From NCBI RefSeq assembly GCF_030268205.1, contig NZ_BSQF01000001.1, positions 850,649-914,648 on the forward strand: a DNA stretch of 64,000 bases. The letters are read 5' to 3'. This document shows, piece by piece, positions 1-64,000 of the stretch. The notes under the pieces are model-generated. The model was not told the DNA's origin and did not search any database. It was given only the letters and a program-made list of their open reading frames with translations. This DNA is from Allomuricauda sp. NBRC 101325. Its GTDB lineage: Bacteria; Bacteroidota; Bacteroidia; Flavobacteriales; Flavobacteriaceae. The first letter of the stretch is position 1. Every line of letters starts with the position of its first letter. The position numbers and the translations under genes were made by a program.

Positions 1-2
1 CC

Positions 3-194
3 CATTTCACTTTGGAAGAATGGAAGAAAACCTGGTTCAATAAAATTGGGGATAACGCTCTTTTTATCTCCGCATTGAACAAGGAAAACATGGACGATTT
101 TAGAAAGAAAGTCTATGATGCGGTTCGCGACATTCACGTTACACGATTCCCGTACAACAACTTTTTGTACCCAGAACACTTGGATGAATATTAA
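3..194 (+). CDS. hflX: GTPase HflX, C-terminal end (partial)
   Basis: Only the last 63 codons are inside the window; the frame is open to the left edge. The visible part contains the FISALNKEN stretch, which fits the G5 (SAL/SAK-type) nucleotide-specificity loop of a Ras-like GTPase. It is followed by an amphipathic helix and the ending FPYNNFLYPEHLDEY, an ending I associate with flavobacterial HflX. HflX is a ribosome-binding GTPase that helps split stalled or stressed 70S ribosomes. The catalytic P-loop lies outside the window, so the call rests on the tail and is moderately sure. A symmetrical terminator follows at about 413-443. Confidence 0.7.
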   Translation, partial: HFTLEEWKKTWFNKIGDNALFISALNKENMDDFRKKVYDAVRDIHVTRFPYNNFLYPEHLDEY

Positions 195-412
195 ATGGCA
201 TTGGACAAAGTGTTCTCATTTTCCGATAAGACGTTGCTCGGTTAAGTTTTTACCACATTATAAAGAAGGTTCACAACAAAAATTTAGGGAAAGACCATGA
301 ATGACATAGATTCACATTGTTTTTAAGTCGTTTAGTGTCAACCTCGATCTTACTGATCTTAACCTACTTTGTCCTTGGTCTTAAAAACAGTAGAAAATAT
401 TTTTCACCCCAC
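195..412. other. Intergenic gap after hflX
   Basis: This is a gap between hflX and its terminator. I see no open frame with coding character, no RNA gene and no strong repeat here. Confidence 0.5.
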
Positions 413-443
413 AAAAATGCCCTTCGATTGAAGGGCATTTTTT
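413..443. terminator. Bidirectional intrinsic terminator
   Basis: A perfect 13-bp stem (arms 413-425 and 430-442) closes on the four-base loop GATT. It has A-runs on one side and T-runs on the other. It sits between the convergent hflX (plus) and DUF3078 gene (minus), so it probably ends both transcripts. Confidence 0.85.
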
Positions 444-467
444 GTTATTGATATTTGATATAATTCT

Positions 468-1400
468 TTAAAACTTATAGCTCAACCCAAGGGTCCAATA
501 GGTTTGCAATTCATTGTCAATATTGTCGAATGTTGCATTTGGGTCTGGAGTTGGAGCATTGTTCAAAACATAGTTCAAAGTCTCTTGTTTGTTGCTTCTC
601 AAACCAAAATCAAAACCTACCCCGATCATCTTCCAAAGGGAATAGGAAAATGAGTTGGTCCATGTCCAGTTGCTGTAATCACTGCTCTTGTAGCTTTGGA
701 ACATGGAAAGGTTACTTTTAAAGCTGATATCTCCAAATTTCTTGGTATAATCCGCAACGATCTTGGCACCCATCGAAGATTCAAAAATGTCATCCCCACT
801 ACTGAACACAAAGTTGTAGTTCAAAGGATGGATTACCACAACCAAATCTGGAATAGGGGTCCAAGTACCCCCAACACCCAAATCGAGGTATCCAGGATCA
901 TTGAAGTTATCCAAAATAGTAGTTCTGTATTCCCCTAGAGCTGAAATCGCAAAGCTTTCGGTCAATTTCCAGCCATAAAGCGAGGAAATATTGAAAACAT
1001 CCGTGGTTGGTCTAAAGCTGTCATCATCATTTGGGTCATCCTTATCATCCAATTTTACCCAAGATAGGTGTAGATTTGCTGCGTTTCTCCAAAAGTATTT
1101 TTCCTCCTTTAGATTTGCATAGGCATTCACTGTAAAACCAATGTTCCCAGAGGAGTTGTTCGGAATTCCCTGTGAAAACCAATTGTTGAATTGGGAAAGA
1201 CTACCCCCAATGGTTCCAAAAGCCCCAATTTTCCAGCCGGGAAGTGCATCCAATTGGGCTTGTAAGGCATCTACCCTTTTTTGAATAGCGGCGATGGAAT
1301 CTTTCTTTGGTCCCATTTCAGCCTTGATTTCTTCTTCGGTCTGTGCCGAGGCAAAAGACCACACGAAAATGGCCAAAATGGCCAAAAGCAATTTTTTCAT
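468..1400 (-). CDS. DUF3078 domain outer-membrane protein
   Basis: The protein has 310 residues and begins with a clean Sec signal peptide (MKKLLLAILAIFVWSFASAQ). A short charged coiled segment follows (residues 21-55, KKDSIAAIQKRVDALQAQL), then alternating aromatic-rich strands to the terminal LSYKF. A terminal aromatic residue after beta strands is the usual mark of an outer-membrane beta-barrel. Sequence and length match the DUF3078 family, common in Bacteroidota and without an assigned reaction. A TATTTTTG box at 1426-1433 lies 26 bp upstream. It is a monocistronic unit facing hflX. The family call is fairly sure; function is unknown. Confidence 0.8.
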   Translation of the reverse strand: MKKLLLAILAIFVWSFASAQTEEEIKAEMGPKKDSIAAIQKRVDALQAQLDALPGWKIGAFGTIGGSLSQFNNWFSQGIPNNSSGNIGFTVNAYANLKEEKYFWRNAANLHLSWVKLDDKDDPNDDDSFRPTTDVFNISSLYGWKLTESFAISALGEYRTTILDNFNDPGYLDLGVGGTWTPIPDLVVVIHPLNYNFVFSSGDDIFESSMGAKIVADYTKKFGDISFKSNLSMFQSYKSSDYSNWTWTNSFSYSLWKMIGVGFDFGLRSNKQETLNYVLNNAPTPDPNATFDNIDNELQTYWTLGLSYKF

Positions 1401-1776
1401 AGTATGGAGTTTACTGTTTAGACCCCAAAAATAAGAAATGTCACTGTGATGTTGACATTGGGCTATTTTTTTGACCTCACACTAGTGGAGATTCGCCTAT
1501 TTTTTCTGGTAAGATTGATTCTTGGATTATTGGATAGCTTGATCATTGGATTATTTGTGTATGTTCGATGTCATTCTGAAAGAGCCCCGCGACTGAAGAA
1601 TCCCATTCCTTTGAAATAAATTAGATTTCTCACCTCTGTTCGAAATGACGATTTATTTGTTATCTACTTTTTGAAAACTTGCACATCCATCAACCCAAAA
1701 GGGGCATTCATCAATTGGCATACCATACATTCCGCTTTTTCTCCTTTCTTGATGCATAAACCAAATTTTACATATC
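1401..1776. other. Intergenic gap with a degraded repeat
   Basis: This gap between divergent genes holds the candidate promoter of the DUF3078 gene. At about 1570-1650 it also holds a degenerate GTCATTCTGA / GAAGAATC / CGAAATGAC element of the palindromic family found elsewhere in the window. I see no small gene I can support. Confidence 0.5.
1426..1433 (-). promoter_or_regulatory. Candidate -7 box for the DUF3078 gene
   Basis: Read on the minus strand this is TATTTTTG, matching the flavobacterial -7 consensus TAnnTTTG, 26 bp before the start codon. I do not see a convincing -33 TTG at the usual distance, so this is a partial match. Confidence 0.4.
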
Positions 1777-3321
1777 ATGAAAAGATTACTACTTAATGCA
1801 TTTTGCATTTTAACCGCTTGTCTTTTGATTGTTTCCTGTGGCAAGGATGAAGACCCAACACCTGTTGCAGCAGGCCCAAAAATAAGTGGCTTCAATCCAA
1901 CATCTGGACCCATAGGAACTGAAATCACGATCAAAGGAGATAATTTTGGGGCAACTTCGGCCGAGAATATTGTGAAAATCGGGTCAGCCACAGCAACCAT
2001 CAAAAGTGCTTCCACCACAGTTATTGTTGCTACTGTTCCAACCGGGGCAACTTCAGGTAAAGTAAGTGTAACCGTGGATGGTAAATCCGATGAGGGGGAT
2101 ACTTTTACGGTTACGGAAGAAACTGGAAAAGCAAGTATTACCCTGAACAAAAGCACCTTTGATCTGTTTAGCTTGGACAGCGAAACAATTACTGTCACGC
2201 TTACAGGAGATGTTAGCGCCCAAGATATTGTTTGGAGCTCGGATGATGAAAGTGTGGTAATTGTAGATGAAAACGGGATCATCACCGGTGTTTCCGAAGG
2301 GAGTGCACATGTAACTGCCTATATAAGCGAAGAGGTCAGTACCAATTGTATTGTTAACGTAAGCCCCAGTGTTTTTGCAGTTGGTTATGAGGAAATCAAT
2401 GGTATACCGGTTGCCAAAATCTGGAAAAATGGAGTTGCCACCAATTTAACCGATGGTTCTTCTTTTGGAGCTGCATCGTCTGTATATGTTGATGGAACTG
2501 ATATTTATTCATGCGGTATTGTAGACAATGGTCTACCTGCTGCTGTAGTTTGGAAAAATGGTGATATCCTATACGAACTGACCGATGGCAGCAAATATGC
2601 CAATGCGCAATCGATAAATATGTATAATGGTGATATTTATGTGATTGGCAATGAAGAGTTGGGAGTTGATAATATTTCAAACGCTACTATTTGGAAAAAT
2701 GGGGTTAGCTATGCTACCCTTACTGACGGTCTAAATGCAAATGAAAGATCGGCCGGTGAAGACATTTTTGTCAACGAAACGGGAATTTATGCGGTCGGAT
2801 ATGAAGAAAGTGACCTACAGGTAAATGGAACTCCTAAATTATGGGAGAACAGCACACAAATTAATTTAACAGATGAAGCTTTTGAAGGTCAAGCATATTC
2901 TGTAATTGCAGCAGGTTCAGATGTATTTGTAGCAGGTTATGAAGAAAATGATAATGGGATTTGGACGGCTAAATATTGGAAAAATGAAGAGGTTACAATT
3001 TTATCAGACGGAATAAATAGTGCTGAGGCACGATCAATTTTTGTTGTAGGTGAAGATATATATGTAGCCGGCAGCTATTACGATGGACAAGGTGAATTGC
3101 AACAAGCAGTTGTGTGGAAAAATGGTATTCCAACGAATCAAGGTGACATTGGTTCTGGCGCTTCTTCCCTATTTGTTGATGGCGGAGATGTTTATGTAGG
3201 TGGTTTAATTTCTGAAGGGGAAATGTCAAGAGCCACAATCTGGAAAAATGGAGAAACTATGAACCTAGAACTAACAGAAGGTGCTGGTAGTTCAGTGGTT
3301 TTCTCAATTTTTATAAAATAA
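1777..3321 (+). CDS. IPT/TIG and Ig-like lipoprotein with seven WKNG repeats
   Basis: A 514-residue lipoprotein: the signal peptide ends in the lipobox LIVSCGKDED. Residues about 33-115 form an IPT/TIG domain (GFNPTSGPIGTEITIKG), and about 117-195 a BIG2-type bacterial Ig-like fold (GIITGVSEGSAHVTA). The rest, about 195-514, is seven repeats of some 45-50 residues. Each has a W-K/E-N motif followed by a T-L-T/S-D-G stretch and a DIYxxG strand. Seven such units suggest a seven-bladed beta-propeller on the cell surface; that fold is inferred. It is a lone gene with a terminator just after it. The ligand is unknown. The repeat count was made by eye. Confidence 0.75.
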   Translation: MKRLLLNAFCILTACLLIVSCGKDEDPTPVAAGPKISGFNPTSGPIGTEITIKGDNFGATSAENIVKIGSATATIKSASTTVIVATVPTGATSGKVSVTVDGKSDEGDTFTVTEETGKASITLNKSTFDLFSLDSETITVTLTGDVSAQDIVWSSDDESVVIVDENGIITGVSEGSAHVTAYISEEVSTNCIVNVSPSVFAVGYEEINGIPVAKIWKNGVATNLTDGSSFGAASSVYVDGTDIYSCGIVDNGLPAAVVWKNGDILYELTDGSKYANAQSINMYNGDIYVIGNEELGVDNISNATIWKNGVSYATLTDGLNANERSAGEDIFVNETGIYAVGYEESDLQVNGTPKLWENSTQINLTDEAFEGQAYSVIAAGSDVFVAGYEENDNGIWTAKYWKNEEVTILSDGINSAEARSIFVVGEDIYVAGSYYDGQGELQQAVVWKNGIPTNQGDIGSGASSLFVDGGDVYVGGLISEGEMSRATIWKNGETMNLELTEGAGSSVVFSIFIK

Positions 3322-3343
3322 AAGAGTAAAATCTTCTAAAACA

Positions 3344-3378
3344 AAAAGCCCCGATTTTAAAAATCGGGGCTTTTCTTA
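3344..3378. terminator. Bidirectional intrinsic terminator
   Basis: An AAAAGCCCCGATTTT arm (3344-3358) pairs with AAAATCGGGGCTTTT (3360-3374), with A-rich and T-rich flanks. It separates the plus-strand WKNG-repeat lipoprotein from the minus-strand DUF2480 gene and can serve both. Confidence 0.85.
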
Positions 3379-3380
3379 TA

Positions 3381-3884
3381 TTATTTCTTTTTGAAAATAG
3401 GCACCGAAGAGCAGGCCTCGCCGTACATTACACTTTTAGCCACTTGTTGAATTTTCGCCACCGCCATAATGTAAGCGTTTTCAGGAACAGGCTTGTTGGA
3501 ACACCCTTTTATGATCACGGGTTTATCTGCAAAATCGGTAACGTCCAATTGTTCCAGAATAGTTTGGTATAAAGAGGTTTCCAAGGCATCTAAATCCCCA
3601 ACCACCACTTTTTTGGCAAAAGGCACCAATCTTGAGGATGTCAACATATAGGCCCAACCCGGAATAATCGCATCAGAAGAACAATATAGGGCCACGAAAC
3701 AATCTTGGTACGCAGACCAATCCTCGGCTTCTATATGGGCCCTAAACTCCTTTTCACGCAAGATAAAACCCTCGTACAGCCAATCTTTGATGTCCAACAC
3801 CTTTCGCTCTCCTTTTGGATAATAATCCTCTAGGTCGAAGGTCATCAATTTGCTTTGCGCTACTCTGTTTATGATTTCACTCAT
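3381..3884 (-). CDS. DUF2480 family protein at the end of the suf operon
   Basis: A soluble 167-residue protein that I match to DUF2480, a Bacteroidota family without a known reaction. It has no signal peptide or membrane segment. Visible cysteines lie in short motifs: ALYCSSDAIIPGWAY (near residue 68), IIKGCSNKPVPENAY (near 127) and GEACSSVPIFKKK at the tail. It is the last gene on the minus strand after DUF59/SufT, 67 bp away, so it is probably cotranscribed with the suf genes. That position, plus the cysteines, makes a role in iron-sulfur assembly or delivery plausible but only as inference. Confidence 0.75.
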   Translation of the reverse strand: MSEIINRVAQSKLMTFDLEDYYPKGERKVLDIKDWLYEGFILREKEFRAHIEAEDWSAYQDCFVALYCSSDAIIPGWAYMLTSSRLVPFAKKVVVGDLDALETSLYQTILEQLDVTDFADKPVIIKGCSNKPVPENAYIMAVAKIQQVAKSVMYGEACSSVPIFKKK

Positions 3885-3886
3885 TA

Positions 3887-3914
3887 GATTTGAGTATTGA
3901 GATTTGAGTATTGA
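3887..3914. repeat. 14-bp tandem repeat, two copies
   Basis: GATTTGAGTATTGA occurs twice in direct succession (3887-3900 and 3901-3914) in the 67-bp gap between DUF59/SufT and DUF2480. A diverged inverted trace (CTCAATACTGAATTC) follows. Similar text occurs at about 7481-7540, so this looks like a low-complexity intergenic family. Confidence 0.7.
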
Positions 3915-3951
3915 GATTTCTAACTACTCAATACTGAATTCTAATATCTAA

Positions 3952-4281
3952 TTAAAGAAGTCCCAACTCCAATTTAGCCTCTTCGCTCATTAATTCTTGG
4001 GTCCAAGGAGGATCAAAGGTGATTTCCACTTCAACATCTTTGATCATGTCAATGGATTTTACCTTTTCTTCGACTTCTACTGGCAAAGTTTCGGCAACTG
4101 GGCAGTTTGGAGAGGTTAGGGTCATCAATATTTTGACTTCATTTTCCTCGTTTACAAACACATCGTAAATCAATCCCAATTCGTAAATATCCACTGGGAT
4201 TTCTGGATCGTAAATGGTCTTTAAAACCTTTACTATCTTCTCGCCCAGTTCTTGTGTATCTATGGTAATTTCTTCGCTCAT
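3952..4281 (-). CDS. sufT: SUF-associated DUF59/MIP18 family protein (SufT-like)
   Basis: A 109-residue DUF59 (MIP18) protein. The family signature is visible as DPEIPVDIYELGLIYDV (residues 25-41), and the conserved cysteine is Cys60 in TLTSPNCPVAE. The C-terminal FDPPWTQELMSEEAK is also typical. Family members help mature iron-sulfur proteins, either as SufT in bacteria or as Cia2/MIP18 in eukaryotes. The gene lies between sufE and DUF2480 in the suf cluster, which supports this role. The call to family is firm; the symbol follows the bacterial usage. Confidence 0.85.
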   Translation of the reverse strand: MSEEITIDTQELGEKIVKVLKTIYDPEIPVDIYELGLIYDVFVNEENEVKILMTLTSPNCPVAETLPVEVEEKVKSIDMIKDVEVEITFDPPWTQELMSEEAKLELGLL

Positions 4282-4334
4282 CGTTTGTTTTTTAATCTAG
4301 GTTTTTCCGAATTTAAACCTAAAAACCTCAATTT

Positions 4335-4408
4335 GTCAGGTCGAGCGCAGTCGAGACCCATTTTAGCTTATAATTTATATTGCCCTCTCGACTGCGCTCG
4401 AGGTGACA
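4335..4408. repeat. Inverted-repeat element, 16-bp arms (copy 1)
   Basis: TCGAGCGCAGTCGAGA (4341-4356) and its exact complement TCTCGACTGCGCTCGA (4386-4401) are separated by 29 bases and framed by GTCA and GTGAC. The same arms recur at 25376-25447. In RNA it would form one long hairpin between sufE and the DUF59 gene. Confidence 0.85.
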
Positions 4409-4411
4409 ATC

Positions 4412-4837
4412 TTATTTTAACTGAGTTTGATAGGCCACGGCATACAATTTCAATTGTTTGATCATACTTACCAGGCCATTTGCCCTCGTTGGTGACAAAT
4501 GCTCCTTTAAGCCAATTTCATCAATAAACTCGGTATCCGCATCAATGATGTCCTGTGGTTTTTGGTTACTGAATGCCCTTATCAATATGGCAATGATTCC
4601 TTTGGTAATGATCGCATCACTATCCGCGGTAAAAATCAATTTATCATCATCCAATTCAGCATGTACCCAAACCTTACTCTGACATCCTTTAATAAGGTTG
4701 TCGTCGGTTTTGTATTGGTCGTCTATCAAAGGAAGGGATTTTCCGAGCTCGATCATGTATTCGTACCGTTGCATCCAATCGTCGAACATGGAAAACTCGT
4801 CAATAATCTCTTCTTGTATATCTTTTATGCTAGCCAT
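4412..4837 (-). CDS. sufE: SufE sulfur acceptor
   Basis: A 141-residue SufE-family protein. SufE takes the persulfide from SufS and passes it to the SufBCD scaffold. The acceptor Cys52 is in the conserved NLIKGCQSKVWV, and the family opening (IIDEFSMFDDWMQRYEY, residues 11-27) and GIIAILIRAFS segment are present. It lies 73 bp downstream of sufS on the same strand and belongs to the suf operon. Length is normal for the family. Confidence 0.93.
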   Translation of the reverse strand: MASIKDIQEEIIDEFSMFDDWMQRYEYMIELGKSLPLIDDQYKTDDNLIKGCQSKVWVHAELDDDKLIFTADSDAIITKGIIAILIRAFSNQKPQDIIDADTEFIDEIGLKEHLSPTRANGLVSMIKQLKLYAVAYQTQLK

Positions 4838-4910
4838 TCGTCAGTTTTATTCAAATGTACAACTCGGAATGTTGCGATTCAAGTCTTTAAGATAAAGATA
4901 ACGGCTAGTG

Positions 4911-6137
4911 CTACACAAGCATGTTTTTGGCCCTCTTTACCCCAGCTACCAAAATATCTACTTCTTCTTTGGTGTTATAAAAGCTAAAACTGGCCCTAAC
5001 CGTTCCCGGGATTTTATAAAAATCCATGATGGGTTGTGCACAATGATGCCCTGTTCGGACGGCAATGCCCAGTTTGTCCAAAATGGTGCCAATATCGTAA
5101 GGGTGAATCCCATCTATATTGAATGAAATCACAGAAGTTTTATGTTTGGCCGTTCCGTAAATTCGTAACCCCTCAATGGAAAGCAATTGTTCGGTCGCGT
5201 ATTGCATCAACTCATCTTCGTATTGTGCGATGGCATCAAATCCGATGCTGTTCATGTAATCCAAGGCCGCTCCAAAAGCAATTCCACCACAAATGTTAGG
5301 GGTGCCTGCTTCAAACTTATGGGGCAAATCGGCATAGGTAGTCTTTTCGAAAGTCACCTCTGCGATCATTTCACCACCACCTTGGTACGGAGGCAATTTT
5401 TTTAGCCATTCCTCTTTTCCATACAACATTCCCACACCGGTTGGGCCACACATTTTGTGGGCAGATACCGTATAAAAATCCACATCCAAAGCTTGCAAAT
5501 CGGGTTTGATATGGGCTGCTGCCTGAGCCCCGTCAATCAAAACCGCTGCACCAACTTTATGGGCTGCTTCAATTATTTCTTCAATAGGATTTACCGTACC
5601 CAACGCATTTGAAACGTGGTTGCAGAACACTAATTTGGTCTTATCCGAAAGCAAATCGTGATAGGCGTCCATCAACAATTCACCCTCCTGATTCATAGGA
5701 ATCACTTTTAGAATAGCACCCGTTCTTTCGCACAGCATTTGCCAAGGTACAATGTTGGAATGGTGCTCCATGGCCGAAACTACAATCTCATCCCCTTTCT
5801 TTAAAAAGGAAGTAAATCCTGTGGCCACCAAATTGATTCCATGGGTAGTTCCTGAAGTAAAAATTACCTCATAGGAATGGGTAATATTAAAGTGGTTTTG
5901 GATTTTTTGGCGCGCTATTTCATAAGCATCCGTTGCTTCTTGTGAAAGCGTATGCACTCCCCGATGGATATTCGCATTGTACCCATGATAGTAATCCACA
6001 ATAGTGTTTACTACCTGATCTGGCGTTTGTGAAGTGGCCGCATTATCCAAATACACCAAAGGTTGCCCATTGACCTGTCTTTGGAGAATGGGAAAATCCT
6101 TTCGAATGGCCTGAATGTCCAATGAGGTTTCCATCAT
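4911..6137 (-). CDS. sufS: Cysteine desulfurase SufS
   Basis: A 408-residue group II cysteine desulfurase. It removes sulfur from cysteine using pyridoxal phosphate and holds it as a persulfide for SufE. The PLP lysine is Lys228 in VSAHKMCGPTG. The catalytic cysteine is Cys366 in VRTGHHCAQPIMDF, the short-loop form typical of SufS. Other family marks are YLDNAATSQTP near the start and MEHHSNIVPW. Two start codons follow each other (MMETS); either is possible. sufD ends 18 bp upstream, so the two are surely cotranscribed. Confidence 0.96.
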   Translation of the reverse strand: MMETSLDIQAIRKDFPILQRQVNGQPLVYLDNAATSQTPDQVVNTIVDYYHGYNANIHRGVHTLSQEATDAYEIARQKIQNHFNITHSYEVIFTSGTTHGINLVATGFTSFLKKGDEIVVSAMEHHSNIVPWQMLCERTGAILKVIPMNQEGELLMDAYHDLLSDKTKLVFCNHVSNALGTVNPIEEIIEAAHKVGAAVLIDGAQAAAHIKPDLQALDVDFYTVSAHKMCGPTGVGMLYGKEEWLKKLPPYQGGGEMIAEVTFEKTTYADLPHKFEAGTPNICGGIAFGAALDYMNSIGFDAIAQYEDELMQYATEQLLSIEGLRIYGTAKHKTSVISFNIDGIHPYDIGTILDKLGIAVRTGHHCAQPIMDFYKIPGTVRASFSFYNTKEEVDILVAGVKRAKNMLV

Positions 6138-6155
6138 GTTTAAAATAGTTCTTGA

Positions 6156-7472
6156 TTAAAGGTCGAAACCTACGCGAACACCCAATTTATTGGCGATGAT
6201 CTTGTTGATTCTGGCTTTAAGCTCTGGAATGCGAACACTTTCCAAAACGTTGTTGGCAAAAGCGTACATCAACAAGGCCTTAGCTTCCTTTTGTGGGATA
6301 CCTCTTGATCTTAGGTAGAAAAGTGCATCTTCATCCAACTGGCCAATGGTACAACCGTGTGAACATTTTACGTCATCCGCAAAAATCTCCAACTGTGGTT
6401 TTGAATTGATGGTCGCCTTATCGCTCAACAAAATATTGTTGTTCTGCTGGAAAGCATCAGTTTTTTGGGCAATCTTGTCCACAATGATCTTACCATTGAA
6501 AACCCCTGTTGAACTGTCACCAAAAATACCTTTGTAATCTTGATGGCTCTCACAATTGGGTTGGGCATGGTGCACCAATGTATGGTGATCAACATGTTGT
6601 TTGTCGCCCAAAATAGTTACTCCTTTTAAGGTAGAATCGATATGTTCCCCGTTCTGGTAAAAGTTCAGGTTGTTTCTGATCAATTTACCACCAAAAGAGA
6701 AGGTATGTACGCGAACTACGCTGTTGTCTTTTTGGGAAATATAGGTATTGTCCACCAAGGAAGCCGTTGAAGCATCGTTTTGCACTTTATAGTAATCCAC
6801 GATGGCATCCTTACCTGCAAAAATTTCCGTTACGGAATTGGTGAACACCTCGTTATCTGTCAAACTTTGGTGACGCTCTATAATTTGAACCTCTGCATTG
6901 TCTTCTGCTACCACCAAATTTCTAGGTTGCAACATCAATGCTGCCTCATTGCCCGTTGCCAAATGCAAGATTTGGATGGGTTTTTTAGGCATTTTGTTCT
7001 TTGGAATGTAGATATAAGCACCCTCTTTGCTAAAAGCGGTATTCAAAGAGGTCAAAGACTCATCTTTTGAAGCCGCTTTGTTGAAATACACCTCAATCAC
7101 TTGACGGAACATGGGTTTGCTGAAAGCAGAGCTCATCAAACAAACATCCACACCATCATGAGTGGTTTCCGAAAGGTAAGAGCTGTACACTCCATCCACG
7201 AAAACTATTTTATAAGTATCTATCTCATGAAGAAAATACTTCTTGATATCCTTGTATTCCAAAGCGGTTTCCTTCTTTGGGAAAATGCTGAAATCAACCT
7301 TTTGAATGCTGTTTAGGGATGTATATTTCCAAGCTTCCTCTTTTTTGGATGGAAAGCCCTTTTCCTCGAAATTCTTAATGGCAGCCGATCGCACTTCATG
7401 TACTGGATTATCTAAATCCAAGCCATCTTCAAATGCCAAAAAGGATGAGACTAATTTTTCCTTTAAATCCAT
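6156..7472 (-). CDS. sufD: SUF scaffold subunit SufD
   Basis: A 438-residue SufD protein, the partner of SufB in the SufBC2D scaffold. The core is the SufBD beta-helix. The conserved C-terminal part reads DDVKCSHGCTIGQLDE and ALFYLRSRGIPQKEA, which are family hallmarks, with the interface histidine in CSHGCT. The N-terminal region contains EEAWKYTSL, usual for SufD. It lies between sufC and sufS with 76 and 18 bp gaps. The longer gap holds AT-rich low-complexity text (CAGTTTTCAGTC and similar). Confidence 0.95.
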   Translation of the reverse strand: MDLKEKLVSSFLAFEDGLDLDNPVHEVRSAAIKNFEEKGFPSKKEEAWKYTSLNSIQKVDFSIFPKKETALEYKDIKKYFLHEIDTYKIVFVDGVYSSYLSETTHDGVDVCLMSSAFSKPMFRQVIEVYFNKAASKDESLTSLNTAFSKEGAYIYIPKNKMPKKPIQILHLATGNEAALMLQPRNLVVAEDNAEVQIIERHQSLTDNEVFTNSVTEIFAGKDAIVDYYKVQNDASTASLVDNTYISQKDNSVVRVHTFSFGGKLIRNNLNFYQNGEHIDSTLKGVTILGDKQHVDHHTLVHHAQPNCESHQDYKGIFGDSSTGVFNGKIIVDKIAQKTDAFQQNNNILLSDKATINSKPQLEIFADDVKCSHGCTIGQLDEDALFYLRSRGIPQKEAKALLMYAFANNVLESVRIPELKARINKIIANKLGVRVGFDL

Positions 7473-7548
7473 ATTATTTTCAGTTTTCAGTCGTCAGTTT
7501 TCAGTGTTAAGTTATCTGAATTCTGGCATCTGAAGTCTTACATCTGTT

Positions 7549-8298
7549 TTATACCGTAGCTTCCTTTAACCAATCGTAACCTTTCTCTTCCAACTCCAAA
7601 GCCAATTCCTTGGTGCCCGATTTTACAATTTTACCATTGTACAATACATGCACATAATCTGGCACGATGTATTCCAACAATCTTTGGTAGTGGGTAATTA
7701 CCACGATGGCGTTATCCTTGTTTCGCAACTTGTTCACACCATTGGCCACAATTCTAAGGGCATCGATATCCAAACCTGAATCGGTTTCATCCAAAATGGC
7801 CAATTTGGGTTCCATCATCGCCATTTGGAAAATCTCGTTACGCTTTTTCTCGCCTCCTGAAAATCCTTCGTTTAAGGAACGGGACAAAAACTTACGGTCC
7901 ATTTCCAACAATTCGGATTTTTCACGAATCATCTTCAACATTTCGTTGGCTGGCATATCTTCCAAACCTCTCGCTTTTCTGGATTCGTTGATGGCCGTTT
8001 TTACAAAATTGGTCACCGAAACACCAGGAATCTCAACAGGGTACTGGAAAGAAAGGAAAATTCCTTTGTGCGCTCTTTCTTCTGGAGAAAGCTCTTCCAA
8101 GTCTTCACCTTCCAAAACGATGCTTCCTTCTTCTACTTCAAATTCTTCTTTTCCTGCAATTACGGAAGCCAAGGTACTTTTACCTGAACCATTGGGGCCC
8201 ATAATGGCGTGCACTTCTCCTGCATTCACCTTTAGGTCGATTCCTTTAAGGATTTCTTTATCGTCTATATTGGCGTGTAAGTTCTTTATTTCTAACAT
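7549..8298 (-). CDS. sufC: SUF ATPase SufC
   Basis: A 249-residue ABC-type ATPase that drives conformational change of the SufBCD scaffold in the cytoplasm. Walker A is GPNGSGKST (residues 34-42), the signature is NEGFSGGEKKRNEI, and Walker B is LAILDETDSGLD followed by the H-loop VITHYQRLL. The Asp-Ser-Gly-Leu-Asp D-loop is the usual SufC form. It sits between sufB and sufD. The length is normal. Confidence 0.97.
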   Translation of the reverse strand: MLEIKNLHANIDDKEILKGIDLKVNAGEVHAIMGPNGSGKSTLASVIAGKEEFEVEEGSIVLEGEDLEELSPEERAHKGIFLSFQYPVEIPGVSVTNFVKTAINESRKARGLEDMPANEMLKMIREKSELLEMDRKFLSRSLNEGFSGGEKKRNEIFQMAMMEPKLAILDETDSGLDIDALRIVANGVNKLRNKDNAIVVITHYQRLLEYIVPDYVHVLYNGKIVKSGTKELALELEEKGYDWLKEATV

Positions 8299-8387
8299 GC
8301 TTGTAAAATTGTGTTCCTTTTTTAATAATTATGATTTCGACATAGCTCGATTACCAAATTAAATTGGATAACTTCGACTACGCTCAG

Positions 8388-9833
8388 TTACCCCACTGAA
8401 CCTTCAAGGCTGATTTCCAAAAGTTTTTGTGCTTCTACGGCAAATTCCATTGGGAGTTTGTTCAATACTTCTTTGCTAAAACCATTTACGATCAACGCAA
8501 TGGCTTTTTCTGTATCAATACCCCGTTGATTGCAATAGAAAATCTGGTCCTCACCAATTTTACTGGTGGTGGCCTCGTGCTCTATCTGTGCGGATTTGTT
8601 TTTTACTTCGATATATGGAAAGGTATGTGCACCACAACGGTTGCCCATCAAAAGGGAATCACATTGTGAAAAGTTTCTGGCATTGTCTGCCCTACTGCTC
8701 ACTTGCACCAATCCACGGTAACTGTTCTGTGACTGACCCGCAGAAATACCTTTGGAAATAATGGTACTCTTGGTGTTTTTACCCAAGTGAATCATTTTGG
8801 TTCCTGTATCAGCTTGTTGAAAGTTGTTGGTCACTGCAATGGAGTAAAATTCTCCAATAGAGTTATCCCCTTTCAACACGCAAGATGGATATTTCCATGT
8901 TACGGCCGAACCTGTTTCTACCTGTGTCCAAGAAATTTTGGCGTTCTTTTCACAAAGTCCACGCTTGGTCACAAAGTTGAAAACACCACCTTTACCTTCT
9001 TTATCTCCAGGGAACCAGTTTTGTACAGTTGAGTATTTGATTTCGGCATCATCCATCGCAATCAATTCTACCACTGCGGCATGCAATTGGTTTTCGTCAC
9101 GGGATGGAGCGGTACAACCTTCCAAATAACTTACGTAACTACCTTCGTCTGCAACCACCAAGGTTCTTTCGAACTGACCTGTTCCTGCTTGATTGATCCG
9201 GAAATAGGTAGAAAGTTCCATCGGACAACGCACTCCTTTAGGAATGTAGCAGAAAGACCCATCAGAAAAAACCGCTGAGTTCAACGCTGCATAAAAGTTG
9301 TCTTTTTTGGGCACTACAGTTCCTAAGTGTTTTTTTACCAATTCTGGGTGTTCCTGAATCGCTTCGGAAATGGAACAGAAAATGATTCCTTTTTCTGCCA
9401 AGGTTTTCTTGAACGTAGTGGCAACGGAAACGGAGTCCATTACAATATCCACGGCAACGCCGGCCAATTTCTTTTGCTCATCGATGGAAATCCCCAACTT
9501 TTTGAAGGTATCCAACAATTCTGGATCTACCTCATCCAAGCTATCGTACTTGGGTTTTTTGTTGGGTGCGGAGTAATATGAAATATCTTGGAAGTTCGGT
9601 TTTTTGTAGGTCACATTGGCCCATTCCGGTTCTTCCATTTCTTGCCAAGCACGAAAAGCTTCCAATCGCCATTCCGTCATCCATTCCGGTTCGTTCTTCT
9701 TTTTGGAAATAGCGATCACGATATCCTCGTTCAACCCTTTGGGTAGGGTATCCGATTCAATATCCGTGTAGAAACCGTACTCGTACTCTTTGGTTTCCAG
9801 TTCTTTTTTTAATTCTTCTTCAGTATACGCCAT
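8388..9833 (-). CDS. sufB: SUF scaffold subunit SufB
   Basis: A 481-residue SufB protein, the main cluster-building subunit of SufBC2D. Visible marks are the N-terminal [15 protein letters not shown] (residues 53-67), [19 protein letters not shown] with a conserved cysteine, [20 protein letters not shown], and the C-terminal [22 protein letters not shown] with the conserved glutamate and histidine. It follows the IscA/SufA-type gene by 51 bp and precedes sufC by 89 bp. Confidence 0.97.
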
Positions 9834-9884
9834 ACGTTCTCAATTTGTCAATCAACAATTATCAATCGACAGTTTCAATTCATT

Positions 9885-10214
9885 TTAAAGTGAAAAACTT
9901 TCACCACATCCACAGGTTCTTTGAGCATTGGGGTTGTTAAAAACAAAGCCCTTACCGTTCAAACCTCCTGAATATTCCAAAGTTGTTCCCACTAGGTACA
10001 GAAAGCTCTTTTTATCCACTACAATGCGAACATTATTATCTTCAAAAAGCTTATCTGTATCCGCAACGGAATTGTCAAATTTCAACTCATAAGACAATCC
10101 ACTGCAACCCCCGCTCTTTACACCAACTCTAACAAAATCTGTAGCAGCATCAAAACCTTCTTCGGTCATGAGCGTTACCACTTTTTGCTTAGCAGTTTCC
10201 GAAACTTTAATCAT
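9885..10214 (-). CDS. sufA: IscA/SufA-type iron-sulfur carrier
   Basis: A 109-residue HesB/IscA family A-type carrier that accepts clusters from SufBCD and hands them to client proteins. The three cluster-binding cysteines are Cys37 (KSGGCSGLSY) and Cys101/Cys103 (RTCGCGESF). As the first conserved gene of the suf operon it is named sufA by context; the sequence alone cannot separate SufA from IscA. A 175-bp stretch upstream holds a candidate small ORF, and a promoter lies beyond it. Confidence 0.9.
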   Translation of the reverse strand: MIKVSETAKQKVVTLMTEEGFDAATDFVRVGVKSGGCSGLSYELKFDNSVADTDKLFEDNNVRIVVDKKSFLYLVGTTLEYSGGLNGKGFVFNNPNAQRTCGCGESFSL

Positions 10215-10284
10215 CTTACTTGAATTTAATCTAAATAGCCCACAAATATAGGGTATAAGAAGGGTTTTACCATAGTATCTAACA

Positions 10285-10389
10285 TTATAATAACGAATGC
10301 CTCAATAGGAGAATCTTATGGAAAAACGGGGCAAATTCCCAGAAGTCTTGAATAGCCTTAACTTCCAGCGGTTCTAGGGTTTTAGCCAT
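10285..10389 (-). CDS. Candidate 34-aa leader ORF of the suf operon
   Basis: A 34-codon ATG-to-TAA frame that lies 70 bp before the sufA-type start and directly behind the best promoter candidate. The peptide opens MAKTLEPLEVKAIQDF, then turns hydrophobic and basic (FFHKILLLRH). I do not recognise a family. It could be a real small protein, a translated leader, or a chance frame in a long 5' untranslated region. Position favours something functional; nothing in the sequence proves translation. Confidence 0.35.
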   Translation of the reverse strand: MAKTLEPLEVKAIQDFWEFAPFFHKILLLRHSLL

Positions 10390-10405
10390 GAATTTTTTAG
10401 ATTAA

Positions 10406-10433
10406 GAAATTTATCTTCCACCCTACCAAACAA
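10406..10433 (-). promoter_or_regulatory. Candidate promoter of the suf operon
   Basis: On the minus strand a TTG (10431-10433) is followed after exactly 17 bases by TAAATTTC (10406-10413). This matches the flavobacterial TTG-N17-TAnnTTTG pattern except for the last base. It points at the suf genes, about 17 bp before the 34-codon ORF. Confidence 0.55.
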
Positions 10434-10461
10434 TTACAATTATCCTGTTTATTTTTGCAAA

Positions 10462-11508
10462 ATGTTAGAAGACAAGAATCAGCAACGTACCTCATTGGAA
10501 GCATTAGGCGAATTTGGCCTGATCGACCACCTTACCCAAAATTTTAAATTAAAACAGCCTTCATCCCTCGTTGGGGTAGGCGACGATGCCGCCGTATTAG
10601 ATTACAAGGGTCAAAAAACCGTTGTTTCCACCGATATGTTGGTGGAAGGTGTTCATTTTGATTTAAGTTATATGCCCCTAAAGCATTTGGGATACAAATC
10701 GGTAATGGTAAACCTTTCGGATATTTTTGCCATGAATGCGATTGCTACCCAGGTGACGGTTTCGTTGGCGGTCTCGAACAGGTTTCCTTTGGAAGCTTTG
10801 GAGGAATTTTACGAAGGAGTTGCTCTTGCCTGTGAATTGTACAACGTGGATTTGGTAGGTGGAGACACCACCTCTTCCAACAAAGGATTGATCATTAGTG
10901 TTACCGCTATCGGTGCTGCCGATGCAGAAAACATTGTTTACCGAAATGGAAGCAAACCCAACGATCTTTTGGTGGTAACAGGCGATGTGGGCGGTGCTTA
11001 TTTGGGACTTCAGGTTTTGGAGCGTGAGAAAGAAGTGTTCAAAGTGAACCCGAACAGCCAACCCGATCTGGAGCCTTATTCCTATATTGTGGAGCGACAA
11101 TTAAAGCCAGAATCGAGAAAAGATATGGTGGAATTGCTTCAAAAATTGGAGGTAAAACCAACTGCCATGATCGATATTAGCGATGGACTTTCTTCCGAAA
11201 TTTTGCATTTGTGCAAGCAAAGTGGGGTGGGCTGTAATCTGTTTGAGGATAAAATTCCATTGGATCCCACAGTGATTTCTACCTGTGAGGAATTTAAAAT
11301 GGACAGCACCATGGTGGCTTTAAGCGGTGGAGAGGATTATGAGCTTTTGTTCACTATAGATCAAGCTGATTTCCCCAAAATTAAAGCCAATCCGAATCTA
11401 ACTGTAATTGGCCATATGACCCAACAAAGTGAGGGAGTTCATTTGATTACTAGGGCGGAAACCAAGATTCCAATTACGGCACAGGGTTGGAATTCGTTCA
11501 ACGGATAA
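10462..11508 (+). CDS. thiL: Thiamine-monophosphate kinase
   Basis: A 348-residue ThiL, an AIR-synthase-fold ATP-dependent kinase that makes thiamine diphosphate from thiamine monophosphate. The metal and ATP binding motifs are present: VGVGDDAAVL (residues 38-47), STDMLVEGVHFD, LVGGDTTSS and IDISDGLSSE. LSGGEDYELLFT lies near the C terminus. It is divergent from the suf operon. A TATTTTTG box at 10450-10457 lies only 4 bp before the ATG, so if used the message would be nearly leaderless. No other thiamine genes are adjacent. Confidence 0.95.
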   Translation: MLEDKNQQRTSLEALGEFGLIDHLTQNFKLKQPSSLVGVGDDAAVLDYKGQKTVVSTDMLVEGVHFDLSYMPLKHLGYKSVMVNLSDIFAMNAIATQVTVSLAVSNRFPLEALEEFYEGVALACELYNVDLVGGDTTSSNKGLIISVTAIGAADAENIVYRNGSKPNDLLVVTGDVGGAYLGLQVLEREKEVFKVNPNSQPDLEPYSYIVERQLKPESRKDMVELLQKLEVKPTAMIDISDGLSSEILHLCKQSGVGCNLFEDKIPLDPTVISTCEEFKMDSTMVALSGGEDYELLFTIDQADFPKIKANPNLTVIGHMTQQSEGVHLITRAETKIPITAQGWNSFNG

Positions 11509-11512
11509 AAAA

Positions 11513-11596
11513 ATCCCGAAAAAAAAGGGCATCCCTACTTCATGGTCTTGGGGCACGCGACCGATAGCTGCAGGCAATTACTTAAGTTTCCGGGAT
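11513..11596. other. Helix-bounded GC-richer element, possible structured RNA
   Basis: ATCCCG (11513-11518) followed by an A-run pairs with TTTC-CGGGAT (11587-11596), enclosing about 65 bases that are richer in GC than the surroundings. Inside are short self-complementary words (GGGCATCCC, CTGCAG, CTTAAG). It lies between the convergent thiL and the small zinc-ribbon gene. It does not look like a simple terminator. The frame after the thiL stop stays open for about 29 codons, which I take as chance. No known RNA class was recognised. Confidence 0.35.
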
Positions 11597-11628
11597 AAGA
11601 TTTGGGTCTCTTAAAAACTAAAAAAGGG

Positions 11629-11883
11629 TTAGGCCACTTGGTGCACTACCCTGCTTCTTCTTTTACGGTACATATCTTCCAATGTACTGTTTATGTCTTG
11701 CATTTGCGGAGTCAATGCGGAAAGTTTACCGCTTACGTCCGTTGTTACTTGCTTTTGGCAATGAATACATTTGTACTCTTTAATGTGTTGTGTCACTTTC
11801 TTGGAAACCACATAATGGTGTCCGAATACATTGCAGAAAAAGGAAGTGATTTTGTTGCCATGGTGGATGGTGGAAGTCTTCAT
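11629..11883 (-). CDS. Small zinc-ribbon-like conserved hypothetical
   Basis: An 84-residue protein with the motifs FFCNVFGHHY and YKCIHCQKQV, which together give a CxxC and a Cys/His pair that could bind zinc (residues about 17-45). A conserved-looking tail follows (LSALTPQMQDINSTLEDMYR). I believe this small protein recurs in Flavobacteriaceae but can assign no function. It is alone on the minus strand, convergent with thiL and divergent from brnQ. Confidence 0.65.
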   Translation of the reverse strand: MKTSTIHHGNKITSFFCNVFGHHYVVSKKVTQHIKEYKCIHCQKQVTTDVSGKLSALTPQMQDINSTLEDMYRKRRSRVVHQVA

Positions 11884-12148
11884 AGGCCAGTGTTGTTTTG
11901 ATGGTGCATTGGTACGATTTGGGGTATCGATAAATGCTGTAAATTGGTTCTGTAATTTTTTGTTATACTCTAGTGTTTAAGTTGTACGATTTTTTAATGT
12001 GAACGGATGTTAATAACTTTTTATTTTCGGACATTCCATTTTTTATTGTTTTTTCGATGAAATGCAGCATTATCGACAAAAAGTCACGTAATTCCGTTGA
12101 AAAGCTCTTGCCCAATATAGAACTTTAACAAGAAATTATCAACAACCT

Positions 12149-13432
12149 ATGGATAAAAAATCGCTCTCGATTACCGCTTTTGCCCTTTTTTCCCTCTTTT
12201 TTGGAGCTGGAAATTTGATTTTACCCCCACTTTTGGGTTTTACTGCCGGAAATTTATGGTGGTTGGTCGCTTTAGGGTTTTGTGTATCGGGTGTTTTGAT
12301 TCCTGTTTTGGGCATTTTGGCCCATGCGAGATTACAGGGCACCATGTTCGATTTTGCCAAAAAAGTGTCTCCGCTTTTTAGTACCGTGTATTGTTTTGTG
12401 GTCTATGCCATTGCCATTTCGTTGCCATCGCCCAGAACTGCATCGGTTACCCACGAAATGGCGATACAACCTATTTGGGATTCATCCTATTTATTGACGA
12501 GTTTTATCTATTTTGCCTTGGTTTTTGTTTTCGTAATTAACCGATCTAAGGTGTTGGATATTCTGGGAAAAATTTTGACCCCGGCAATTCTTTTGATTTT
12601 ACTGTTGATCATTACCACCGCAATTTTTACATTGGATTTTGATTTTTCACCCTCACAATTGACCAACCCGTTCAGTGCTGGAATTTTGGAGGGCTACCAA
12701 ACTTTCGATGCCATTGGAGCTGTTGTAGTGGGTGCCGTGATCATTATTTCCATCAACCTGAAAGAAAAAGAAGCCAGTTTTGAAGCCAAAAGAAACCTCA
12801 TTGTAAAAGCTGGTTTGTGGGCTGGACTTAGTCTCTTGTTGGTTTATGGCGGACTCATTTTAACCGGGGCTCTTTTTGCCGACACCTTTAATGCTGAAAT
12901 TACAAGAACCGAACTTTTGAGGGGCATTAGCACCCAAACTTTGGGAAGTACCGCTAACTTGTTTTTGAGCATTTTGGTAAGCTTGGCCTGCTTTACCACG
13001 GCAGTTGGAATCGTAACGGGCACCGCAGATTTTATCCGGGGACAATGCAACGATTCCAATATGGCATACAGAATCACAGCTTTGCTGGGGTGTTTGTTGG
13101 GGGTGTTGATGGGCCAATTTAACGTAGGCTATATTATTGCCGTGGCTTTGCCCGCCTTAATGTTTATTTATCCCATTACCATTGTTTTGATCTTGCTGAA
13201 TGTACTACCCGATAAATGGACGTCAACCACCGTATTCCGCTGGGTGGTTGTAGTGACTATACTCTTTAGTGTTCCTGATTTTTTGGGCAGCATAGGGTTG
13301 GCAGAATCTTTAGATTCGTTGTTTAAATGGATACCGCTAAACCAACATCAATTAGGATGGGTATTGCCTGCTTTGGTTACCTTTGTTTTGGCCAATTTAT
13401 TCTTCAAGCAAGACCTTAAGCGCGCTTTTTAA
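12149..13432 (+). CDS. brnQ: Branched-chain amino acid carrier BrnQ
   Basis: A 427-residue LIVCS-family carrier for leucine, isoleucine and valine uptake driven by a cation gradient. The N-terminal ALFSLFFGAGNLILPP is the family signature, followed by about 12 hydrophobic helices to the C-terminal FFKQDLKRAF. The region near residue 255 (TELLRGISTQTLG) is also typical. It is a single gene with a 265-bp upstream gap and no obvious operon partner. Confidence 0.93.
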   Translation: MDKKSLSITAFALFSLFFGAGNLILPPLLGFTAGNLWWLVALGFCVSGVLIPVLGILAHARLQGTMFDFAKKVSPLFSTVYCFVVYAIAISLPSPRTASVTHEMAIQPIWDSSYLLTSFIYFALVFVFVINRSKVLDILGKILTPAILLILLLIITTAIFTLDFDFSPSQLTNPFSAGILEGYQTFDAIGAVVVGAVIIISINLKEKEASFEAKRNLIVKAGLWAGLSLLLVYGGLILTGALFADTFNAEITRTELLRGISTQTLGSTANLFLSILVSLACFTTAVGIVTGTADFIRGQCNDSNMAYRITALLGCLLGVLMGQFNVGYIIAVALPALMFIYPITIVLILLNVLPDKWTSTTVFRWVVVVTILFSVPDFLGSIGLAESLDSLFKWIPLNQHQLGWVLPALVTFVLANLFFKQDLKRAF

Positions 13433-13918
13433 AACCATCTACCGTCATGCTGAACTGGTTTCAGCATCTCATTAGGCTTGACTCGTCTGCCTGTCGGCAG
13501 ACAGCAATTTCGCAAATGGCGCAGATGATTCTTAGTCATTTCGAAATGAGGAACAGAGAGACGATTGAGAAATCTTGCTTTATTTTAAGATTTCTCATAT
13601 CTAACATCTCAATACTCACTTCTAAAAAAAGATTCCCTGCCTTTGCCTTCAGGTTCGTCGCTGCGCTTTCTCAGAATGACAAACAATCCAAAGCTGGTTC
13701 CTGAGCGGAGTCGAAGGAACATTTAACCTAGATTCCCTGCCTATGTCGGCAGGCAGATAGTTGAAGGAACAATCAATAAAGTTAGAAGTACGAGGTACTA
13801 AAAACCATTAACGAACAACGAATAAACAATTTCAGACATCAGATATCCGACTTCTGAATTCTTGAACTCTGACCACTGATTTCCAAACCACAGTCCCCTC
13901 ACTCCAACTAATAATAAC
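13433..13918. repeat. Repeat-rich intergenic block (left)
   Basis: Gene-free and made of pieces of intergenic repeat families. 13664-13742 is nearly identical (one base indel) to 15551-15630. 13801-13843 is identical to 15434-15476. 13859-13887 matches 15760-15788 with one change. Several CTGCC-GGCAG palindromes (for example near 13487-13503) and GTCATTCTGA-type words are mixed in. The two blocks bracket the FISUMP lipoprotein gene. Confidence 0.8.
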
Positions 13919-13950
13919 AAAAAAAGAGCACAGCCTTTAAGGCTGCGCTC
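13919..13950 (-). terminator. Terminator of the FISUMP lipoprotein gene
   Basis: On the minus strand GAGCGCAGCC and GGCTGTGCTC form a 10-bp stem (one G-U pair) with loop TTAAA, followed by a run of T. It lies 24 bp after the stop codon of the minus-strand lipoprotein gene. Confidence 0.85.
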
Positions 13951-13974
13951 TACATATTTATATATCCGTTTTGC

Positions 13975-15240
13975 TTAATCTTTAACGCATCTTACGCTTA
14001 ATCTAATTGACACTTTATCAAAAAAATCCGATGAAGTTATGTTATTAAATTCAGAATTTAAGTAGTAAACGAATGCAGAATTTCCTCCTGATGTACTTCC
14101 CCAAAACAACGAAGCATATTCAAAGTCAATAACTGTATTGAAACCGGGAGGATCCATCACTGAACCCGCATATAATGCATCAAACCCAGAACTTCCATCA
14201 ACTTTTAATTCTGCTCCGGCAACATCACTCCCCCCTAGAGCGGCAATCAATGCATTCCAATCATCATTTGTGGCAACATGCCATCCCTCGGGTACAACGA
14301 GTTGGGCTTCATTCCATGTGTAGAGAGCCCCATAAATGTCACAATTGGCAGCATCGTTGTTGGGGCAAGAATATGCAACACCTTCTCCTTGATAATTTAG
14401 GTTTTCGGCCGTCCAAATCTGATCGCCAATTTTTACCACTTTATAGGTCTGTCCATCGCGGTCATCGGTAAAGCTTGCCAATTGCACTGCGGTCACTTGA
14501 GCCGTGGTGGTACATTCATTGGCATCTTTTAGGGTAACCGTATAGTCCTGTGCGGGCAAATCGGCAAATATGCCTGTATCTTGGAAGTCTATGCCATTAA
14601 GGCTGTACATGTAGGGTTCCACACCCCCAGAGGCCACGGCAGTTATGGCATATAACTCGGCAGTAACTTCAACGGCCAGTGCGGAACATGGGTCTGCAAG
14701 GATTACTTCGGTAATATCGCTACAATTTTTGGAGTCCTTAACCTCTAGTGTATAGGTTCCAGGGTCCAAACTCTCGAAAATTGTACTTTCTTGTTCGGTG
14801 GATCCCTCACTGTTGGTCAATATATAGGTGTAGGGTGCTGTTCCCCCCGAGGCACTGGCCGTTATGGTGTAGAGGTCTGTAGTTGCCTCCACGGTCAGGT
14901 TGGCGGCAGCGCAGGGGTCGGCCACAGTGACCTTAGTGAAATCGATACAGTCGTTGGCATCCTGTACGGTCACGGTATATTCCTTTGCGCTCAAGCCGGT
15001 AAAACTGCCCGAGCTTTTGAAGGTACCATTGTCCAGTTGAAAGGTATATGGGGCCTTGCCCCCAGTTGCGGTAGCCGTAATGGAAAGGCCTTCGGCCTTG
15101 GCGGTTAAGGTCAACAAAGGTGTGGTGTTGCAAGGGTCTTCCGGTGTGGTTGGTGCATCATCTTTACCGCAGGAGAATATTCCAAGCAGTACAAATAATA
15201 GCACACTTTTTCGAATAAGATTTGGATTTAAAATTTTCAT
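13975..15240 (-). CDS. Lipoprotein with three SprB-like repeats and a FISUMP domain
   Basis: A 421-residue lipoprotein (lipobox LLGIFSCGKDD). Residues about 38-255 are three repeats of some 70 residues, each with A-x-GG-x-x-PY-x-(Y/F) and a Y-T-(V/L)-x-V-K/Q-D-x-x-x-C ending. These resemble the SprB repeats of flavobacterial adhesins. The C-terminal 160 residues have DRDGQTYKVVKIGDQIW, AENLNY, YTWNEA and WHVATNDDW, diagnostic for the Fibrobacter major paralogous (FISUMP) domain. It is probably surface exposed and may bind carbohydrate or surfaces; that is inference. It is a lone gene inserted between two blocks of matching intergenic repeats. Confidence 0.85.
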   Translation of the reverse strand: MKILNPNLIRKSVLLFVLLGIFSCGKDDAPTTPEDPCNTTPLLTLTAKAEGLSITATATGGKAPYTFQLDNGTFKSSGSFTGLSAKEYTVTVQDANDCIDFTKVTVADPCAAANLTVEATTDLYTITASASGGTAPYTYILTNSEGSTEQESTIFESLDPGTYTLEVKDSKNCSDITEVILADPCSALAVEVTAELYAITAVASGGVEPYMYSLNGIDFQDTGIFADLPAQDYTVTLKDANECTTTAQVTAVQLASFTDDRDGQTYKVVKIGDQIWTAENLNYQGEGVAYSCPNNDAANCDIYGALYTWNEAQLVVPEGWHVATNDDWNALIAALGGSDVAGAELKVDGSSGFDALYAGSVMDPPGFNTVIDFEYASLFWGSTSGGNSAFVYYLNSEFNNITSSDFFDKVSIRLSVRCVKD

Positions 15241-15797
15241 GGTCAGGGATTTAAAATGTTTTAAAAGGCTAAGATGGCCTTTATCCCTTGATCTGATTGC
15301 CCCAAATTGACGGATGCCCTATATAAGCCCATGGATGCCCATTTTGGGTTGACGAGGATTTACAATAAAATGAGAAAGGGGAAAGGGGAAATTGTAAAAG
15401 TTGAAAGTACAAAGTTGGAAGTACGGGGTACGAAAAACCATTAACGAACAACGAATAAACAATTTCAGACATCAGACTTCTGAGCTCAGCACTCAAGAAG
15501 TAGATGAGATTCCGAAACACCGTTCCTGCAAGCAGGCAGGCTCGTCACTACGCTTTCTCAGAATGACAAACAATCCAAAGCTGGTTCCTGAGCGGAGTCG
15601 AAGGAACATTTTAACCTAGATTCCCTGCCTGCGGCTGGCTGGCTCGTCGCTGCGCTCTGTCGGAATGACAATTCACAATAGAGTGTCATTCTGAGCGCCC
15701 GCCGGCAGACAGGCAGGTAGTCGAAGGAACATTTTCAATGAACAGTCGACAATATTCAATTCTTGAACTCTGACCACTGACTTCCAAAATTGATGGG
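15241..15797. repeat. Repeat-rich intergenic block (right)
   Basis: Gene-free. It carries the second copies of the repeats at 13664-13742, 13801-13843 and 13859-13887 (here 15551-15630, 15434-15476 and 15760-15788). It also carries further GGCAGGCAG palindromes and CGAAGGAACATTT words. I see no coding frame I would support. Confidence 0.8.
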
Positions 15798-15837
15798 ATT
15801 CCGAACTTCTGCCTGCCGGCAGGCAGAAGTTCGGAAT
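15798..15837. repeat. Perfect 40-bp palindrome
   Basis: Two exact 20-bp arms meet without a spacer at 15817/15818, centred on CTGCCGGCAG. It lies 16 bp past the stop codon of the methyltransferase gene. It could act as a transcription end in place of a classical T-run terminator. Confidence 0.85.
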
Positions 15838-15853
15838 GACGCATCGTAAAATC

Positions 15854-16462
15854 CTAGCTTTTCTTCCTAAAACTACAAAAGATAAAATTTTGGGTGGTGC
15901 CAAATGGAGTGGTGTGATCTTCGGTTTTGCATTTCAATTTTTGAAACGACTTTTTAAAAGTGGTTTCCATTTTATTCTCGGAATATTGTGTGATGTCCAA
16001 CCCACTGCATTTTATAGGACCTTGTTCGGAAAATGTTCCCAAAACCATATGCCCCTTTACCGATTTCTCCGTTAATTTTACATAGTCGGAAATCTGTTCG
16101 GGCTCCGTTAGAAAATGAAAAGCGGCACGATCATGCCACAGGTCGTATTGTTCAGTAGGTTGAAATTGGGTAATGTCGCTTACCACCCATTTCACTTTAT
16201 GTGCCTTTTCGCCCAATCGAGTTTGGGCCCTTTCCAAAGCCTTTGCTGAAATATCGAGGACAGTGATGTTTTCAAAACCTTCCTCCAACAGAAAATCGAC
16301 CAATTTACTATCCCCTCCACCAATATCGATGATGTTGGCATTTTTCTCCAATCTCAATGAATGGATAAAATCCAGAGAGGTCTGTGGCTTTTCCTGTGTC
16401 CAACTAACCTCATCTGGATTTTTGGTATTGTAAACAGTTTCCCAGTGGTGTTTTCTATCCAA
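15854..16462 (-). CDS. Class I SAM-dependent methyltransferase
   Basis: A 202-residue methyltransferase of the Rossmann type. The SAM-binding loop is NIIDIGGGDSKLVDFLLEEG, followed by VTVLDISAKAL (motif II acidic residue) and WVVSDITQFQ. The closing part YDLWHDRAAFHFLTEPEQ resembles small-molecule methyltransferases. The start is chosen at TTG 16462, giving MDRKHHWETVYNTK, a common opening of this family. Longer frames run into the upstream esterase gene and read as non-native cysteine-rich sequence. The gene follows that esterase by 11 bp on the same strand. The substrate is not known. Confidence 0.8.
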   Translation of the reverse strand: MDRKHHWETVYNTKNPDEVSWTQEKPQTSLDFIHSLRLEKNANIIDIGGGDSKLVDFLLEEGFENITVLDISAKALERAQTRLGEKAHKVKWVVSDITQFQPTEQYDLWHDRAAFHFLTEPEQISDYVKLTEKSVKGHMVLGTFSEQGPIKCSGLDITQYSENKMETTFKKSFQKLKCKTEDHTTPFGTTQNFIFCSFRKKS

Positions 16463-16473
16463 ACAGTTGAATT

Positions 16474-17706
16474 TTAATAAAAAACAGAATCGAAAAAGGA
16501 TTTCATTTCCGCAGCATAAGGAACACCATATTTGGCAAAAGTTGCCCTGGTCTGTGCATCGGGTTTCCAATCGAAAAAGGCATGGCCGGCATCCTGAACC
16601 TCAAAATATTCCACGGTTTGTCCTTCTTTTTTTAACACATCCACATAGGCTTGCACAATTTCTTTCGGGATCAAAGGATCTTCTGTTCCCCTCACTATAA
16701 AGTGTGGAATGGCTCGTTCCCCAACATTGGGTACGTGTTTTATTGGAGATACCGCATCGTAGTAGGCCTGGTCGGTCTGTTTCATAAACTGCTTAAAATT
16801 TACTGCATCAACAGGTCCATAGCTTGGCGCTGCCACCTTAATGGCATCCGTGATTTCTTGTTTTACGGTTTCCACGGTTTTTCCATGCGGCATATAAGAT
16901 GGCATAAATTCGTAGACACCGTTGGTTCCACTAAACCCCCTGTCACCTATCATGGTACTCAATGTGGCTGCAGATGCTGATAAATGACCTCCTGCACTAT
17001 CGCCTGTTACTGCAATTTGAGTTGGGTCGCCACCGTATTCGGCAGCATGTTCCTGAATGTGTGCGATGGCACCAAAAACATCTTCAATTAAATTGTGCAT
17101 TGAATTTGGGGCTTCATCACCGTCCAAATTGTTTACCCAACGGTAATCGATACTAAAAACAACGTAGTGGTTATCGGTCAAAAGTTCACGGGCCAATCCC
17201 CTCATAATATCTTCGTTATTGGAAGACCAACCTCCACCATGAACGATTACCACGATAGGAAGATCTTTGGCACCTTTTGGGGAATACACATCATACTTTA
17301 AAGGCTTTACTCCTGGTTGCGCATACACCACATCGTGGGTCACATTTAAATTTTCAACCAAGTTGCTTTCTACAAACACAGCGCCAATAGACATGTCTTT
17401 GTCCACTGTTATCTTCATAGTTGGCGTAAAACCCTCAACGCTGGTTGTGCCCCACATTCCTCCTTTAAAGGTGTAATAAACGGCATCCAAACTATAGTCC
17501 GAAGCTGGTGTTGCCGTTATGGTAATTTCTGTGCCAGCTGCCACCATTCCATCTTCGGGAATTTCAGGAGCAACAGTATATGTACCGTTTACTGGTGCAA
17601 CGGCAGTTACTTTAAACATTTCTTGTACGGTTTTTGGGTTTGTATTGGCCGAAGTGGCAGTAATGGCCAATAGAAACATCGAGAATGCGATTGTTTTCTT
17701 AATCAT
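16474..17706 (-). CDS. Secreted alpha/beta-hydrolase esterase
   Basis: A 410-residue secreted protein: signal peptide (IAFSMFLLAITATSA), then a small beta domain at about 30-112 with repeat-like text (GTEITITATPASDYSLDAVYY). From about 115 on comes an alpha/beta hydrolase of the hormone-sensitive lipase / BD-FAE type. The oxyanion-hole motif HGGGW, nucleophile elbow GDSAGG, acid in RGTEDPLIP and histidine in DAGHAFF give a full Ser-Asp-His set. It probably cleaves ester groups of carbohydrates or lipids outside the cytoplasm. It shares a transcript with the methyltransferase just downstream. Confidence 0.85.
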   Translation of the reverse strand: MIKKTIAFSMFLLAITATSANTNPKTVQEMFKVTAVAPVNGTYTVAPEIPEDGMVAAGTEITITATPASDYSLDAVYYTFKGGMWGTTSVEGFTPTMKITVDKDMSIGAVFVESNLVENLNVTHDVVYAQPGVKPLKYDVYSPKGAKDLPIVVIVHGGGWSSNNEDIMRGLARELLTDNHYVVFSIDYRWVNNLDGDEAPNSMHNLIEDVFGAIAHIQEHAAEYGGDPTQIAVTGDSAGGHLSASAATLSTMIGDRGFSGTNGVYEFMPSYMPHGKTVETVKQEITDAIKVAAPSYGPVDAVNFKQFMKQTDQAYYDAVSPIKHVPNVGERAIPHFIVRGTEDPLIPKEIVQAYVDVLKKEGQTVEYFEVQDAGHAFFDWKPDAQTRATFAKYGVPYAAEMKSFFDSVFY

Positions 17707-17761
17707 TTTATGTGCTGTTGTTTAATTGTGGCTTTTATGGATTCCGAATTTACGGAATTTA

Positions 17762-18391
17762 TCAGTCGCAACAGCAGTGGGCATTGCTCTTTGCCTTTTG
17801 GAAACATTCTTTGCCTTCTGTAAATGCAAAATAGGCCAACCCAAGTGTTCCGATACTATCAATATATGGGATTTGAAACAATTCATAAATACCGCTACTT
17901 ACCAACAAGATGATGGACATATAAATACAAACGAGTGTGCAGTTGGCATCGGCCAAAATGGGGGCTGAATTTAATTCATTTCCCACTTTTCTTTTGCCCC
18001 AGACCAACATCCACATGACCAAAATGGAAATAATTGAAATGACAACTCCCCAAAATGTGGTTAAGGGTTTATGACCAACGTATATGTTATACACGCTTGA
18101 AACAACCAATCCAACCACCAAAATATAAAAAGCCACCCCTGTGATCCGTAGTGCGGTACGTTCAAAATCATCGCGATTGCTTTCCGGATTTTTTTGAATG
18201 CGCAAGATCATATGGGCAATGCCCAATCCTGAAATGACCTCTATAAAACTATCGGTGCCAAAGCCAAAAAGTGCCAAGCTCTCATCTTCAAAACCCAAAT
18301 AAGTGGATATCACTCCCTCCGCAATGTTGTAGCCAATGGTAAACAGGGCCAATGCAAATGCAGTTTTGTATAGTTTTCTATGATCTTTCAA
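17762..18391 (-). CDS. CDF-like membrane protein without the usual metal ligands
   Basis: A 209-residue protein with about five or six hydrophobic helices. The pattern GFGTDSFIEVISGLGIAHM and ILADANCTLVCIYMSIIL resembles helices 2 and 5 of cation diffusion facilitators. The usual HxxxD metal-binding pairs are replaced by G-T-D-S and N-x-x-x-C. No cytoplasmic C-terminal domain is present; the tail ends SNAHCCCD, which could bind a thiophilic metal. It is followed upstream and downstream by small membrane proteins on the same strand. Transport function is uncertain. Confidence 0.65.
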   Translation of the reverse strand: MKDHRKLYKTAFALALFTIGYNIAEGVISTYLGFEDESLALFGFGTDSFIEVISGLGIAHMILRIQKNPESNRDDFERTALRITGVAFYILVVGLVVSSVYNIYVGHKPLTTFWGVVISIISILVMWMLVWGKRKVGNELNSAPILADANCTLVCIYMSIILLVSSGIYELFQIPYIDSIGTLGLAYFAFTEGKECFQKAKSNAHCCCD

Positions 18392-18421
18392 AGTTTATAA
18401 TTTTCCTTTTCATGGTGGTCC

Positions 18422-18691
18422 TTAAGCAAAATCCTTGACCATCAGCTCAATTTTATCGAATAGTTCCGCTACTCCAAATGCGGTCCAAAGAATTAATAAG
18501 GCAAGAATCACTTTTACCCAGACAGGAATCACAATTCCTGTTTTTGTGGTCAAATAATTGGTTGCGGGTTTAAAAAACACCAAGGAGGTTAAGATAACGA
18601 AAATGCCATAGCCTGGATCGTTGCCCCAAAAGGTATTGATTAGCCCTATGGCCAAAATCAAAATGGCAAATATCCAACCTGCTATTCTCAC
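18422..18691 (-). CDS. Small membrane protein, unknown function
   Basis: An 89-residue protein with three hydrophobic segments (AGWIFAILILAIGLINTF, YGIFVILTSLVFF, WVKVILALLILWTAFG). No family recognised. It lies 30 bp upstream of the CDF-like gene on the same strand and 21 bp downstream of a 57-aa membrane peptide, so the three probably form one operon. Confidence 0.65.
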   Translation of the reverse strand: MRIAGWIFAILILAIGLINTFWGNDPGYGIFVILTSLVFFKPATNYLTTKTGIVIPVWVKVILALLILWTAFGVAELFDKIELMVKDFA

Positions 18692-18712
18692 TGTCTTTCT
18701 ATTTTAAATTCA

Positions 18713-18886
18713 TTATTCCGAACCTCGTCGTTTTTTATTGTAATGATAAATCGCGTAGGCAATTCCCGCCAACACTACAAAAGGCAAGTAACTCCCGATC
18801 ACCACCCCTATTTCGTAGGCGCTATCGGGAGCTTCTTGCATCTTTTTTTCAATATTGGATTGTTGTAAAAACAGCATCAACTTCAT
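18713..18886 (-). CDS. 57-aa single-pass membrane peptide
   Basis: A short frame from ATG 18886 to TAA 18713. The first half is polar (MKLMLFLQQSNIEKKMQEAP); residues about 25-48 form one hydrophobic helix (IGVVIGSYLPFVVLAGIAYA); the tail is strongly basic (YHYNKKRRGSE), giving an inside-positive topology. Codon use looks like its neighbours and spacing to the 89-aa membrane gene is 21 bp, which favours a real gene. Function unknown. Confidence 0.6.
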   Translation of the reverse strand: MKLMLFLQQSNIEKKMQEAPDSAYEIGVVIGSYLPFVVLAGIAYAIYHYNKKRRGSE

Positions 18887-18993
18887 TGTATTTTTATTAT
18901 TCCTAGCTGTCCCCTGAGCGTAGTCGAAGGGGAATGAAGATTTCGATCATCTTGACTTCCTGCCCACTGAGGCATGCGCTCGATGTGACAATA

Positions 18994-20286
18994 TTATTTA
19001 TGCATCAACTCCTCTATCTCTTCAATCTCAATGGGAATGTTGCGCATCAAATTAAAAGGCTCTCCTTTTTCTTGAATCACAACATCATCTTCCAAACGGA
19101 TTCCCATGCCTTCTGCTGGAATATAAATTCCAGGCTCCACGGTAAACACCATATTGGCTTTCATTGGGGTTTTAAGTTCCCCATAATCGTGGGTGTTCAA
19201 CCCCAAATGATGGCTGGTGCCGTGCATAAAGTATTTTTTATAGGCTGGCCAATCTGGATTTTCATTTTGCACATCGGCTTTGTCCAACAATCCCAAATCT
19301 AGTAGCTCGGAAGTCATGATCTTGCCGACTTCTTTGTGATATTCGGCCCAAATAGTTCCAGGAACCAACATTTTGGTGGCTTCATCCTTTACGCGAAGCA
19401 CTGCGCTGTACACGGCCTTTTGTCGGTCGGTAAATCGACCATTGGCCGGAATGGTACGTGTCATATCACTGGAATAATTGGCATATTCAGCCGCCAAGTC
19501 CATCAATATCATATCCCCATCCTTTACCTGTTGGTTGTTTTCCACATAATGCAGCACATTGGCATTGTTGCCTGAAGCAATTATCGGAGCATAGGCAAAC
19601 CCTTTGGAACGATTACGAATGAACTCATGAAGATATTCTGCTTCAATTTCATACTCCCAAACACCGGGTTGCACAAATTCCAAGATTCTTCGGAATCCTT
19701 TTTCGGTAATATCACAAGCCGTTTGCATCAAGGCAATTTCCTCAGCCTCTTTTACCCCACGAATGTTTTGTAGGATTGGATTGCTCTTCGCCCATTGATG
19801 TGCAGGATATTCCATTTTCACCTTTTCAATAAAACGGTCTTCCCTAGTTTGGGTTTCCACCGCTTGACGGTAATGTTCGTTGGTGTTGAAGTAGATGGTT
19901 TCTGCTTCCGTCATCAAATCGAAGAAAATCTTATCAAAATCGGTTAACCAATAAATAGTCTGAATCCCAGAAACTTCGGTTGCTTTTTCTTTCGTCAATT
20001 TAGCGCCTTCCCAAACGGCAATATGGTCGTTGGTTTCTCGAACAAACAAAATTTCACGGTGCTTGGCATCCATCGCATCTGGAAAAAGCAACAAGATGGT
20101 TTCTTCCTGGTCGGCCCCGCTCAAGTAAAAAATATCGCGGGCCTGTTCAAATGGCAAAGTGCTGTCGGCACCAATGGGATAAATATCGTTGGAGTTGAAA
20201 ACGGCAATACTTTTCGGCCTCATGTAAGCCATAAATTTCTTGCGGTTTTTTACAAAAAGATTGCTGTCTATCTGCGTGTACTTCAT
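18994..20286 (-). CDS. pepP: Xaa-Pro aminopeptidase (aminopeptidase P)
   Basis: A 430-residue M24B metallopeptidase that removes N-terminal residues preceding proline. The N-terminal creatinase-like domain begins with RKKFMAYMRPKSIAVF. The C-terminal pita-bread domain carries the metal ligands in LMDLAAEYANYSSDMTRT (two aspartates), FMHGTSHHLGLNTHD (histidine), FTVEPGIYI (glutamate) and IRLEDDVVI (glutamate). It is complete. The region between it and the 57-aa gene contains a degenerate GTCGAAGG repeat. It is a single gene. Confidence 0.93.
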   Translation of the reverse strand: MKYTQIDSNLFVKNRKKFMAYMRPKSIAVFNSNDIYPIGADSTLPFEQARDIFYLSGADQEETILLLFPDAMDAKHREILFVRETNDHIAVWEGAKLTKEKATEVSGIQTIYWLTDFDKIFFDLMTEAETIYFNTNEHYRQAVETQTREDRFIEKVKMEYPAHQWAKSNPILQNIRGVKEAEEIALMQTACDITEKGFRRILEFVQPGVWEYEIEAEYLHEFIRNRSKGFAYAPIIASGNNANVLHYVENNQQVKDGDMILMDLAAEYANYSSDMTRTIPANGRFTDRQKAVYSAVLRVKDEATKMLVPGTIWAEYHKEVGKIMTSELLDLGLLDKADVQNENPDWPAYKKYFMHGTSHHLGLNTHDYGELKTPMKANMVFTVEPGIYIPAEGMGIRLEDDVVIQEKGEPFNLMRNIPIEIEEIEELMHK

Positions 20287-20365
20287 ATATCAATTTGATT
20301 TGTTTCAAAAGTAGTTAATTGCGTTAGCGATCACAAATGATTACCTTCCATATTAAATTGAAATC

Positions 20366-20755
20366 ATGCAATTAACCCTAGGAATTCCAGCACTTCTTTT
20401 CCCAGCCATTTCGTTGACGATGTTGGCCTATAACGCACGGTATTTGGCCATCGCTGCCTTGATCCGACAATTGCACAAACAGTTTGAAGAAACTTCTGCC
20501 CAACCGCTAAAGCAACAGATCAACCAATTGCGCACTCGACTGGGCATCATCAAAAATATGCAAGCCTCTGCCATTGTGAGTTTTTTGTTGGCTGCCGTTA
20601 CCATGTTTTTGATTTATGTGGAAATGAATGTTTGGGCCAATGCCATTTTTGGCATCAGTTTGGTTTTTTTAATGATCTCTTTGATCTTATCGCTTTTGGA
20701 AGTGCAACTTTCCACCAAGGCCCTGGGGATTCAGTTGGAAAATATGGAGAAATAA
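20366..20755 (+). CDS. DUF2721 family membrane protein
   Basis: A 129-residue protein that fits DUF2721. Helix 1 (LGIPALLFPAISLTMLAYNAR) is followed by a polar amphipathic middle (LRTRLGIIKNMQASAI). Two further membrane helices (SFLLAAVTMFLIYVEM and IFGISLVFLMISLILSLL) precede a short charged tail. It is divergent from pepP and convergent with rimK, 11 bp apart. No function is established. Confidence 0.75.
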   Translation: MQLTLGIPALLFPAISLTMLAYNARYLAIAALIRQLHKQFEETSAQPLKQQINQLRTRLGIIKNMQASAIVSFLLAAVTMFLIYVEMNVWANAIFGISLVFLMISLILSLLEVQLSTKALGIQLENMEK

Positions 20756-20766
20756 CTTTTGACGAG

Positions 20767-21657
20767 CTATTTGATAGGGCGAAGTGCATTTTTTTCCACA
20801 AACTGAACAATGTGTCCTGCCACATTAATGCTAGTTGCGGCTTCAATTCCTTTTAAGCCGGGAGAAGCATTCACTTCAATCAACAAAGGGCCATTTTTCG
20901 AACGAATCAAATCTACTCCGGCCACTCCAAGTCCCAAATGTTTGGTCGCATTTATGGCGATAAATTTTTCGCGGGGGGTCAGTTCCACAGCTTCCACATC
21001 CGCACCACGATGCACATTAGATCTAAAATCGTCAATATCACTGGTGCGTTTCATGGCAGCAACAATTTTGTTGCCCACAACAATAATGCGAAGGTCTTCC
21101 CCATTGGCCTCAGCAATATATTCCTGCAACAAAATGCTGGTATTCATATTATATAGGGTATCGATGACCGATTTAGCCGATTTCTTACTTTCCGCCAAGA
21201 TCACACCCTTCCCTTGAGTTCCTTCTTGTAATTTAATGATCACTGGAGCGCCTCCCAAAAGCTCTATTTGATCCTCCACATTATAAGGGTTGATGGAAAA
21301 AACAGTTTTAGGAATTGGAATTCCTTTTTTTGACATCAACTGTAGTGTAGAAACTTTGTTTCTGGCACGAAGAATACCTTGCGATTTTGCCGTGCTGAAG
21401 ACGTGGTTCATTTCAAATTGCTTGACGATGGCCACCCCATGTCGTGTAACGGTAGTGCCAATTCTAGGGACTATGGCATCAAATTCGTCGGTAATATCAT
21501 CTGTTCCAAAAAAAATGCGAGGTTTATCTCCGCCCAATTGCACCGAACATTTAGTATGGTCTATGTGCTCCACATAATGTCCTGCTTTTTCAAATTCTTG
21601 TGCAATTCGTGCCGTTGAATACACATTTAGGCTCACAGATAAAACGGCAATATCCAT
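20767..21657 (-). CDS. rimK: RimK-type ATP-grasp glutamate ligase
   Basis: A 296-residue ATP-grasp ligase of the RimK family, which adds glutamates to the C terminus of ribosomal protein S6 or to related acceptors. ATP-grasp motifs are PVIIKLQEGTQGKGV (Lys and Gly loop), LLQEYIAEANGEDLRIIVVG, and the metal-binding LLIEVNASPGLKGIE. Start chosen at ATG 21657 (MDIAVLS), which gives the usual RimK beginning. A longer frame would add ten residues. It is a single gene on the minus strand. Confidence 0.88.
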   Translation of the reverse strand: MDIAVLSVSLNVYSTARIAQEFEKAGHYVEHIDHTKCSVQLGGDKPRIFFGTDDITDEFDAIVPRIGTTVTRHGVAIVKQFEMNHVFSTAKSQGILRARNKVSTLQLMSKKGIPIPKTVFSINPYNVEDQIELLGGAPVIIKLQEGTQGKGVILAESKKSAKSVIDTLYNMNTSILLQEYIAEANGEDLRIIVVGNKIVAAMKRTSDIDDFRSNVHRGADVEAVELTPREKFIAINATKHLGLGVAGVDLIRSKNGPLLIEVNASPGLKGIEAATSINVAGHIVQFVEKNALRPIK

Positions 21658-21826
21658 TTTGAAGGGTTGGTTAGAATTCTTTTCCAATATCGGGTAAATT
21701 TCCCAAAATCAGGCTTTGGCAATTCCAATTCTTTAAAAAGTATAATCTTAAACCTATTACCAAATACTCAATTTATATAGGTTGATTATAATGAATCTAA
21801 ATAACTAGCTTTACATTGTTGAAAGC

Positions 21827-21857
21827 TTGTTAAAAACTTGCCCGTATCTTAAATTTG
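21827..21857 (+). promoter_or_regulatory. Candidate promoter of sdhCAB
   Basis: TAAATTTG at 21850-21857 is an exact match to TAnnTTTG, 17 bp before the sdhC start. A TTG at 21827-21829 lies 20 bases upstream of the box, slightly wider than the usual 17-19. Confidence 0.55.
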
Positions 21858-21874
21858 TCGCAAAACCATCACTA

Positions 21875-22543
21875 ATGAGTGGATTGATTAAATCTTCGCT
21901 TGCCCGGAAATATGTTATGGCACTTTCGGGTCTTTTTTTGGTCATATTCTTAATACTTCACGTGACCATTAACCTTGCTTCGGTATTCTCACCGGATTTC
22001 TTTAATGAAGCATCCCATTTTATGGGATACAACCCCCTAGTTCAATTTTTAATGCAGCCCATCCTAATTGTTGGTGTAATTGTGCATTTTGTAATGGGAT
22101 TTGTTTTGGAAATTCAGAATAAGAAAGCTAGAAGCATTTCTTATGTAAAATACAAGGGCAGTGCAAATGCTCCTTGGGTATCCAGAAACATGATTTATTC
22201 CGGATTGGTGATCTTGGCCTTTTTGGCCCTTCACTTTTACGATTTTTGGGTACATGAAATTACATACAAGTATGTTGAGGCCAACCCAGAAAACACAACA
22301 AGGTACTATTTTGAAACCGTAGAGAAGTTTGCTCCGTTCTGGAGAACCGTTCTTTATGTTGTTTCTTTTGGTCTTCTTGGATTGCACCTATGGCATGGAT
22401 TTGCTTCTTCGCTTCAATCCATGGGAGCCAACAACAAGTACACGATCGGTTTCAAAAAATTTGCAAAAATATTCGCAGTTGTGGTGCCATTGGCATTTGC
22501 ATTCATTGCTTTGTACCACCACTTTAACCCAATAATTCATTAA
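21875..22543 (+). CDS. sdhC: Succinate dehydrogenase cytochrome b subunit
   Basis: A 222-residue single-chain membrane anchor of the B type (SdhC and SdhD fused), with five hydrophobic helices. Helix motifs with histidines for the two hemes are visible ([59 protein letters not shown]). It quenches electrons from SdhB into the menaquinone pool. Start chosen at ATG 21875 because the sequence [19 protein letters not shown] is the family opening. sdhA begins 2 bp after its stop. Confidence 0.93.
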
Positions 22544-22545
22544 AT

Positions 22546-24549
22546 ATGGGCATATTGGATTCAAAAATTCCATCTGGGCCATTGGCCGACAAATGGACCA
22601 AACATAAAAATGATATTAACCTTGTTAACCCTGCCAACAAACGAAACATCGATGTTATCGTGGTAGGAACTGGACTTGCCGGTGGAGCTGCTGCAGCTAC
22701 CTTGGCCGAGTTGGGATACAACGTTAAGACATTCTGCTATCAAGATTCTCCACGTAGAGCGCACTCCATTGCAGCCCAAGGGGGTATCAACGCAGCCAAA
22801 AATTATCAAGGGGATGGTGATAGTAATTACCGTCTTTTCTACGATACGATCAAAGGGGGTGACTACCGTTCCCGCGAAGCCAACGTGTATCGTTTAGCTG
22901 AAGTTTCAGGAAACATTATCGACCAATGTGTGGCACAAGGTGTTCCTTTTGCCCGTGAATATGGCGGTATGTTGGACAACCGTTCTTTTGGAGGGGTTTT
23001 GGTTTCCAGAACTTTCTACGCTAAAGGACAAACTGGTCAGCAGTTGCTTTTGGGAGCATATGCTGCCATGAACCGCCAGATCAACCGTGGTAAGATTCAA
23101 TCATACACCCGTCATGAAATGATGGATTTGGTATTGGTCGATGGTAAAGCACGTGGCATTATTGCACGTAACTTGGTTACTGGAGAAATCGAAAGACATA
23201 GCGGTCACGCCGTAGTTTTGGCCACTGGTGGATACGGAAACGTTTTCTTCCTTTCTACCAATGCCATGGGAAGTAACGTAATGGCAGCTTGGAGAGCACA
23301 CCGTAAAGGTGCTTTCTTCGCAAACCCTTGTTATACGCAAATTCACCCAACCTGTATTCCAGTTTCAGGTGAGCATCAATCCAAATTGACATTGATGTCC
23401 GAATCACTTCGTAACGATGGTCGTATTTGGGTACCGAAGAAAATGGAAGATGCCGTTGCTATCCGTGAGGGCAAATTGAAACCTACACAACTTGCAGAAG
23501 AAGATCGTGACTATTACTTGGAAAGAAGATATCCAGCGTTTGGTAACCTTGTACCTCGTGATGTGGCATCCAGAGCAGCCAAAGAACGTTGTGATGCTGG
23601 ATTTGGTGTGAACAAAACGGGAGAGGCTGTTTTCTTGGATTTTGCTTCGGCCATTAAACGATACGGAAAAGAAAAAGCGTTGACTTCTGGACTTAAAAAT
23701 CCAGATGAGGCGACCATCATAAAATTGGGAGAAGAAGTTATCGAAGCAAAATATGGTAACCTTTTCCAGATGTATGAAAAAATTGTGGATGAGAATCCAT
23801 ACAAAACCCCAATGAAGATCTATCCTGCGGTGCATTACACCATGGGTGGTCTTTGGGTAGATTACAACTTGCAAACCACCATTCCAGGTTGTTACGCAGC
23901 TGGAGAGGCCAACTTTAGCGATCACGGTGCCAACCGTTTGGGAGCTTCTGCATTGATGCAAGGTTTGGCCGATGGCTATTTTGTATTGCCTTACACCATT
24001 GGGGATTATCTTTCCAAGGACATTCGTACTGGAAAAATCCCAACCGATTCACCAGAATTTGAGGAAGCAGAAAAGCAAGTACGTGATCGCATGGCGAAAT
24101 TGACCTCTGGTTCTGGTATCCACTCCGTTGATTATTACCACAAAAAATTAGGTAAGATCATGTGGAACAAGTGTGGTATGGCCCGTAACGCAAAAGAGCT
24201 TGAAGAAGCCATCAAAGAAATCTCTGACCTTAGAAAAGATTTCTGGGAAAACGTAAAAGTTACCGGAACCATCGATTCTAAAAACCAGGAATTGGAGAAA
24301 GCAGGCCGCGTAGCCGACTTCTTGGAATTGGGTGAACTTTTTGCCAAAGATGCATTGCACAGAAACGAATCTTGTGGAGGTCACTTTAGAGAAGAGTACC
24401 AAACTGAAGAAGGTGAAGCACTTAGGGACGATAAAAACTTTAAGTACGTAGCCGCTTGGGAATACAAAGGTGAGCCCAAAGATGCCGAGCTGCACAAAGA
24501 AGATTTGGTTTACGAAAACATTGAATTGAAGACAAGATCCTACAAATAA
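22546..24549 (+). CDS. sdhA: Succinate dehydrogenase flavoprotein subunit
   Basis: A 667-residue FAD subunit that oxidises succinate to fumarate in the TCA cycle. The FAD fold is [19 protein letters not shown]. The covalent FAD histidine is in [16 protein letters not shown]. The catalytic region includes [30 protein letters not shown] and [16 protein letters not shown]. The length and the FRHRE-like C-terminal [11 protein letters not shown] fit the Bacteroidota B-type enzyme. It lies between sdhC and sdhB, tightly packed. Confidence 0.97.
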
Positions 24550-24555
24550 GAAGCT

Positions 24556-25302
24556 ATGAAATTATATCTAAAAATATGGCGTCAAAAAGACGCATCCTCA
24601 CCAGGTAAAATAGTTGATTATACCCTTGATGGTGTTGAAGGTGATATGTCTTTCTTGGAAATGTTGGACATTTTGAACGAAGAGTTGGTCTCCAAAGGAG
24701 AAGAGCCTGTTGAGTTCGACCATGATTGTAGGGAAGGTATCTGCGGAACTTGTTCGTTGCAGATCAATGGGGAACCTCATGGTCCAGACCGTTTGGTTAC
24801 CACTTGCCAATTGCACATGCGTAAGTTCAACGATGGGGATACGATCGTTATTGAGCCTTTTAGAGCTACTGCATTTCCAGTAATCAAGGATTTGATTGTG
24901 GACAGAAGTGCTTTTGAACGCATTCAGCAAGCTGGCGGGTATATTTCCGTGAACACTTCTGGTAACACAGTAGATGCCAACAGTATTCCAATTAACAAGC
25001 ACGATGCGGATGAAGCTATGGATGCCGCTACCTGTATTGGTTGTGGTGCTTGTGTGGCCGCTTGTAAAAATGCAAGTGCCATGTTGTTCACTTCAGCTAA
25101 GGTTTCGCAATTTGCTTTGTTGCCACAAGGTAGGGTTGAAGCTGTGGAGCGTGTTCAGAACATGGTTCGTCAAATGGATTTGGAAGGTTTTGGTAACTGT
25201 ACCAATACCGGTGCCTGCGAAGTGGAATGCCCAAAAGGTATTTCCTTAACGAATATCGCTCGTATGAACCGCGAATATTTATCAGCTACTTTAAAGGGAT
25301 AA
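24556..25302 (+). CDS. sdhB: Succinate dehydrogenase iron-sulfur subunit
   Basis: A 248-residue subunit that carries electrons from the flavin to the membrane quinone site. The N-terminal ferredoxin domain holds the 2Fe-2S cysteines in [17 protein letters not shown] and TTCQLHM. The C-terminal domain holds [13 protein letters not shown] for 4Fe-4S and [16 protein letters not shown] for the 3Fe-4S cluster. It follows sdhA by 6 bp and is closed by a strong terminator, so sdhCAB is one transcript. Confidence 0.97.
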
Positions 25303-25327
25303 AACGCTATCCAAAAACTATATTAAG

Positions 25328-25359
25328 AACCCAAACTCCTTTCGAAGTTTGGGTTTTTT
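25328..25359 (+). terminator. Terminator of sdhCAB
   Basis: AACCCAAACT (25328-25337) pairs with AGTTTGGGTT (25346-25355) around an 8-base loop, followed by a T-run. It lies 25 bp after the sdhB stop. Confidence 0.9.
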
Positions 25360-25375
25360 GTTTTATAAAAGATGT

Positions 25376-25447
25376 CATGTCGAGCGCAGTCGAGACATTA
25401 ATCAAATAATATCTTACCAAAACACCTCTCGACTGCGCTCGAGGTGA
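25376..25447. repeat. Inverted-repeat element, 16-bp arms (copy 2)
   Basis: The arms TCGAGCGCAGTCGAGA (25380-25395) and TCTCGACTGCGCTCGA (25427-25442) match those at 4335-4408 exactly; the 31-base spacer differs. Outer GTCA and GTGAC words are also shared. It lies between sdhB and vsr. Confidence 0.85.
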
Positions 25448-25491
25448 CAATACCCTATTTACTTTTAATCTAAACTTGTGTAACTTACCCT

Positions 25492-25971
25492 ATGCCCAAA
25501 GAATATGCACAGGAACGCATTAAAGTACCTCGGTTTAACGAGGAAAGTGGGTTTTATACCACTCCGGAGCGCTCCAAGATCATGGGAAAGATCCGAGGTA
25601 AGAACACCAAACCAGAACTTGCTTTTAGAAAAGCATTGTGGCAAGAAGGATATCGATACCGCATCAACTACAAAAAACTCATAGGGAAGCCAGATATCGC
25701 TCTTAAAAAGCATAGAACCGTCATATTTATTGATGGTGAATTCTGGCATGGATATAATTGGGAGGAACGAAAGGAAAAAATAAAGACCAATCGCGAATTC
25801 TGGATTCCTAAAATTGAACGTAATATCCAGAGGGATGAAGAAGTGAATTTAGCCTTGGATGAAATGGGCTACAAAGTGTTCCGTTTTTGGGAAACTGAAG
25901 TAAAAAAGAACCTGAACGATTGTCTTGAACAGGTTTTAAACCATTTAAACGAAATTAAATCTGTTTCCTGA
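25492..25971 (+). CDS. vsr: Very short patch repair endonuclease Vsr
   Basis: A 159-residue Vsr-type endonuclease. Such enzymes nick next to T:G mismatches that arise by deamination of 5-methylcytosine. The family marks are RSKIMGKIRGKNTKPELAF (residues 24-42), GKPDIAL with the catalytic Asp, FIDGEFWHGYNW with histidine, and NREFWIPKIERNIQRD. It normally accompanies a Dcm-type cytosine methyltransferase, but none is seen here. The last 17 bp overlap, tail to tail, the repressor gene on the other strand. Confidence 0.9.
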   Translation: MPKEYAQERIKVPRFNEESGFYTTPERSKIMGKIRGKNTKPELAFRKALWQEGYRYRINYKKLIGKPDIALKKHRTVIFIDGEFWHGYNWEERKEKIKTNREFWIPKIERNIQRDEEVNLALDEMGYKVFRFWETEVKKNLNDCLEQVLNHLNEIKSVS

Positions 25972-26659
25972 CCACTTTGAACACTTGGAGCACATCTTCT
26001 AAAAGCAAATCAAAATCTTGATATTCCGGGGAGGAATTCAAATTATGACAGGTTATATTTTTCTTTTTCTTGTTATACCCTGTAAGGCACTTACAGACAA
26101 TTCGATTCGCAGTTACGATTACATAAGGCAAATTCCAAGACATTTCATTGCTTCGAACAAAACTTTCTTTTTTGATTTCCAATCCTAAAACAAAGGCTCC
26201 ATTCGGAATGGCTTCTGATGTGCCATCATTCATGGAATCCCCGGAAACTTCAAAAATCCGATGGGGATTGTCAGCCAAAAAATCAATCACAAATCCTGCT
26301 TGAAATGGATTGGAAACTTTTTCAGCCTTGACATTTTGGATATACTTTTCTTGGTGCTCCACCAAAACCAACGGTGCCATAACTAGGTGTTTTCCTTGAT
26401 CGAGCGGATAAAATACGCTGTTGTGTTTGGTAAACGGTTGTCGTTTGGTATAGGCTTCGCCCATATCGTTTACCTCACGCATGTAGAGTTCCGCTATGGT
26501 AAGTCCAAAAAACTCAGCGATCTTGGTGAGGTTCTTAATTGGAATGTTGGCGTCCTTTCTTTCGTAGAGCTGAATGGTCCTTAGACTTACACCGATTTGC
26601 TCGCCCAATTCAGTTTGACTGATATTTTTTTTACGCCTTAATTGCTTTATTGTATACAT
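25955..26659 (-). CDS. XRE-family repressor with S24 (LexA-like) domain
   Basis: A 234-residue regulator. Residues 1-60 form a Cro/C1-type helix-turn-helix (ISQTELGEQIGVSLRTIQLYERKD). The C-terminal half is an S24 serine peptidase-like domain with the nucleophile in FEVSGDSMNDG and the general-base Lys in VTANRIVCKC. Such proteins are phage-type or stress-type repressors that can cleave themselves on DNA damage. Two inverted repeats with the core GTAA-N5-TTAC lie just upstream and are probable operators. No prophage genes are around it; it may be a domesticated remnant. Confidence 0.85.
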   Translation of the reverse strand: MYTIKQLRRKKNISQTELGEQIGVSLRTIQLYERKDANIPIKNLTKIAEFFGLTIAELYMREVNDMGEAYTKRQPFTKHNSVFYPLDQGKHLVMAPLVLVEHQEKYIQNVKAEKVSNPFQAGFVIDFLADNPHRIFEVSGDSMNDGTSEAIPNGAFVLGLEIKKESFVRSNEMSWNLPYVIVTANRIVCKCLTGYNKKKKNITCHNLNSSPEYQDFDLLLEDVLQVFKVVRKQI

Positions 26660-26669
26660 TAATTATTAT

Positions 26670-26692
26670 ATTGTGTAATATTGTTACGCAAT
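26670..26692. promoter_or_regulatory. Candidate operator 1 (GTAA-N5-TTAC)
   Basis: ATTGTGTAA and TTACGCAAT form a 9-bp inverted repeat with one mismatch, separated by the five bases TATTG. It begins 10 bp before the repressor start. It shares its core with operator 2. Confidence 0.6.
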
Positions 26693-26724
26693 ACACGCTT
26701 TCCGCAGCAATTTCCTTAGTTTTC

Positions 26725-26739
26725 TGTAATTGGGTTACA
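26725..26739. promoter_or_regulatory. Candidate operator 2 (GTAA-N5-TTAC)
   Basis: TGTAA and TTACA form an exact inverted repeat around the five bases TTGGG. Its centre is 51 bp from operator 1, about five helical turns, so two repressor dimers could contact the same face of the DNA. Confidence 0.6.
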
Positions 26740-26800
26740 AGCCAAATATAGAAAATAGGATCTGACCCCAACATATAAATCTTTAAATACCAATTATTTT

Positions 26801-27130
26801 ATGGGATCGATCAAAGGAATGCCCCCCGAAATTAACGTTGCACTTATTTTTTCCGAAGAGGATTATGGCTGTCCAATCAGTGAACGACTTTCTGAAGTGC
26901 TACGAAGAAACTTAACCAAAAACGACTTTGCCAATGTAGCCATTCGCAGTGGAATTAGTTTTTCCACCATTCGCGACGTAGTTTACCGCACCAACAGTTT
27001 AACAAAATCCAATGCCGCAGCCATTTCGCTACTGATGCATGCAGCGTTTGAGAACTCGATAGCCTATAAGTTTCGTGCGGAGGCCGATCTATTGTTCTTG
27101 GGGAAAACGCTCGAGCCTTATTCGGAGTAA
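26801..27130 (+). CDS. Unknown protein divergent from the S24 repressor
   Basis: A 109-residue soluble protein of unknown family. The middle (LTKNDFANVAIRSGISFSTI, residues about 38-57) has the spacing of a helix-turn-helix, so it may be a small DNA-binding protein. It begins 141 bp from the repressor start, with both candidate operators between, and is probably regulated by it. Its last 42 bp overlap the GNAT gene tail to tail. The pairing recalls a phage cI/cro-like switch, which is inference. Confidence 0.5.
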   Translation: MGSIKGMPPEINVALIFSEEDYGCPISERLSEVLRRNLTKNDFANVAIRSGISFSTIRDVVYRTNSLTKSNAAAISLLMHAAFENSIAYKFRAEADLLFLGKTLEPYSE

Positions 27131-27622
27131 CCAATCCGTTTGTTTGTCATTTCCGATATAATAAGGGTGCTCATCAAACTTTTGAAATCCATGTCGCTGG
27201 TAAAAACGGATGGCATTGGGATTGTGTTCCCATACCCCCAACCAAATGAATGTTTTTTCCATTTTATGGGCAAGGGATATGATTTCTTGCAACATCCAGG
27301 CTCCTATTTTCTTGCCTTGATGCTCCTTTAACACATAAATGCGTTCAATTTCCAATGCAGAGGAATCATGAACGTCTGTTTGGGCTGTTTCTGTATTCAA
27401 CTTAAAATAACCAACCAAAGAATTATCATCATGAACAAAATAAAAATGACTGTGTGGATTATCAAGTTCTGAAGCTATTCTATGCAAAGCAAACGCTTGT
27501 TGAAGGTAATTCTGAAAATCTACAGGGTCATTATCCTTTTCAAAGGCATCGATAAATGTTTCTTTGGAGATAAGCACCAAAGCTTCCAAATCTGATATGG
27601 TACATTTCCTTAAGGAAAGCAT
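27089..27622 (-). CDS. GNAT family N-acetyltransferase
   Basis: A 177-residue GNAT. The acetyl-CoA site is IYVLKEHQGKKIGAWMLQE (residues about 95-113, Q/R-x-x-G-x-A type). The beta bulge WLGVWEHNPNAIRFYQRHGF is a family hallmark near the C terminus. The acceptor substrate cannot be told. It begins just after the terminator of the small transcription unit at 27.7 kb. Confidence 0.85.
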   Translation of the reverse strand: MLSLRKCTISDLEALVLISKETFIDAFEKDNDPVDFQNYLQQAFALHRIASELDNPHSHFYFVHDDNSLVGYFKLNTETAQTDVHDSSALEIERIYVLKEHQGKKIGAWMLQEIISLAHKMEKTFIWLGVWEHNPNAIRFYQRHGFQKFDEHPYYIGNDKQTDWLLRIRLERFPQEQ

Positions 27623-27647
27623 TTGAAGTTTTTCTTAAATCTAGGTC

Positions 27648-27677
27648 AAAAAAAAGAGCCTCACAATGTGTTGGCTC
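27648..27677 (-). terminator. Terminator of the small 27.7-kb transcription unit
   Basis: On the minus strand GAGCC ... GGCTC with an inner CAC/GTG pair forms a hairpin (27656-27677), followed by eight T. It ends a transcript started at about 27.85 kb, upstream of the GNAT gene. Confidence 0.75.
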
Positions 27678-27705
27678 CAATTTTTTAAGGGGGATTTAAT
27701 TTGGT

Positions 27706-27810
27706 CTAAAGCATGAAAAGCTTTTTGATCAATAGCATAAATCCTGTGAAAAAGTCGTTTCTGTAAACTTGAACAGATTCGTCCATAGTTGTATTAGATT
27801 TAAGTGCCAT
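27706..27810 (-). CDS. Candidate 34-aa peptide with its own promoter and terminator
   Basis: A short frame from ATG 27810 to TAG 27706. A second ATG would give 26 residues. The sequence opens MALKSNTTMDESVQVY and ends in a hydrophobic, basic helix (GFMLLIKKLFML), suggesting membrane association. A TATATTTG box at 27858-27865 lies 48 bp upstream, and a terminator follows 28 bp downstream. No family was recognised. It could be a peptide or an sRNA with a chance frame. Confidence 0.45.
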   Translation of the reverse strand: MALKSNTTMDESVQVYRNDFFTGFMLLIKKLFML

Positions 27811-27857
27811 GGGATTTGTATTTAAATGGTTAATTTGGGTAAAAAATTCGTTATAAC

Positions 27858-27865
27858 CAAATATA
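27858..27865 (-). promoter_or_regulatory. Candidate -7 box of the small transcription unit
   Basis: On the minus strand this reads TATATTTG, an exact match to TAnnTTTG. A TTTG lies upstream, but only 14 bases away, which is shorter than usual. Confidence 0.45.
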
Positions 27866-27940
27866 AATCCGATGAATCGCAAATAAAAAATAATGTTGTA
27901 AAACGATTTTATTTTGTTGTGTAAAAACGTCCAAGAATTA

Positions 27941-28594
27941 TTAAATCATCATTTCGGGTACATCACTATCCACCAACAGTTTACCTTCAGTAGCTTTTAC
28001 AATTTCATCTACGGATACCCCTGGTGCCCTTTCCAATAATTTAAAACCATCTGTGGTTACCTCCAAGACTGCCAAATTCGTCACAATCTTTTTTACACAA
28101 CCGACCCCGGTCAATGGTAAAGTACATCGCTTTAGTAATTTGGATTCTCCTTCCCTATTGGTATGCATCATGGCAACGATAATATTTTCAGCAGAGGCAA
28201 CCAAGTCCATTGCACCACCCATCCCTTTTACCATTTTACCTGGAATCTTCCAATTGGCGATATCACCATTTTCAGCGACTTCCATTGCCCCTAAAATGGT
28301 AAGATCCACATGTTTGCCCCTGATCATTCCAAAACTTGTGGCTGAATCAAAAAAAGAGGCGCCTGGAAGCGTTGTGATGGTTTGTTTGCCTGCATTGATC
28401 ACATCGGCATCCTCTTCTCCTTCAAAAGGGAAAGGACCCATCCCTAAAACGCCATTTTCACTTTGAAATTCGACACTAATATCGTCACGTACAAAATTGG
28501 CCACCAATGTGGGGATTCCTATTCCGAGGTTAACGTAATAACCGTCTTTTACTTCTTTTGCAATGCGTTTTGCTATTCCGTTTTTATCTAACAT
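27941..28594 (-). CDS. scoB: 3-oxoacid CoA-transferase subunit B
   Basis: A 217-residue family I CoA-transferase beta subunit. The catalytic glutamate lies in [13 protein letters not shown], and [12 protein letters not shown] and [15 protein letters not shown] are family marks. With subunit A it moves CoA between succinyl-CoA and acetoacetate, in ketone-body or leucine breakdown. It is downstream of subunit A but separated from it by a four-helix-bundle gene. Confidence 0.93.
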
Positions 28595-28630
28595 AAAATA
28601 ATTTACTAATGTGTTTAATACAGCAATGAC

Positions 28631-28987
28631 TCAATTTTTTAGATTCCTTTTGCTTGTACTTACAATCTTATACATGATTAGCCCTAATTCATTAATACTA
28701 TCCCTTAAACTGACTTCAAATGGGTAACTTTTTGCTTTTTCACAAAGGGTCAACCAATATTTTGCTTCTTCAAGTTCTTTTAGCGCAATTTTTACTTTAT
28801 GAATAAAATCCGCTCTGCTTTCTGCATTTTGTGCTTCATGTATATTAGCTCCAATACTAGTTCCTGACTTAAGTAGCTGATTGGCGACCACAAATTTGCG
28901 TTCCTTCTCTAGCGTTTCACAAAAATCAATTATCATTAAGGCAAAATCAACGGATTTGGTAACGATTACATTTTCCCTTTTTATCAT
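28631..28987 (-). CDS. Four-helix-bundle protein (23S rRNA intervening-sequence type)
   Basis: A 118-residue member of the four-helix-bundle family once called S23 or IVP. Marks are the opening VTKSVDFALMIIDF, the loop VVANQLLKSGTSIGANIHEA with the family's S-I-G-A-N motif, and KVKIALKELEEAKYWLTL. In other genomes it often sits within 23S rRNA intervening sequences or as a lone gene. Here it lies between scoA (10 bp) and scoB (36 bp) and must be cotranscribed. Its role is unknown. Confidence 0.85.
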   Translation of the reverse strand: MIKRENVIVTKSVDFALMIIDFCETLEKERKFVVANQLLKSGTSIGANIHEAQNAESRADFIHKVKIALKELEEAKYWLTLCEKAKSYPFEVSLRDSINELGLIMYKIVSTSKRNLKN

Positions 28988-28997
28988 TTATTAATTT

Positions 28998-29705
28998 TTA
29001 CATTGATTCCAATTTCCGAACAGTTCTTTGTTCAATACGTTTCTCATATTTTTCTCCTTGGAAGATTCGGTTCACAAATATTCCCGGAATATGAATTTCG
29101 TTTGGATCCAAACTTCCAGCTGGAAGCAACTCCTCTACCTCAGCCACTGTAATGGTGGCTGCACCGCACATACATGGATTAAAATTGCGCGCTGTGCCCT
29201 TAAAAATTAAATTGCCTGCCTCGTCTCCTTTCCAAGCCTTTACGAAAGCGAAATCGGCCTTAAAAGCGGGTTCCAACACATACATCTTACCATCGAACTC
29301 TCTAGTTTCCTTTCCTTCTGCCACCTCGGTACCATAACCTGCGGGAGTATAAAAAGCAGGGAAACCAGCTTGGGCAGCTCTACATTTTTCGGCCAACGTT
29401 CCTTGAGGGGTCAATTCCACCTCCAGTTCACCACTCAACATTTGCCGTTCAAACTCTTCGTTTTCCCCGACATAGGAGGATATCATTTTTTTGATTTGAC
29501 GCTTTTGAAGCAACAATCCCAGTCCAAAATCATCTACCCCAGCATTATTGGAAATACAGGTAATATCTTTTATGCCCAACCGTACCAATTCGGTAATGGC
29601 ATTTTCAGGGATTCCGCAAAGACCAAATCCGCCCAACATAAAAGTCATGCCATCCTTTACACCATCCACAGCTTCCTGAACATTGGCAACCGTTTTTCTT
29701 ATCAT
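28998..29705 (-). CDS. scoA: 3-oxoacid CoA-transferase subunit A
   Basis: A 235-residue family I CoA-transferase alpha subunit. It has the loop [15 protein letters not shown] (residues 22-36), and [17 protein letters not shown] and [16 protein letters not shown] as family marks. It is the first gene of the scoA-IVP-scoB unit. It forms the enzyme with ScoB; the physiological acyl acceptor is inferred from the family. Confidence 0.93.
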
Positions 29706-29747
29706 TATTTCTAATTTATCATTGCCTGAAATTACGATATTAATAAA

Positions 29748-29783
29748 AAAGCCCCAAGCAAATTAAATTATGCTTGGGGCTTT
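29748..29783 (-). terminator. Terminator of the pbp1A operon
   Basis: AAAGCCCCAAGCA (29748-29760) pairs exactly with TGCTTGGGGCTTT (29771-29783). On the minus strand a T-run follows. It lies 20 bp past the pbp1A stop and insulates scoA. Confidence 0.9.
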
Positions 29784-29803
29784 ATTTATATTATTTGTTT
29801 GGA

Positions 29804-32131
29804 CTAGAAATCCAAATCGTCCAAATCGTCTTCCGTTTCAATTTTTTCCTCTTCAGCCTGTTGGGTACAATCTAAGTTTATAGACATGTCTTCCGGCACT
29901 TCAAATGCATCTTTAGAAACTCCAATTTCTTCATTTGCATAGTTTTTCTTCATGTACAATCCCCATATTGGCAATGCCATGGCAGCTCCTTGGCCTTCTG
30001 TTATACTACGAAAGTGAATGGAACGGTCCTCTCCACCGACCCATACACCGGTAACCAAGTTAGGCACCATTCCCATAAACCAACCATCACTTTGGTTTTG
30101 CGTGGTTCCAGTTTTCCCCGCAATTGGGTTGGTAAAGTTGTAAGGATAACCCGTTATTACTCTTTTATAAAAAGCATTGTTCTTGTTATAATCATTTCTT
30201 AATCGGACACCCGAACCCGATAGCGTTACCCCCTCCAAAAGATTCACCATTGCGTAGGCCACCTCTTTACTTAACACATCCTTGGTTTCTGGTGTGTATT
30301 CGTATAAAACACTTCCGTTTTTGTCCTCAATACGAGTTACCATCACGGGTTTCACATACACTCCTTGATTGGCATAAGTGCCAAAAGCCCCAACCATATC
30401 GTATACGCTTACATCTGCCACACCCAATGCAATAGACGGAACAGCAGGAATCTCCTTGTTGATCCCCATATTTTTGGCCAAAGAAACCACCGCTCCAGGC
30501 CCAACTCTATCAATAAGTTGTGCGGTTATGGTGTTTACCGAATTGGCCAATGCCTTTTTCAAGGTCATATTTTCACCAGAATATTCCCCAACCGAATTCT
30601 TAGGGGTCCACGCCTCTATGTTTCCATGTTTGCCAGGCTCAATACTATACATGTTATCTGGTAATGTAAAACACGGGGAATATCGCAATTGATCAATAGC
30701 GGCAGCATAAACAAACGGCTTGAACAAGGAACCTGCTTGACGCGCTCCCTGAATTACATTATCGTATTGAAAATGCTTGTAGTCGATTCCTCCTACCCAG
30801 GCTTTCACATGCCCGGTTTGTGGTTCCATGGACATCATGGAAGTTCTAAGAAAGGTTTTGTAGTAACGGATGGAGTCCATCGGCGTCATTATGGTGTCCT
30901 TTTCATAGGAATCGCTGTTCCAATCGAAAATGGTCATTTCCGTTTTTTTATGAAAAGTAGCCTCAATCTCTTTTTCTGATAATCCTTCACGTTTTAATAC
31001 GCGCCATCTTGGTGAAGCTTTCATCGCACGCTCCATTATGGTATCGATGGCACCCCTGGAAATATCCAAAAAGGGAGCTGTAGCATTTTGCTTGGGCGTA
31101 TTTTGTTTGAAAAACTCTGCTTGCAGGTTCTTCATATGCTCCTGAACAGCTTCTTCTGCATTTTTCTGCATTCTAGAATCAACCGTAGTGTACACTTTTA
31201 ACCCATCCAAGTAAATGTTATAGTTTTCACCATCTGGTTTCGGGTTTTCTTTCACCCAATTGTTCAACCAGCGCTGCATGTACATTCTAAAATAGGTGGC
31301 CAACCCTTCCCTGTGCGATTCTGGATTAAAATTGATTTTCATCTCCAAAGCCTGCAAAGAATCCTTTTCCCGCTCGGTAATGTAATCGTACTTGGCCATT
31401 TGCCCAAGAACCGTGTTTCTACGATTGAGTACTAACTCTTCCCTGCGCATTGGGTTGTAGTAGGAAGAATTCTTCAACATCCCCACCAAAACTGCAGATT
31501 CTTCCGTACGCAGTTCATGAGGTTCTTTACCAAAATAAATTCTTGCTGCAGATCTGATACCATCGGCATTGTAATTGAAATCGTAAATGTTCAAATACAT
31601 GGAAATGATTTCCTCCTTGGTATAATTGCGTTCCAAACGCGTAGCAATTACCCATTCCTGTACCTTTTGAATAATTGCATTTGTGGTACTCTCCTTATCC
31701 CTTACTCCAATAAACAATTGTCTGGCCAACTGCTGTGAAATAGTACTGGCACCCCCTTTTTTACCTAAATAAGCTAAAGCCCTTAAAAATCCTATTGCAT
31801 CAATACCGGAATGACTATAATATCTGGCATCTTCAGTGGCAACCAATGCGTCTACCAGATTTTGAGGGAGCTCATCATAAGAAACGGGCGTACGGTTGTC
31901 ATCCAGATATAATTTCCCCAAGGTTTCCCCATCAGAAGAGATAAACTCAGTGGCCAAATTGGTTTCTGGGTTTTCCAATCGCTCAAAAGTCGGCATTTCG
32001 CCAAACACGCCCCAAGAGGCCAATAAAAAAACAAGTATTGCACCCAATACTCCTGTTCCGAATAAAATCCAGAACCATTTAATAAAAGGGGTAAAATTTT
32101 GCTGCTGTTTTTTCTGAACTTTTTTTGCCAT
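29804..32131 (-). CDS. mrcA: Penicillin-binding protein 1A
   Basis: A 775-residue bifunctional cell-wall synthase. A membrane anchor lies at about 17-40 (WFWILFGTGVLGAILVFLL). The GT51 glycosyltransferase domain has EDARYYSHSGID and GGASTISQQLARQLF. The transpeptidase has the SxxK serine in GSLFKPFVYAAA, the SxN motif in ANSVNTIT, and KTGTTQ. An acidic tail ends it. It polymerises and cross-links peptidoglycan. gldH lies 2 bp upstream on the same strand. Confidence 0.95.
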   Translation of the reverse strand: MAKKVQKKQQQNFTPFIKWFWILFGTGVLGAILVFLLASWGVFGEMPTFERLENPETNLATEFISSDGETLGKLYLDDNRTPVSYDELPQNLVDALVATEDARYYSHSGIDAIGFLRALAYLGKKGGASTISQQLARQLFIGVRDKESTTNAIIQKVQEWVIATRLERNYTKEEIISMYLNIYDFNYNADGIRSAARIYFGKEPHELRTEESAVLVGMLKNSSYYNPMRREELVLNRRNTVLGQMAKYDYITEREKDSLQALEMKINFNPESHREGLATYFRMYMQRWLNNWVKENPKPDGENYNIYLDGLKVYTTVDSRMQKNAEEAVQEHMKNLQAEFFKQNTPKQNATAPFLDISRGAIDTIMERAMKASPRWRVLKREGLSEKEIEATFHKKTEMTIFDWNSDSYEKDTIMTPMDSIRYYKTFLRTSMMSMEPQTGHVKAWVGGIDYKHFQYDNVIQGARQAGSLFKPFVYAAAIDQLRYSPCFTLPDNMYSIEPGKHGNIEAWTPKNSVGEYSGENMTLKKALANSVNTITAQLIDRVGPGAVVSLAKNMGINKEIPAVPSIALGVADVSVYDMVGAFGTYANQGVYVKPVMVTRIEDKNGSVLYEYTPETKDVLSKEVAYAMVNLLEGVTLSGSGVRLRNDYNKNNAFYKRVITGYPYNFTNPIAGKTGTTQNQSDGWFMGMVPNLVTGVWVGGEDRSIHFRSITEGQGAAMALPIWGLYMKKNYANEEIGVSKDAFEVPEDMSINLDCTQQAEEEKIETEDDLDDLDF

Positions 32132-32133
32132 TA

Positions 32134-32622
32134 TTAATTGGGGACTTTTTCAATTTCCAAACCAACATCAGTTATTCCTTCCAACATGTGAAGGCCTTCC
32201 ACTTCGCCATTTTTACGCATGGCATGGGAAATATTTACCTTATATACGCCTGAATCCTTAAAATCGATGTTTTCCTTGAACCACAATTTATTTTCCTTTA
32301 CTCCACCCATGCCTTTTCCAAGCCATTCGCCAGTAGGTTCCGCCATCTTGTACTCCAGAGTGTCCTTTACGGTATTTCCTTCAGGATATTCTAACTCTGT
32401 AATCAAAAATAAATTGCTGAACTGGAAAGAATCATCGTTGCGAACATTGATGAACATGTTGTATGAAGCAGTAGAATCCAATTCGTAAAATTCGAAATGA
32501 ACAGTTTTATCACTGCCCCAATTACCATCTTTAATGGGTTCGTATTCGGAATAGACCAACAAATCGTTACAGGATGCCAACGTAAAAATGGCCAATAGTA
32601 GGATTAAAAAACTATTTCGCAT
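32134..32622 (-). CDS. gldH: Gliding motility lipoprotein GldH
   Basis: A 162-residue lipoprotein. The start is taken at ATG 32622 because it gives a proper signal and lipobox (LLLAIFTLASCNDLLVYSEY); a longer frame upstream reads into the ricT gene. The body matches GldH: NWGSDKTVHFEFYELDST, YPEGNTVKDTLEY and GEWLGKGMGGVKE. GldH is needed for gliding in Flavobacterium, and its place between ricT and pbp1A is one I recall as common in the family. Confidence 0.87.
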   Translation of the reverse strand: MRNSFLILLLAIFTLASCNDLLVYSEYEPIKDGNWGSDKTVHFEFYELDSTASYNMFINVRNDDSFQFSNLFLITELEYPEGNTVKDTLEYKMAEPTGEWLGKGMGGVKENKLWFKENIDFKDSGVYKVNISHAMRKNGEVEGLHMLEGITDVGLEIEKVPN

Positions 32623-33778
32623 TGGAAGATGCTTTTGGATTCGGCTTTCTACGTTTTTTGTTCCTTCTCTTTTTCTTTTTGGGACGATCGAAACGGGTAA
32701 GGCTGTCTTGACCCACCACATTTTCAAAAGTCATTTTTTCCTCATCCACATCAACATTGTCGGAGGCGTACTCTTCCAAGCTCTCGATTTTTTCGTTTTT
32801 CTTGTTCAACTCCAAAATTTCAAGTACTTGGTCCTTGGTAAGGGCATGCCAGTTTGCCGGCTCGTCTTTGTATGAAAACCAAAGGGTTTCTTTAAAAATA
32901 TCTGCCTTTTGACAAAAAGCGATGCCTTTTTTGGTTTTGAGTTTACTGTCTGGTGGAGGAAAATCCTTTAAGGCCTCCATGTACATATCGAGCTCGTAAT
33001 TGAGACAACACTTCAGCTTTCCACATTGCCCTGCCAATTTTTGAGGATTCAAGGCCAATTGTTGGTAACGGGCCGATGCGGTGCTTACCGATCTAAAATC
33101 GGTTAACCAGGTAGAGCAACACAATTCACGTCCGCAAGAACCAATCCCACCCAAACGCTGGGCCTCTTGACGATATCCAATCTGGCGCATTTCAATCCGG
33201 ATACCGAAGGCCTTGGCCATATCCTTGATCAATTGCCTAAAATCCACCCGATCTTCGGCAGTATAATAAAAGGTCGCTTTTGAACCATCACCTTGGAACT
33301 CGACATCGCTCAACTTCATTTCAAGTTTTAGGGCGATGGCAATTTCTCGGGAACGTTTTTTGATCTCTTCCTCCCTATCGCGACATTTTTGCCATATGTC
33401 GATATCGCGCTGGGCTGCCTTTCTGTAAATCTTGGGGAGTTCCTTATCATCGGGGGAAACCTTTTTTCGCTTCATTTGAATTCGAACCAATTCCCCTGTG
33501 AGCGTTACCATGCCCACATCGTGACCAGATTTGGCCTGAACGGCCACCACATCGCCTATGGACAAAGGCAATGCCTCTGCATTCCTATAGTATTCCTTTC
33601 TGCTATTTTTAAAACGTACCTCAACACAATCAAATGTTTTTTGACCGTTGGGCAACGACATATTGGAAAGCCAGTCAAAGACTGTCAGCTTGTTACAACC
33701 ATCAGTGCCGCAAGTACCATTGTTCTTGCAACCACGCGGTTGTCCATCCTTGCCGGTTGAACAACTGCTACACGCCAT
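32612..33778 (-). CDS. ricT: PSP1 domain protein RicT (YaaT-like)
   Basis: A 388-residue PSP1-domain protein. In Bacillus, RicT belongs to a complex with iron-sulfur clusters that steers RNase Y and mRNA processing. Conserved cysteines are visible in MACSSCSTGKDGQPRGC, GSCGRELCCSTWL and GKLKCCLNYE. The C-terminal tail is very basic (KKKKRRNKKRRKPNPK) and probably binds RNA. Its end overlaps the gldH start by 11 bp. Role in Flavobacteria is inferred from the family. Confidence 0.85.
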   Translation of the reverse strand: MACSSCSTGKDGQPRGCKNNGTCGTDGCNKLTVFDWLSNMSLPNGQKTFDCVEVRFKNSRKEYYRNAEALPLSIGDVVAVQAKSGHDVGMVTLTGELVRIQMKRKKVSPDDKELPKIYRKAAQRDIDIWQKCRDREEEIKKRSREIAIALKLEMKLSDVEFQGDGSKATFYYTAEDRVDFRQLIKDMAKAFGIRIEMRQIGYRQEAQRLGGIGSCGRELCCSTWLTDFRSVSTASARYQQLALNPQKLAGQCGKLKCCLNYELDMYMEALKDFPPPDSKLKTKKGIAFCQKADIFKETLWFSYKDEPANWHALTKDQVLEILELNKKNEKIESLEEYASDNVDVDEEKMTFENVVGQDSLTRFDRPKKKKRRNKKRRKPNPKASSNAK

Positions 33779-33879
33779 ATTTCGTATCTTGATTTAAGAA
33801 GCTGTAAAATAGCCTCTTAAAAAGGGTTCATAAATAATTCTTAGGTAAATATAGTACAATTTAAAGCAGCATTGAAATG

Positions 33880-34911
33880 CTACTTCTTGTATTTCAATAC
33901 GGGAGATCTGCCCTTTTTGAAAATTTTGTTGCTGGCTCCCTTCCCTTTTCGCAATTGTTTTTGTTCTTCGTAAGGCAAAGCATTGATTTCTTGACACTCG
34001 ATGGAACAACAATTATCCATGGTCTTTGCGCACTCTTCGCATTGAATAAACAACAAATGACAGGCTTCGTTCGCACAATTTACATGGGTATCACAAGGTT
34101 TTCCACATTGGTGGCAATGTGCGATCACTTCTTCTGAAATTCGTTCTCCCCTTCGATGATCAAAAACAAAGTTTACCCCCCTAAATTTATTTTCCAGGTT
34201 CTTCTCCCGCACTTGTCGAGTGTATTCGATAATGCCACCTTCCAACTGAAACACATTTTTAAATCCTTTGTGTTTGTAATAGGCACTTGCTTTTTCGCAA
34301 CGGATTCCGCCAGTGCAGTACATTACCAATTTTTTATCCTCCTTGTGTTCGGCCAAATCTTGTTCGATAATGTCCAAAGAATCACGAAAAGTGTCCACAT
34401 CGGGAGTGATGGCATTTTTAAAATGGCCTATTTCACTTTCGTAATGGTTTCGCATATCCACCAAAACTGTGTCTGGGTCTTCAATTAGCTCGTTGAACCT
34501 TTCGGCATCCACATGAACACCTTTATTGGTCACATCAAAAGTGTCATCGTTCAACCCATCGGCCACAATTTTATCACGAACCTTTACCTTTAGTTTTAAA
34601 AAGGATTTATTGTCTTGTTCAATGGCAATGTTCAGCCTAACATTTTCCAAAAAGGAAATGCTGTCCAAATGGGTTTTGAACTTATCAAAATTTTCTGCTG
34701 GAACGGAAAGTTGTGCATTTATGCCTTCCTTGGCCACATAAATTCTACCTAGAACTTCCATTTCGTTCCAAGTAATGAATAAATGATTCCTTAGGATCTT
34801 GGGATTTCCAATATGCGCATAGGCATAGAAAGATATGGTCAACCGGTCTTTCCCGGCCTCCTCAATTAATTTCTCCCTTTCCTTCGCGCTCAGTGTATTG
34901 TACAGTTGCAT
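33880..34911 (-). CDS. trhO: Rhodanese-family tRNA uridine hydroxylase TrhO
   Basis: A 343-residue TrhO/YceA family protein. In E. coli, TrhO makes 5-hydroxyuridine at position 34 of certain tRNAs. The N-terminal domain (FYAYAHIGNPKILRNHLF) precedes a rhodanese domain whose catalytic Cys lies in VMYCTGGIRCEKA. A cysteine-rich end follows (CHQCGKPCDTHVNC, QCEECAKTMDNCC), a likely metal site. A long basic tail ends it. Single gene, divergent from recA. Confidence 0.88.
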   Translation of the reverse strand: MQLYNTLSAKEREKLIEEAGKDRLTISFYAYAHIGNPKILRNHLFITWNEMEVLGRIYVAKEGINAQLSVPAENFDKFKTHLDSISFLENVRLNIAIEQDNKSFLKLKVKVRDKIVADGLNDDTFDVTNKGVHVDAERFNELIEDPDTVLVDMRNHYESEIGHFKNAITPDVDTFRDSLDIIEQDLAEHKEDKKLVMYCTGGIRCEKASAYYKHKGFKNVFQLEGGIIEYTRQVREKNLENKFRGVNFVFDHRRGERISEEVIAHCHQCGKPCDTHVNCANEACHLLFIQCEECAKTMDNCCSIECQEINALPYEEQKQLRKGKGASNKIFKKGRSPVLKYKK

Positions 34912-35005
34912 GCTATATCAATATTTAAGCCTGCCTTCCGGCAGATAGGTTTAAGAATTGTAATCTGTAAAATGTGGGCAAAGATACAATTTAAAAAGAG
35001 GGCAA

Positions 35006-35034
35006 ATAAAAAGGGCTTCTTAAAAGAAACCCTT
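35006..35034 (-). terminator. Minus-strand terminator with no assigned gene
   Basis: On the minus strand AAGGGTTTC and GAAGCCCTT form a 9-bp stem (one G-U pair) around TTTTAA, followed by TTTATTT. The plus-strand reading has no T-run. No minus-strand gene lies between it and recA, so it may end an unannotated small transcript that starts in the 35.05-35.2 kb gap. Confidence 0.65.
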
Positions 35035-35088
35035 CTTAATCCATTAAAACATTTTCATAGCTTATTTTCTTCCCTCCTTGGCAATATC

Positions 35089-35104
35089 GAGCTTTAAAAA
35101 GCTC
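35089..35104. repeat. Short palindrome in the trhO-recA gap
   Basis: GAGCTTTAAAAAGCTC is a 7-bp inverted repeat with a two-base centre. It lies 55 bp upstream (on the minus strand) of the orphan terminator and about 61 bp upstream of the recA promoter. It might be a regulatory site or part of a small RNA. Confidence 0.4.
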
Positions 35105-35164
35105 TATGTATATGAGTTAGTACCCGTAAGATGCATTGTTATTAAAAAGGTTGCGTGCCCTTTG

Positions 35165-35192
35165 TTGCATGTAGAAAGAAATGGTATTTTAG
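35165..35192 (+). promoter_or_regulatory. Candidate recA promoter
   Basis: TTG at 35165-35167 is followed after 17 bases by TATTTTAG (35185-35192), one base off the TAnnTTTG consensus. It lies 21 bp before the recA start. I see no clear LexA box. Confidence 0.55.
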
Positions 35193-35213
35193 CCTTCCTA
35201 TAACGATTTTACT

Positions 35214-36221
35214 ATGAGCAACGAGAAAGAAGCAAAATTAAAAGCCCTAAAGCTAACCCTTGATAAACTGGACAAAACCTACGGTAAAGGTGCCGTAATG
35301 AAAATGGGGGATAGTGTTGTTGAAGATATAGAGGTTATTTCTTCTGGATCGTTGGGCTTGGATGTTGCACTGGGTGTAGGCGGCTACCCTAGAGGTCGGA
35401 TCATTGAAATATATGGTCCTGAATCTTCAGGTAAAACCACTTTGACCTTACATGCCATTGCAGAGGCTCAAAAAGCTGGCGGTATTGCTGCTTTTATTGA
35501 TGCAGAACATGCTTTTGATCGTTTTTATGCCAAAAAATTGGGTGTGGATATCGATAACTTGATCATTTCACAGCCCGATCACGGTGAACAAGCTTTGGAA
35601 ATTGCTGATAACCTTATCCGTTCTGGAGCAATCGATATTGTAATCATCGACTCGGTTGCCGCTCTTACCCCAAAAAGTGAAATCGAAGGGGAAATGGGAG
35701 ATTCAAAAATGGGTCTTCACGCCAGATTGATGTCGCAGGCATTGCGAAAATTGACCTCAACTATCAGCAAAACCAAATGTACCGTTATCTTCATCAACCA
35801 GCTTAGGGAAAAAATCGGTGTGATGTTCGGTAACCCAGAAACTACCACCGGGGGTAATGCCCTTAAATTCTACGCCTCCGTTCGATTGGACATTAGAAGG
35901 TCTACCCAGATCAAGGACACCGATGGAGATGTTCAGGGTAACAAAACCCGTGTAAAAGTGGTCAAGAACAAAGTTGCCCCTCCGTTCAAAACTGCCGAAT
36001 TCGATATTATGTACGGCGAGGGTATCTCAAAAATTGGAGAAATCCTAGACTTGGGTGTTGCCTACGAAATTGTGAAAAAGAGTGGTTCGTGGTTCAGTTA
36101 TGGAGACACCAAACTAGGACAGGGAAGGGATGCTGTAAAAGCTTTGCTTTTGGATAATCCCGAACTTTCGGAAGAATTGGAAAGCAAGATCAGAGAAGCC
36201 ATTACCGCGGTAAAAGAATAG
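35214..36221 (+). CDS. recA: Recombinase RecA
   Basis: A 335-residue RecA, the strand-exchange ATPase of homologous recombination. Walker A is GPESSGKT (residues 69-76), the catalytic region is [10 protein letters not shown], Walker B is [12 protein letters not shown], and the L2 loop is [20 protein letters not shown]. The typical acidic C-terminal tail is short. It is complete and alone on its transcript. Confidence 0.98.
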
Positions 36222-36270
36222 CTTTTCAACGTTTTTTTGGGCAGATTAACTTTTGGTTGGCAAAATCCTA

Positions 36271-36298
36271 CGCAACCCTTGCATTTACTGCACATCTA
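36271..36298 (+). promoter_or_regulatory. Candidate ECF-type promoter of the sigma module
   Basis: CGCAACC (36271-36277) is followed after 15 bases by CATCTA (36293-36298), 22 bp before the lipoprotein start. CAACC and a GTCTA-like -10 spaced this way resemble ECF sigma promoters in Bacteroidota. It may be used by the sigma factor encoded two genes downstream. Confidence 0.4.
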
Positions 36299-36320
36299 GG
36301 GAATAAAAGGATTTTTGATT

Positions 36321-36755
36321 ATGAAAAAAGTTTTAATGTCCATTATGTTATTAGTGGCATGTTCATGGTTTGTTTCTTGCAGTACGGATGATGACTCCCC
36401 CAATTTTTACTTTACTACCTTAGATGTTATTGAGGCGGATATGCCCGAGTTTTTTGAACTGGGGAAGACCTACGACATCGATGTTTTGTATTACCGACCA
36501 AACGGGTGTACCTATTTTGAAGGTTTTGATGTAACCAAAACCACTGAAACCGGCAGAGATGTTGTAGCCATTGGTTCTGTTTTAACCGATCAAGATATTG
36601 CATGCACCGAAGCTATGGAAGAGGTAGTCGCTACCTTACGCTTTAGTGTTATCTATACGGATGAATACCATTTTAGATTTTATGCAGGGGATGACACAAA
36701 TGGTGATCCACAATTTATCGAATATACCGTTCCAGTTGAAGGAACAAATCTATAA
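36321..36755 (+). CDS. Small lipoprotein of the ECF sigma module
   Basis: A 144-residue lipoprotein: signal peptide and lipobox LVACSWFVSCSTDDD. The mature part is rich in beta strands (FYFTTLDVIEADMPEFFELG, DVLYYRPNGCTYFEGFDV). I do not recognise a family. It lies 41 bp upstream of the ECF sigma factor gene on the same strand. This suggests an envelope sensor or target of the module, by position only. Start chosen at ATG 36321. Confidence 0.7.
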   Translation: MKKVLMSIMLLVACSWFVSCSTDDDSPNFYFTTLDVIEADMPEFFELGKTYDIDVLYYRPNGCTYFEGFDVTKTTETGRDVVAIGSVLTDQDIACTEAMEEVVATLRFSVIYTDEYHFRFYAGDDTNGDPQFIEYTVPVEGTNL

Positions 36756-36796
36756 GAAAGAAAAAGAACGTAACATAATCCAAAATTGACCAACAT

Positions 36797-37327
36797 TTGG
36801 ATCTTGAGGAACTGATACATAATTGCAAAAAAGGGGAACGCCAAGCACAGGCCGAACTGTACAGGAGATATTCAACTGTACTTTTTGGGATGTGCTTAAA
36901 GTATTCCAAGAATAAAGCGGAGGCCGAAGATAACCTCCATGACAGCTTTATGACCATTTTTGACAAAATTGACCAGTTCGAGTTCAAAGGTTCCTTTGAA
37001 GGTTGGATCAAGCGGATCACTGTGAACACGGTTTTACAAAAATACCGTAAAGACCAATTCCTAAACGTGGTCACCGATACCATTGAAGATAGTCATGAGG
37101 TGGAAACGGAAGGAACCGACATTAGTTTATCAACCTTATTACAACATATTCAAGAGCTACCCAACAAGTATAGGCTAACCTTTAACCTATATGTTTTGGA
37201 TGGCTTTAGTCACAAAGAAATCAGTGAGATGCTGGGAACGTCCACTGGAACATCAAAATCGAACTTGGCAAGGGCCAAATCCATTTTGAGGGAAAAAATA
37301 GAGAAGACAAAAATCAACATTGCTTAA
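36797..37327 (+). CDS. ECF RNA polymerase sigma factor
   Basis: A 176-residue extracytoplasmic-function sigma factor. Sigma-2 spans about residues 12-75 with KNKAEAEDNLHDSFMTIFDK and FEGWIKRITVNTVLQ. Sigma-4 spans about 110-165 with LPNKYRLTFNLYVLDGFS and the helix-turn-helix HKEISEMLGTSTGTSKSNLA. The only start that keeps region 2 intact is TTG 36797. It precedes the membrane-anchored barrel protein gene by 4 bp, whose N-terminal segment is its probable anti-sigma factor. Confidence 0.9.
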   Translation: MDLEELIHNCKKGERQAQAELYRRYSTVLFGMCLKYSKNKAEAEDNLHDSFMTIFDKIDQFEFKGSFEGWIKRITVNTVLQKYRKDQFLNVVTDTIEDSHEVETEGTDISLSTLLQHIQELPNKYRLTFNLYVLDGFSHKEISEMLGTSTGTSKSNLARAKSILREKIEKTKINIA

Positions 37328-37331
37328 AAAG

Positions 37332-38762
37332 ATGACCATTGGGAAAAAGAATTTAGAGCAATTGTTCAAGGAAACCTTTCAGGGTTTTGAAGAAGTTCCG
37401 GACTCAAAAGTTTGGAACAATATCGAAGCCTCGTTGAACAAAAAGAAACAGAAAAAGCGAATTGTTCCGATTTGGTGGCAACTTGGTGGTGTAGCCGCAG
37501 TACTCGCTATTGCTTTATGGGCAATAAATCCATTTGCTGATGAAGAAATTTTGGATACACCAACAATTTCAGACATTGAAAACACCTCTACTCCATCACA
37601 GGAAAGGGATGCAATCAAGGAAAACAGCGTTTCCACAGCAATCGAAAATGGATCCCCCGAAAGTTTGGTCAATTCAGACAATACCATTACTGAAGTTGAG
37701 GAGACAAATTACTCTGGCACAGCAGCATATTCTCGCAAAAATGGAACTACTGTTGCTCAAAAAGAACAACCAGCATTAGCTTCAAATGTGAGTGAAAGCA
37801 ATACGAGCAATTTAACCTCTACCGATAATTCTGAAGTTGTAAATTCAAGATTAGAGAAGGAAGGTGCAATTGCCCTAAACAATCCAAAATCTGAAAACTT
37901 TGCGGAAAAATCAACCTCAAAAGAAGAAGCCATTATTGCTCAAACCGATGAGGAAGATCAGGAAAAGAAATCCATTTATGAGGCCATTGAAGAGCAAAAA
38001 GAATTGGAGGCCGAGGTAGTAGAAAACAATTCGGACAAATGGTCTTTTGGCCCTACAGTCGCACCCGTGTACTTTAATGGTAGTGGCAGCGGTTCTCCCA
38101 TTCATCCCGATTTTGAGACCAACTCCAAATCTGGAAACTTTAATATGAGTTATGGGGTAGGTGTTGCCTATGAAATTGGAAATCGACTTAAAATACGCTC
38201 TGGGGTACATAAAGTAAACTACGGGTACGACACCGAGGATATTATTTTTTCTTCATCGTTACGTACTTCTGCCAATGAAAAAATAGCAAACATCAATTAT
38301 TCCGATAAGGGAGAAAACATAATTGTACAAAGCAGGAATACCGGTAAAAGTATTAGCAATGTGGACAGCAAAGAAATTGCGCTAGCCACTGCGCCCGCTT
38401 TAGATGGTAAAATGGTACAGCAGCTTGGTTATATTGAGGTGCCGTTGGAACTAAACTATGCATTGGTCAACAAAAATTTTGGAGTGGATGTCATCGGTGG
38501 TGTCAGTTCTCTTTTTCTGGTTGACAATTCGGTGTTGTTGGAATCCAATGCGATGGTTACCGAAGTGGGTGAGGCCAACAATGTGAACTCATTAAACTTC
38601 AGTGCCAATTTTGGAATGGGTGTCAACTACGATTTTACACCCAAAATACAATTGAACATTGAACCTGTTTTTAAATATCAGTTAAACACATTTTCCAATA
38701 CCGCAGGCAATTTCCGCCCCTATTCCATTGGGATCTATAGCGGCTTGAGCTTTAAGTTTTAG
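37332..38762 (+). CDS. Inner-to-outer membrane protein, probable anti-sigma factor
   Basis: A 476-residue protein. Residues about 1-45 form a short cytoplasmic segment (NLEQLFKETFQGFEEVPDS) and one membrane helix lies at about 48-65 (WQLGGVAAVLAIALWAI). A long acidic, Ser/Thr-rich spacer of some 170 residues crosses the periplasm. The end, from about residue 240, reads as an eight-stranded outer-membrane barrel closed by YSGLSFKF. Such FecR-free transmembrane chains after an ECF sigma gene commonly bind the sigma factor. TTG 37320 is an alternative start overlapping the sigma stop. Role is inferred. Confidence 0.7.
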   Translation: MTIGKKNLEQLFKETFQGFEEVPDSKVWNNIEASLNKKKQKKRIVPIWWQLGGVAAVLAIALWAINPFADEEILDTPTISDIENTSTPSQERDAIKENSVSTAIENGSPESLVNSDNTITEVEETNYSGTAAYSRKNGTTVAQKEQPALASNVSESNTSNLTSTDNSEVVNSRLEKEGAIALNNPKSENFAEKSTSKEEAIIAQTDEEDQEKKSIYEAIEEQKELEAEVVENNSDKWSFGPTVAPVYFNGSGSGSPIHPDFETNSKSGNFNMSYGVGVAYEIGNRLKIRSGVHKVNYGYDTEDIIFSSSLRTSANEKIANINYSDKGENIIVQSRNTGKSISNVDSKEIALATAPALDGKMVQQLGYIEVPLELNYALVNKNFGVDVIGGVSSLFLVDNSVLLESNAMVTEVGEANNVNSLNFSANFGMGVNYDFTPKIQLNIEPVFKYQLNTFSNTAGNFRPYSIGIYSGLSFKF

Positions 38763-38810
38763 GAAGCAAAATGTTGGTTAGGAAGATTGCTCCTTAATGC
38801 AATCAATTAG

Positions 38811-38841
38811 GCGCCCAATCTCCATTTAGGGCGCTTTTTTT
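38811..38841 (+). terminator. Terminator of the ECF sigma operon
   Basis: GCGCCC (38811-38816) and GGGCGC (38829-38834) pair around a 12-base loop, followed by seven T. It ends the three-gene unit and separates it from the LytS-like kinase. Confidence 0.85.
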
Positions 38842-38899
38842 GTTCCATTAATTTTAATTATTTTCTTACATTGAGCAACAAAATCAAACCTTAATCATC

Positions 38900-40075
38900 T
38901 TGAAATCAGGACAATTTGAAGACCTACTTATATATTTTACCAAATCCATATTGGATAAAACAACGGAGAAAGATATTTTATGGAGTGTCGCCAAGAACTG
39001 TTTTTCTAAATTGGGGCATGTCGATTCCGTAATCTTCATGATTGACGAAAGTGGTGAAAAGCTCATTCAACAAGTAGCATACGGACCTAAAAAATTAAAT
39101 GGAAAGTTTCTTCCATACCCCCTTGAAATCCCCATGCTTTATGGCATTATGGGAAATGTCGCTTCCACAGGGGTTTACGAATTAATAAATGACACCACAA
39201 AAGAACCTCGATACATTGATGAAACTTTTTTTCAATTTGAAAAAAGTAACCAAAGGCTTTCAGAAATATGCGTACCTATTAGTCATGACAATCAAATTTA
39301 TGGGGTTTTGAACTGTGAACATCCGGAAAAAAACTTTTTCACCGAGCAGCATGTAAAAATGCTTTCTGTAATTGCCTCAATTTGTGCTTTAAAAATTAAA
39401 AATATTCGGGATAGCCAAATTCTCCTTGAAAAACAAGAGAACCTTTTTAAAATAAGGGAAGAAATGGTCGAGCTCCGCCTTAAAATGCTCAACACCCAGC
39501 TCCATCCCCATTTTGTATTTAATGCGCTTAATTCCATTCAATATTTTATCTATCAAGAGAACAAACGAATGGCTCTGGATTATCTTACCACCTTTAGCAA
39601 GTTGATTCGTTTTTATTTGAACCAATTGGATAAGGACACCATCCCTTTGAAAGATGAAATTGAAATGCTCAACAGGTATTTGAAATTGCAGCGATTGCGC
39701 TATGAGGGAATTTTTGAATACTCCATTCAAATAGAAAGTGGAGAAGAACTATTGAACGATGCAATTATCCCATCTTTTGTGATCCAATCCTTGTTGGATA
39801 ATATAGTGGAGAGTAGCGTGTATTTTGCCAAAAACAAGCAGTACCTCACGGTAAACTTCAGTTTGTCCAACTCAACGGTTGATATTACAATCCAAGATCA
39901 AAAATGCGACGGTTCCAGCGAAGAAAAGTTCAAAAAGGATGTGGAACCTTGGCAAGAGCAGATTGATATTCTTAATTCCGTGAAAAATTATAAAATAGAT
40001 AAAGAGCTCTCCTTTGTAAAAGAACCAGATTCTTGTATTCGCAGTATTTCACTCCAACTTCCCAACCTACATTAA
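38900..40075 (+). CDS. GAF-domain LytS-type histidine kinase, ATP site degenerate
   Basis: A 391-residue protein. A GAF domain lies at about 5-165 (ICVPISHDNQIYGVLNCEHPE). A coiled coil at about 170-195 leads to a LytS-type HisKA with the phospho-acceptor in QLHPHFVFNALNSIQYF. The ATP-binding part is eroded: the N box reads SFVIQSLLDNIVESSVYF without KHG, the DxGxG motif is DQKCDGS and no GxGLxN loop follows. It may therefore signal without being a kinase. Start is TTG 38900. No response regulator adjoins it. Its stop overlaps the plsC stop by four bases. Confidence 0.75.
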   Translation: MKSGQFEDLLIYFTKSILDKTTEKDILWSVAKNCFSKLGHVDSVIFMIDESGEKLIQQVAYGPKKLNGKFLPYPLEIPMLYGIMGNVASTGVYELINDTTKEPRYIDETFFQFEKSNQRLSEICVPISHDNQIYGVLNCEHPEKNFFTEQHVKMLSVIASICALKIKNIRDSQILLEKQENLFKIREEMVELRLKMLNTQLHPHFVFNALNSIQYFIYQENKRMALDYLTTFSKLIRFYLNQLDKDTIPLKDEIEMLNRYLKLQRLRYEGIFEYSIQIESGEELLNDAIIPSFVIQSLLDNIVESSVYFAKNKQYLTVNFSLSNSTVDITIQDQKCDGSSEEKFKKDVEPWQEQIDILNSVKNYKIDKELSFVKEPDSCIRSISLQLPNLH

Positions 40076-40839
40076 ACCACCGATATCTTCGTGTTTGACT
40101 TACCTGAATTCAAAAGTTCATTCAGCATAATGTCCCGGACCTCTTCCCTTAAAGTAGAAGTATCACTTGGTGCAAGAATACCGGTTTCAAAAAAGGGGTG
40201 TACCTTCACACGAATGCGACCAGGGCCACCACTTAAAAAGGTAAACGAAAAACGCTTCTTATTGTCCAAAAAAGTCATAGGAACTACAGGAATATGATGG
40301 GCTATAGCCATTTTAAAGGCCCCATCCTTAAATTGATCCAATAGTATATCTTCATCAGGAACACCTCCTTCAGGGAAAATACATATGCTCAATCCCTGGT
40401 CCAATCTCCTTTGCGCACGTCTATAGACTCCTGTTCTACTGCGTACATCGTCGCGATCCACCATGATACAAACCCGTTTATAAAAGAACCCGAACAGCGG
40501 AATTTTTACCAACTCCTTTTTCCCCACAAACACGAAAGGATTTCGGCTTACCACCAACATCAGCATAATATCCAACATGCTGGTATGGTTGGACACAAGC
40601 ATATAGCTTTTCCCCTTTTCCATTCGTTGTTCCGTCACTATTTTTGGAATACACCCCATTCCATATAATATGGGTCTGGCCCACAAATTCCTTGCCATCC
40701 AGAAAAATTGTGGGTAGGTACTTTCAGAAAAAGTCGATACCAATAAAAAAGGGAAGAAAACAATAATGGGCACCGTAACCAGGATATAAAACCATATTCT
40801 GTACAAAACATGCCCAATGTTTTTAATCAGTCCAAGCAT
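40072..40839 (-). CDS. plsC: 1-acyl-sn-glycerol-3-phosphate acyltransferase
   Basis: A 255-residue PlsC-family acyltransferase making phosphatidic acid in the inner membrane. The N-terminal helix (FYILVTVPIIVFFPFLLV) anchors it. The catalytic HX4D motif is NHTSMLDI, the second is GKKELVKIPLFGFF, the third FPEGGVPDE. It is alone on the minus strand and tail to tail with the LytS-like gene. Confidence 0.9.
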   Translation of the reverse strand: MLGLIKNIGHVLYRIWFYILVTVPIIVFFPFLLVSTFSESTYPQFFWMARNLWARPILYGMGCIPKIVTEQRMEKGKSYMLVSNHTSMLDIMLMLVVSRNPFVFVGKKELVKIPLFGFFYKRVCIMVDRDDVRSRTGVYRRAQRRLDQGLSICIFPEGGVPDEDILLDQFKDGAFKMAIAHHIPVVPMTFLDNKKRFSFTFLSGGPGRIRVKVHPFFETGILAPSDTSTLREEVRDIMLNELLNSGKSNTKISVV

Positions 40840-40896
40840 GTTCCAAAAGTAGAATTTTTGAATATCTTTAGTAAACTAACCATTAAAACTTTACTC

Positions 40897-41139
40897 ATGG
40901 GAATCTTATATGCTTTATTGATAGGTGCTTTGGCTGGATGGCTTGCTGGCAAAATTATGAAAGGTGGTGGTTTTGGTGCCCTACTTAATATTATTTTGGG
41001 TATTGTGGGTGGAGCCGTTGGTAATTGGCTCTTTGGTACTTTGGGCATTCATGTAAGTTCTGGAATTCTCGGGGATTTAATCACAGGCGTCATTGGCGCA
41101 GTGGTAATTCTTTTTATTGCTGGACTTTTTAAAAAATAA
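40897..41139 (+). CDS. GlsB/YeaQ/YmgE family stress membrane protein
   Basis: An 80-residue protein with three glycine-rich membrane helices (LYALLIGALAGWLAGKIM, NIILGIVGGAVGNWLFG, DLITGVIGAVVILFIAGLF). This is the GlsB/YeaQ/YmgE family, linked to general stress and of unknown biochemical role. Start chosen at ATG 40897; the longer upstream frame runs through the plsC promoter region. A terminator follows 22 bp after the stop. Confidence 0.85.
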   Translation: MGILYALLIGALAGWLAGKIMKGGGFGALLNIILGIVGGAVGNWLFGTLGIHVSSGILGDLITGVIGAVVILFIAGLFKK

Positions 41140-41161
41140 GAAATCATAAAATTGATTGGGC

Positions 41162-41184
41162 AAGCGGCTTTTGCCGCTTTTTTT
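41162..41184 (+). terminator. Terminator after the YeaQ-like gene
   Basis: AAGCGGC (41162-41168) and GCCGCTT (41173-41179) close on TTTT and run into a T-tract. It ends 41 bp before the trpS start. Confidence 0.88.
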
Positions 41185-41224
41185 ATCTCTTTGGGATGCG
41201 TACTTTTACGGGCAAAAATTAAGC

Positions 41225-42193
41225 ATGGCCCGAATTCTGACCGGAATACAAAGTACAGGCGTTCCCCATTTAGGAAATATCTTGGGGGCAATTATGCCCG
41301 CCATTGATATGGCAAAAGACCCCAAAAATGATTCCTACCTTTTTATTGCCGATATGCACTCCCTTACCCAAATTAAAGATGGTGGGTTGTTGCGAAGCAA
41401 TACACATGCCATAGCAGCGGCTTGGTTAGCATTTGGCCTTGATATTGAAAAAACTGTTTTTTACAGACAAAGCGATATTCCCCAAACTGCTGAATTAGCT
41501 TGGTATTTAAGTTGCTTTTTTCCTTATCAAAGATTGACCTTGGCACACTCATTTAAGGACAAGGCTGATCGTTTGGAAGATGTAAATGCGGGACTTTTTA
41601 CCTATCCCATGCTGATGGCGGCAGACATTTTATTGTACGATGCCGACATTGTTCCTGTTGGGAAAGACCAATTGCAACATTTGGAAATGACAAGGGATGT
41701 GGCCTCAAGATTCCACAATCAAATGGGCGAAACCTTTGTGATGCCTGAAGCTAAAGTTCATGAAGAAACCATGTACGTTCCTGGAACTGATGGCGAAAAA
41801 ATGAGCAAAAGCCGCGGAAACTTGATTAATTTATTTCAACCTGATAAACAATTGCGCAAACAGGTTATGGGCATTGTTACGGACAGCACTCCAATGGAAG
41901 ATCCAAAGGACCCAACCAACGATAATGTGTTTGCGCTGTATAAACTTTTGGCTACCCAAGAACAAATTGAGGAAATGAGTGCCAATTATTTGGCAGGCAA
42001 TTATGGCTACGGCCATGCCAAACAAGCACTTTACGAAGTAATTTTGGACAAGTTTGCAGAACCTCGTGAAAAATTCGATTACTACATGAATCACCTAAAT
42101 GAAGTGGATGAAGCTTTGGCCATTGGAGCGGAAAAAGCCAGAAAAGTAGCCAATGAGGTGTTAGGCCGCGTGCGTGAGAAATTGGGATATTAG
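41225..42193 (+). CDS. trpS: Tryptophanyl-tRNA synthetase
   Basis: A 322-residue class I synthetase that charges tRNA-Trp. The HIGH-type motif is QSTGVPHLGNILGA (the TxGNxHLG form used by TrpRS), and the KMSKS motif is GEKMSKSRGN. YPMLMAADILLYDADIVPVG is also diagnostic. Start chosen at ATG 41225 (MARILTGIQ), which removes a non-native stretch. It is a single gene. Confidence 0.95.
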   Translation: MARILTGIQSTGVPHLGNILGAIMPAIDMAKDPKNDSYLFIADMHSLTQIKDGGLLRSNTHAIAAAWLAFGLDIEKTVFYRQSDIPQTAELAWYLSCFFPYQRLTLAHSFKDKADRLEDVNAGLFTYPMLMAADILLYDADIVPVGKDQLQHLEMTRDVASRFHNQMGETFVMPEAKVHEETMYVPGTDGEKMSKSRGNLINLFQPDKQLRKQVMGIVTDSTPMEDPKDPTNDNVFALYKLLATQEQIEEMSANYLAGNYGYGHAKQALYEVILDKFAEPREKFDYYMNHLNEVDEALAIGAEKARKVANEVLGRVREKLGY

Positions 42194-42368
42194 CATTTTA
42201 TCGGATTTTCAGCTTAAAAGTCCTGCTTTTTTACTTTAAAAAATAATCCTAAATGCCTGTTTCTTCCCGAAAATCAGCTTAGACACCGATTTATTGTATC
42301 AAGTTTCGGTTGAATTACCTCTAAAAATAGGGTAACTGTTCTGTAATGTAACCAATCGTTGAATGGGT

Positions 42369-42474
42369 GTCATTCTGAATGCAGGCGAAGCCGTAATGAA
42401 GAATCCCAACACCAAGAAATATTAAGATTCTTCGCTAGCCTTCGACTGCGCTCAGGTATCAGCTCAGAATGACA
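42369..42474. repeat. Palindromic repeat downstream of GIY-YIG gene 1
   Basis: GTCATTCTGA (42369-42378) pairs with TCAGAATGAC at 42464-42473, and GAAGAATC pairs with GATTCTTC inside, plus CTTCGACTGCGCTCAGG. The element ends two bases before the GIY-YIG stop codon. The rest of the 283-bp gap holds nothing I recognise. Confidence 0.8.
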
Positions 42475-42476
42475 AT

Positions 42477-42779
42477 TTAGATATTTATAAAACCGTCTTC
42501 TAAAAACTCAAAATTTGGATTTGTGGTCTTTATCAGTTCTACTTTTTTGAATCTAACCCATCCTTTTATTTCTTTTTCACGACTAATGGCTTCTTGAACC
42601 CAGTCATATACTTCATAGTAAATTAGGTGCTTACACTTATATTTTGCGGCAAATGCCCTTTTATTGTTATTAATACTCTCATTATGTTCAATTAATCTTC
42701 TTGATAAATCATTGGTTATGCCCGTATACAATACGGTTTTATTCTTGTTGGTTAAAATGTAGACATAATATTTGCTCAC
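42477..42779 (-). CDS. GIY-YIG nuclease superfamily protein (copy 1)
   Basis: A 100-residue single-domain GIY-YIG protein of the YhbQ/UPF0213 type. The motif is KYYVYILTNKNKTVLYTGIT with the conserved Tyr residues and the R in NDLSRRLIEH. The conserved Glu lies in SREKEIKGWVRFKK. Substrate unknown. It is flanked on both sides by palindromic GTCATTCTGA elements. A paralogue lies at 50556-50867. Confidence 0.85.
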   Translation of the reverse strand: MSKYYVYILTNKNKTVLYTGITNDLSRRLIEHNESINNNKRAFAAKYKCKHLIYYEVYDWVQEAISREKEIKGWVRFKKVELIKTTNPNFEFLEDGFINI

Positions 42780-42830
42780 AATGATATGTTTGATTTATGA
42801 TTAGATTCTTCGATAATTTTACATTTCCTT

Positions 42831-42897
42831 GTCATTCTGAATGAGACGTAGTCGAAATGAAGAATCCCCCTAGATTCTTCGCTTTGCTCAGAATGAC
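42831..42897. repeat. Palindromic repeat upstream of GIY-YIG gene 1
   Basis: GTCATTCTGA (42831-42840) and TCAGAATGAC (42888-42897) are exact complements. Between them GAAGAATC and GATTCTTC form an inner stem. It is the same family as the element at 42369-42474. Confidence 0.85.
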
Positions 42898-42935
42898 GCC
42901 TATATGGTCATTGTTTATTTTTAAATGTCCATGGA

Positions 42936-44042
42936 TTAAACCGCTTCAAACATTTTACCGGGCAATGGTCGGATCGCACCCTTCATTTCCATGGTCAATA
43001 AAGTGGACGAAGTTTTAAAAATGGGCAGATTACACTCCAAAGCGACGGTATCCAGTAATTGTTTGCCGTTCAATTGCAAGTAGGAATAGATAGACTGTTC
43101 TGTGTCATTTAACTCGATGAACAGCTGTTTTTGCACTGTTATAACCTCTTTTTTTGACTCCAAATCCCATCCCAAAAGGTAAATAAGCTCTGCTGCAGAT
43201 GTTAATAAGTGCGCTTTTTGATATTTGATGAGGTCATTACAGCCCTTGCTCCATTTATCAGTTGCCCTACCGGGCACGGCAAATACCTCTCTATTATATC
43301 CGTGGGCCAAATCCGCCGTAACCAGACTCCCGCCTTTTTCAGCAGATTCAATCACAATGGTTGCCTCACTTATTCCAGCAACAATTCGATTTCTCTTTAA
43401 GAAATTTTCACGGTCGGGATTACTTGTGCTCCAAAACTCTGTGATAAAACCACCGTTTTGCTCTAGTTTGGATGCATATTTTTTATGAGCTTTGGGGTAA
43501 ATCTGGTTCAATCCGTGGGCCAAGCAAGCAATAGTTTGCAAACCATGGGCCATTGCGGCCTTTTGAATGGCAATATCGACTCCATAAGCCAATCCGCTTA
43601 CAATTATAGGATCTAAAGGTGCAATTTCTTCAATAAATTGCTCACAAAACGCAGTTCCATAACTAGTAATGTTCCTTGTTCCGACTACACTGATGATTTT
43701 CTTTTGCTCAAAATCCATATTTCCACGCTGAAAAAGGATAATTGGTCCATCAACACAATGTTTCAACCGATCAGGATAGGTTTCATCCATGAAATAGGAA
43801 AAAGCAATGTCATTTTTAAGTATAAATTCATACTCATTCTTGGCTTCTTCCAAATAAATAGCATCAAAAAGACCATTTATGGTGAACCTGCCAATGCCAT
43901 CAATCTTTAAAAGGTGGTGTGGTTTATCCTCAAAAACTGCAATTGGACTTCCGCAATGGGCAATTAATTTTTTAGCGGTAACATCTCCAATATTGGGAAT
44001 GTTTTGCAGCCGAAGCGCCGCAATAATTTCAGGTTCAGTCAT
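42936..44042 (-). CDS. dprA: DNA processing protein DprA
   Basis: A 368-residue DprA, which protects incoming single-stranded DNA and loads RecA during natural transformation. An N-terminal helix-hairpin-helix (IPNIGDVTAKKLIAHCG) precedes the Rossmann-like core with VGTRNITSYGTAFCEQF, SGLAYGVDIAIQKAAM and the ending VFAVPGRATDKWSKGCNDLI. A C-terminal winged helix (IYSYLQLNGKQLLDTVALE) is present. It is divergent from the HU-like/SPOR gene. Confidence 0.93.
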   Translation of the reverse strand: MTEPEIIAALRLQNIPNIGDVTAKKLIAHCGSPIAVFEDKPHHLLKIDGIGRFTINGLFDAIYLEEAKNEYEFILKNDIAFSYFMDETYPDRLKHCVDGPIILFQRGNMDFEQKKIISVVGTRNITSYGTAFCEQFIEEIAPLDPIIVSGLAYGVDIAIQKAAMAHGLQTIACLAHGLNQIYPKAHKKYASKLEQNGGFITEFWSTSNPDRENFLKRNRIVAGISEATIVIESAEKGGSLVTADLAHGYNREVFAVPGRATDKWSKGCNDLIKYQKAHLLTSAAELIYLLGWDLESKKEVITVQKQLFIELNDTEQSIYSYLQLNGKQLLDTVALECNLPIFKTSSTLLTMEMKGAIRPLPGKMFEAV

Positions 44043-44147
44043 TTGATTTGGGTGGTTAAGTTGTCCACAAAATACAGATTTTCAAATGTTAATAAAAAGT
44101 TATCCAGCTTATTTTGTACTCTTTCATTTTTTGCAATATTTGTGGCA

Positions 44148-45092
44148 ATGAGGATTGATTCATACATAGAGAATTTACTGTTTGATTACAATTGTGTCGT
44201 AGTTCCCGGTTTTGGGGCATTTTTGGCACATAGTAAATCAGCAGAAATTGATGCTGCTTCCAAAACATTGCTCCCTCCGAGCAAATCCATTTCTTTTAAC
44301 GCCCAATTATCCAAAAATGATGGGCTTTTGGTCTCCCATATTGCCAAGGATAAGAATTTAGGGTATGAAGAAATGCTTCAGGAAGTAGAAGAAGTTGCTC
44401 AAAATTGGATCAACCGTTTGGATCAAGGGGAAACCGTTGAATTGTTTTCCATTGGTAAACTTTGGCACAATTCAGAAAAGCGAATCCAGTTTCAACCAGA
44501 AAATAGAATCAACTTCTTAACATCATCTTTTGGACTATCCAGTTTTGCGGCCACTCCAATTCATCGTGAGGTTTTAAAAGAAGAAGTTGTAGAGTTGGAA
44601 GAAAAAATACCGTTCATTATAACTCCTGAAAAAAGAGAAGAAACTTCCTTTAGACCTTGGTTAAAGTATGCTGCGGTAATTTTATTGGCGGTTTCCATTG
44701 GATTTACCGGATACAACACCTACGATAACCATAAAAAAACGGAGTTTGCAGCTCAGCAAGAAGCTCAAACCGAGGTTTCCAAATTGATTCAGGAAGCGAC
44801 CTTTTTTGAAAGTGCCCCATTGGAACTTCCTGCCATTAACATTAATGTTACCAAAAAGCAATTGGGCAAACACCATGTAATCGCAGGTGCATTTCGTGAT
44901 GAGAGCAATGCAGACAAACGTGTTGCCCAACTTAAGGAAAAGGGGTACAATGCCTTCTATTTAGGTATAAACAAATATGGGCTTCACCAAGTTGCCTACG
45001 ATAGTTTTGAAGACCCCAAAGAAGCACTTGCATTTCTTAAAGAGGTAAAAGCTACAGATTCAAGGGATGCGTGGTTGCTTTCCGAGAAATAG
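44148..45092 (+). CDS. HU-like (CCDC81-type) and SPOR domain protein
   Basis: A 314-residue membrane protein. Residues about 1-140 form a tandem prokaryotic HU-like/CCDC81 domain (YIENLLFDYNCVVVPGFGAFLA and ETVELFSIGKLWHN). A membrane helix lies at about 172-190 (YAAVILLAVSIGFTGYNTYD). The C-terminal 75 residues are a SPOR domain (HHVIAGAFRDESNADKRVAQ) that binds denuded peptidoglycan. Start chosen at ATG 44148 (MRIDSYIENL). It links a DNA-binding-type fold to the cell wall, perhaps at the septum; function is inferred. Confidence 0.85.
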   Translation: MRIDSYIENLLFDYNCVVVPGFGAFLAHSKSAEIDAASKTLLPPSKSISFNAQLSKNDGLLVSHIAKDKNLGYEEMLQEVEEVAQNWINRLDQGETVELFSIGKLWHNSEKRIQFQPENRINFLTSSFGLSSFAATPIHREVLKEEVVELEEKIPFIITPEKREETSFRPWLKYAAVILLAVSIGFTGYNTYDNHKKTEFAAQQEAQTEVSKLIQEATFFESAPLELPAININVTKKQLGKHHVIAGAFRDESNADKRVAQLKEKGYNAFYLGINKYGLHQVAYDSFEDPKEALAFLKEVKATDSRDAWLLSEK

Positions 45093-45125
45093 GCCGCTTT
45101 CTTTTAAAACCATTCCTTACTTCAA

Positions 45126-45133
45126 TATCTTTG
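45126..45133 (+). promoter_or_regulatory. Candidate -7 box for the thioesterase gene
   Basis: TATCTTTG matches TAnnTTTG exactly and lies 16 bp before the ATG. No good -33 TTG is seen at the proper distance. Confidence 0.4.
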
Positions 45134-45149
45134 CGCAAAAATTCAAGGT

Positions 45150-45662
45150 ATGCGCGTTAAAACTCCAAGTGAATCCCGAACTGTAATGACCGATTTGGTA
45201 TTGCCCAGCGAAACCAATCCGCTCAATAACCTTTTTGGTGGCGAATTGTTGGCTCGAATGGATCGTGCAGCAAGTATTGCGGCACGCAGACATAGCAGAA
45301 GAATTACGGTTACTGCATCGGTTAACCACGTAGCGTTCAATCGTGCTGTACCTCTTGGTAGCGTTGTTACGGTAGAGGCCGCCGTATCGAGAGCCTTTAC
45401 ATCTTCCATGGAGATTTTTATTGATGTTTGGATAGAAGACCGTTTTACTGGAGAACGCACCAAGGCGAACGAGGCCATTTATACCTTTGTTGCGGTTGAT
45501 GACACCGGAAAGCCCACCGAAGTTCCCCCATTGGAGCCAGAAACCGATTTGGAAAAAGAGCGTTTTGCCGCTGCACTTCGAAGAAAGCAATTGAGTTTAG
45601 TGCTTGCTGGTAAAATGAAACCTGCGGATGCCACCGAACTTAAAGCGTTATTTACTTCCTAA
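45150..45662 (+). CDS. Acyl-CoA thioesterase, hotdog fold
   Basis: A 170-residue hotdog thioesterase of the YciA/BACH type, hydrolysing acyl-CoA to the free acid. The family marks are LPSETNPLNNLFGGELLARMD (residues 14-34) with the catalytic Asn/Asp region and VNHVAFNRAVPLGSVV. It ends one base before the stop of the aldo/keto reductase on the other strand, so the two are tail to tail. Confidence 0.88.
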   Translation: MRVKTPSESRTVMTDLVLPSETNPLNNLFGGELLARMDRAASIAARRHSRRITVTASVNHVAFNRAVPLGSVVTVEAAVSRAFTSSMEIFIDVWIEDRFTGERTKANEAIYTFVAVDDTGKPTEVPPLEPETDLEKERFAAALRRKQLSLVLAGKMKPADATELKALFTS

Positions 45663-46499
45663 TTAAAAATCAAAATTATCAGGGTCTGGGCCAAAGCGTT
45701 TTCCTTTATCCAACCCATCGAGTAATTGCATATCGTCTTTAGATAATTCAAAATCGAAAAGGTCTGAATTGGCAATAATCCGTTCTTTTTTGGATGATTT
45801 GGGTATCGTGACCACTCCTTTTTGAAGATCCCAACGCAATACAATCTGGGCAATGGTCTTGTTGTATTTTGTGGCCAATTCTTTCATAATATCCAAATCG
45901 AAGATATTTCCCTGCATCATTGGAGACCAAGCCTCATATTGAATACCTTTCGAATTACAGAAATCCACCAAATCTTGCTGCACCAAATAGGGATGGAACT
46001 CCATTTGGTTCACCATGGGCACAATTTCCGCCGTGGTCAGTAAATCTTCCAAATGATGCTTCAAAAAGTTACTTACTCCAATAGCTCGCACTCTTTTTTC
46101 TTTGTAGAGTTTTTCAAGGGCTTTCCAAGTTTCCTTGCTTAAATCGCCTTTTGGCCAATGAATCAAGTACAAGTCTAAATAATTGGTCCCCAATCGCTCC
46201 AAACTGGCATCAAAGGCCTTTAAAGTAGATTCATATCCCTGATCGGTGTTCCAAACTTTACTAACCAAGAATACATCTTCACGAGCCACATTGCTTTCAC
46301 TAATTCCTATTCCAACACCTTCTTCATTATTATAAATAGCAGCGGTATCAATATGTCGATACCCATGGTTCAAAGCATCTTTTACAGCATTGATCACTTC
46401 GCTACCGTCTTTGGAAAGATAAACGCCCAAACCAAAATAGGGCATTTGGATCCCATTGTGCAATTCAAAGGTTCCTTGTAAATCTGTTATTGGTTTCAT
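45663..46499 (-). CDS. Aldo/keto reductase
   Basis: A 278-residue NADPH-dependent aldo/keto reductase. The catalytic tetrad can be seen: Asp and Tyr in YRHIDTAAIYNNEEGVG, Lys in VFLVSKVWN, His in LYLIHWPKGD. The cofactor end RWDLQKGVVTIPKSSKKERI is typical. It resembles the 2,5-diketo-gluconate reductase group. Substrate unknown. It follows the EnvC-like gene by 3 bp and shares its strand. Confidence 0.92.
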   Translation of the reverse strand: MKPITDLQGTFELHNGIQMPYFGLGVYLSKDGSEVINAVKDALNHGYRHIDTAAIYNNEEGVGIGISESNVAREDVFLVSKVWNTDQGYESTLKAFDASLERLGTNYLDLYLIHWPKGDLSKETWKALEKLYKEKRVRAIGVSNFLKHHLEDLLTTAEIVPMVNQMEFHPYLVQQDLVDFCNSKGIQYEAWSPMMQGNIFDLDIMKELATKYNKTIAQIVLRWDLQKGVVTIPKSSKKERIIANSDLFDFELSKDDMQLLDGLDKGKRFGPDPDNFDF

Positions 46500-46502
46500 A
46501 GG

Positions 46503-47729
46503 CTAAAGTTGATAGATCCACTCCTCTGGATTGAGGCGGTTTGCATCTTTATAAAGATAAAACTTCAATTTGGTTGTACCATCAAACCGATTGGTATTAA
46601 TATCGCCCAGGACTTCCTTGGCGGCTACCCTATCTCCTTTTTTAACGTACAAAGTGGACAGGTTGTAGTAGGTGCTAATGTAGTTTCCGTGTTTTATCTG
46701 TACTCCTTTGTTTCCGCCGGGAACGGATAAAATGGCAATTACCTCACCTTCAAAAATGGCACGAGCTTTGCTCCCCTTATCTGTGGTAATGGTAACCCCA
46801 TTGTTTCTGTGTTTGATTCCTGGATAAAGCTTGTCTGCGTAAACTCCATAACCTTGGCTTTTTACCCCTTTTTCTACAGGCCAAATGAGTCTGCCCTTAT
46901 TTGATGAAAAGTTATCGGCAACCAATTTAGCTTCGGGGGTAAGAGCAAAAGTGGCACTGCTTGTAGAATTTCCAGAACTTTTATTGGAACTCGCAATCGC
47001 ACTTTTGATCATTCGTTCAATTTCATTATCAATTTTACGGGCCTCTCTTTGCTTTTCTGAAATGGCTGCAGTGTATTTGGCCTCATTTTGTTTTATGCTC
47101 GTTAAAAGGCTTCTTTGTGTTGCCACTTCTTTGTCCAGCTCCACCTTTGCCGCTTGATTTTCGGCCAACAACTGTTCTTTTTCCCTTCTTTGGCGCACCA
47201 AATCCTGATTCAATTGGGTCAACTCTTCCGTTTTAGCAACAATTCCCTCTCCTTGCTTTTTTCTATGCTTGGCGTATTGCTGCATATACTGAAGTCTTTT
47301 AAGGCCTTGAAAGAAATTCTCAGCAGACAACAAAAACATGAGTCGATTGTTCTGGGATTTATTTTGATAGGTTTTTTGAATCAAGTTCGCATAGTCTTCT
47401 TTTAAGATCTCGAGATCTTCCCGAAGCTTACTAATATTTCTAATGTTGACATTGATCTGACGATTGAGCAAATTGGATTGTTGGTTAGTCACCCGAATCA
47501 ACTGTTGCCGCACATTGATTTTGTTGTCCAAGGCTTCCATTTGATCAAGAATTGTGCCTTTTTCTTTTCGTTCCGCGAAGAGTAAACGGTTGATTTCCTT
47601 AATTTCTTCTTGAAGTCTTTCCCTTTTGGCCTCCAACGCTTTTTGTTCACTGGTTTGGCCAAAAGATGAAATGGAAACCAAAAAGGTAACCATCAGTAAA
47701 TAAAAACAATAAGTAAATTTATTTTTCAA
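46503..47729 (-). CDS. envC: EnvC-like murein hydrolase activator
   Basis: A 408-residue secreted protein: signal peptide (CFYLLMVTFLVSISSFGQ), a long coiled coil at about 25-250 (EEIKEINRLLFAERKEKG and on), and a LytM/M23 domain at about 285-408. The zinc ligands are lost: HRNNGVTI replaces HxGxD and HGNYISTYYNL lacks the second His of HxH. As in E. coli EnvC, it therefore should activate amidases and not cut peptidoglycan itself. It is followed upstream by the DUF4292 and TPR genes. Confidence 0.88.
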   Translation of the reverse strand: MKNKFTYCFYLLMVTFLVSISSFGQTSEQKALEAKRERLQEEIKEINRLLFAERKEKGTILDQMEALDNKINVRQQLIRVTNQQSNLLNRQINVNIRNISKLREDLEILKEDYANLIQKTYQNKSQNNRLMFLLSAENFFQGLKRLQYMQQYAKHRKKQGEGIVAKTEELTQLNQDLVRQRREKEQLLAENQAAKVELDKEVATQRSLLTSIKQNEAKYTAAISEKQREARKIDNEIERMIKSAIASSNKSSGNSTSSATFALTPEAKLVADNFSSNKGRLIWPVEKGVKSQGYGVYADKLYPGIKHRNNGVTITTDKGSKARAIFEGEVIAILSVPGGNKGVQIKHGNYISTYYNLSTLYVKKGDRVAAKEVLGDINTNRFDGTTKLKFYLYKDANRLNPEEWIYQL

Positions 47730-47730
47730 A

Positions 47731-48513
47731 TTACTTTAATGTTATTTTATCATACCCATTTGGCACTTTATAGGGAAAACTCATAGGCTTGTCCAATTCC
47801 AAGTTACGAAAACTAAGCTCTATAGTCGTAAAATCCCCTTCCTCTTCCGCAACAATATTGATTTGGTCCGGCAAAACCTTTCCAGAAATATCCTGATAGG
47901 TATAATTCGCTTTTAATTGTCTCGCTTTCTCTGGTTGTGAAATTTCCTGGGATGCAATTTTAAAGTTCTTGGGCTCTACTTGAAAGATGATTTTGAAAAG
48001 CTCCCTTGCTTTTTTGGGAGTAAGTTGATAATTGCCTTCGTAAACCCCTGAATTGAATTTCTCTCTTCTCAAATCTAAAACAGCATTGCCCAACAAAAGG
48101 TTCTGAACCTTTTCAAAATCGAGCTCCGTACCCAACAAATGACTTAAATAACTAAAATCACCATCGAAATACTCATTGTTCAACTTGTTGTAAAATGAAA
48201 CCTTTTCGGGAGTGATATGTGCCTTAACCACACCTAGAGGAGCACTCATCCAAATCACTTTATCCTTTTCCATTCTCAAACTCACATTAACCCCTTGCGA
48301 ATCATCACCGTCGGTATAATCAATTTTAACCTTACCACTTAAGGTCTTAAAATCGGATTGATTGGAATAATGGTTTTTGATGATGCTATTTGTGGACAGG
48401 CGTGCATCCACTTCGCCACCTGTAATTGCTTTAGTGCCTTTACATGCTCCAAGAGTGAGCAAAGCAACAAGCACAAAGCTAATTTTAGTTATTCTATTTT
48501 TATATCGTTGCAT
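47731..48513 (-). CDS. DUF4292 lipoprotein
   Basis: A 260-residue lipoprotein (lipobox LLTLGACKGTKA). It fits DUF4292, a Bacteroidota family resembling the LolA/LolB fold. Marks include FKTLSGKVKIDYTDGDDSQG, MSAPLGVVKAHITPEKV and DGDFSYLSHLLG. Outer-membrane lipid or lipoprotein handling is a possible role by fold likeness only. It lies 1 bp from the EnvC-like gene and overlaps the TPR gene by one base. Confidence 0.82.
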   Translation of the reverse strand: MQRYKNRITKISFVLVALLTLGACKGTKAITGGEVDARLSTNSIIKNHYSNQSDFKTLSGKVKIDYTDGDDSQGVNVSLRMEKDKVIWMSAPLGVVKAHITPEKVSFYNKLNNEYFDGDFSYLSHLLGTELDFEKVQNLLLGNAVLDLRREKFNSGVYEGNYQLTPKKARELFKIIFQVEPKNFKIASQEISQPEKARQLKANYTYQDISGKVLPDQINIVAEEEGDFTTIELSFRNLELDKPMSFPYKVPNGYDKITLK

Positions 48514-49433
48514 TATAATCCTGAATTGATCTTATTTAAATACTCATTGGCCTTTTGGGTATTTCCCAATTTGGAATAGGCTTTTGAAAGTTCTTCATAA
48601 AAAGCATTAGTCAACTTGGCGTCGTCCAAAATATAATCCAGACCACTTTCCATAACTTCTATGGCTTTGTTTGCGTTTGAAGTATTGTTCAATGCTTTGC
48701 CATAAACCAAATAAAAATACGGTTGAAGTGGATAATTGTCCACAGCATCTTTTGATGCTTCCAACAGTTTTATATAATCCCTATTCGCAATCAAAGTTTC
48801 TATTTCAGATTTTAATTGGCTAACTGGGTCATTGGAATTGGTTTCATCTTTTGGTTCTGTTTTAGCCACAACCTCTTCCTTGTCTTGTTGCAAAGAATCA
48901 TTGATTTTAAGGATTAGATCGTCGGCCAATTTTGAACCTTTGAGCTCTTTGGTCACATTAAGTGCTTCTTCAAACTTTTTCTTTTTGAAGTAAGACAGTG
49001 CCATATTCTCCTTTAGCTTTTGATTATCGTAGGGAATTTGCTGCTGAACCGATTCAATTGGGCTTCCTTGCTTCTCCAAAATGGTCAGTAGATTGTCTAA
49101 ATACCAAAAATCTGTGGGTTCGGACAAAAGTGCTTCAATTGCATATTCTTGGGCTTGCACATATTTTTTATCGAGTAGATAGGCTTTGCCCAACTCGTAA
49201 TCCACCACACTATTATTGGGTTCCAATTCCTTGCACTTTAGCAATAGGTCAATTGCCCGGTCGTAGTTTTGAATTCCTTTTTGTTTTAAGGCCTCGAAAA
49301 AGTTTTCCTGAAACTCATCGGTATATTCTTCGAGGTAGACTTCAGCGCTTTCCTGTTCTTCTTGGGCAATGGCAATGCTGTGTGTTGAAGAAAACACAAC
49401 TAAAAACACCCAAAGAAAAAACGTCTTTTTCAT
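48513..49433 (-). CDS. Secreted tetratricopeptide-repeat protein
   Basis: A 306-residue secreted protein with a signal peptide (LWVFLVVFSSTHSIAIAQ) and several TPR motifs (YDRAIDLLLKCKELEPNN, YVQAQEYAIEALLSEPTD, ANKAIEVMESGLDYI). TPRs bind partner proteins, here probably in the periplasm. It is the first gene of a tight unit with DUF4292 and the EnvC-like gene (1-base overlap). Confidence 0.82.
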   Translation of the reverse strand: MKKTFFLWVFLVVFSSTHSIAIAQEEQESAEVYLEEYTDEFQENFFEALKQKGIQNYDRAIDLLLKCKELEPNNSVVDYELGKAYLLDKKYVQAQEYAIEALLSEPTDFWYLDNLLTILEKQGSPIESVQQQIPYDNQKLKENMALSYFKKKKFEEALNVTKELKGSKLADDLILKINDSLQQDKEEVVAKTEPKDETNSNDPVSQLKSEIETLIANRDYIKLLEASKDAVDNYPLQPYFYLVYGKALNNTSNANKAIEVMESGLDYILDDAKLTNAFYEELSKAYSKLGNTQKANEYLNKINSGL

Positions 49434-49472
49434 AACATCCTATTCACCCATCAAACCAAATCTACCCTAAAG

Positions 49473-50489
49473 TTATTCCAAAACGGAATAATCTCCAATG
49501 CTAATGGATTCAAAATTACCATTATACACCACAAAATTACCAATCATCGCATTGTCCAAATTGGCGTTGGATATTTTGCTGTTGCTTTGGATCAAACTGT
49601 TTTTAATGGTTGAATTTTCCAAAACCGTATTCGAACCTACCGAAACATAAGGTCCAACCGTGGTATTTTTAAGAACTACGTTCTCCCCGATAAAACAGGG
49701 CTCAATAATGTTGGCATTTTCTTGTTGCACGGAATCAGCAATTAAATTCTCACCCTCACTTTCCAAAAATCCAAGCATGCGCTGGTTGGTTTCCACGGTT
49801 ACGTTTTTGTTACCGCAATCCATCCATTCATCCACCTTACCTGGAACAAATTTCATGCCCTTTTCCATCATGCGTTTGATTCCATCATTGATTTGGTATT
49901 CTCCACCATGGGTAATGTTGTTCTCCAACACATGCTGCAATTCATTTTTAAGCACTCCTACATCTTTAAAATAGTAAATACCAATCACCGCTAAGTCAGA
50001 AACAAACTCCTTGGGCTTTTCTACCAATTCAACAATTTCATTGCTGTTGTTGAGCTGTACCACACCATACGCTTCTGGACGTTCTACTTGTTTTACCCAA
50101 ATCACACTATCTGCGGATTTGTCCAAATCGAAATCAGCACGAATCAAGGTGTCAGCGTATGCAATCACAGCGGAGCCACTTAATGACTCTTTAGCACTCA
50201 TTATGGCATGTCCTGTGCCCAAAGGTTGATCCTGGCGATAAATGGAACCTTTAGCGCCTAAATTCTCCGCTAGTTCCATCAAACTTTCCACCACATCATC
50301 GCCAAAAAAGGCAGGGTCACCTAAAATAAAGGCAACTTCCTCGATAGGTTCGCCCAAAACTTTTGCAATATCCTCTACCAAACGGTGCACAATGGGTTTT
50401 CCAGCTACAGGAATCAAAGGTTTGGGAATGGTCAATGTATGTGGTCTAAGACGGGACCCTCTTCCCGCCATGGGTACGATTATTTTCAT
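49473..50489 (-). CDS. Sugar-1-phosphate nucleotidyltransferase
   Basis: A 338-residue nucleotidyltransferase that joins an NTP to a sugar 1-phosphate. The N-terminal signature is PMAGRGSRLRPHTLTIPKPL; the catalytic and sugar-binding motifs are GTGHAIMSAK and GGEYQINDGIKRMME. The C-terminal part is a left-handed beta-helix with hexapeptide repeats (NVVLKNTTVGPYVSVGSNTV). It resembles glucose-1-phosphate thymidylyltransferases, but the base is not certain. It lies between the TPR gene and GIY-YIG copy 2, on one strand. Confidence 0.88.
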   Translation of the reverse strand: MKIIVPMAGRGSRLRPHTLTIPKPLIPVAGKPIVHRLVEDIAKVLGEPIEEVAFILGDPAFFGDDVVESLMELAENLGAKGSIYRQDQPLGTGHAIMSAKESLSGSAVIAYADTLIRADFDLDKSADSVIWVKQVERPEAYGVVQLNNSNEIVELVEKPKEFVSDLAVIGIYYFKDVGVLKNELQHVLENNITHGGEYQINDGIKRMMEKGMKFVPGKVDEWMDCGNKNVTVETNQRMLGFLESEGENLIADSVQQENANIIEPCFIGENVVLKNTTVGPYVSVGSNTVLENSTIKNSLIQSNSKISNANLDNAMIGNFVVYNGNFESISIGDYSVLE

Positions 50490-50555
50490 GCAAGTGCCCG
50501 CGAAAGCGGTTATCTTTTAATTATTAAACTTTGTTTCCTTCTCTATACAGATGGT

Positions 50556-50867
50556 TTATCTCAATTTATTAAAATCCAATTTCCAATTGAGACTAATGTC
50601 AATCCAGTTCGGATTGAATTCCTCTATTAATTTAATTTTCCAATCTCTTTTCCACTTCTTCATTTGTCTTTCACGCTTTACGGCCTTTTCTCCATTTTCA
50701 TACGCTTCAAAATGAACCAACTTATCGCAATTATATTTTGCAGTAAATGATTGTGGATAAACTTTCAACTTATGTTCTTTTACCCGCTCTTCAAGATTAT
50801 CAGTGACACCAATATAAAGAGTTCCTTTCGGTCGATTGCACATCATATAAACATTCCACTCTTTCAT
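50556..50867 (-). CDS. GIY-YIG nuclease superfamily protein (copy 2)
   Basis: A 103-residue single-domain GIY-YIG protein. The motif is MMCNRPKGTLYIGVTDNLEE with the R in VKEHKLKVYPQ, and the Glu in KRERQMKKWKRDWKI. It is a diverged paralogue of the 42477-42779 gene; shared motifs include YNCDKLVHFEAY against YKCKHLIYYEVY. It lies between the nucleotidyltransferase and dut genes. Confidence 0.85.
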   Translation of the reverse strand: MKEWNVYMMCNRPKGTLYIGVTDNLEERVKEHKLKVYPQSFTAKYNCDKLVHFEAYENGEKAVKRERQMKKWKRDWKIKLIEEFNPNWIDISLNWKLDFNKLR

Positions 50868-50948
50868 ACATTGAACAGAGGTTGTGCAATTTTTATATTA
50901 GTTAAACTTTTACCATTACTCTTAAAGATTCCTGCCTACACAGGAATT

Positions 50949-51383
50949 TTATTTGGTTCCAGTACTTCCAAAACCTCCAACGCCCCTATCCGTTTCTGAA
51001 AGGGAATCAACTTCTACCCATTCGGCTCGTTCGTGTTTGGCAATGACCATTTGTGCAATTCGTTCTCCGTTTTCAACTGTAAAATCTTCGGAAGAAAGAT
51101 TGGCCAGGATAACCCCGACTTCTCCTCTATAATCAGCGTCTATGGTTCCTGGAGCGTTCAGTACTGTTATACCTTTTTTGGCTGCCAATCCACTTCTGGG
51201 GCGCACTTGAGCTTCTACGCCAATAGGCAGCTCCATAAATATACCAGTTGGAACAATCGCCCTTTCCAAAGGTTTTAGCACAATGGGTGTTTCAATATTG
51301 GCCCTAAGGTCCATTCCTGCCGAGGCAAGGGTTTCATAATGTGGCAATGCATGCCCTGATTTGTTGATGACTTTAATCTCCAC
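50949..51383 (-). CDS. dut: dUTP diphosphatase
   Basis: A 144-residue trimeric dUTPase that keeps uracil out of DNA and supplies dUMP. All five motifs can be seen: [43 protein letters not shown] and [10 protein letters not shown]. The start overlaps the flippase stop by 11 bp, so the two are cotranscribed. Confidence 0.96.
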
Positions 51384-52842
51384 GCTTTAAAAATATGCTT
51401 CTTAAATTTTCTCCTTCTATTTTATACAATAACCCCAAAAATAACAAAAGTAGTACGCTGCCCGCTATTAAATTTCTATCAAAAACATAGAACGAAAGGG
51501 CTGAAAACAATATTGATATCCCCAAATAGAAGGTTATTTTTCGCATGTTATAGGGTACTGGGTAATATTTACGTCCAAAGTAATAGGAAAGGACCATCAT
51601 ACTGCCATAAGCGGCCAAAGTGGCCAAAGCGGATGCCATATATCCTATTTTAGGAATGAACCAAATATTGATGACTAAAGTGAGCAATGCCCCAATGGAT
51701 GAAATATAAGCACCATATTTGGTTTGGTCGGTAACTTTATACCAAACAGATAGGTTGTGATAGATGCCCAAGCAGAAGCTTCCCAATAAAATGATGGGTA
51801 CCACATCCAAAGCTTCCCAATAGACAGGATTGTGCAAGAGCAATTTTCCCAACACATCTATGAACACCACAACACCCAACAAGATGATGCTTCCCATAAT
51901 TACAAAGTAATTGGTGATCTGTGCATAGGTCTTCTGTGGTTTTTCGGTTTTGGCATGACTAAAAAAGAAGGGCTCTACTCCCATTCGAAAAGCGGTGCCA
52001 AACAAAGTCATGAACAAGGCCAATTTATAACAAGCTCCATATTTTCCCACTTCAGATTCGGCAATATCACTGGGCAATAATTCAGTTAAAAGGATTTTAT
52101 CCAATACCTCGTTGATCGTGAATGCCACTCCTGCCCACATCACAGGTCCTGCATATTTCATCATTTGTTTCCAAAGTGCCGTATCGAAACTGTACGAAGT
52201 TTTAAAGTAAGATGGCACTAAAATCAACAACGTAATGGCACTGGCAATCACATTGGAAATTAAAACGTAGTGGATTTCCCAATTCGGTTTATGCAAAGAG
52301 TTCCAAAGTCCTGAATCTGCTTCTTTGGCCAAGTTGGGTAATATCCACAAGAAAAAGACATTAAAACCAAGGTTTATCGCCACATTAACGGTTTTAAGCA
52401 CCGCATAACGCATGGGTTTTTCATTCGCTCGAAGCAATGCAAATGGGATGATGACCAAAGCGTCCAGCACCAGAATATAGGTGGTAAATTTTAGGTAATC
52501 CACATTGATATTTGTTACATCGGACAGCCATTGTTTAATGGAAAGCGCCACAATCAAAAACAACAGGGAGGATGCTATCAAAGAAATCAAGGAGGTGGAA
52601 ATCACCTTGGCCTTATCTTGACTTTTATGGTAAAAACGGAAAAATGCAGTTTCCATCCCATAGGCCAAAAACACATTAAAGATGGCTATCCATGCGTAAA
52701 TATTGGTGTATTGTCCATAACCCGAAGCATTTTCGAAAACTGCGGTATAAAGGGGCAGTAAAAAGAAAGAAATGACTCGCGGCATTACCGTGGCCAAACC
52801 GTATATAAAAGTCTGCTTAAAAAGCCTCTTTAGCGGATTCAA
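51373..52842 (-). CDS. Oligosaccharide flippase family protein
   Basis: A 489-residue integral membrane protein with about 14 hydrophobic helices ([20 protein letters not shown] at the start, [10 protein letters not shown] at the end). It fits the polysaccharide flippase (MATE/Wzx-like) superfamily, which moves lipid-linked sugars across the inner membrane. It leads the minus-strand run flippase-dut-GIY-YIG-nucleotidyltransferase-TPR-DUF4292-EnvC. The neighbouring nucleotidyltransferase supports a role in envelope sugars. Confidence 0.88.
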
Positions 52843-52915
52843 TAGATGCGTGTTCTTTAAAAACCTTGATTAGGTGGCTACAAGTTACATAAAAGCCCCA
52901 ACCCGTGATACTAAG

Positions 52916-52949
52916 AAAAACAAAAAGGTCACCAAGTTGGTGACCTTTT
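52916..52949 (-). terminator. Terminator, copy A of a duplicated sequence
   Basis: AAAAGGTCACCAA and TTGGTGACCTTTT are exact complements around one base (52923-52949). On the minus strand a T-rich run follows. It ends the island that begins at 55.8 kb. The same 28-base text recurs at 56041-56068. Confidence 0.88.
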
Positions 52950-52996
52950 CTTTGTACTTCACTGATTTTGTAATAAAAGGGAATAAATTACTTATT

Positions 52997-53557
52997 TCAT
53001 GAAAACATATACTCGATTTCACCACAAAGCTGCCACTTACCATCGACTTTCTTAGCCAAAATTAAAAATCCATTCCCTCCAATAACCCTGAATATGACAG
53101 CTTTGGTGTTGTCCTTGTTTAAATAGGGTTTAGACAAATGAACCCTAAGTGGTCTTGGCGGATTCATTAATGCTACCAAATCGGGACGGTCGGAGGCATA
53201 AATTAAATTTGGGTTTTCTATTTGTGTCTTATCCCATCTAGTCTTTACGGTTTTATACTCAATATTTCTCGCGATAAAACCAATATCTCCACTTTTTAAA
53301 ACCCATTCGATGTCTTTGCTTGCAAGAGGAACAATTTTTCCTGTTTCCAAATATTGCATATACCAATATATATATGCTTTAAAACCAGAATTTAAACCAA
53401 ATGTATAGTTCTCATCATAAAAAATGAAGTTCTCAGCATTGATGTCATTCAATACTAAATTCACAATATCATACCCTTCTTCCAATATTTCTTGGTTGAC
53501 AACTTGAGCTTTAGAACTCAAAACTGATAGCGTAAAAATGAAAAGTAAAAGTCTCAT
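52997..53557 (-). CDS. Small secreted protein, paralogue of the 191-aa lipoprotein
   Basis: A 186-residue secreted protein; start taken at ATG 53557 for a clean signal peptide (MRLLLFIFTLSVLSSKAQ). It is clearly related to the 191-residue lipoprotein of 53811-54386. Compare YDIVNLVLND with YGIINTILND, TRWDKTQI with KTWDKSKI, and KKVDGKWQLCG with HKEDGRWMLSCG. No family is recognised. It lies 10 bp after the orphan C-terminal tail fragment, in the order in which the intact pair occurs. Confidence 0.7.
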   Translation of the reverse strand: MRLLLFIFTLSVLSSKAQVVNQEILEEGYDIVNLVLNDINAENFIFYDENYTFGLNSGFKAYIYWYMQYLETGKIVPLASKDIEWVLKSGDIGFIARNIEYKTVKTRWDKTQIENPNLIYASDRPDLVALMNPPRPLRVHLSKPYLNKDNTKAVIFRVIGGNGFLILAKKVDGKWQLCGEIEYMFS

Positions 53558-53567
53558 TTTTATAATT

Positions 53568-53810
53568 TTAATTACAAGGTTGCTGCCCTTGTGGCACCGC
53601 ATTACCAAAACCCAATTGGTTGTGCCGTTCCGCATTTAAAATGTTCAATATTTGCGAACGTGTGCTTGCGTTTGGCACATACTGAATAAATTTTGGATGA
53701 ATCAATCCATCTCCAATTTCGGTTAATCCTCCCCAAGCCAAGGCTTCGTACACAAAATCATCAATCACATAGCCTTTGCTTTCTCCATAGGCCTGTATGG
53801 CATTTGTTTT
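53568..53810 (-). pseudogene. Orphan C-terminal tail of an HExxH lipoprotein paralogue
   Basis: An open stretch of 80 codons starting directly after the stop of the 191-aa gene, in the same frame, with no signal peptide. A GTG at 53768 could start 66 residues. It aligns with the last ~85 residues of the 486-aa lipoprotein (54346-55806): ALAWGGLTE against KLAWNGLTD, SQILNILNAE against QNIIQLINSE, and a shared ending P-x-G-x-x-PC(N/D). The metallopeptidase-like part is missing. It looks like the remains of a second, partly deleted copy. Confidence 0.7.
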
Positions 53811-54386
53811 TTAATATACGCTAATGTAATACCCACAACTCAACATCCACCTTCCATCTTCCTTATGTAGAAAATGGAGTTTTTCACCTTCCCTGCTTAT
53901 GTTTAAAAGTATTACTGCATTAACCATACTCTTATCATAAATCGGGTTTGAGAAACTAAAAATTTGTTTGCCCATAAGTTCATTGGCCTCTTTCATAGAT
54001 ATGTTTTTACCTAGCTTTTCACGATTAATATAACTTACTTCATTATAAGTGATTTTTGATTTATCCCACGTTTTTAATCTAAAGGTGGTTTTGTTTAATT
54101 TTACTTTGCCTTCAATATAGCGCATGGCACATGGGTCAGAATTGTAACCCTCATCATTCAATACTTTTTGGCCGTTCATATGACTATTGAAGTCTTCTAT
54201 TGCCAGTCCCACTGTTTCTTCTATTATAACATAAGGTTTGTTGGGATTTTTATAATCATTAAGAATTGTGTTAATGATTCCATATGTTTCTTTTACCAAA
54301 GTTTCTTCTTTGGGCAATGCCTTGCAAGCAATAAATAAGGATAGACTAATCACAAGGAGTACCAAATGGATTCGCCGAGTTTTCAT
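53811..54386 (-). CDS. 191-aa lipoprotein partner gene
   Basis: A 191-residue lipoprotein (lipobox SLSLFIACKALPKEE). No family recognised. Its first 41 bp overlap the end of the 486-aa lipoprotein gene, so translation is probably coupled. A paralogue follows downstream after the truncated tail. The C-terminal HKEDGRWMLSCGYYISVY is shared with that paralogue. Overlapping, lineage-specific partner genes after a long secreted protein suggest a helper or immunity-like role, by inference. Confidence 0.7.
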   Translation of the reverse strand: MKTRRIHLVLLVISLSLFIACKALPKEETLVKETYGIINTILNDYKNPNKPYVIIEETVGLAIEDFNSHMNGQKVLNDEGYNSDPCAMRYIEGKVKLNKTTFRLKTWDKSKITYNEVSYINREKLGKNISMKEANELMGKQIFSFSNPIYDKSMVNAVILLNISREGEKLHFLHKEDGRWMLSCGYYISVY

Positions 54387-55806
54387 AAGGTAAAGATTCT
54401 GAATTTATTAATTGTATTATATTTTGTCTTTCCAGAGTTCCTTCTGGATACAGTAGCTCAAAAGTAGTTGTGTCAGTTAAACCATTCCAAGCAAGTTTGC
54501 CCAAATATTCTCTAAGTCCATTATAATTATTGGAATCGTTGGTGTCATATTCGGTAAAATTATTTGGCAAATAATTATTATTTATAGACCAACTATATAG
54601 CGAATCTGCAATATCCCCAACAAAATTCTGCATATACTGATGGTGGTCGCCTCCAAAAGAAGCTTGATGAATTGTAAAATCTTCAACCAGTTGAGCATAA
54701 GATCCATTATTGGATTGAAACGAACCGGCTTGATAAAAATAAAACAGTAAAGCATGGACACTCTCGTGTATGGCTGTACTTGCAATATCAATATCTGTTG
54801 AAACATCAAGCCGTTGGGTATTCATCGTAATAAAATAATGTAGTGGATTTCCGTTTTGGACATATGTATTTCCTCCTTCTAGAATATTGTTGAGATTATA
54901 AGCTTGGATGGTAATACTTGGTTTGACATCGCTATTAAATATATCCATTACCAAATCAGTAATAGGGGAGTTTGCTGCTAGGGCATCTTTTATTATCTCA
55001 GATTGGCATGGGTAGTCTTCCAAATTAAAAATAATTTCTTCCTCATGTTCATCATCAGGATTGGCAGGAGCCGAAGGCCCTGCATGGTGCCCATGATAAA
55101 CGTCTCCCTGTTCGTGTCCGTAAGTACTGTGGGTGCCACCCGTACTTATAAATGCCCATTCATGTTGGGTGCTGTTGTGCACCGAATAGGCATATTCATA
55201 CAAACCGCCTCCCCTGTACATGTACATATCCGTGTATCTTTCGACCGTGATCAACAACCAAACTCCGTTATCCTCTATCTCAGGTTCTTTGGAATGGAGG
55301 GTTGGGCCTTTATCATCAACTGTTGTCATTTCACTAACCAATTCCCCTTTTTCATAAGCAAGGGCTTTTGTGTTGCTTCCCTTAAGATCATAATGGTGGA
55401 TCGTGCCTGAGAACTCCCCTAAATCCAAATGGGTAACGTTCTTCACTGGGGCGGCATTGTTTGCAAGGATCTTGATGACCTCAAAGTCCCATGCATTGCC
55501 CTGGTTATGGCCTAGGACTTGGTATTTGTATGCAAACTGCTTTTCATCGTTCACCAATTTTCCCTTTATGGAGGTGTCGAATTGATAGATCAATGCATTG
55601 GAAAGCGAATCGGGCCTAATGGTATAATTGTCCCAATCTACTTTTAGATTTTCTTTGATAAATGGGTCGTCAAAGTGTTCAAGTGAAAATTTACTTTCTA
55701 AAAAATGGAAACTTGCCTCGACAGGTGCTTGTTGGTCATCTTGTTGACAGCCCCATATCATAAAGGCCAAGAAAGAACCAAAGAGTAGGTTTTGTAGTTT
55801 TTTCAT
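54346..55806 (-). CDS. 486-aa lipoprotein with HExxH zinc-peptidase-like motif
   Basis: A 486-residue lipoprotein (lipobox FLAFMIWGCQQDDQQ). The N-terminal ~200 residues are beta-rich with conserved-looking HLDLGEFSGTIHHYDL. From about 265 on there is a separate region. Residues 347-351 read HESVH in STAIHESVHALLFYFYQ, with GGDHHQYMQNF some 37 residues later as a possible third ligand, as in zinc metallopeptidases. It ends NPFGTPCD. A tail like this also exists downstream as a fragment. Whether it is an active peptidase, toxin or surface protein cannot be told. Confidence 0.7.
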   Translation of the reverse strand: MKKLQNLLFGSFLAFMIWGCQQDDQQAPVEASFHFLESKFSLEHFDDPFIKENLKVDWDNYTIRPDSLSNALIYQFDTSIKGKLVNDEKQFAYKYQVLGHNQGNAWDFEVIKILANNAAPVKNVTHLDLGEFSGTIHHYDLKGSNTKALAYEKGELVSEMTTVDDKGPTLHSKEPEIEDNGVWLLITVERYTDMYMYRGGGLYEYAYSVHNSTQHEWAFISTGGTHSTYGHEQGDVYHGHHAGPSAPANPDDEHEEEIIFNLEDYPCQSEIIKDALAANSPITDLVMDIFNSDVKPSITIQAYNLNNILEGGNTYVQNGNPLHYFITMNTQRLDVSTDIDIASTAIHESVHALLFYFYQAGSFQSNNGSYAQLVEDFTIHQASFGGDHHQYMQNFVGDIADSLYSWSINNNYLPNNFTEYDTNDSNNYNGLREYLGKLAWNGLTDTTTFELLYPEGTLERQNIIQLINSESLPYENSANPFGTPCD

Positions 55807-56035
55807 TACTTGTTCAATTTTAATTTATACTAAGATTTGGGCGGGAATCTTAAAAATTGCACCGCAACTTGTTGTAGATGACCACTATGGACAAATACTA
55901 TTTTGCTGCGTTGAACAAGTATGGGGGTTCTGTTGCGACTAAACTAACAACTTTATTTTAATCCGGATTGGACAAAATCCTTAAAAAAATTGGGGATTTT
56001 ACGCAATCGGGAGGTTCAGGTATATGAAACCGATG
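55807..56035. other. Gap upstream of the HExxH lipoprotein
   Basis: This 229-bp gap must hold the promoter of the minus-strand island. A TAGTATTTG word at about 55891-55899 (minus strand) is one base too long to be a clear TAnnTTTG box. A 24-codon plus-strand frame at 55887-55961 is too short to support. Confidence 0.4.
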
Positions 56036-56068
56036 TAAAACAAAAAGGTCACCAAGTTGGTGACCTTT
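56036..56068 (-). terminator. Terminator of the atp operon, copy B of a duplicated sequence
   Basis: AAAGGTCACCAA and TTGGTGACCTTT form a perfect stem (56044-56067) with a T-rich run on the minus strand. It lies 74 bp past atpG. The 28 bases from 56041 are identical to 52921-52948. Confidence 0.88.
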
Positions 56069-56141
56069 CTATATGGAATATGTTTTATTCTAGTTGTTCA
56101 ACGACTTCGCTGTTGAAAATTTAGCCTCTCTTTCGTTCGGC

Positions 56142-56999
56142 TTAATTGTTCAAAGCTTCTGCTCCACCAACAATTTCCAAGATTTCATTGGTAATCGCAG
56201 CCTGACGTGCTTTGTTGTAGGTAAGTGTTAACTCGTTCTTCAACTCCCCAGCGTTGTCAGTTGCTTTGTGCATCGCTGTCATACGGGCACCGTGCTCACT
56301 GGCAAAGGAATCACGGATAGCCTTGTACAATTGTGTTTTCAATGATTTTGGAATCAATTGCTCCACGATTTCAGCCTTTGAGGGCTCAAAAATGTAATCG
56401 GAAGCTCCATTGGTTTCCCCTTCCACAGAAATTGGCAAGAACTTCTCAGTCATTACAATTTGAGTGGCGGCATTCTTGAACTTGTTGTACACCAAGTCAA
56501 TTTTATCGTATTGACCTGAGGTAAACTGCTCCATCAAAAACTCAGCAATTTCAGCTACGTTGTCAAAAGTCAAATCATCAAAAACTCCACTGTGGTTGGC
56601 CACAATGGTGTTCTTTTTACGAAGGATATCGTTTCCTTTTTTTCCAATGGTCACAAAATCCACTTGCTTTCCAGCGTAGGTTTCAGCAACCAACAGATTA
56701 CTTTGCTTGATAATGTTGGAGTTGAACGCTCCACAAAGTCCCCTGTTTGATGTAATGGAAACAACCAAAACTTTGTTTACAGGTCTGCCGATGGCGTACT
56801 CACTACCTCCATCGCCTTCCAAGCTGGCACTTAGGCCTTGTAAAAGTTCTGTAAGCTTATCCGCATAAGGGCGCATAGCTGTAATCGCATCCTGAGCTTT
56901 TTTCAACTTGGCAGCCGATACCATTTTCATGGCACTGGTAATCTGCATTGTCGATCCAATGGATGAGATCCTGTTTCGTATTTCCTTTAGATTTGCCAT
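56142..56999 (-). CDS. atpG: ATP synthase gamma subunit
   Basis: A 285-residue gamma subunit, the rotating central stalk of F1. The N-terminal helix MANLKEIRNRISSIGSTMQI and C-terminal NKARQAAITNEILEIVGGA are the family ends; SITSNRGLCGAFNSN is conserved. Start chosen at ATG 56999, which gives the standard N terminus. It is the last gene of the atp unit in this window. A palindromic repeat separates it from atpA. Confidence 0.96.
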   Translation of the reverse strand: MANLKEIRNRISSIGSTMQITSAMKMVSAAKLKKAQDAITAMRPYADKLTELLQGLSASLEGDGGSEYAIGRPVNKVLVVSITSNRGLCGAFNSNIIKQSNLLVAETYAGKQVDFVTIGKKGNDILRKKNTIVANHSGVFDDLTFDNVAEIAEFLMEQFTSGQYDKIDLVYNKFKNAATQIVMTEKFLPISVEGETNGASDYIFEPSKAEIVEQLIPKSLKTQLYKAIRDSFASEHGARMTAMHKATDNAGELKNELTLTYNKARQAAITNEILEIVGGAEALNN

Positions 57000-57009
57000 A
57001 TCTCTTGTT

Positions 57010-57093
57010 GTCATTCCGCACTTGATGCGGAATCTTTTTGGTTATGGATTCCTGCTGCCCTTCGACTACGCTCAGGGTGACTGCAGGAATGAC
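57010..57093. repeat. Palindromic repeat between atpA and atpG
   Basis: GTCATTCC (57010-57017) and GGAATGAC (57086-57093) are exact complements. ATTCCGCA/TGCGGAAT forms a first inner hairpin, and CTTCGACTACGCTCAGGG a second part. This is the same family as the elements near 42.4, 42.8 and 15.8 kb, here lying within a conserved operon. Confidence 0.85.
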
Positions 57094-57098
57094 AAAAT

Positions 57099-58679
57099 TT
57101 ATGCTTTGTATTTGCTTGAAAGATCTTTACAAACAACAGTCAAAGTATCGGTTACTTCGTCGGTCAATTGACCAGCTTTAAGTGCATCCAAAACATTTCT
57201 GTGCTTAGCGTTCAAGAACTCCAAGAAATCTTTTTCAAATTCTTTTACCTTGTTCACAGGAACATCACGCAACAAGTTTTTGGAACCTGCAAAAATGATA
57301 GCTACCTGATCTTCTACGGTAAATGGATCGTTCTGACCTTGTTTCAAGATCTCAACGTTTCTACGTCCTTTTTCAATTACGTTCAAGGTAGCAGCATCCA
57401 AATCAGAACCGAACTTGGCGAAAGCTTCCAGTTCACGGAACTGGGCTTGGTCCAATTTCAAGGTACCCGCTACTTTTCTCATGGATTTAACCTGAGCCGA
57501 ACCACCCACACGAGATACAGAAATACCTACGTTGATCGCTGGACGCACCCCTTGGTTGAACAAATCCTGCTCCAAGAATATCTGACCATCGGTAATGGAA
57601 ATTACGTTGGTTGGGATATAAGCAGAAACGTCACCCGCTTGTGTTTCAATAATTGGAAGTGCAGTAAGAGAACCACCACCTTTTACAATCGGTTTCAACG
57701 ATTCTGGAAGGTCGTTCATGTTCTTAGCGATATCGTCATCAGCGATTACCTTAGCAGCACGCTCCAACAATCTTGAGTGAAGGTAGAAAACGTCTCCAGG
57801 ATACGCTTCACGTCCTGGTGGTCTTCTCAACAACAAAGATACCTCACGGTAAGCAACGGCCTGTTTTGACAAATCATCATAGATGATCAATGCAGGACGA
57901 CCTGTATCCCTGAAGTACTCACCAATCGCAGCACCAGCGAAAGGAGCATATACCTGCATTGGAGCAGGGTCAGATGCATTTGCAGCTACGATTGTTGTAT
58001 AAGCCAAAGCTCCTTTTTCTTCCAAAGTTTTAGCAATGGCAGCTACTGTTGATGCTTTTTGGCCTACTGCAACATAGATACAGTATACCGGCTTACCAGC
58101 ATCAAAAAATTCTTTTTGGTTCAAGATGGCATCGATACAAACTGTGGTTTTACCAGTCTGCTTATCACCGATCACCAACTCCCTTTGTCCACGACCAATT
58201 GGAATCATGGCATCTACCGCCTTGATACCGGTCTGCAAAGGTTCGTTTACAGGTTGTCTAAAAATTACCCCAGGAGCTTTACGTTCCAATGGCATTTCGT
58301 AGGTTTCACCAGCGATAGGTCCTTTACCATCGATTGGATTCCCCAAGGTGTCGATTACACGACCAACAATTCCTTCACCAACGTTGATGGATGCGATACG
58401 CTCTGTTCTTTTTACAGTCGCACCTTCCACAATCTCTTTGGATGGGCCCAACAATACCACACCTACGTTGTCTTCTTCCAGGTTCAAAACAATACCTTGC
58501 ATACCGCCTTCGAACTCAACCAACTCCCCATACTGGGCATTGGAAAGTCCATAGACACGGGCAATACCATCACCCACTTGTAATACAGTACCCACTTCGT
58601 CCAACGAAGCCCCAGCTTCGAAACCTGATAACTGTTTTTTCAAAATTGCTGATACCTCAGCGGCTTTTACTCCTGCCAT
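57099..58679 (-). CDS. atpA: ATP synthase alpha subunit
   Basis: A 526-residue alpha subunit of F1, with a non-catalytic nucleotide site. Walker A is GDKQTGKTT, and the regions [28 protein letters not shown] and the arginine finger in [17 protein letters not shown] are present. It lies 2 bp from atpH and 99 bp from atpG. Confidence 0.98.
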
Positions 58680-58681
58680 TT

Positions 58682-59221
58682 TTATAGACTATTTGTAAAT
58701 TCTCTTTTTAATCCGTTCAATTTGTTGGCGATGCTTGCATCGTACTGGGTATCTCCCACCCGAAGCACAAAACCGCCGATGATGCTCTCATCTACCTTGT
58801 TTTCCAAAGTCACTTTGTTACCAGTAGCCTTGGTCACTTGGGCCAATATTTTCTTTTCCAACTCAGCTGTCAATGGAACAGCGGTGGTTACATAGGCCAC
58901 TTCCTCACCCTTCATTTTTTCAAAAAGGATGATGTATTTATAGGCCACATCTTGCAACATTGCGATTCGCTTGTTGCCGATCAAAGTGTCCAACAGACCT
59001 TTTGTGATCTCGTTGGCACCTTTAAAGATTTCCAACAAGGTGTTCTTTTTAACCTCAGCTTTAAAGATAGGGCTCTCCAATACATTTTGAAGCTCTACAT
59101 TTTCAGCTAGGGTCGCAGCAATTTCGCGCATGTCTTTTTCAACAGCATCTGCCGCTTTCTTTTCGACTGCGAATTCCAAAGTTGCTTTGGCGTATCGTAT
59201 GGCTGCCCTGTTCTGGTTCAT
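58682..59221 (-). CDS. atpH: ATP synthase delta subunit
   Basis: A 179-residue delta subunit (OSCP), which joins F1 to the peripheral stalk. The opening [20 protein letters not shown] and the C-terminal [21 protein letters not shown] are family marks. It lies 3 bp from atpF and 2 bp from atpA in a tight operon. Confidence 0.94.
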
Positions 59222-59224
59222 GCC

Positions 59225-59725
59225 TTAGTTTAGTTTGATATCACCCAACATATCGTCAACCAACTTAAGTTGTTTGTCTTTATTGGAAAGTTCTTCTTTG
59301 ATTACTTTCTCGGCAATTTCAATTGAAAGGTTGGCCACTTGCGCTTTGATATCGGCAACTGCAGCTTTTTTCTCAGCTTCAATTGTTGCTTGCGCTTGCT
59401 TAATCACCTTATCGCCTTCAATTTGTGCTTGCTCCTTAGCTTCAGCGATGATGCTTTCTTTGATCTCTCTTGCTTCCTTCAACAACACATCTCTTTCCGC
59501 TTTGGCTTCTTTCAACAGTTTTTCGCTGTCGGCAGTAACATTCTGCATTTCCTTTTTTGCAGCTTCAGCAGCTTCAAGGGCATCTTTGATTCCCTCTTCT
59601 CTTTTTTCTACCGCACCCAAAATTGGCTTCCATGCGTATTTACGCAACAACAACAATAGGCCCACGAAGAGCAACAATTGCCAGAAAAACAATCCGAAAG
59701 AAAACTGTTCGATTAACTTTTCCAT
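59225..59725 (-). CDS. atpF: ATP synthase b subunit
   Basis: A 166-residue b subunit, the peripheral stalk. One membrane helix (FGLFFWQLLLFVGLLLLLRK, residues 10-29) leads to a long charged helix (KREEGIKDALEAAEAAKKEM). The residues WKPI after the helix are typical. It lies 96 bp from atpE, with a strong stem-loop in that gap. Confidence 0.95.
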   Translation of the reverse strand: MEKLIEQFSFGLFFWQLLLFVGLLLLLRKYAWKPILGAVEKREEGIKDALEAAEAAKKEMQNVTADSEKLLKEAKAERDVLLKEAREIKESIIAEAKEQAQIEGDKVIKQAQATIEAEKKAAVADIKAQVANLSIEIAEKVIKEELSNKDKQLKLVDDMLGDIKLN

Positions 59726-59772
59726 GTATCTTAACTATTAAATCTTTTTAACTATATCACTTTGTAGTTTAA

Positions 59773-59803
59773 TGAAGACCATAGCCAACCGCTATGGCCT
59801 TCA
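59773..59803 (-). promoter_or_regulatory. Stem-loop between atpE and atpF
   Basis: On the minus strand TGAAGGCCATAGC and GCTATGGTCTTCA pair over 13 positions with one G-U, around the loop GGTTG. There is no T-run after it, so it is probably not a terminator. It lies between the end of atpE and the start of atpF in a polycistronic message, where it could stabilise or partly stop the upstream atpE mRNA. That would suit the high copy number of subunit c. Confidence 0.6.
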
Positions 59804-59821
59804 TCAATACTGTTACGGTTA

Positions 59822-60013
59822 TTAAGCTGCAAAAAGAGCGGCGAAACCGATACCTTCAATAAGGGCTGCTGCAATCAGCATTGCTGTTTGGATCTTACCA
59901 GAAGCTTCAGGTTGACGAGCGATGGCTTCCATTGCCTGTCCACCAATTCTACCGATACCCAATCCTGCTCCGATTACGATCAAACCAGCACCTACGATGT
60001 TTGGAATTGTCAT
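59822..60013 (-). CDS. atpE: ATP synthase c subunit
   Basis: A 63-residue proteolipid forming the membrane ring. Two helices (IVGAGLIVIGAGLGIGRIGG and TAMLIAAALIEGIGFAALF) flank the RQPEASG loop. The ion-carrying Glu lies in ALIEGIGF. I see no extra polar Na+ ligands, so protons are the likely ion. It lies between atpB and atpF, with a stem-loop after it. Confidence 0.97.
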   Translation of the reverse strand: MTIPNIVGAGLIVIGAGLGIGRIGGQAMEAIARQPEASGKIQTAMLIAAALIEGIGFAALFAA

Positions 60014-60050
60014 GATATATGAATTTAAATATTAAACGTTCTATTCTTAA

Positions 60051-61190
60051 TTAATGATGATCCTCTTCTACTGCCATTCCAAAATAAAGGGCCGACAACA
60101 TGGTAAAAATATACGCTTGCAATGCGGCAACCAACAATTCCAACAAGGAAAGGGCAAATGCCAACACAAACGATAATGGACTTCCTATCCAGTTCTGAAA
60201 AATGAACATTAGTCCGATAATACTCATCAATACTACGTGACCTGCTGTGATGTTGGCATACAAACGAATCATCAATGAAAATGGTTTGATGAAAGTTCCC
60301 AACAATTCAATTGGCGCCAATATAATTTTCATGGGGGCAGGTACGCCTGGCATCCAGAAAATGTGTTTCCAGTAGTTTTTGTTCCCAGAGAATGTAGTGA
60401 TCAAATAGGTGATCAATGCCAAGGCAAAGGTTACAGCAATGTTGTTGGTTACGTTTACACCAAGTGGGGTAAGACCCAACAAGTTGATGATCCACACAAA
60501 GAAGAATACGGTAAGCAAATAGCTCATGTATTTTTTGTACTTGTGATCACCAATGTTCGGGATTGCAATTTCGTCACGAACAAAAAGGACCAATGGCTCC
60601 AATACTCTTCCCACACCTTTAGGCAAACTGTTCTTTTTGTAATTGTTGGCAACGCCACGGAACATCAAGAACATCAATAAGCCTACAAATATGATGAACA
60701 CCACATTTTTGGTAATTGAAAAATCCAAAGGCTTTTCGTTTGATGGGTGGGAATCATCTACCACCAAGTTCTCTCCAAATGCATCCTCTTCATGGGTCTC
60801 TTCGCCATGATGACCACCAAAATTGATAGTGCCCTCAGCATCTGTCTTGTAAATTTTATTGTGATAAAGTGCGTAGTAGTTTCCACCTGCTTCAGCAACA
60901 CCTTCTCCGTGCTCCAATTGTGCAGAAGAGAACACTTTTAGACCGTTGTCCCACAAAATAACTGGCAATGGAAAGCCAATATATTTGTGCTCACCCTCAT
61001 CCGTAGTATAGGAATACAGGGTAAAATCATGCGAATCTAGAAGGTGGTGGTCGATGTACTCCTTGATTTGGGTCTTCAAGTCGTGTGCACCTGTTTCAAC
61101 TTCTTCTCCTTCATGGCTTTGGGCCGATACAAATCCCGTAATCAATAGTGTTACGGCAACTAATTTTTTACTGAAAAAAGAATATCGCAT
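60051..61190 (-). CDS. atpB: ATP synthase a subunit
   Basis: A 379-residue subunit a, the proton-channel half of Fo. A signal-like N terminus and an extra periplasmic domain of some 120 residues (GHHGEETHEEDAFGENL) precede the five-helix core, a form I know from Bacteroidota. The essential Arg lies in SLMIRLYANITAGHVVL, and LVAALQAYIFTMLSALYFG is the terminal helix. Start chosen at ATG 61190 (MRYSFFSKK). Confidence 0.95.
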   Translation of the reverse strand: MRYSFFSKKLVAVTLLITGFVSAQSHEGEEVETGAHDLKTQIKEYIDHHLLDSHDFTLYSYTTDEGEHKYIGFPLPVILWDNGLKVFSSAQLEHGEGVAEAGGNYYALYHNKIYKTDAEGTINFGGHHGEETHEEDAFGENLVVDDSHPSNEKPLDFSITKNVVFIIFVGLLMFLMFRGVANNYKKNSLPKGVGRVLEPLVLFVRDEIAIPNIGDHKYKKYMSYLLTVFFFVWIINLLGLTPLGVNVTNNIAVTFALALITYLITTFSGNKNYWKHIFWMPGVPAPMKIILAPIELLGTFIKPFSLMIRLYANITAGHVVLMSIIGLMFIFQNWIGSPLSFVLAFALSLLELLVAALQAYIFTMLSALYFGMAVEEDHH

Positions 61191-61306
61191 ATGATCCAAC
61201 TAATGGGTCCTCAAAAATTGGTGCAAAAATACATTCCTCATTTCAAAGAAAAAAGCTTTTTTAAGTATTATTTGTTAAGCCTATTTTTTTGGTTGATTTC
61301 AGACCT

Positions 61307-61699
61307 TTATCTCACAGTATTAAGCAGTTTCACCAAAAAGAAGGTTTCCAACACCAATGAAAATCCGTAAGGGATAAAAAAAGCCAGGAACTCCGTGCGT
61401 TCCAAAACGCCGTCTTGGTGATAGGAGGGGTATAGAAAAATGAAGAAAAGCGTGAATTTTACCAAGCTCCCACCCAAAAAAAAGAAGCCCATCAAATCGC
61501 GGTATTTGTCCCTAAATATATATATGGTAAAAAACACAATTGCGGCCATGATGGCATTCAGCACATAACTTTTTACCAATTGAAGACTCGTGACGTCAAA
61601 TTCTCCATGATCCAATATGTGGGAATGACCAAAAAAAAGGGCTACAAGGCCCAAGATCAAAATAAAGGTAAAATAATACGGATAGGCGCTGATCTTCAA
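61307..61699 (-). CDS. Small membrane protein upstream of atpB (DUF6168-like)
   Basis: A 130-residue protein with four hydrophobic helices (FTFILILGLVALFFG, YVLNAIMAAIVFFTIYIF, MGFFFLGGSLVKFTLFF, FFIPYGFSLVLETFFLV). It occupies the place of AtpI in the operon and may help in c-ring assembly or as an ion carrier. I think it matches DUF6168; the role is inferred from position. It overlaps atpZ by four bases. Confidence 0.7.
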   Translation of the reverse strand: MKISAYPYYFTFILILGLVALFFGHSHILDHGEFDVTSLQLVKSYVLNAIMAAIVFFTIYIFRDKYRDLMGFFFLGGSLVKFTLFFIFLYPSYHQDGVLERTEFLAFFIPYGFSLVLETFFLVKLLNTVR

Positions 61700-61926
61700 T
61701 TATTGATTCTTTTCAATTGTTGCAGTACCAAATATATGGAGATCGCCACTCCCAGAATGGTGCAAATGGCCAGAAAGATTTTCTCGGTTCCAAAATAACC
61801 GTCTAACCACTGCCCTCCTTTGACGGCCAAATAAATCACAACGCCCATTTGAATGGCAGAACCAGACAAACGGGCGGCGGTATTAATAGAGTTCTTTATG
61901 TTCTTAGGAGACTTTTGCTGGCTCAT
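61696..61926 (-). CDS. atpZ: AtpZ/AtpI family protein
   Basis: A 76-residue membrane protein with two helices (LSGSAIQMGVVIYLAVKGGQ and IFLAICTILGVAISIYLVL) and the family middle GQWLDGYFGT. AtpZ-type proteins help assemble or supply ions to F-type ATP synthase. Start chosen at ATG 61926 (MSQQKSPKN), which overlaps the bactofilin end by 23 bp; longer frames lie in bactofilin sequence. Confidence 0.85.
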   Translation of the reverse strand: MSQQKSPKNIKNSINTAARLSGSAIQMGVVIYLAVKGGQWLDGYFGTEKIFLAICTILGVAISIYLVLQQLKRINN

Positions 61927-62320
61927 TTTTGTTCGACTCCAATTTTGGTGTAGCAACAGCTCCTTTGCCCATGGTACAGGCTGCATTAAAAGTTGCTCCT
62001 GGCTCAACGGCCAATTTGGCCACACTAACTGTTCCTTCAATTGTGGCTGAAGATTTAAGGGATAACAGATCCTTCACCAAAAGCTCACCGTTGAATTTAC
62101 CTTCGATATCGGCATTAACGCATTCTACCTTTCCGTTGATGTAACCATCCTTTCCGATAACTACTTTACCGGAAGTTTTTACGTTACCTTCTAATTTTCC
62201 ATCGATTCTAAAATCAGCTTCGGAAGTAATATCACCCTTTATCTTGGTGTTCTTTTCTATTCGGTTGGGCTGTCCGCCAAATTCTGTCATAGGCCGTGGT
62301 TTTTTGTTGTCAGAAAACAT
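61904..62320 (-). CDS. Bactofilin
   Basis: A 138-residue bactofilin, a polymer-forming beta-helical cytoskeletal protein. The core repeats are GDITSEADFRIDGKLEGNVK, SGKVVIGKDGYINGKVE and VNADIEGKFNGELLVKDLL. It forms filaments at the inner membrane that place cell-wall enzymes. It lies between the sprE/porW gene (21 bp) and atpZ, with which it overlaps. Confidence 0.92.
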   Translation of the reverse strand: MFSDNKKPRPMTEFGGQPNRIEKNTKIKGDITSEADFRIDGKLEGNVKTSGKVVIGKDGYINGKVECVNADIEGKFNGELLVKDLLSLKSSATIEGTVSVAKLAVEPGATFNAACTMGKGAVATPKLESNKNEPAKVS

Positions 62321-62341
62321 TGTGTTCTTGGATTTTGGGGT

Positions 62342-64000
62342 TTAAAATTGTGCTTTGTATGATTCGAGGTTTTTGTGTACTTGGATGATTTTATAATTAT
62401 CTGATAAAACTACAAAATTCTCATCTTTAATGCGATAGTCCTTATTGTTTTTTATAAGCTCGGCAAAGCCAAGGGCAAAGTCTTTGCCCCTAAACCCGTG
62501 AACCACCACAAACTCTTTTTCCAAGTCGTAAATGTCCTTGGAAACTATGTTTTTGTATCTCAACTCTTGTACTACTTCTTCCAAACGCTTCTTTAAAGCT
62601 TCAGCTTTTTCGTCGTTAGACCTGCTGAAGGTAAAGACCACTTTCCAGTTTCCTGCTCCTGTAGAACCCGTTTCTGGGGAGAAATCCTTGCCCTCTAATT
62701 TGGGCAATTGCTCTTTTACCATTTGTTCGGCCTTTTTACCCTCGGGATTGTTTGGATAGGTCAACGCCACATAATTCAATGCTTCTTTAAATGGTTCAAA
62801 ACCTTGAAGACGGCCAATGGCATTGGCTTTCAACATTTCAAATTTGGGCACGATTGGGTCGCCCGTAAATTTGTTGATGTACTCTTCCGAAAGGGTTATC
62901 ACTTGCAAATAGTCTTGCTGCTGGTATTGTTTGAACAAGGCATTGTAACGCGCATCTGGACTATCGGTATTTCCGTCCAACACCGCTTGCGGATTTAAAA
63001 GTATCTCAGCATAACGGGTTCCTGAGTGATTTCGGATAATATCTTGTTTCATTTGGTCTGCCAATACTACCGTTCCAGATTCCTCATAAATTTTGTAGAG
63101 GTTGTATTTGGAGGGTAAAATCAAACGCTCTTCTGGGTCGGAATCCAAAACGTTCTCTAACTTGGAGGCTGCCAACAGGTTGTCTTTGAATTTTTCTTTG
63201 TAGATCAAACCCAGTTGATAGTTAGCAAAATTTCTTTCGCCCCTTAGGCTATCAATCACAGATGCCTCGGTTGGAACCGTTCCTAAATAATAATCTACAG
63301 AATATTTTTGGTCTTGGGTCAGATTCTCTCCATCGGCGCTGGCAACCACTGTTTCTCCTGTTGCTTCGGAAACCAAGGTTCTTGCCTTGTTGCTCCATCG
63401 CCAATCGTCCTCTAGCGCTCTTTCGCCCCAACGGGTTCGGAACTCGTTTTTACCGTAGCCCAAACTGGTGATGTTGTAAAAATAGAACTTGCCTTGGTTT
63501 TCCTTCCCGCCTTGACTGTTGGCAAAAGCTGCGAATCCTGCTTCGGTTCTTTTCTTTTCTTCATCGGCCGCTAGTTCTTCTTTGCGTTTTAATTCGGCAA
63601 TATAGTCCTCAAAATAGGCTTTGCGTTCGGCTTCGGGCATTTCGTAAAGGGTAATGACACTATCAGCATTTTGCGCAATATCTTCATACTTGATCACATC
63701 TTCCAAATTGTCCAATTTCTTCTGAATGTTTCGATGCTCTCTCGTATTTTCTTTGAGATTGGTCAAAGTGCTGTCGTAGTAAGCCCCAGCGGTTTTGTAT
63801 TCGTCTTGGTCAAAGTAGTAATCGGCCAAGCTTTGGTAGTTGAAAGAATTTAACTTGCGGTCGCCCTGTGTTGCTTTAATGGATTTGTTGTAGTAGGCAA
63901 TCGCCAAACTATCGGAACCTGTGGCCAAATGAAACTGTGCCACTTCCCTATAAATTTTATCCAAAAAAGGGCGGTTTTCCCTATTTTCCTCCAATTTGGT
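62342..64000 (-). CDS. porW: Gliding/T9SS TPR protein SprE/PorW, C-terminal part (partial)
   Basis: The last 552 codons of a larger minus-strand gene; the start lies past the right edge. The visible part begins with TPR units (AIAYYNKSIKATQGDRK, YKTAGAYYDSTLTNLKE), then RWGERALEDDWRWSN, more TPRs and a C-terminal domain with NWKVVFTFSRSNDEKAEALK. This order fits SprE/PorW of the type IX secretion system, an outer-membrane-associated lipoprotein needed for gliding. The name is fairly sure, although the lipobox is out of view. Confidence 0.78.
   Translation of the reverse strand, partial: TKLEENRENRPFLDKIYREVAQFHLATGSDSLAIAYYNKSIKATQGDRKLNSFNYQSLADYYFDQDEYKTAGAYYDSTLTNLKENTREHRNIQKKLDNLEDVIKYEDIAQNADSVITLYEMPEAERKAYFEDYIAELKRKEELAADEEKKRTEAGFAAFANSQGGKENQGKFYFYNITSLGYGKNEFRTRWGERALEDDWRWSNKARTLVSEATGETVVASADGENLTQDQKYSVDYYLGTVPTEASVIDSLRGERNFANYQLGLIYKEKFKDNLLAASKLENVLDSDPEERLILPSKYNLYKIYEESGTVVLADQMKQDIIRNHSGTRYAEILLNPQAVLDGNTDSPDARYNALFKQYQQQDYLQVITLSEEYINKFTGDPIVPKFEMLKANAIGRLQGFEPFKEALNYVALTYPNNPEGKKAEQMVKEQLPKLEGKDFSPETGSTGAGNWKVVFTFSRSNDEKAEALKKRLEEVVQELRYKNIVSKDIYDLEKEFVVVHGFRGKDFALGFAELIKNNKDYRIKDENFVVLSDNYKIIQVHKNLESYKAQF

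What the first reader, a model, noticed from the sequence alone, without database searches (positions are those of the whole stretch)
52997..55806. Duplicated lipoprotein-plus-partner module with one copy reduced to a displaced tail
An HExxH lipoprotein (486 aa) is followed by an overlapping 191-aa lipoprotein. Directly after its stop, in frame, comes an 80-codon stretch matching only the last ~85 residues of the 486-aa protein, and then a clear paralogue of the 191-aa partner. The order [long protein][partner][orphan tail][partner paralogue] is that of displaced toxin-tail/immunity arrays in polymorphic toxin loci. A toxin/immunity reading is a hypothesis; a secreted peptidase with a chaperone or inhibitor is another. 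Neither member matches a family I know.
Basis: partly seen in the sequence, partly recalled or inferred. Interest (0 to 1): 0.75.

Follow-up and report, generated by a model that had tools for sequence, protein, structure and literature searches.

The report
Marine bacterial toxin-and-antidote gene array
The genes look like a bacterial weapon anchored to the cell envelope together with its antidote, followed by the stump of an older weapon whose antidote gene was kept; relatives swap the weapon end and its antidote as one piece, although no toxicity has been tested.

Summary
The locus is [486-aa lipoprotein with an HExxH C-terminal domain, CT] [191-aa exported partner] [80-codon 5'-truncated remnant of another CT type of the same family] [paralogous partner], in a Flagellimonas/Allomuricauda-type genome, between atpG and a flippase gene; the closest relative held is empty there. 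In relatives the carrier part stays about 95% identical in DNA while CT and partner are replaced; elsewhere the window's CT plus partner (92% DNA) sits on an unrelated carrier. In one relative (G032) the window-type CT is cut to 21 residues behind a newer CT/partner pair. CT similarity tracks partner similarity (Mantel r 0.61; rank correlation only 0.14) better than carrier similarity does (0.23). Related CTs occur in 63 of 299 family genomes searched. Long proteins carry acidic residues behind the lipid cysteine, like a Bacteroidota surface-export signal (33 of 42 recognised); partner lipoproteins do not (0 of 53). Best reading: lipoprotein polymorphic toxins with a zincin-like, perhaps SprT-related, warhead and exported immunity proteins; the stump is what a CT replacement leaves. 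Toxicity, delivery and target are inferred.

The parts
54346..55806 (-). 486-aa lipoprotein toxin candidate: lipobox ...WGC followed by QQDDQ (surface-export-like), carrier part about residues 1-252, C-terminal HExxH domain about 253-486
54349..55041 (-). C-terminal (CT) cassette domain of the 486-aa protein, last 231 residues, HESVH, bracketed by two Cys that are invariant in 16 aligned CTs
53811..54386 (-). 191-aa lipoprotein P1, cognate immunity candidate; start overlaps the CT end by 41 nt
53568..53810 (-). displaced 80-codon tail of a T-type CT with its stop codon; lacks the HExxH side
52997..53557 (-). 186-aa exported partner paralogue P2, orphan immunity candidate; starts 10 nt after the tail's stop
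55807..56036 (-). leader upstream of the long gene, partly conserved in relatives at this and at other chromosomal places
52917..52948 (.). terminator-like palindromic 32-nt copy on the flippase side of the insert
56037..56068 (.). identical 32-nt copy on the atpG side of the insert; the empty relative G070 has one copy

Best explanation
A polymorphic toxin/immunity array. The N-terminal part (lipobox plus acidic surface-export-like signal, then a lineage-specific region) is the carrier that displays the protein on the outer membrane; the C-terminal 231 residues are an interchangeable warhead, a small zincin-like peptidase perhaps distantly related to SprT; the gene right behind encodes an exported immunity protein that protects the producer and its kin in the periplasm. 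New CT/immunity cassettes enter by recombination just inside the carrier gene and cut off the older CT, whose 3' stump stays because the retained immunity gene's start lies in it or just behind it. The kept immunity gene would protect against kin that still carry the older toxin. Shown by sequence: the anatomy, cassette exchange, CT-partner linkage, displaced tails in many genomes, horizontal spread, export-type N-termini. Inferred: toxicity, neutralisation, periplasmic site of action, surface display, delivery, and why stumps persist.
For: Exchange on a constant carrier: L028 (G031) and L037 (G002) are 95.9% identical in DNA up to the CT start and 93.8% again from within the last partner gene on, with no match by this search between; carrier similarity 0.92-0.96 with CT-end similarity 0.08-0.11 in four pairs. 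Same cassette on another carrier: window vs L028 92% over 1221 nt = CT plus nearly all of P1, carriers 0.04. CTs of different families on one carrier: L035 vs L068 carriers 91% identical over 279 aa, L035 vs L076 76% over 276, CTs not alignable above background, HExxH in one only. Two stages: G032 has [another CT][its partner][21-aa end of the window-type CT][P1][T-tail][P2]. Linkage: Mantel r 0.61 over 88 pairs, 0 of 2000 permutations as high; partial r 0.63 given the carrier vs 0.13 the other way (58 pairs). Downstream frame at 71 of 71 full CTs vs 68 of 121 other frames of 300 aa or more; exported-like in 66 of 71 vs 20 of 64 controls. 22 of 93 CT hits incomplete or without HExxH, 20 of 22 lacking the N-terminal side, 18 of 22 lying 0.6-2.7 kb downstream of a full CT. 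Spread: P1 dS 0.12-0.21 among window, G032 and G043, whose flippase dS is 1.56 or more, or saturated.
Against: No toxicity, protection or export was measured. The linkage rests on close pairs: the rank correlation of CT end and partner is only 0.14, and carrier and partner also correlate beyond chance (r 0.23, 0 of 2000 permutations). Similar CTs can have different partners: window vs L029 CT end 0.79, partner 0.14; L028 vs L030 0.60 and 0.18. HExxH invariance in the alignment is partly by construction, since I picked CTs by that motif, and one full-length relative lacks it (L102). The CT model is of low confidence (pLDDT 62) and no fold match is significant. 5 of 71 partners and 3 of 17 tail partners fail the crude export test; 5 of 22 tails have no downstream frame by my rule. 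No secretion or transfer apparatus was looked for. Statistics treat related sequences as separate.
Confidence: 0.87

Rival explanations
1. A secreted or surface metallopeptidase used for feeding or envelope maintenance, with a dedicated inhibitor or chaperone behind it; tail and paralogue are a decayed tandem duplicate.
For: HExxH domain weakly SprT-like; partner co-encoded and mostly exported; paralogous partners in tandem.
Against: A duplicate should match this protein best, but the tail belongs to another CT type; CT and partner are exchanged on the same carrier, also for CTs without HExxH; partners stand behind tails in several genomes; only 17 of 71 genus genomes, own included, match the 486-aa protein, some by the carrier part only.
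Confidence: 0.08
2. Antigenic or receptor-binding variation of a surface lipoprotein by recombination with silent 3' cassettes; the partner is a passenger or assembly factor.
For: Surface-export-like signal, variable C-termini, incomplete cassettes downstream.
Against: Partner co-varies with the CT and is kept behind stumps of 21-25 residues, too short to serve as cassettes.
Confidence: 0.04
3. Assembly or sequencing artefact, or plain pseudogene debris.
For: The tail has no start of its own at its 5' end.
Against: Same arrangement in other genomes (for example L031, L042, L115, L119); the tail frame is open with dN/dS 0.02-0.08 in comparisons with the tails of L031 and L042 and the intact CT of L037 (0.14 for the window tail against the intact CT of L042).
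Confidence: 0.01

Closest known systems
SitA/SitI of Myxococcus xanthus (PMC5562445; passages read, with part of the abstract)
   Same: Polymorphic toxins that are themselves lipoproteins, constant N-terminal and variable C-terminal part, immunity gene directly downstream.
   Different: SitA CTs in the passages read are nucleases, SitA1- and SitA3-CT act in the cytoplasm, and delivery is by outer-membrane exchange; here the CT is zincin-like, the partner is exported, and the acidic residues behind the cysteine suggest surface display. No frame of 60 aa or more on the same strand lies between atpG and the long gene, so no sitB-like neighbour upstream.
CDI CdiA-CT/CdiI and Rhs orphan modules (PMC3150448; passages read)
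   Same: Downstream toxin fragments without start signals, each with its immunity gene; abrupt divergence after a conserved junction; interchange of toxin/immunity modules.
   Different: Upstream gene is atpG, not cdiB; no VENN in the 486-aa protein, no repeat or secretion domain found by Pfam. CDI orphans usually keep the junction side; the window's orphan has lost it together with the active site.
Polymorphic toxins of Zhang et al. 2012 (PMC3482391; passages read)
   Same: General architecture; metallopeptidase toxins Tox-MPTase1-5; lipobox carriers APD1/APD2 in Amoebophilus; a lipoprotein immunity family, Imm65.
   Different: Only one weak match to a Tox-MPTase model (Tox-MPTase3, 1 of 16 CTs, E 0.11); those toxins are described as typically behind RHS repeats; a lipoprotein immunity protein was called exceptional there, here a lipobox was recognised in 53 of 88 partners.
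TANFOR polymorphic toxins of Bacteroidetes (PMC7073777; passages read)
   Same: Phylum, polymorphic C-termini, immunity gene behind.
   Different: No NCBIfam match for the 486-aa protein; the listing counts no 'lipoprotein' in that paper.
SprT/Spartan zinc peptidases (PF10263)
   Same: Weak similarity around HExxH: 12 of 16 CTs at E up to 1, best 1.1e-5; Spartan 6mdw is the best PDB sequence match of the profile, E 0.023.
   Different: The window CT scores 15.0 bits against a cut-off of 25.6; carried on an exported protein, two invariant Cys.

Membership tests
Polymorphic toxin system | constant carrier with exchangeable C-terminal domain | tested here: met
Polymorphic toxin system | gene directly downstream that changes with the CT | tested here: met
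   exceptions L029 and L030; rank correlation only 0.14
Polymorphic toxin system | displaced or orphan CT/immunity cassettes downstream | tested here: met
Polymorphic toxin system | CT is toxic and the partner neutralises it | not testable with these tools
   needs expression and competition assays
SitA/SitI | toxin is a lipoprotein with an immunity gene downstream | tested here: met
   lipobox by pattern and eye; downstream partner
SitA/SitI | delivery by TraA-dependent outer-membrane exchange | not tested
   no TraA search was made
SitA/SitI | homology of the N-terminal region to SitA | not tested
   no SitA sequence was fetched
CDI (CdiA/CdiI) | two-partner secretion carrier with CdiB upstream and VENN junction | tested here: not met
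   upstream gene is atpG, no Pfam domain above cut-off, no VENN
TANFOR toxins | N-terminal TANFOR domain | tested here: inconclusive
   no NCBIfam match; I did not check that the TANFOR model is in that library
Tox-MPTase1-5 | match to the Pfam models | tested here: not met
   only Tox-MPTase3 in 1 of 16 CTs, E 0.11
SprT-like PF10263 | score above the curated cut-off, SprT fold | tested here: inconclusive
   below cut-off for the window CT, weak in 12 of 16; Foldseek probability 0.38 to 6mdw at E 2.8
NTF2-like immunity proteins | NTF2-like fold of the partner | tested here: inconclusive
   model pLDDT 76; weak NTF2- and SnoaL-like rows, but the most probable rows are Sec12 (0.72 and 0.66); none significant
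Bacteroidota surface lipoproteins with export signal (LES) | C-X-K-(D/E)2, or polar plus acidic residues, behind the lipid cysteine | tested here: met
   motif only: window C-QQDDQ; 33 of 42 recognised long proteins vs 0 of 53 partners have 2 or more acidic residues; definition from PMC5080379
Bacteroidota surface lipoproteins with export signal (LES) | exposure at the cell surface | not testable with these tools
   needs labelling or protease shaving

The most novel reading that the evidence does not exclude
A Bacteroidota-wide, so far unnamed class of polymorphic toxins that are displayed on the producer's surface as export-signal lipoproteins and enter the neighbour's envelope on contact, with a SprT-like zinc peptidase acting in the periplasm and lipoprotein immunity facing the periplasm; the chain of stumps with kept immunity genes is a readable, time-ordered record of past toxins.
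Probability: 0.4. Interest if true: 0.8.

Novelty: new variant of a known kind. Interest (0 to 1): 0.62.

Why it matters
Flavobacteria are prominent on surfaces in the sea, and their contact weapons outside T6SS and T9SS are, to my knowledge, little described (recalled). The array is a compact toxin/immunity set with no match above cut-off in Pfam or NCBIfam, seen in about a fifth of the family genomes sampled (63 of 299). It makes two questions testable: how a surface lipoprotein would reach a neighbour's periplasm, and whether kept immunity genes protect against ancestral toxins. The window/G032 pair gives two natural stages of a cassette replacement.

Tried and rejected
Family libraries: nothing above cut-off for the 486-aa protein, either partner or the tail in Pfam and NCBIfam. 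Below cut-off: SprT-like (E 0.058) for the 486-aa protein; for P1 RNase_A_lipo (NCBIfam, E 0.0048 but 16.9 bits against a cut-off of 200), CRISPR_Cas9_WED (0.025) and DUF1508 (0.14), which I take as chance. PADLOC: none for the 486-aa protein and the two partners; the tail was not included. Pfam with eight aligned partners: only weak matches, best E 0.025. Two whole proteins with non-HExxH CTs and three further partners: none at E up to 0.1. PDB sequence search of the whole protein: none at E up to 1. Viral contigs: no relative confirmed. Foldseek with both models: nothing significant. The VIA-align library was not on the machine.

Idea dropped: that the displaced tail is still translated and selected. 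dN/dS of the window tail against the tails of L031 and L042 and the CT of L037 is 0.05-0.07 with dS about 1.0-1.3, which first suggested this. But P1, in front of the tail in both window and G032, has dS of only 0.21 between them, so the displacement is probably recent and the low ratio reflects the tail's past in an intact toxin. Not settled: the P1-tail junctions of the two genomes differ in position.

Idea dropped: strict one-to-one CT/partner pairing; L029 and L030 have CTs similar to the window's or L028's with different partners. The 45 differences among 231 positions between the CTs of window and L029 crowd in residues 48-76 and 135-174 (by eye), a candidate specificity patch, not tested further.

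Literature: seven searches aimed at this family listed no paper on it in the rows shown; the lists are capped (for example 20 of 168 and 12 of 275), and I saw titles and starts of abstracts only, apart from the papers named in Closest known systems. Two further searches were for the export signal and for CDI orphans. Most subscription papers and preprints are not held.

Full report

The stretch is a stump of another toxin type. In genome G002, at two loci (L037, L042), a full-length HExxH C-terminal domain (CT) ends in a sequence 78% and 69% identical to the window's stretch and is followed directly by a P2-type partner. So the stretch is the 3' end of a 'T-type' CT and P2 is the partner of that type. 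The distance between stretch and P2 (10 nt) is about that of the intact T-type toxins (11 and 12 nt). P1 starts inside the 3' end of its own CT. A kept partner gene therefore needs at least the end of the old CT if its own start region is to survive; the shortest displaced ends found with P1 are 21 and 24 residues (L031, L029). That this is why stumps persist is inference.

Cassette exchange. L028 (G031) and L037 (G002) are 95.9% identical in DNA up to the CT start and 93.8% from within the last partner gene on, but between them one has an L-type CT, P1 and a P2 remnant, the other a T-type CT, a P2-type partner, a stump and another P2-type partner. Window and L028 share 92% over 1221 nt, which is the CT plus nearly all of P1, and a further 233 nt at 90% in P2, while their carriers are unrelated by my score (0.04). 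Carriers of L035 (G026) and L068 (G012) are 91% identical over 279 aa, of L035 and L076 (G069) 76% over 276 aa, of L036 (G023) and L072 (G008) 64% over 275 aa, yet in each pair one CT has HExxH and the other belongs to a different family with no alignment above background (sequences). In G032 (L031), at the same chromosomal place as the window, [P1][T-tail][P2] is present in order, but in front of P1 only 21 residues of the window-type CT remain, preceded by another CT (41-47% identical to the window's) and another partner. I read window and G032 as two stages of one process.

Linkage statistics. A profile of 16 CTs (A1) was run over 66 sources (window and 65 fetched loci, most chosen because they had a hit; 63 of 66 gave hits): 93 hits, of which 71 reach the N-terminal end of the profile and have HExxH, and 22 do not. 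The members of A1 were picked by the HExxHA and W.G motifs, so their invariance is partly built in; the two bracketing Cys were not selected for. Of the 22, 20 lack the N-terminal side and 18 lie 0.6-2.7 kb downstream (end to end) of a full CT on the same strand; the other four are two in L040 near a contig edge, one behind a non-HExxH toxin (L076), and one full-length CT without HExxH (L102). A downstream frame by my rule exists for 71 of 71 full CTs and 17 of 22 others, against 68 of 121 other frames of at least 300 aa in the same loci (the controls were not filtered for real genes). Exported-like by a crude hydropathy rule: 66 of 71 and 14 of 17, against 20 of 64 controls. For 88 CT-or-tail/partner pairs similarity of CT end and partner correlates at r 0.61 (0 of 2000 permutations as high; 0.54 in 78 less redundant pairs), but the rank correlation is only 0.14 and 0.16, so the signal sits in the closer pairs; the nearest partner neighbour is among the top three CT neighbours in 53 of 88 (300 permutations: mean 3.2, maximum 9). 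For the 58 pairs with a long carrier, carrier and partner correlate at 0.23 (also 0 of 2000) and carrier and CT at 0.21; partial values are 0.63 (CT end given carrier) and 0.13 (carrier given CT end). Against strict pairing: window/L029 and L028/L030 have similar CTs but dissimilar partners. In 71 genus genomes all 8 P2 matches and 8 of 10 P1 matches lie in CT or tail loci; the two others are weak and were not followed.

Topology. Of 58 long proteins a simple pattern recognised a lipobox in 42 (two of these cysteines are evidently wrong, and several unrecognised proteins have a lipobox visible by eye); 33 of 42 have at least two acidic residues among the five after the cysteine. Of 88 partners 53 had a lipobox and 0 of 53 this feature (Fisher p 1.2e-17, ignoring relatedness). 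The Capnocytophaga surface signal is C-X-K-(D/E)2, and acidic variants from B. fragilis and F. johnsoniae worked there (PMC5080379, passages). I infer that the toxin is displayed outside while the immunity protein faces the periplasm, so that the CT should act in the envelope.

The warhead. Invariant in A1 are C12, H92, E93, H96, A97, W185, G187 and C230 of the CT (see the caveat above). Pfam SprT-like is a weak match for 12 of 16 CTs (best 1.1e-5; window 0.023, below cut-off); Spartan 6mdw is the best PDB sequence match (E 0.023) and has the highest Foldseek probability in the 50 rows shown (0.38, E 2.8, not significant) for a low-confidence model (pLDDT 62, pTM 0.68). P1's model is better (pLDDT 76), but its fold hits, several NTF2-like and the most probable Sec12, are not significant.

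Genome context. In 66 of 71 genomes atpG and the flippase gene lie on one contig (4 split, 1 without matches): 34 of 66 are empty (128-195 bp), 32 occupied (0.7-6.4 kb), among them by my reading of the frames 8 with such arrays (G000, G008, G010, G012, G026, G032, G043, G069); among the others I saw sulfatase-like and MFS-like frames (by eye, no search). Three of the split genomes (G002, G047, G068) have arrays on the contig that carries the flippase gene. The closest relative, G070 (flippase 96%, atpG 97%), is empty. The window's insert lies between two identical 32-nt palindromic copies 3.1 kb apart; G070 has one. A leader in front of the long gene is partly shared with loci at other places (L044, L091).

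Timing. P1 of the window differs from its homologues in G032, G043 and G031 by dS 0.21, 0.12 and 0.25, whereas the flippase genes of window, G032, G043 and G002 differ by dS of at least 1.56 or are saturated (G031 not included there): the cassette moved between species. The window's T-tail has dS about 1.0 and dN/dS 0.05-0.06 against the tails of G032 and G002, which I take as its record as part of a working toxin before recent displacement.

Distribution. With the 486-aa protein 17 of 71 genus genomes match, own included, some by the carrier part only; with the CT profile 63 of 299 genomes of the family, own included, in 52 of 203 genera, and 25 of 296 genomes across the phylum in five families. 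I read 40 stretches from 39 of the 62 other family genomes with hits.

Verdict. It is a new variant of polymorphic toxin systems: lipoprotein carriers are known (SitA, APD1/2) and displaced CT/immunity modules are known (CDI, Rhs), but this carrier, this warhead and exported, often lipoprotein, immunity proteins have no match above cut-off in Pfam or NCBIfam and appear in none of the rows listed by seven searches aimed at them. Toxicity, neutralisation and delivery remain to be shown.

Noticed in passing
window 56069-56144 and loci L068, L075, L076, L077: Between the atpG stop codon and the terminator-like palindrome, toxin-bearing genomes carry a roughly 50-bp near-repeat of the atpG stop region (L075 has two); it is absent from the four empty genomes aligned and from L078.
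   Followed up: partly
intergenic atpG-flippase, L047-L078: Hot spot: 32 of 66 genus genomes have 0.7-6.4 kb here, often sulfatase-like or MFS-like frames (by eye) unrelated to the toxins.
   Followed up: partly
L044:5952-13000: Array of several CT cassettes in G026, several with a repeated pre-CT sequence (GG.GTDGI.K...CPEE.TLLPINEE) and each with frames behind it; one CT is of the non-HExxH kind.
   Followed up: partly
C-termini of the long proteins in L068, L072, L076: Second CT family without HExxH on similar carriers; the L068 and L076 proteins, the two scanned, have no Pfam match.
   Followed up: partly
L028:6716-6970: In G031 the P2 homologue behind P1 is reduced to an 84-codon frame with the last 77 residues aligned, an immunity gene apparently in decay.
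   Followed up: no
G067:C8:195376-195867 and G003:C1:178757-179245: Weak P1-like matches inside frames of 550 and 522 aa, possibly the same domain in another protein.
   Followed up: no
window CT residues 48-76 and 135-174 compared with L029: Differences between two otherwise alike CTs with unlike partners crowd in two stretches, a possible specificity patch.
   Followed up: no
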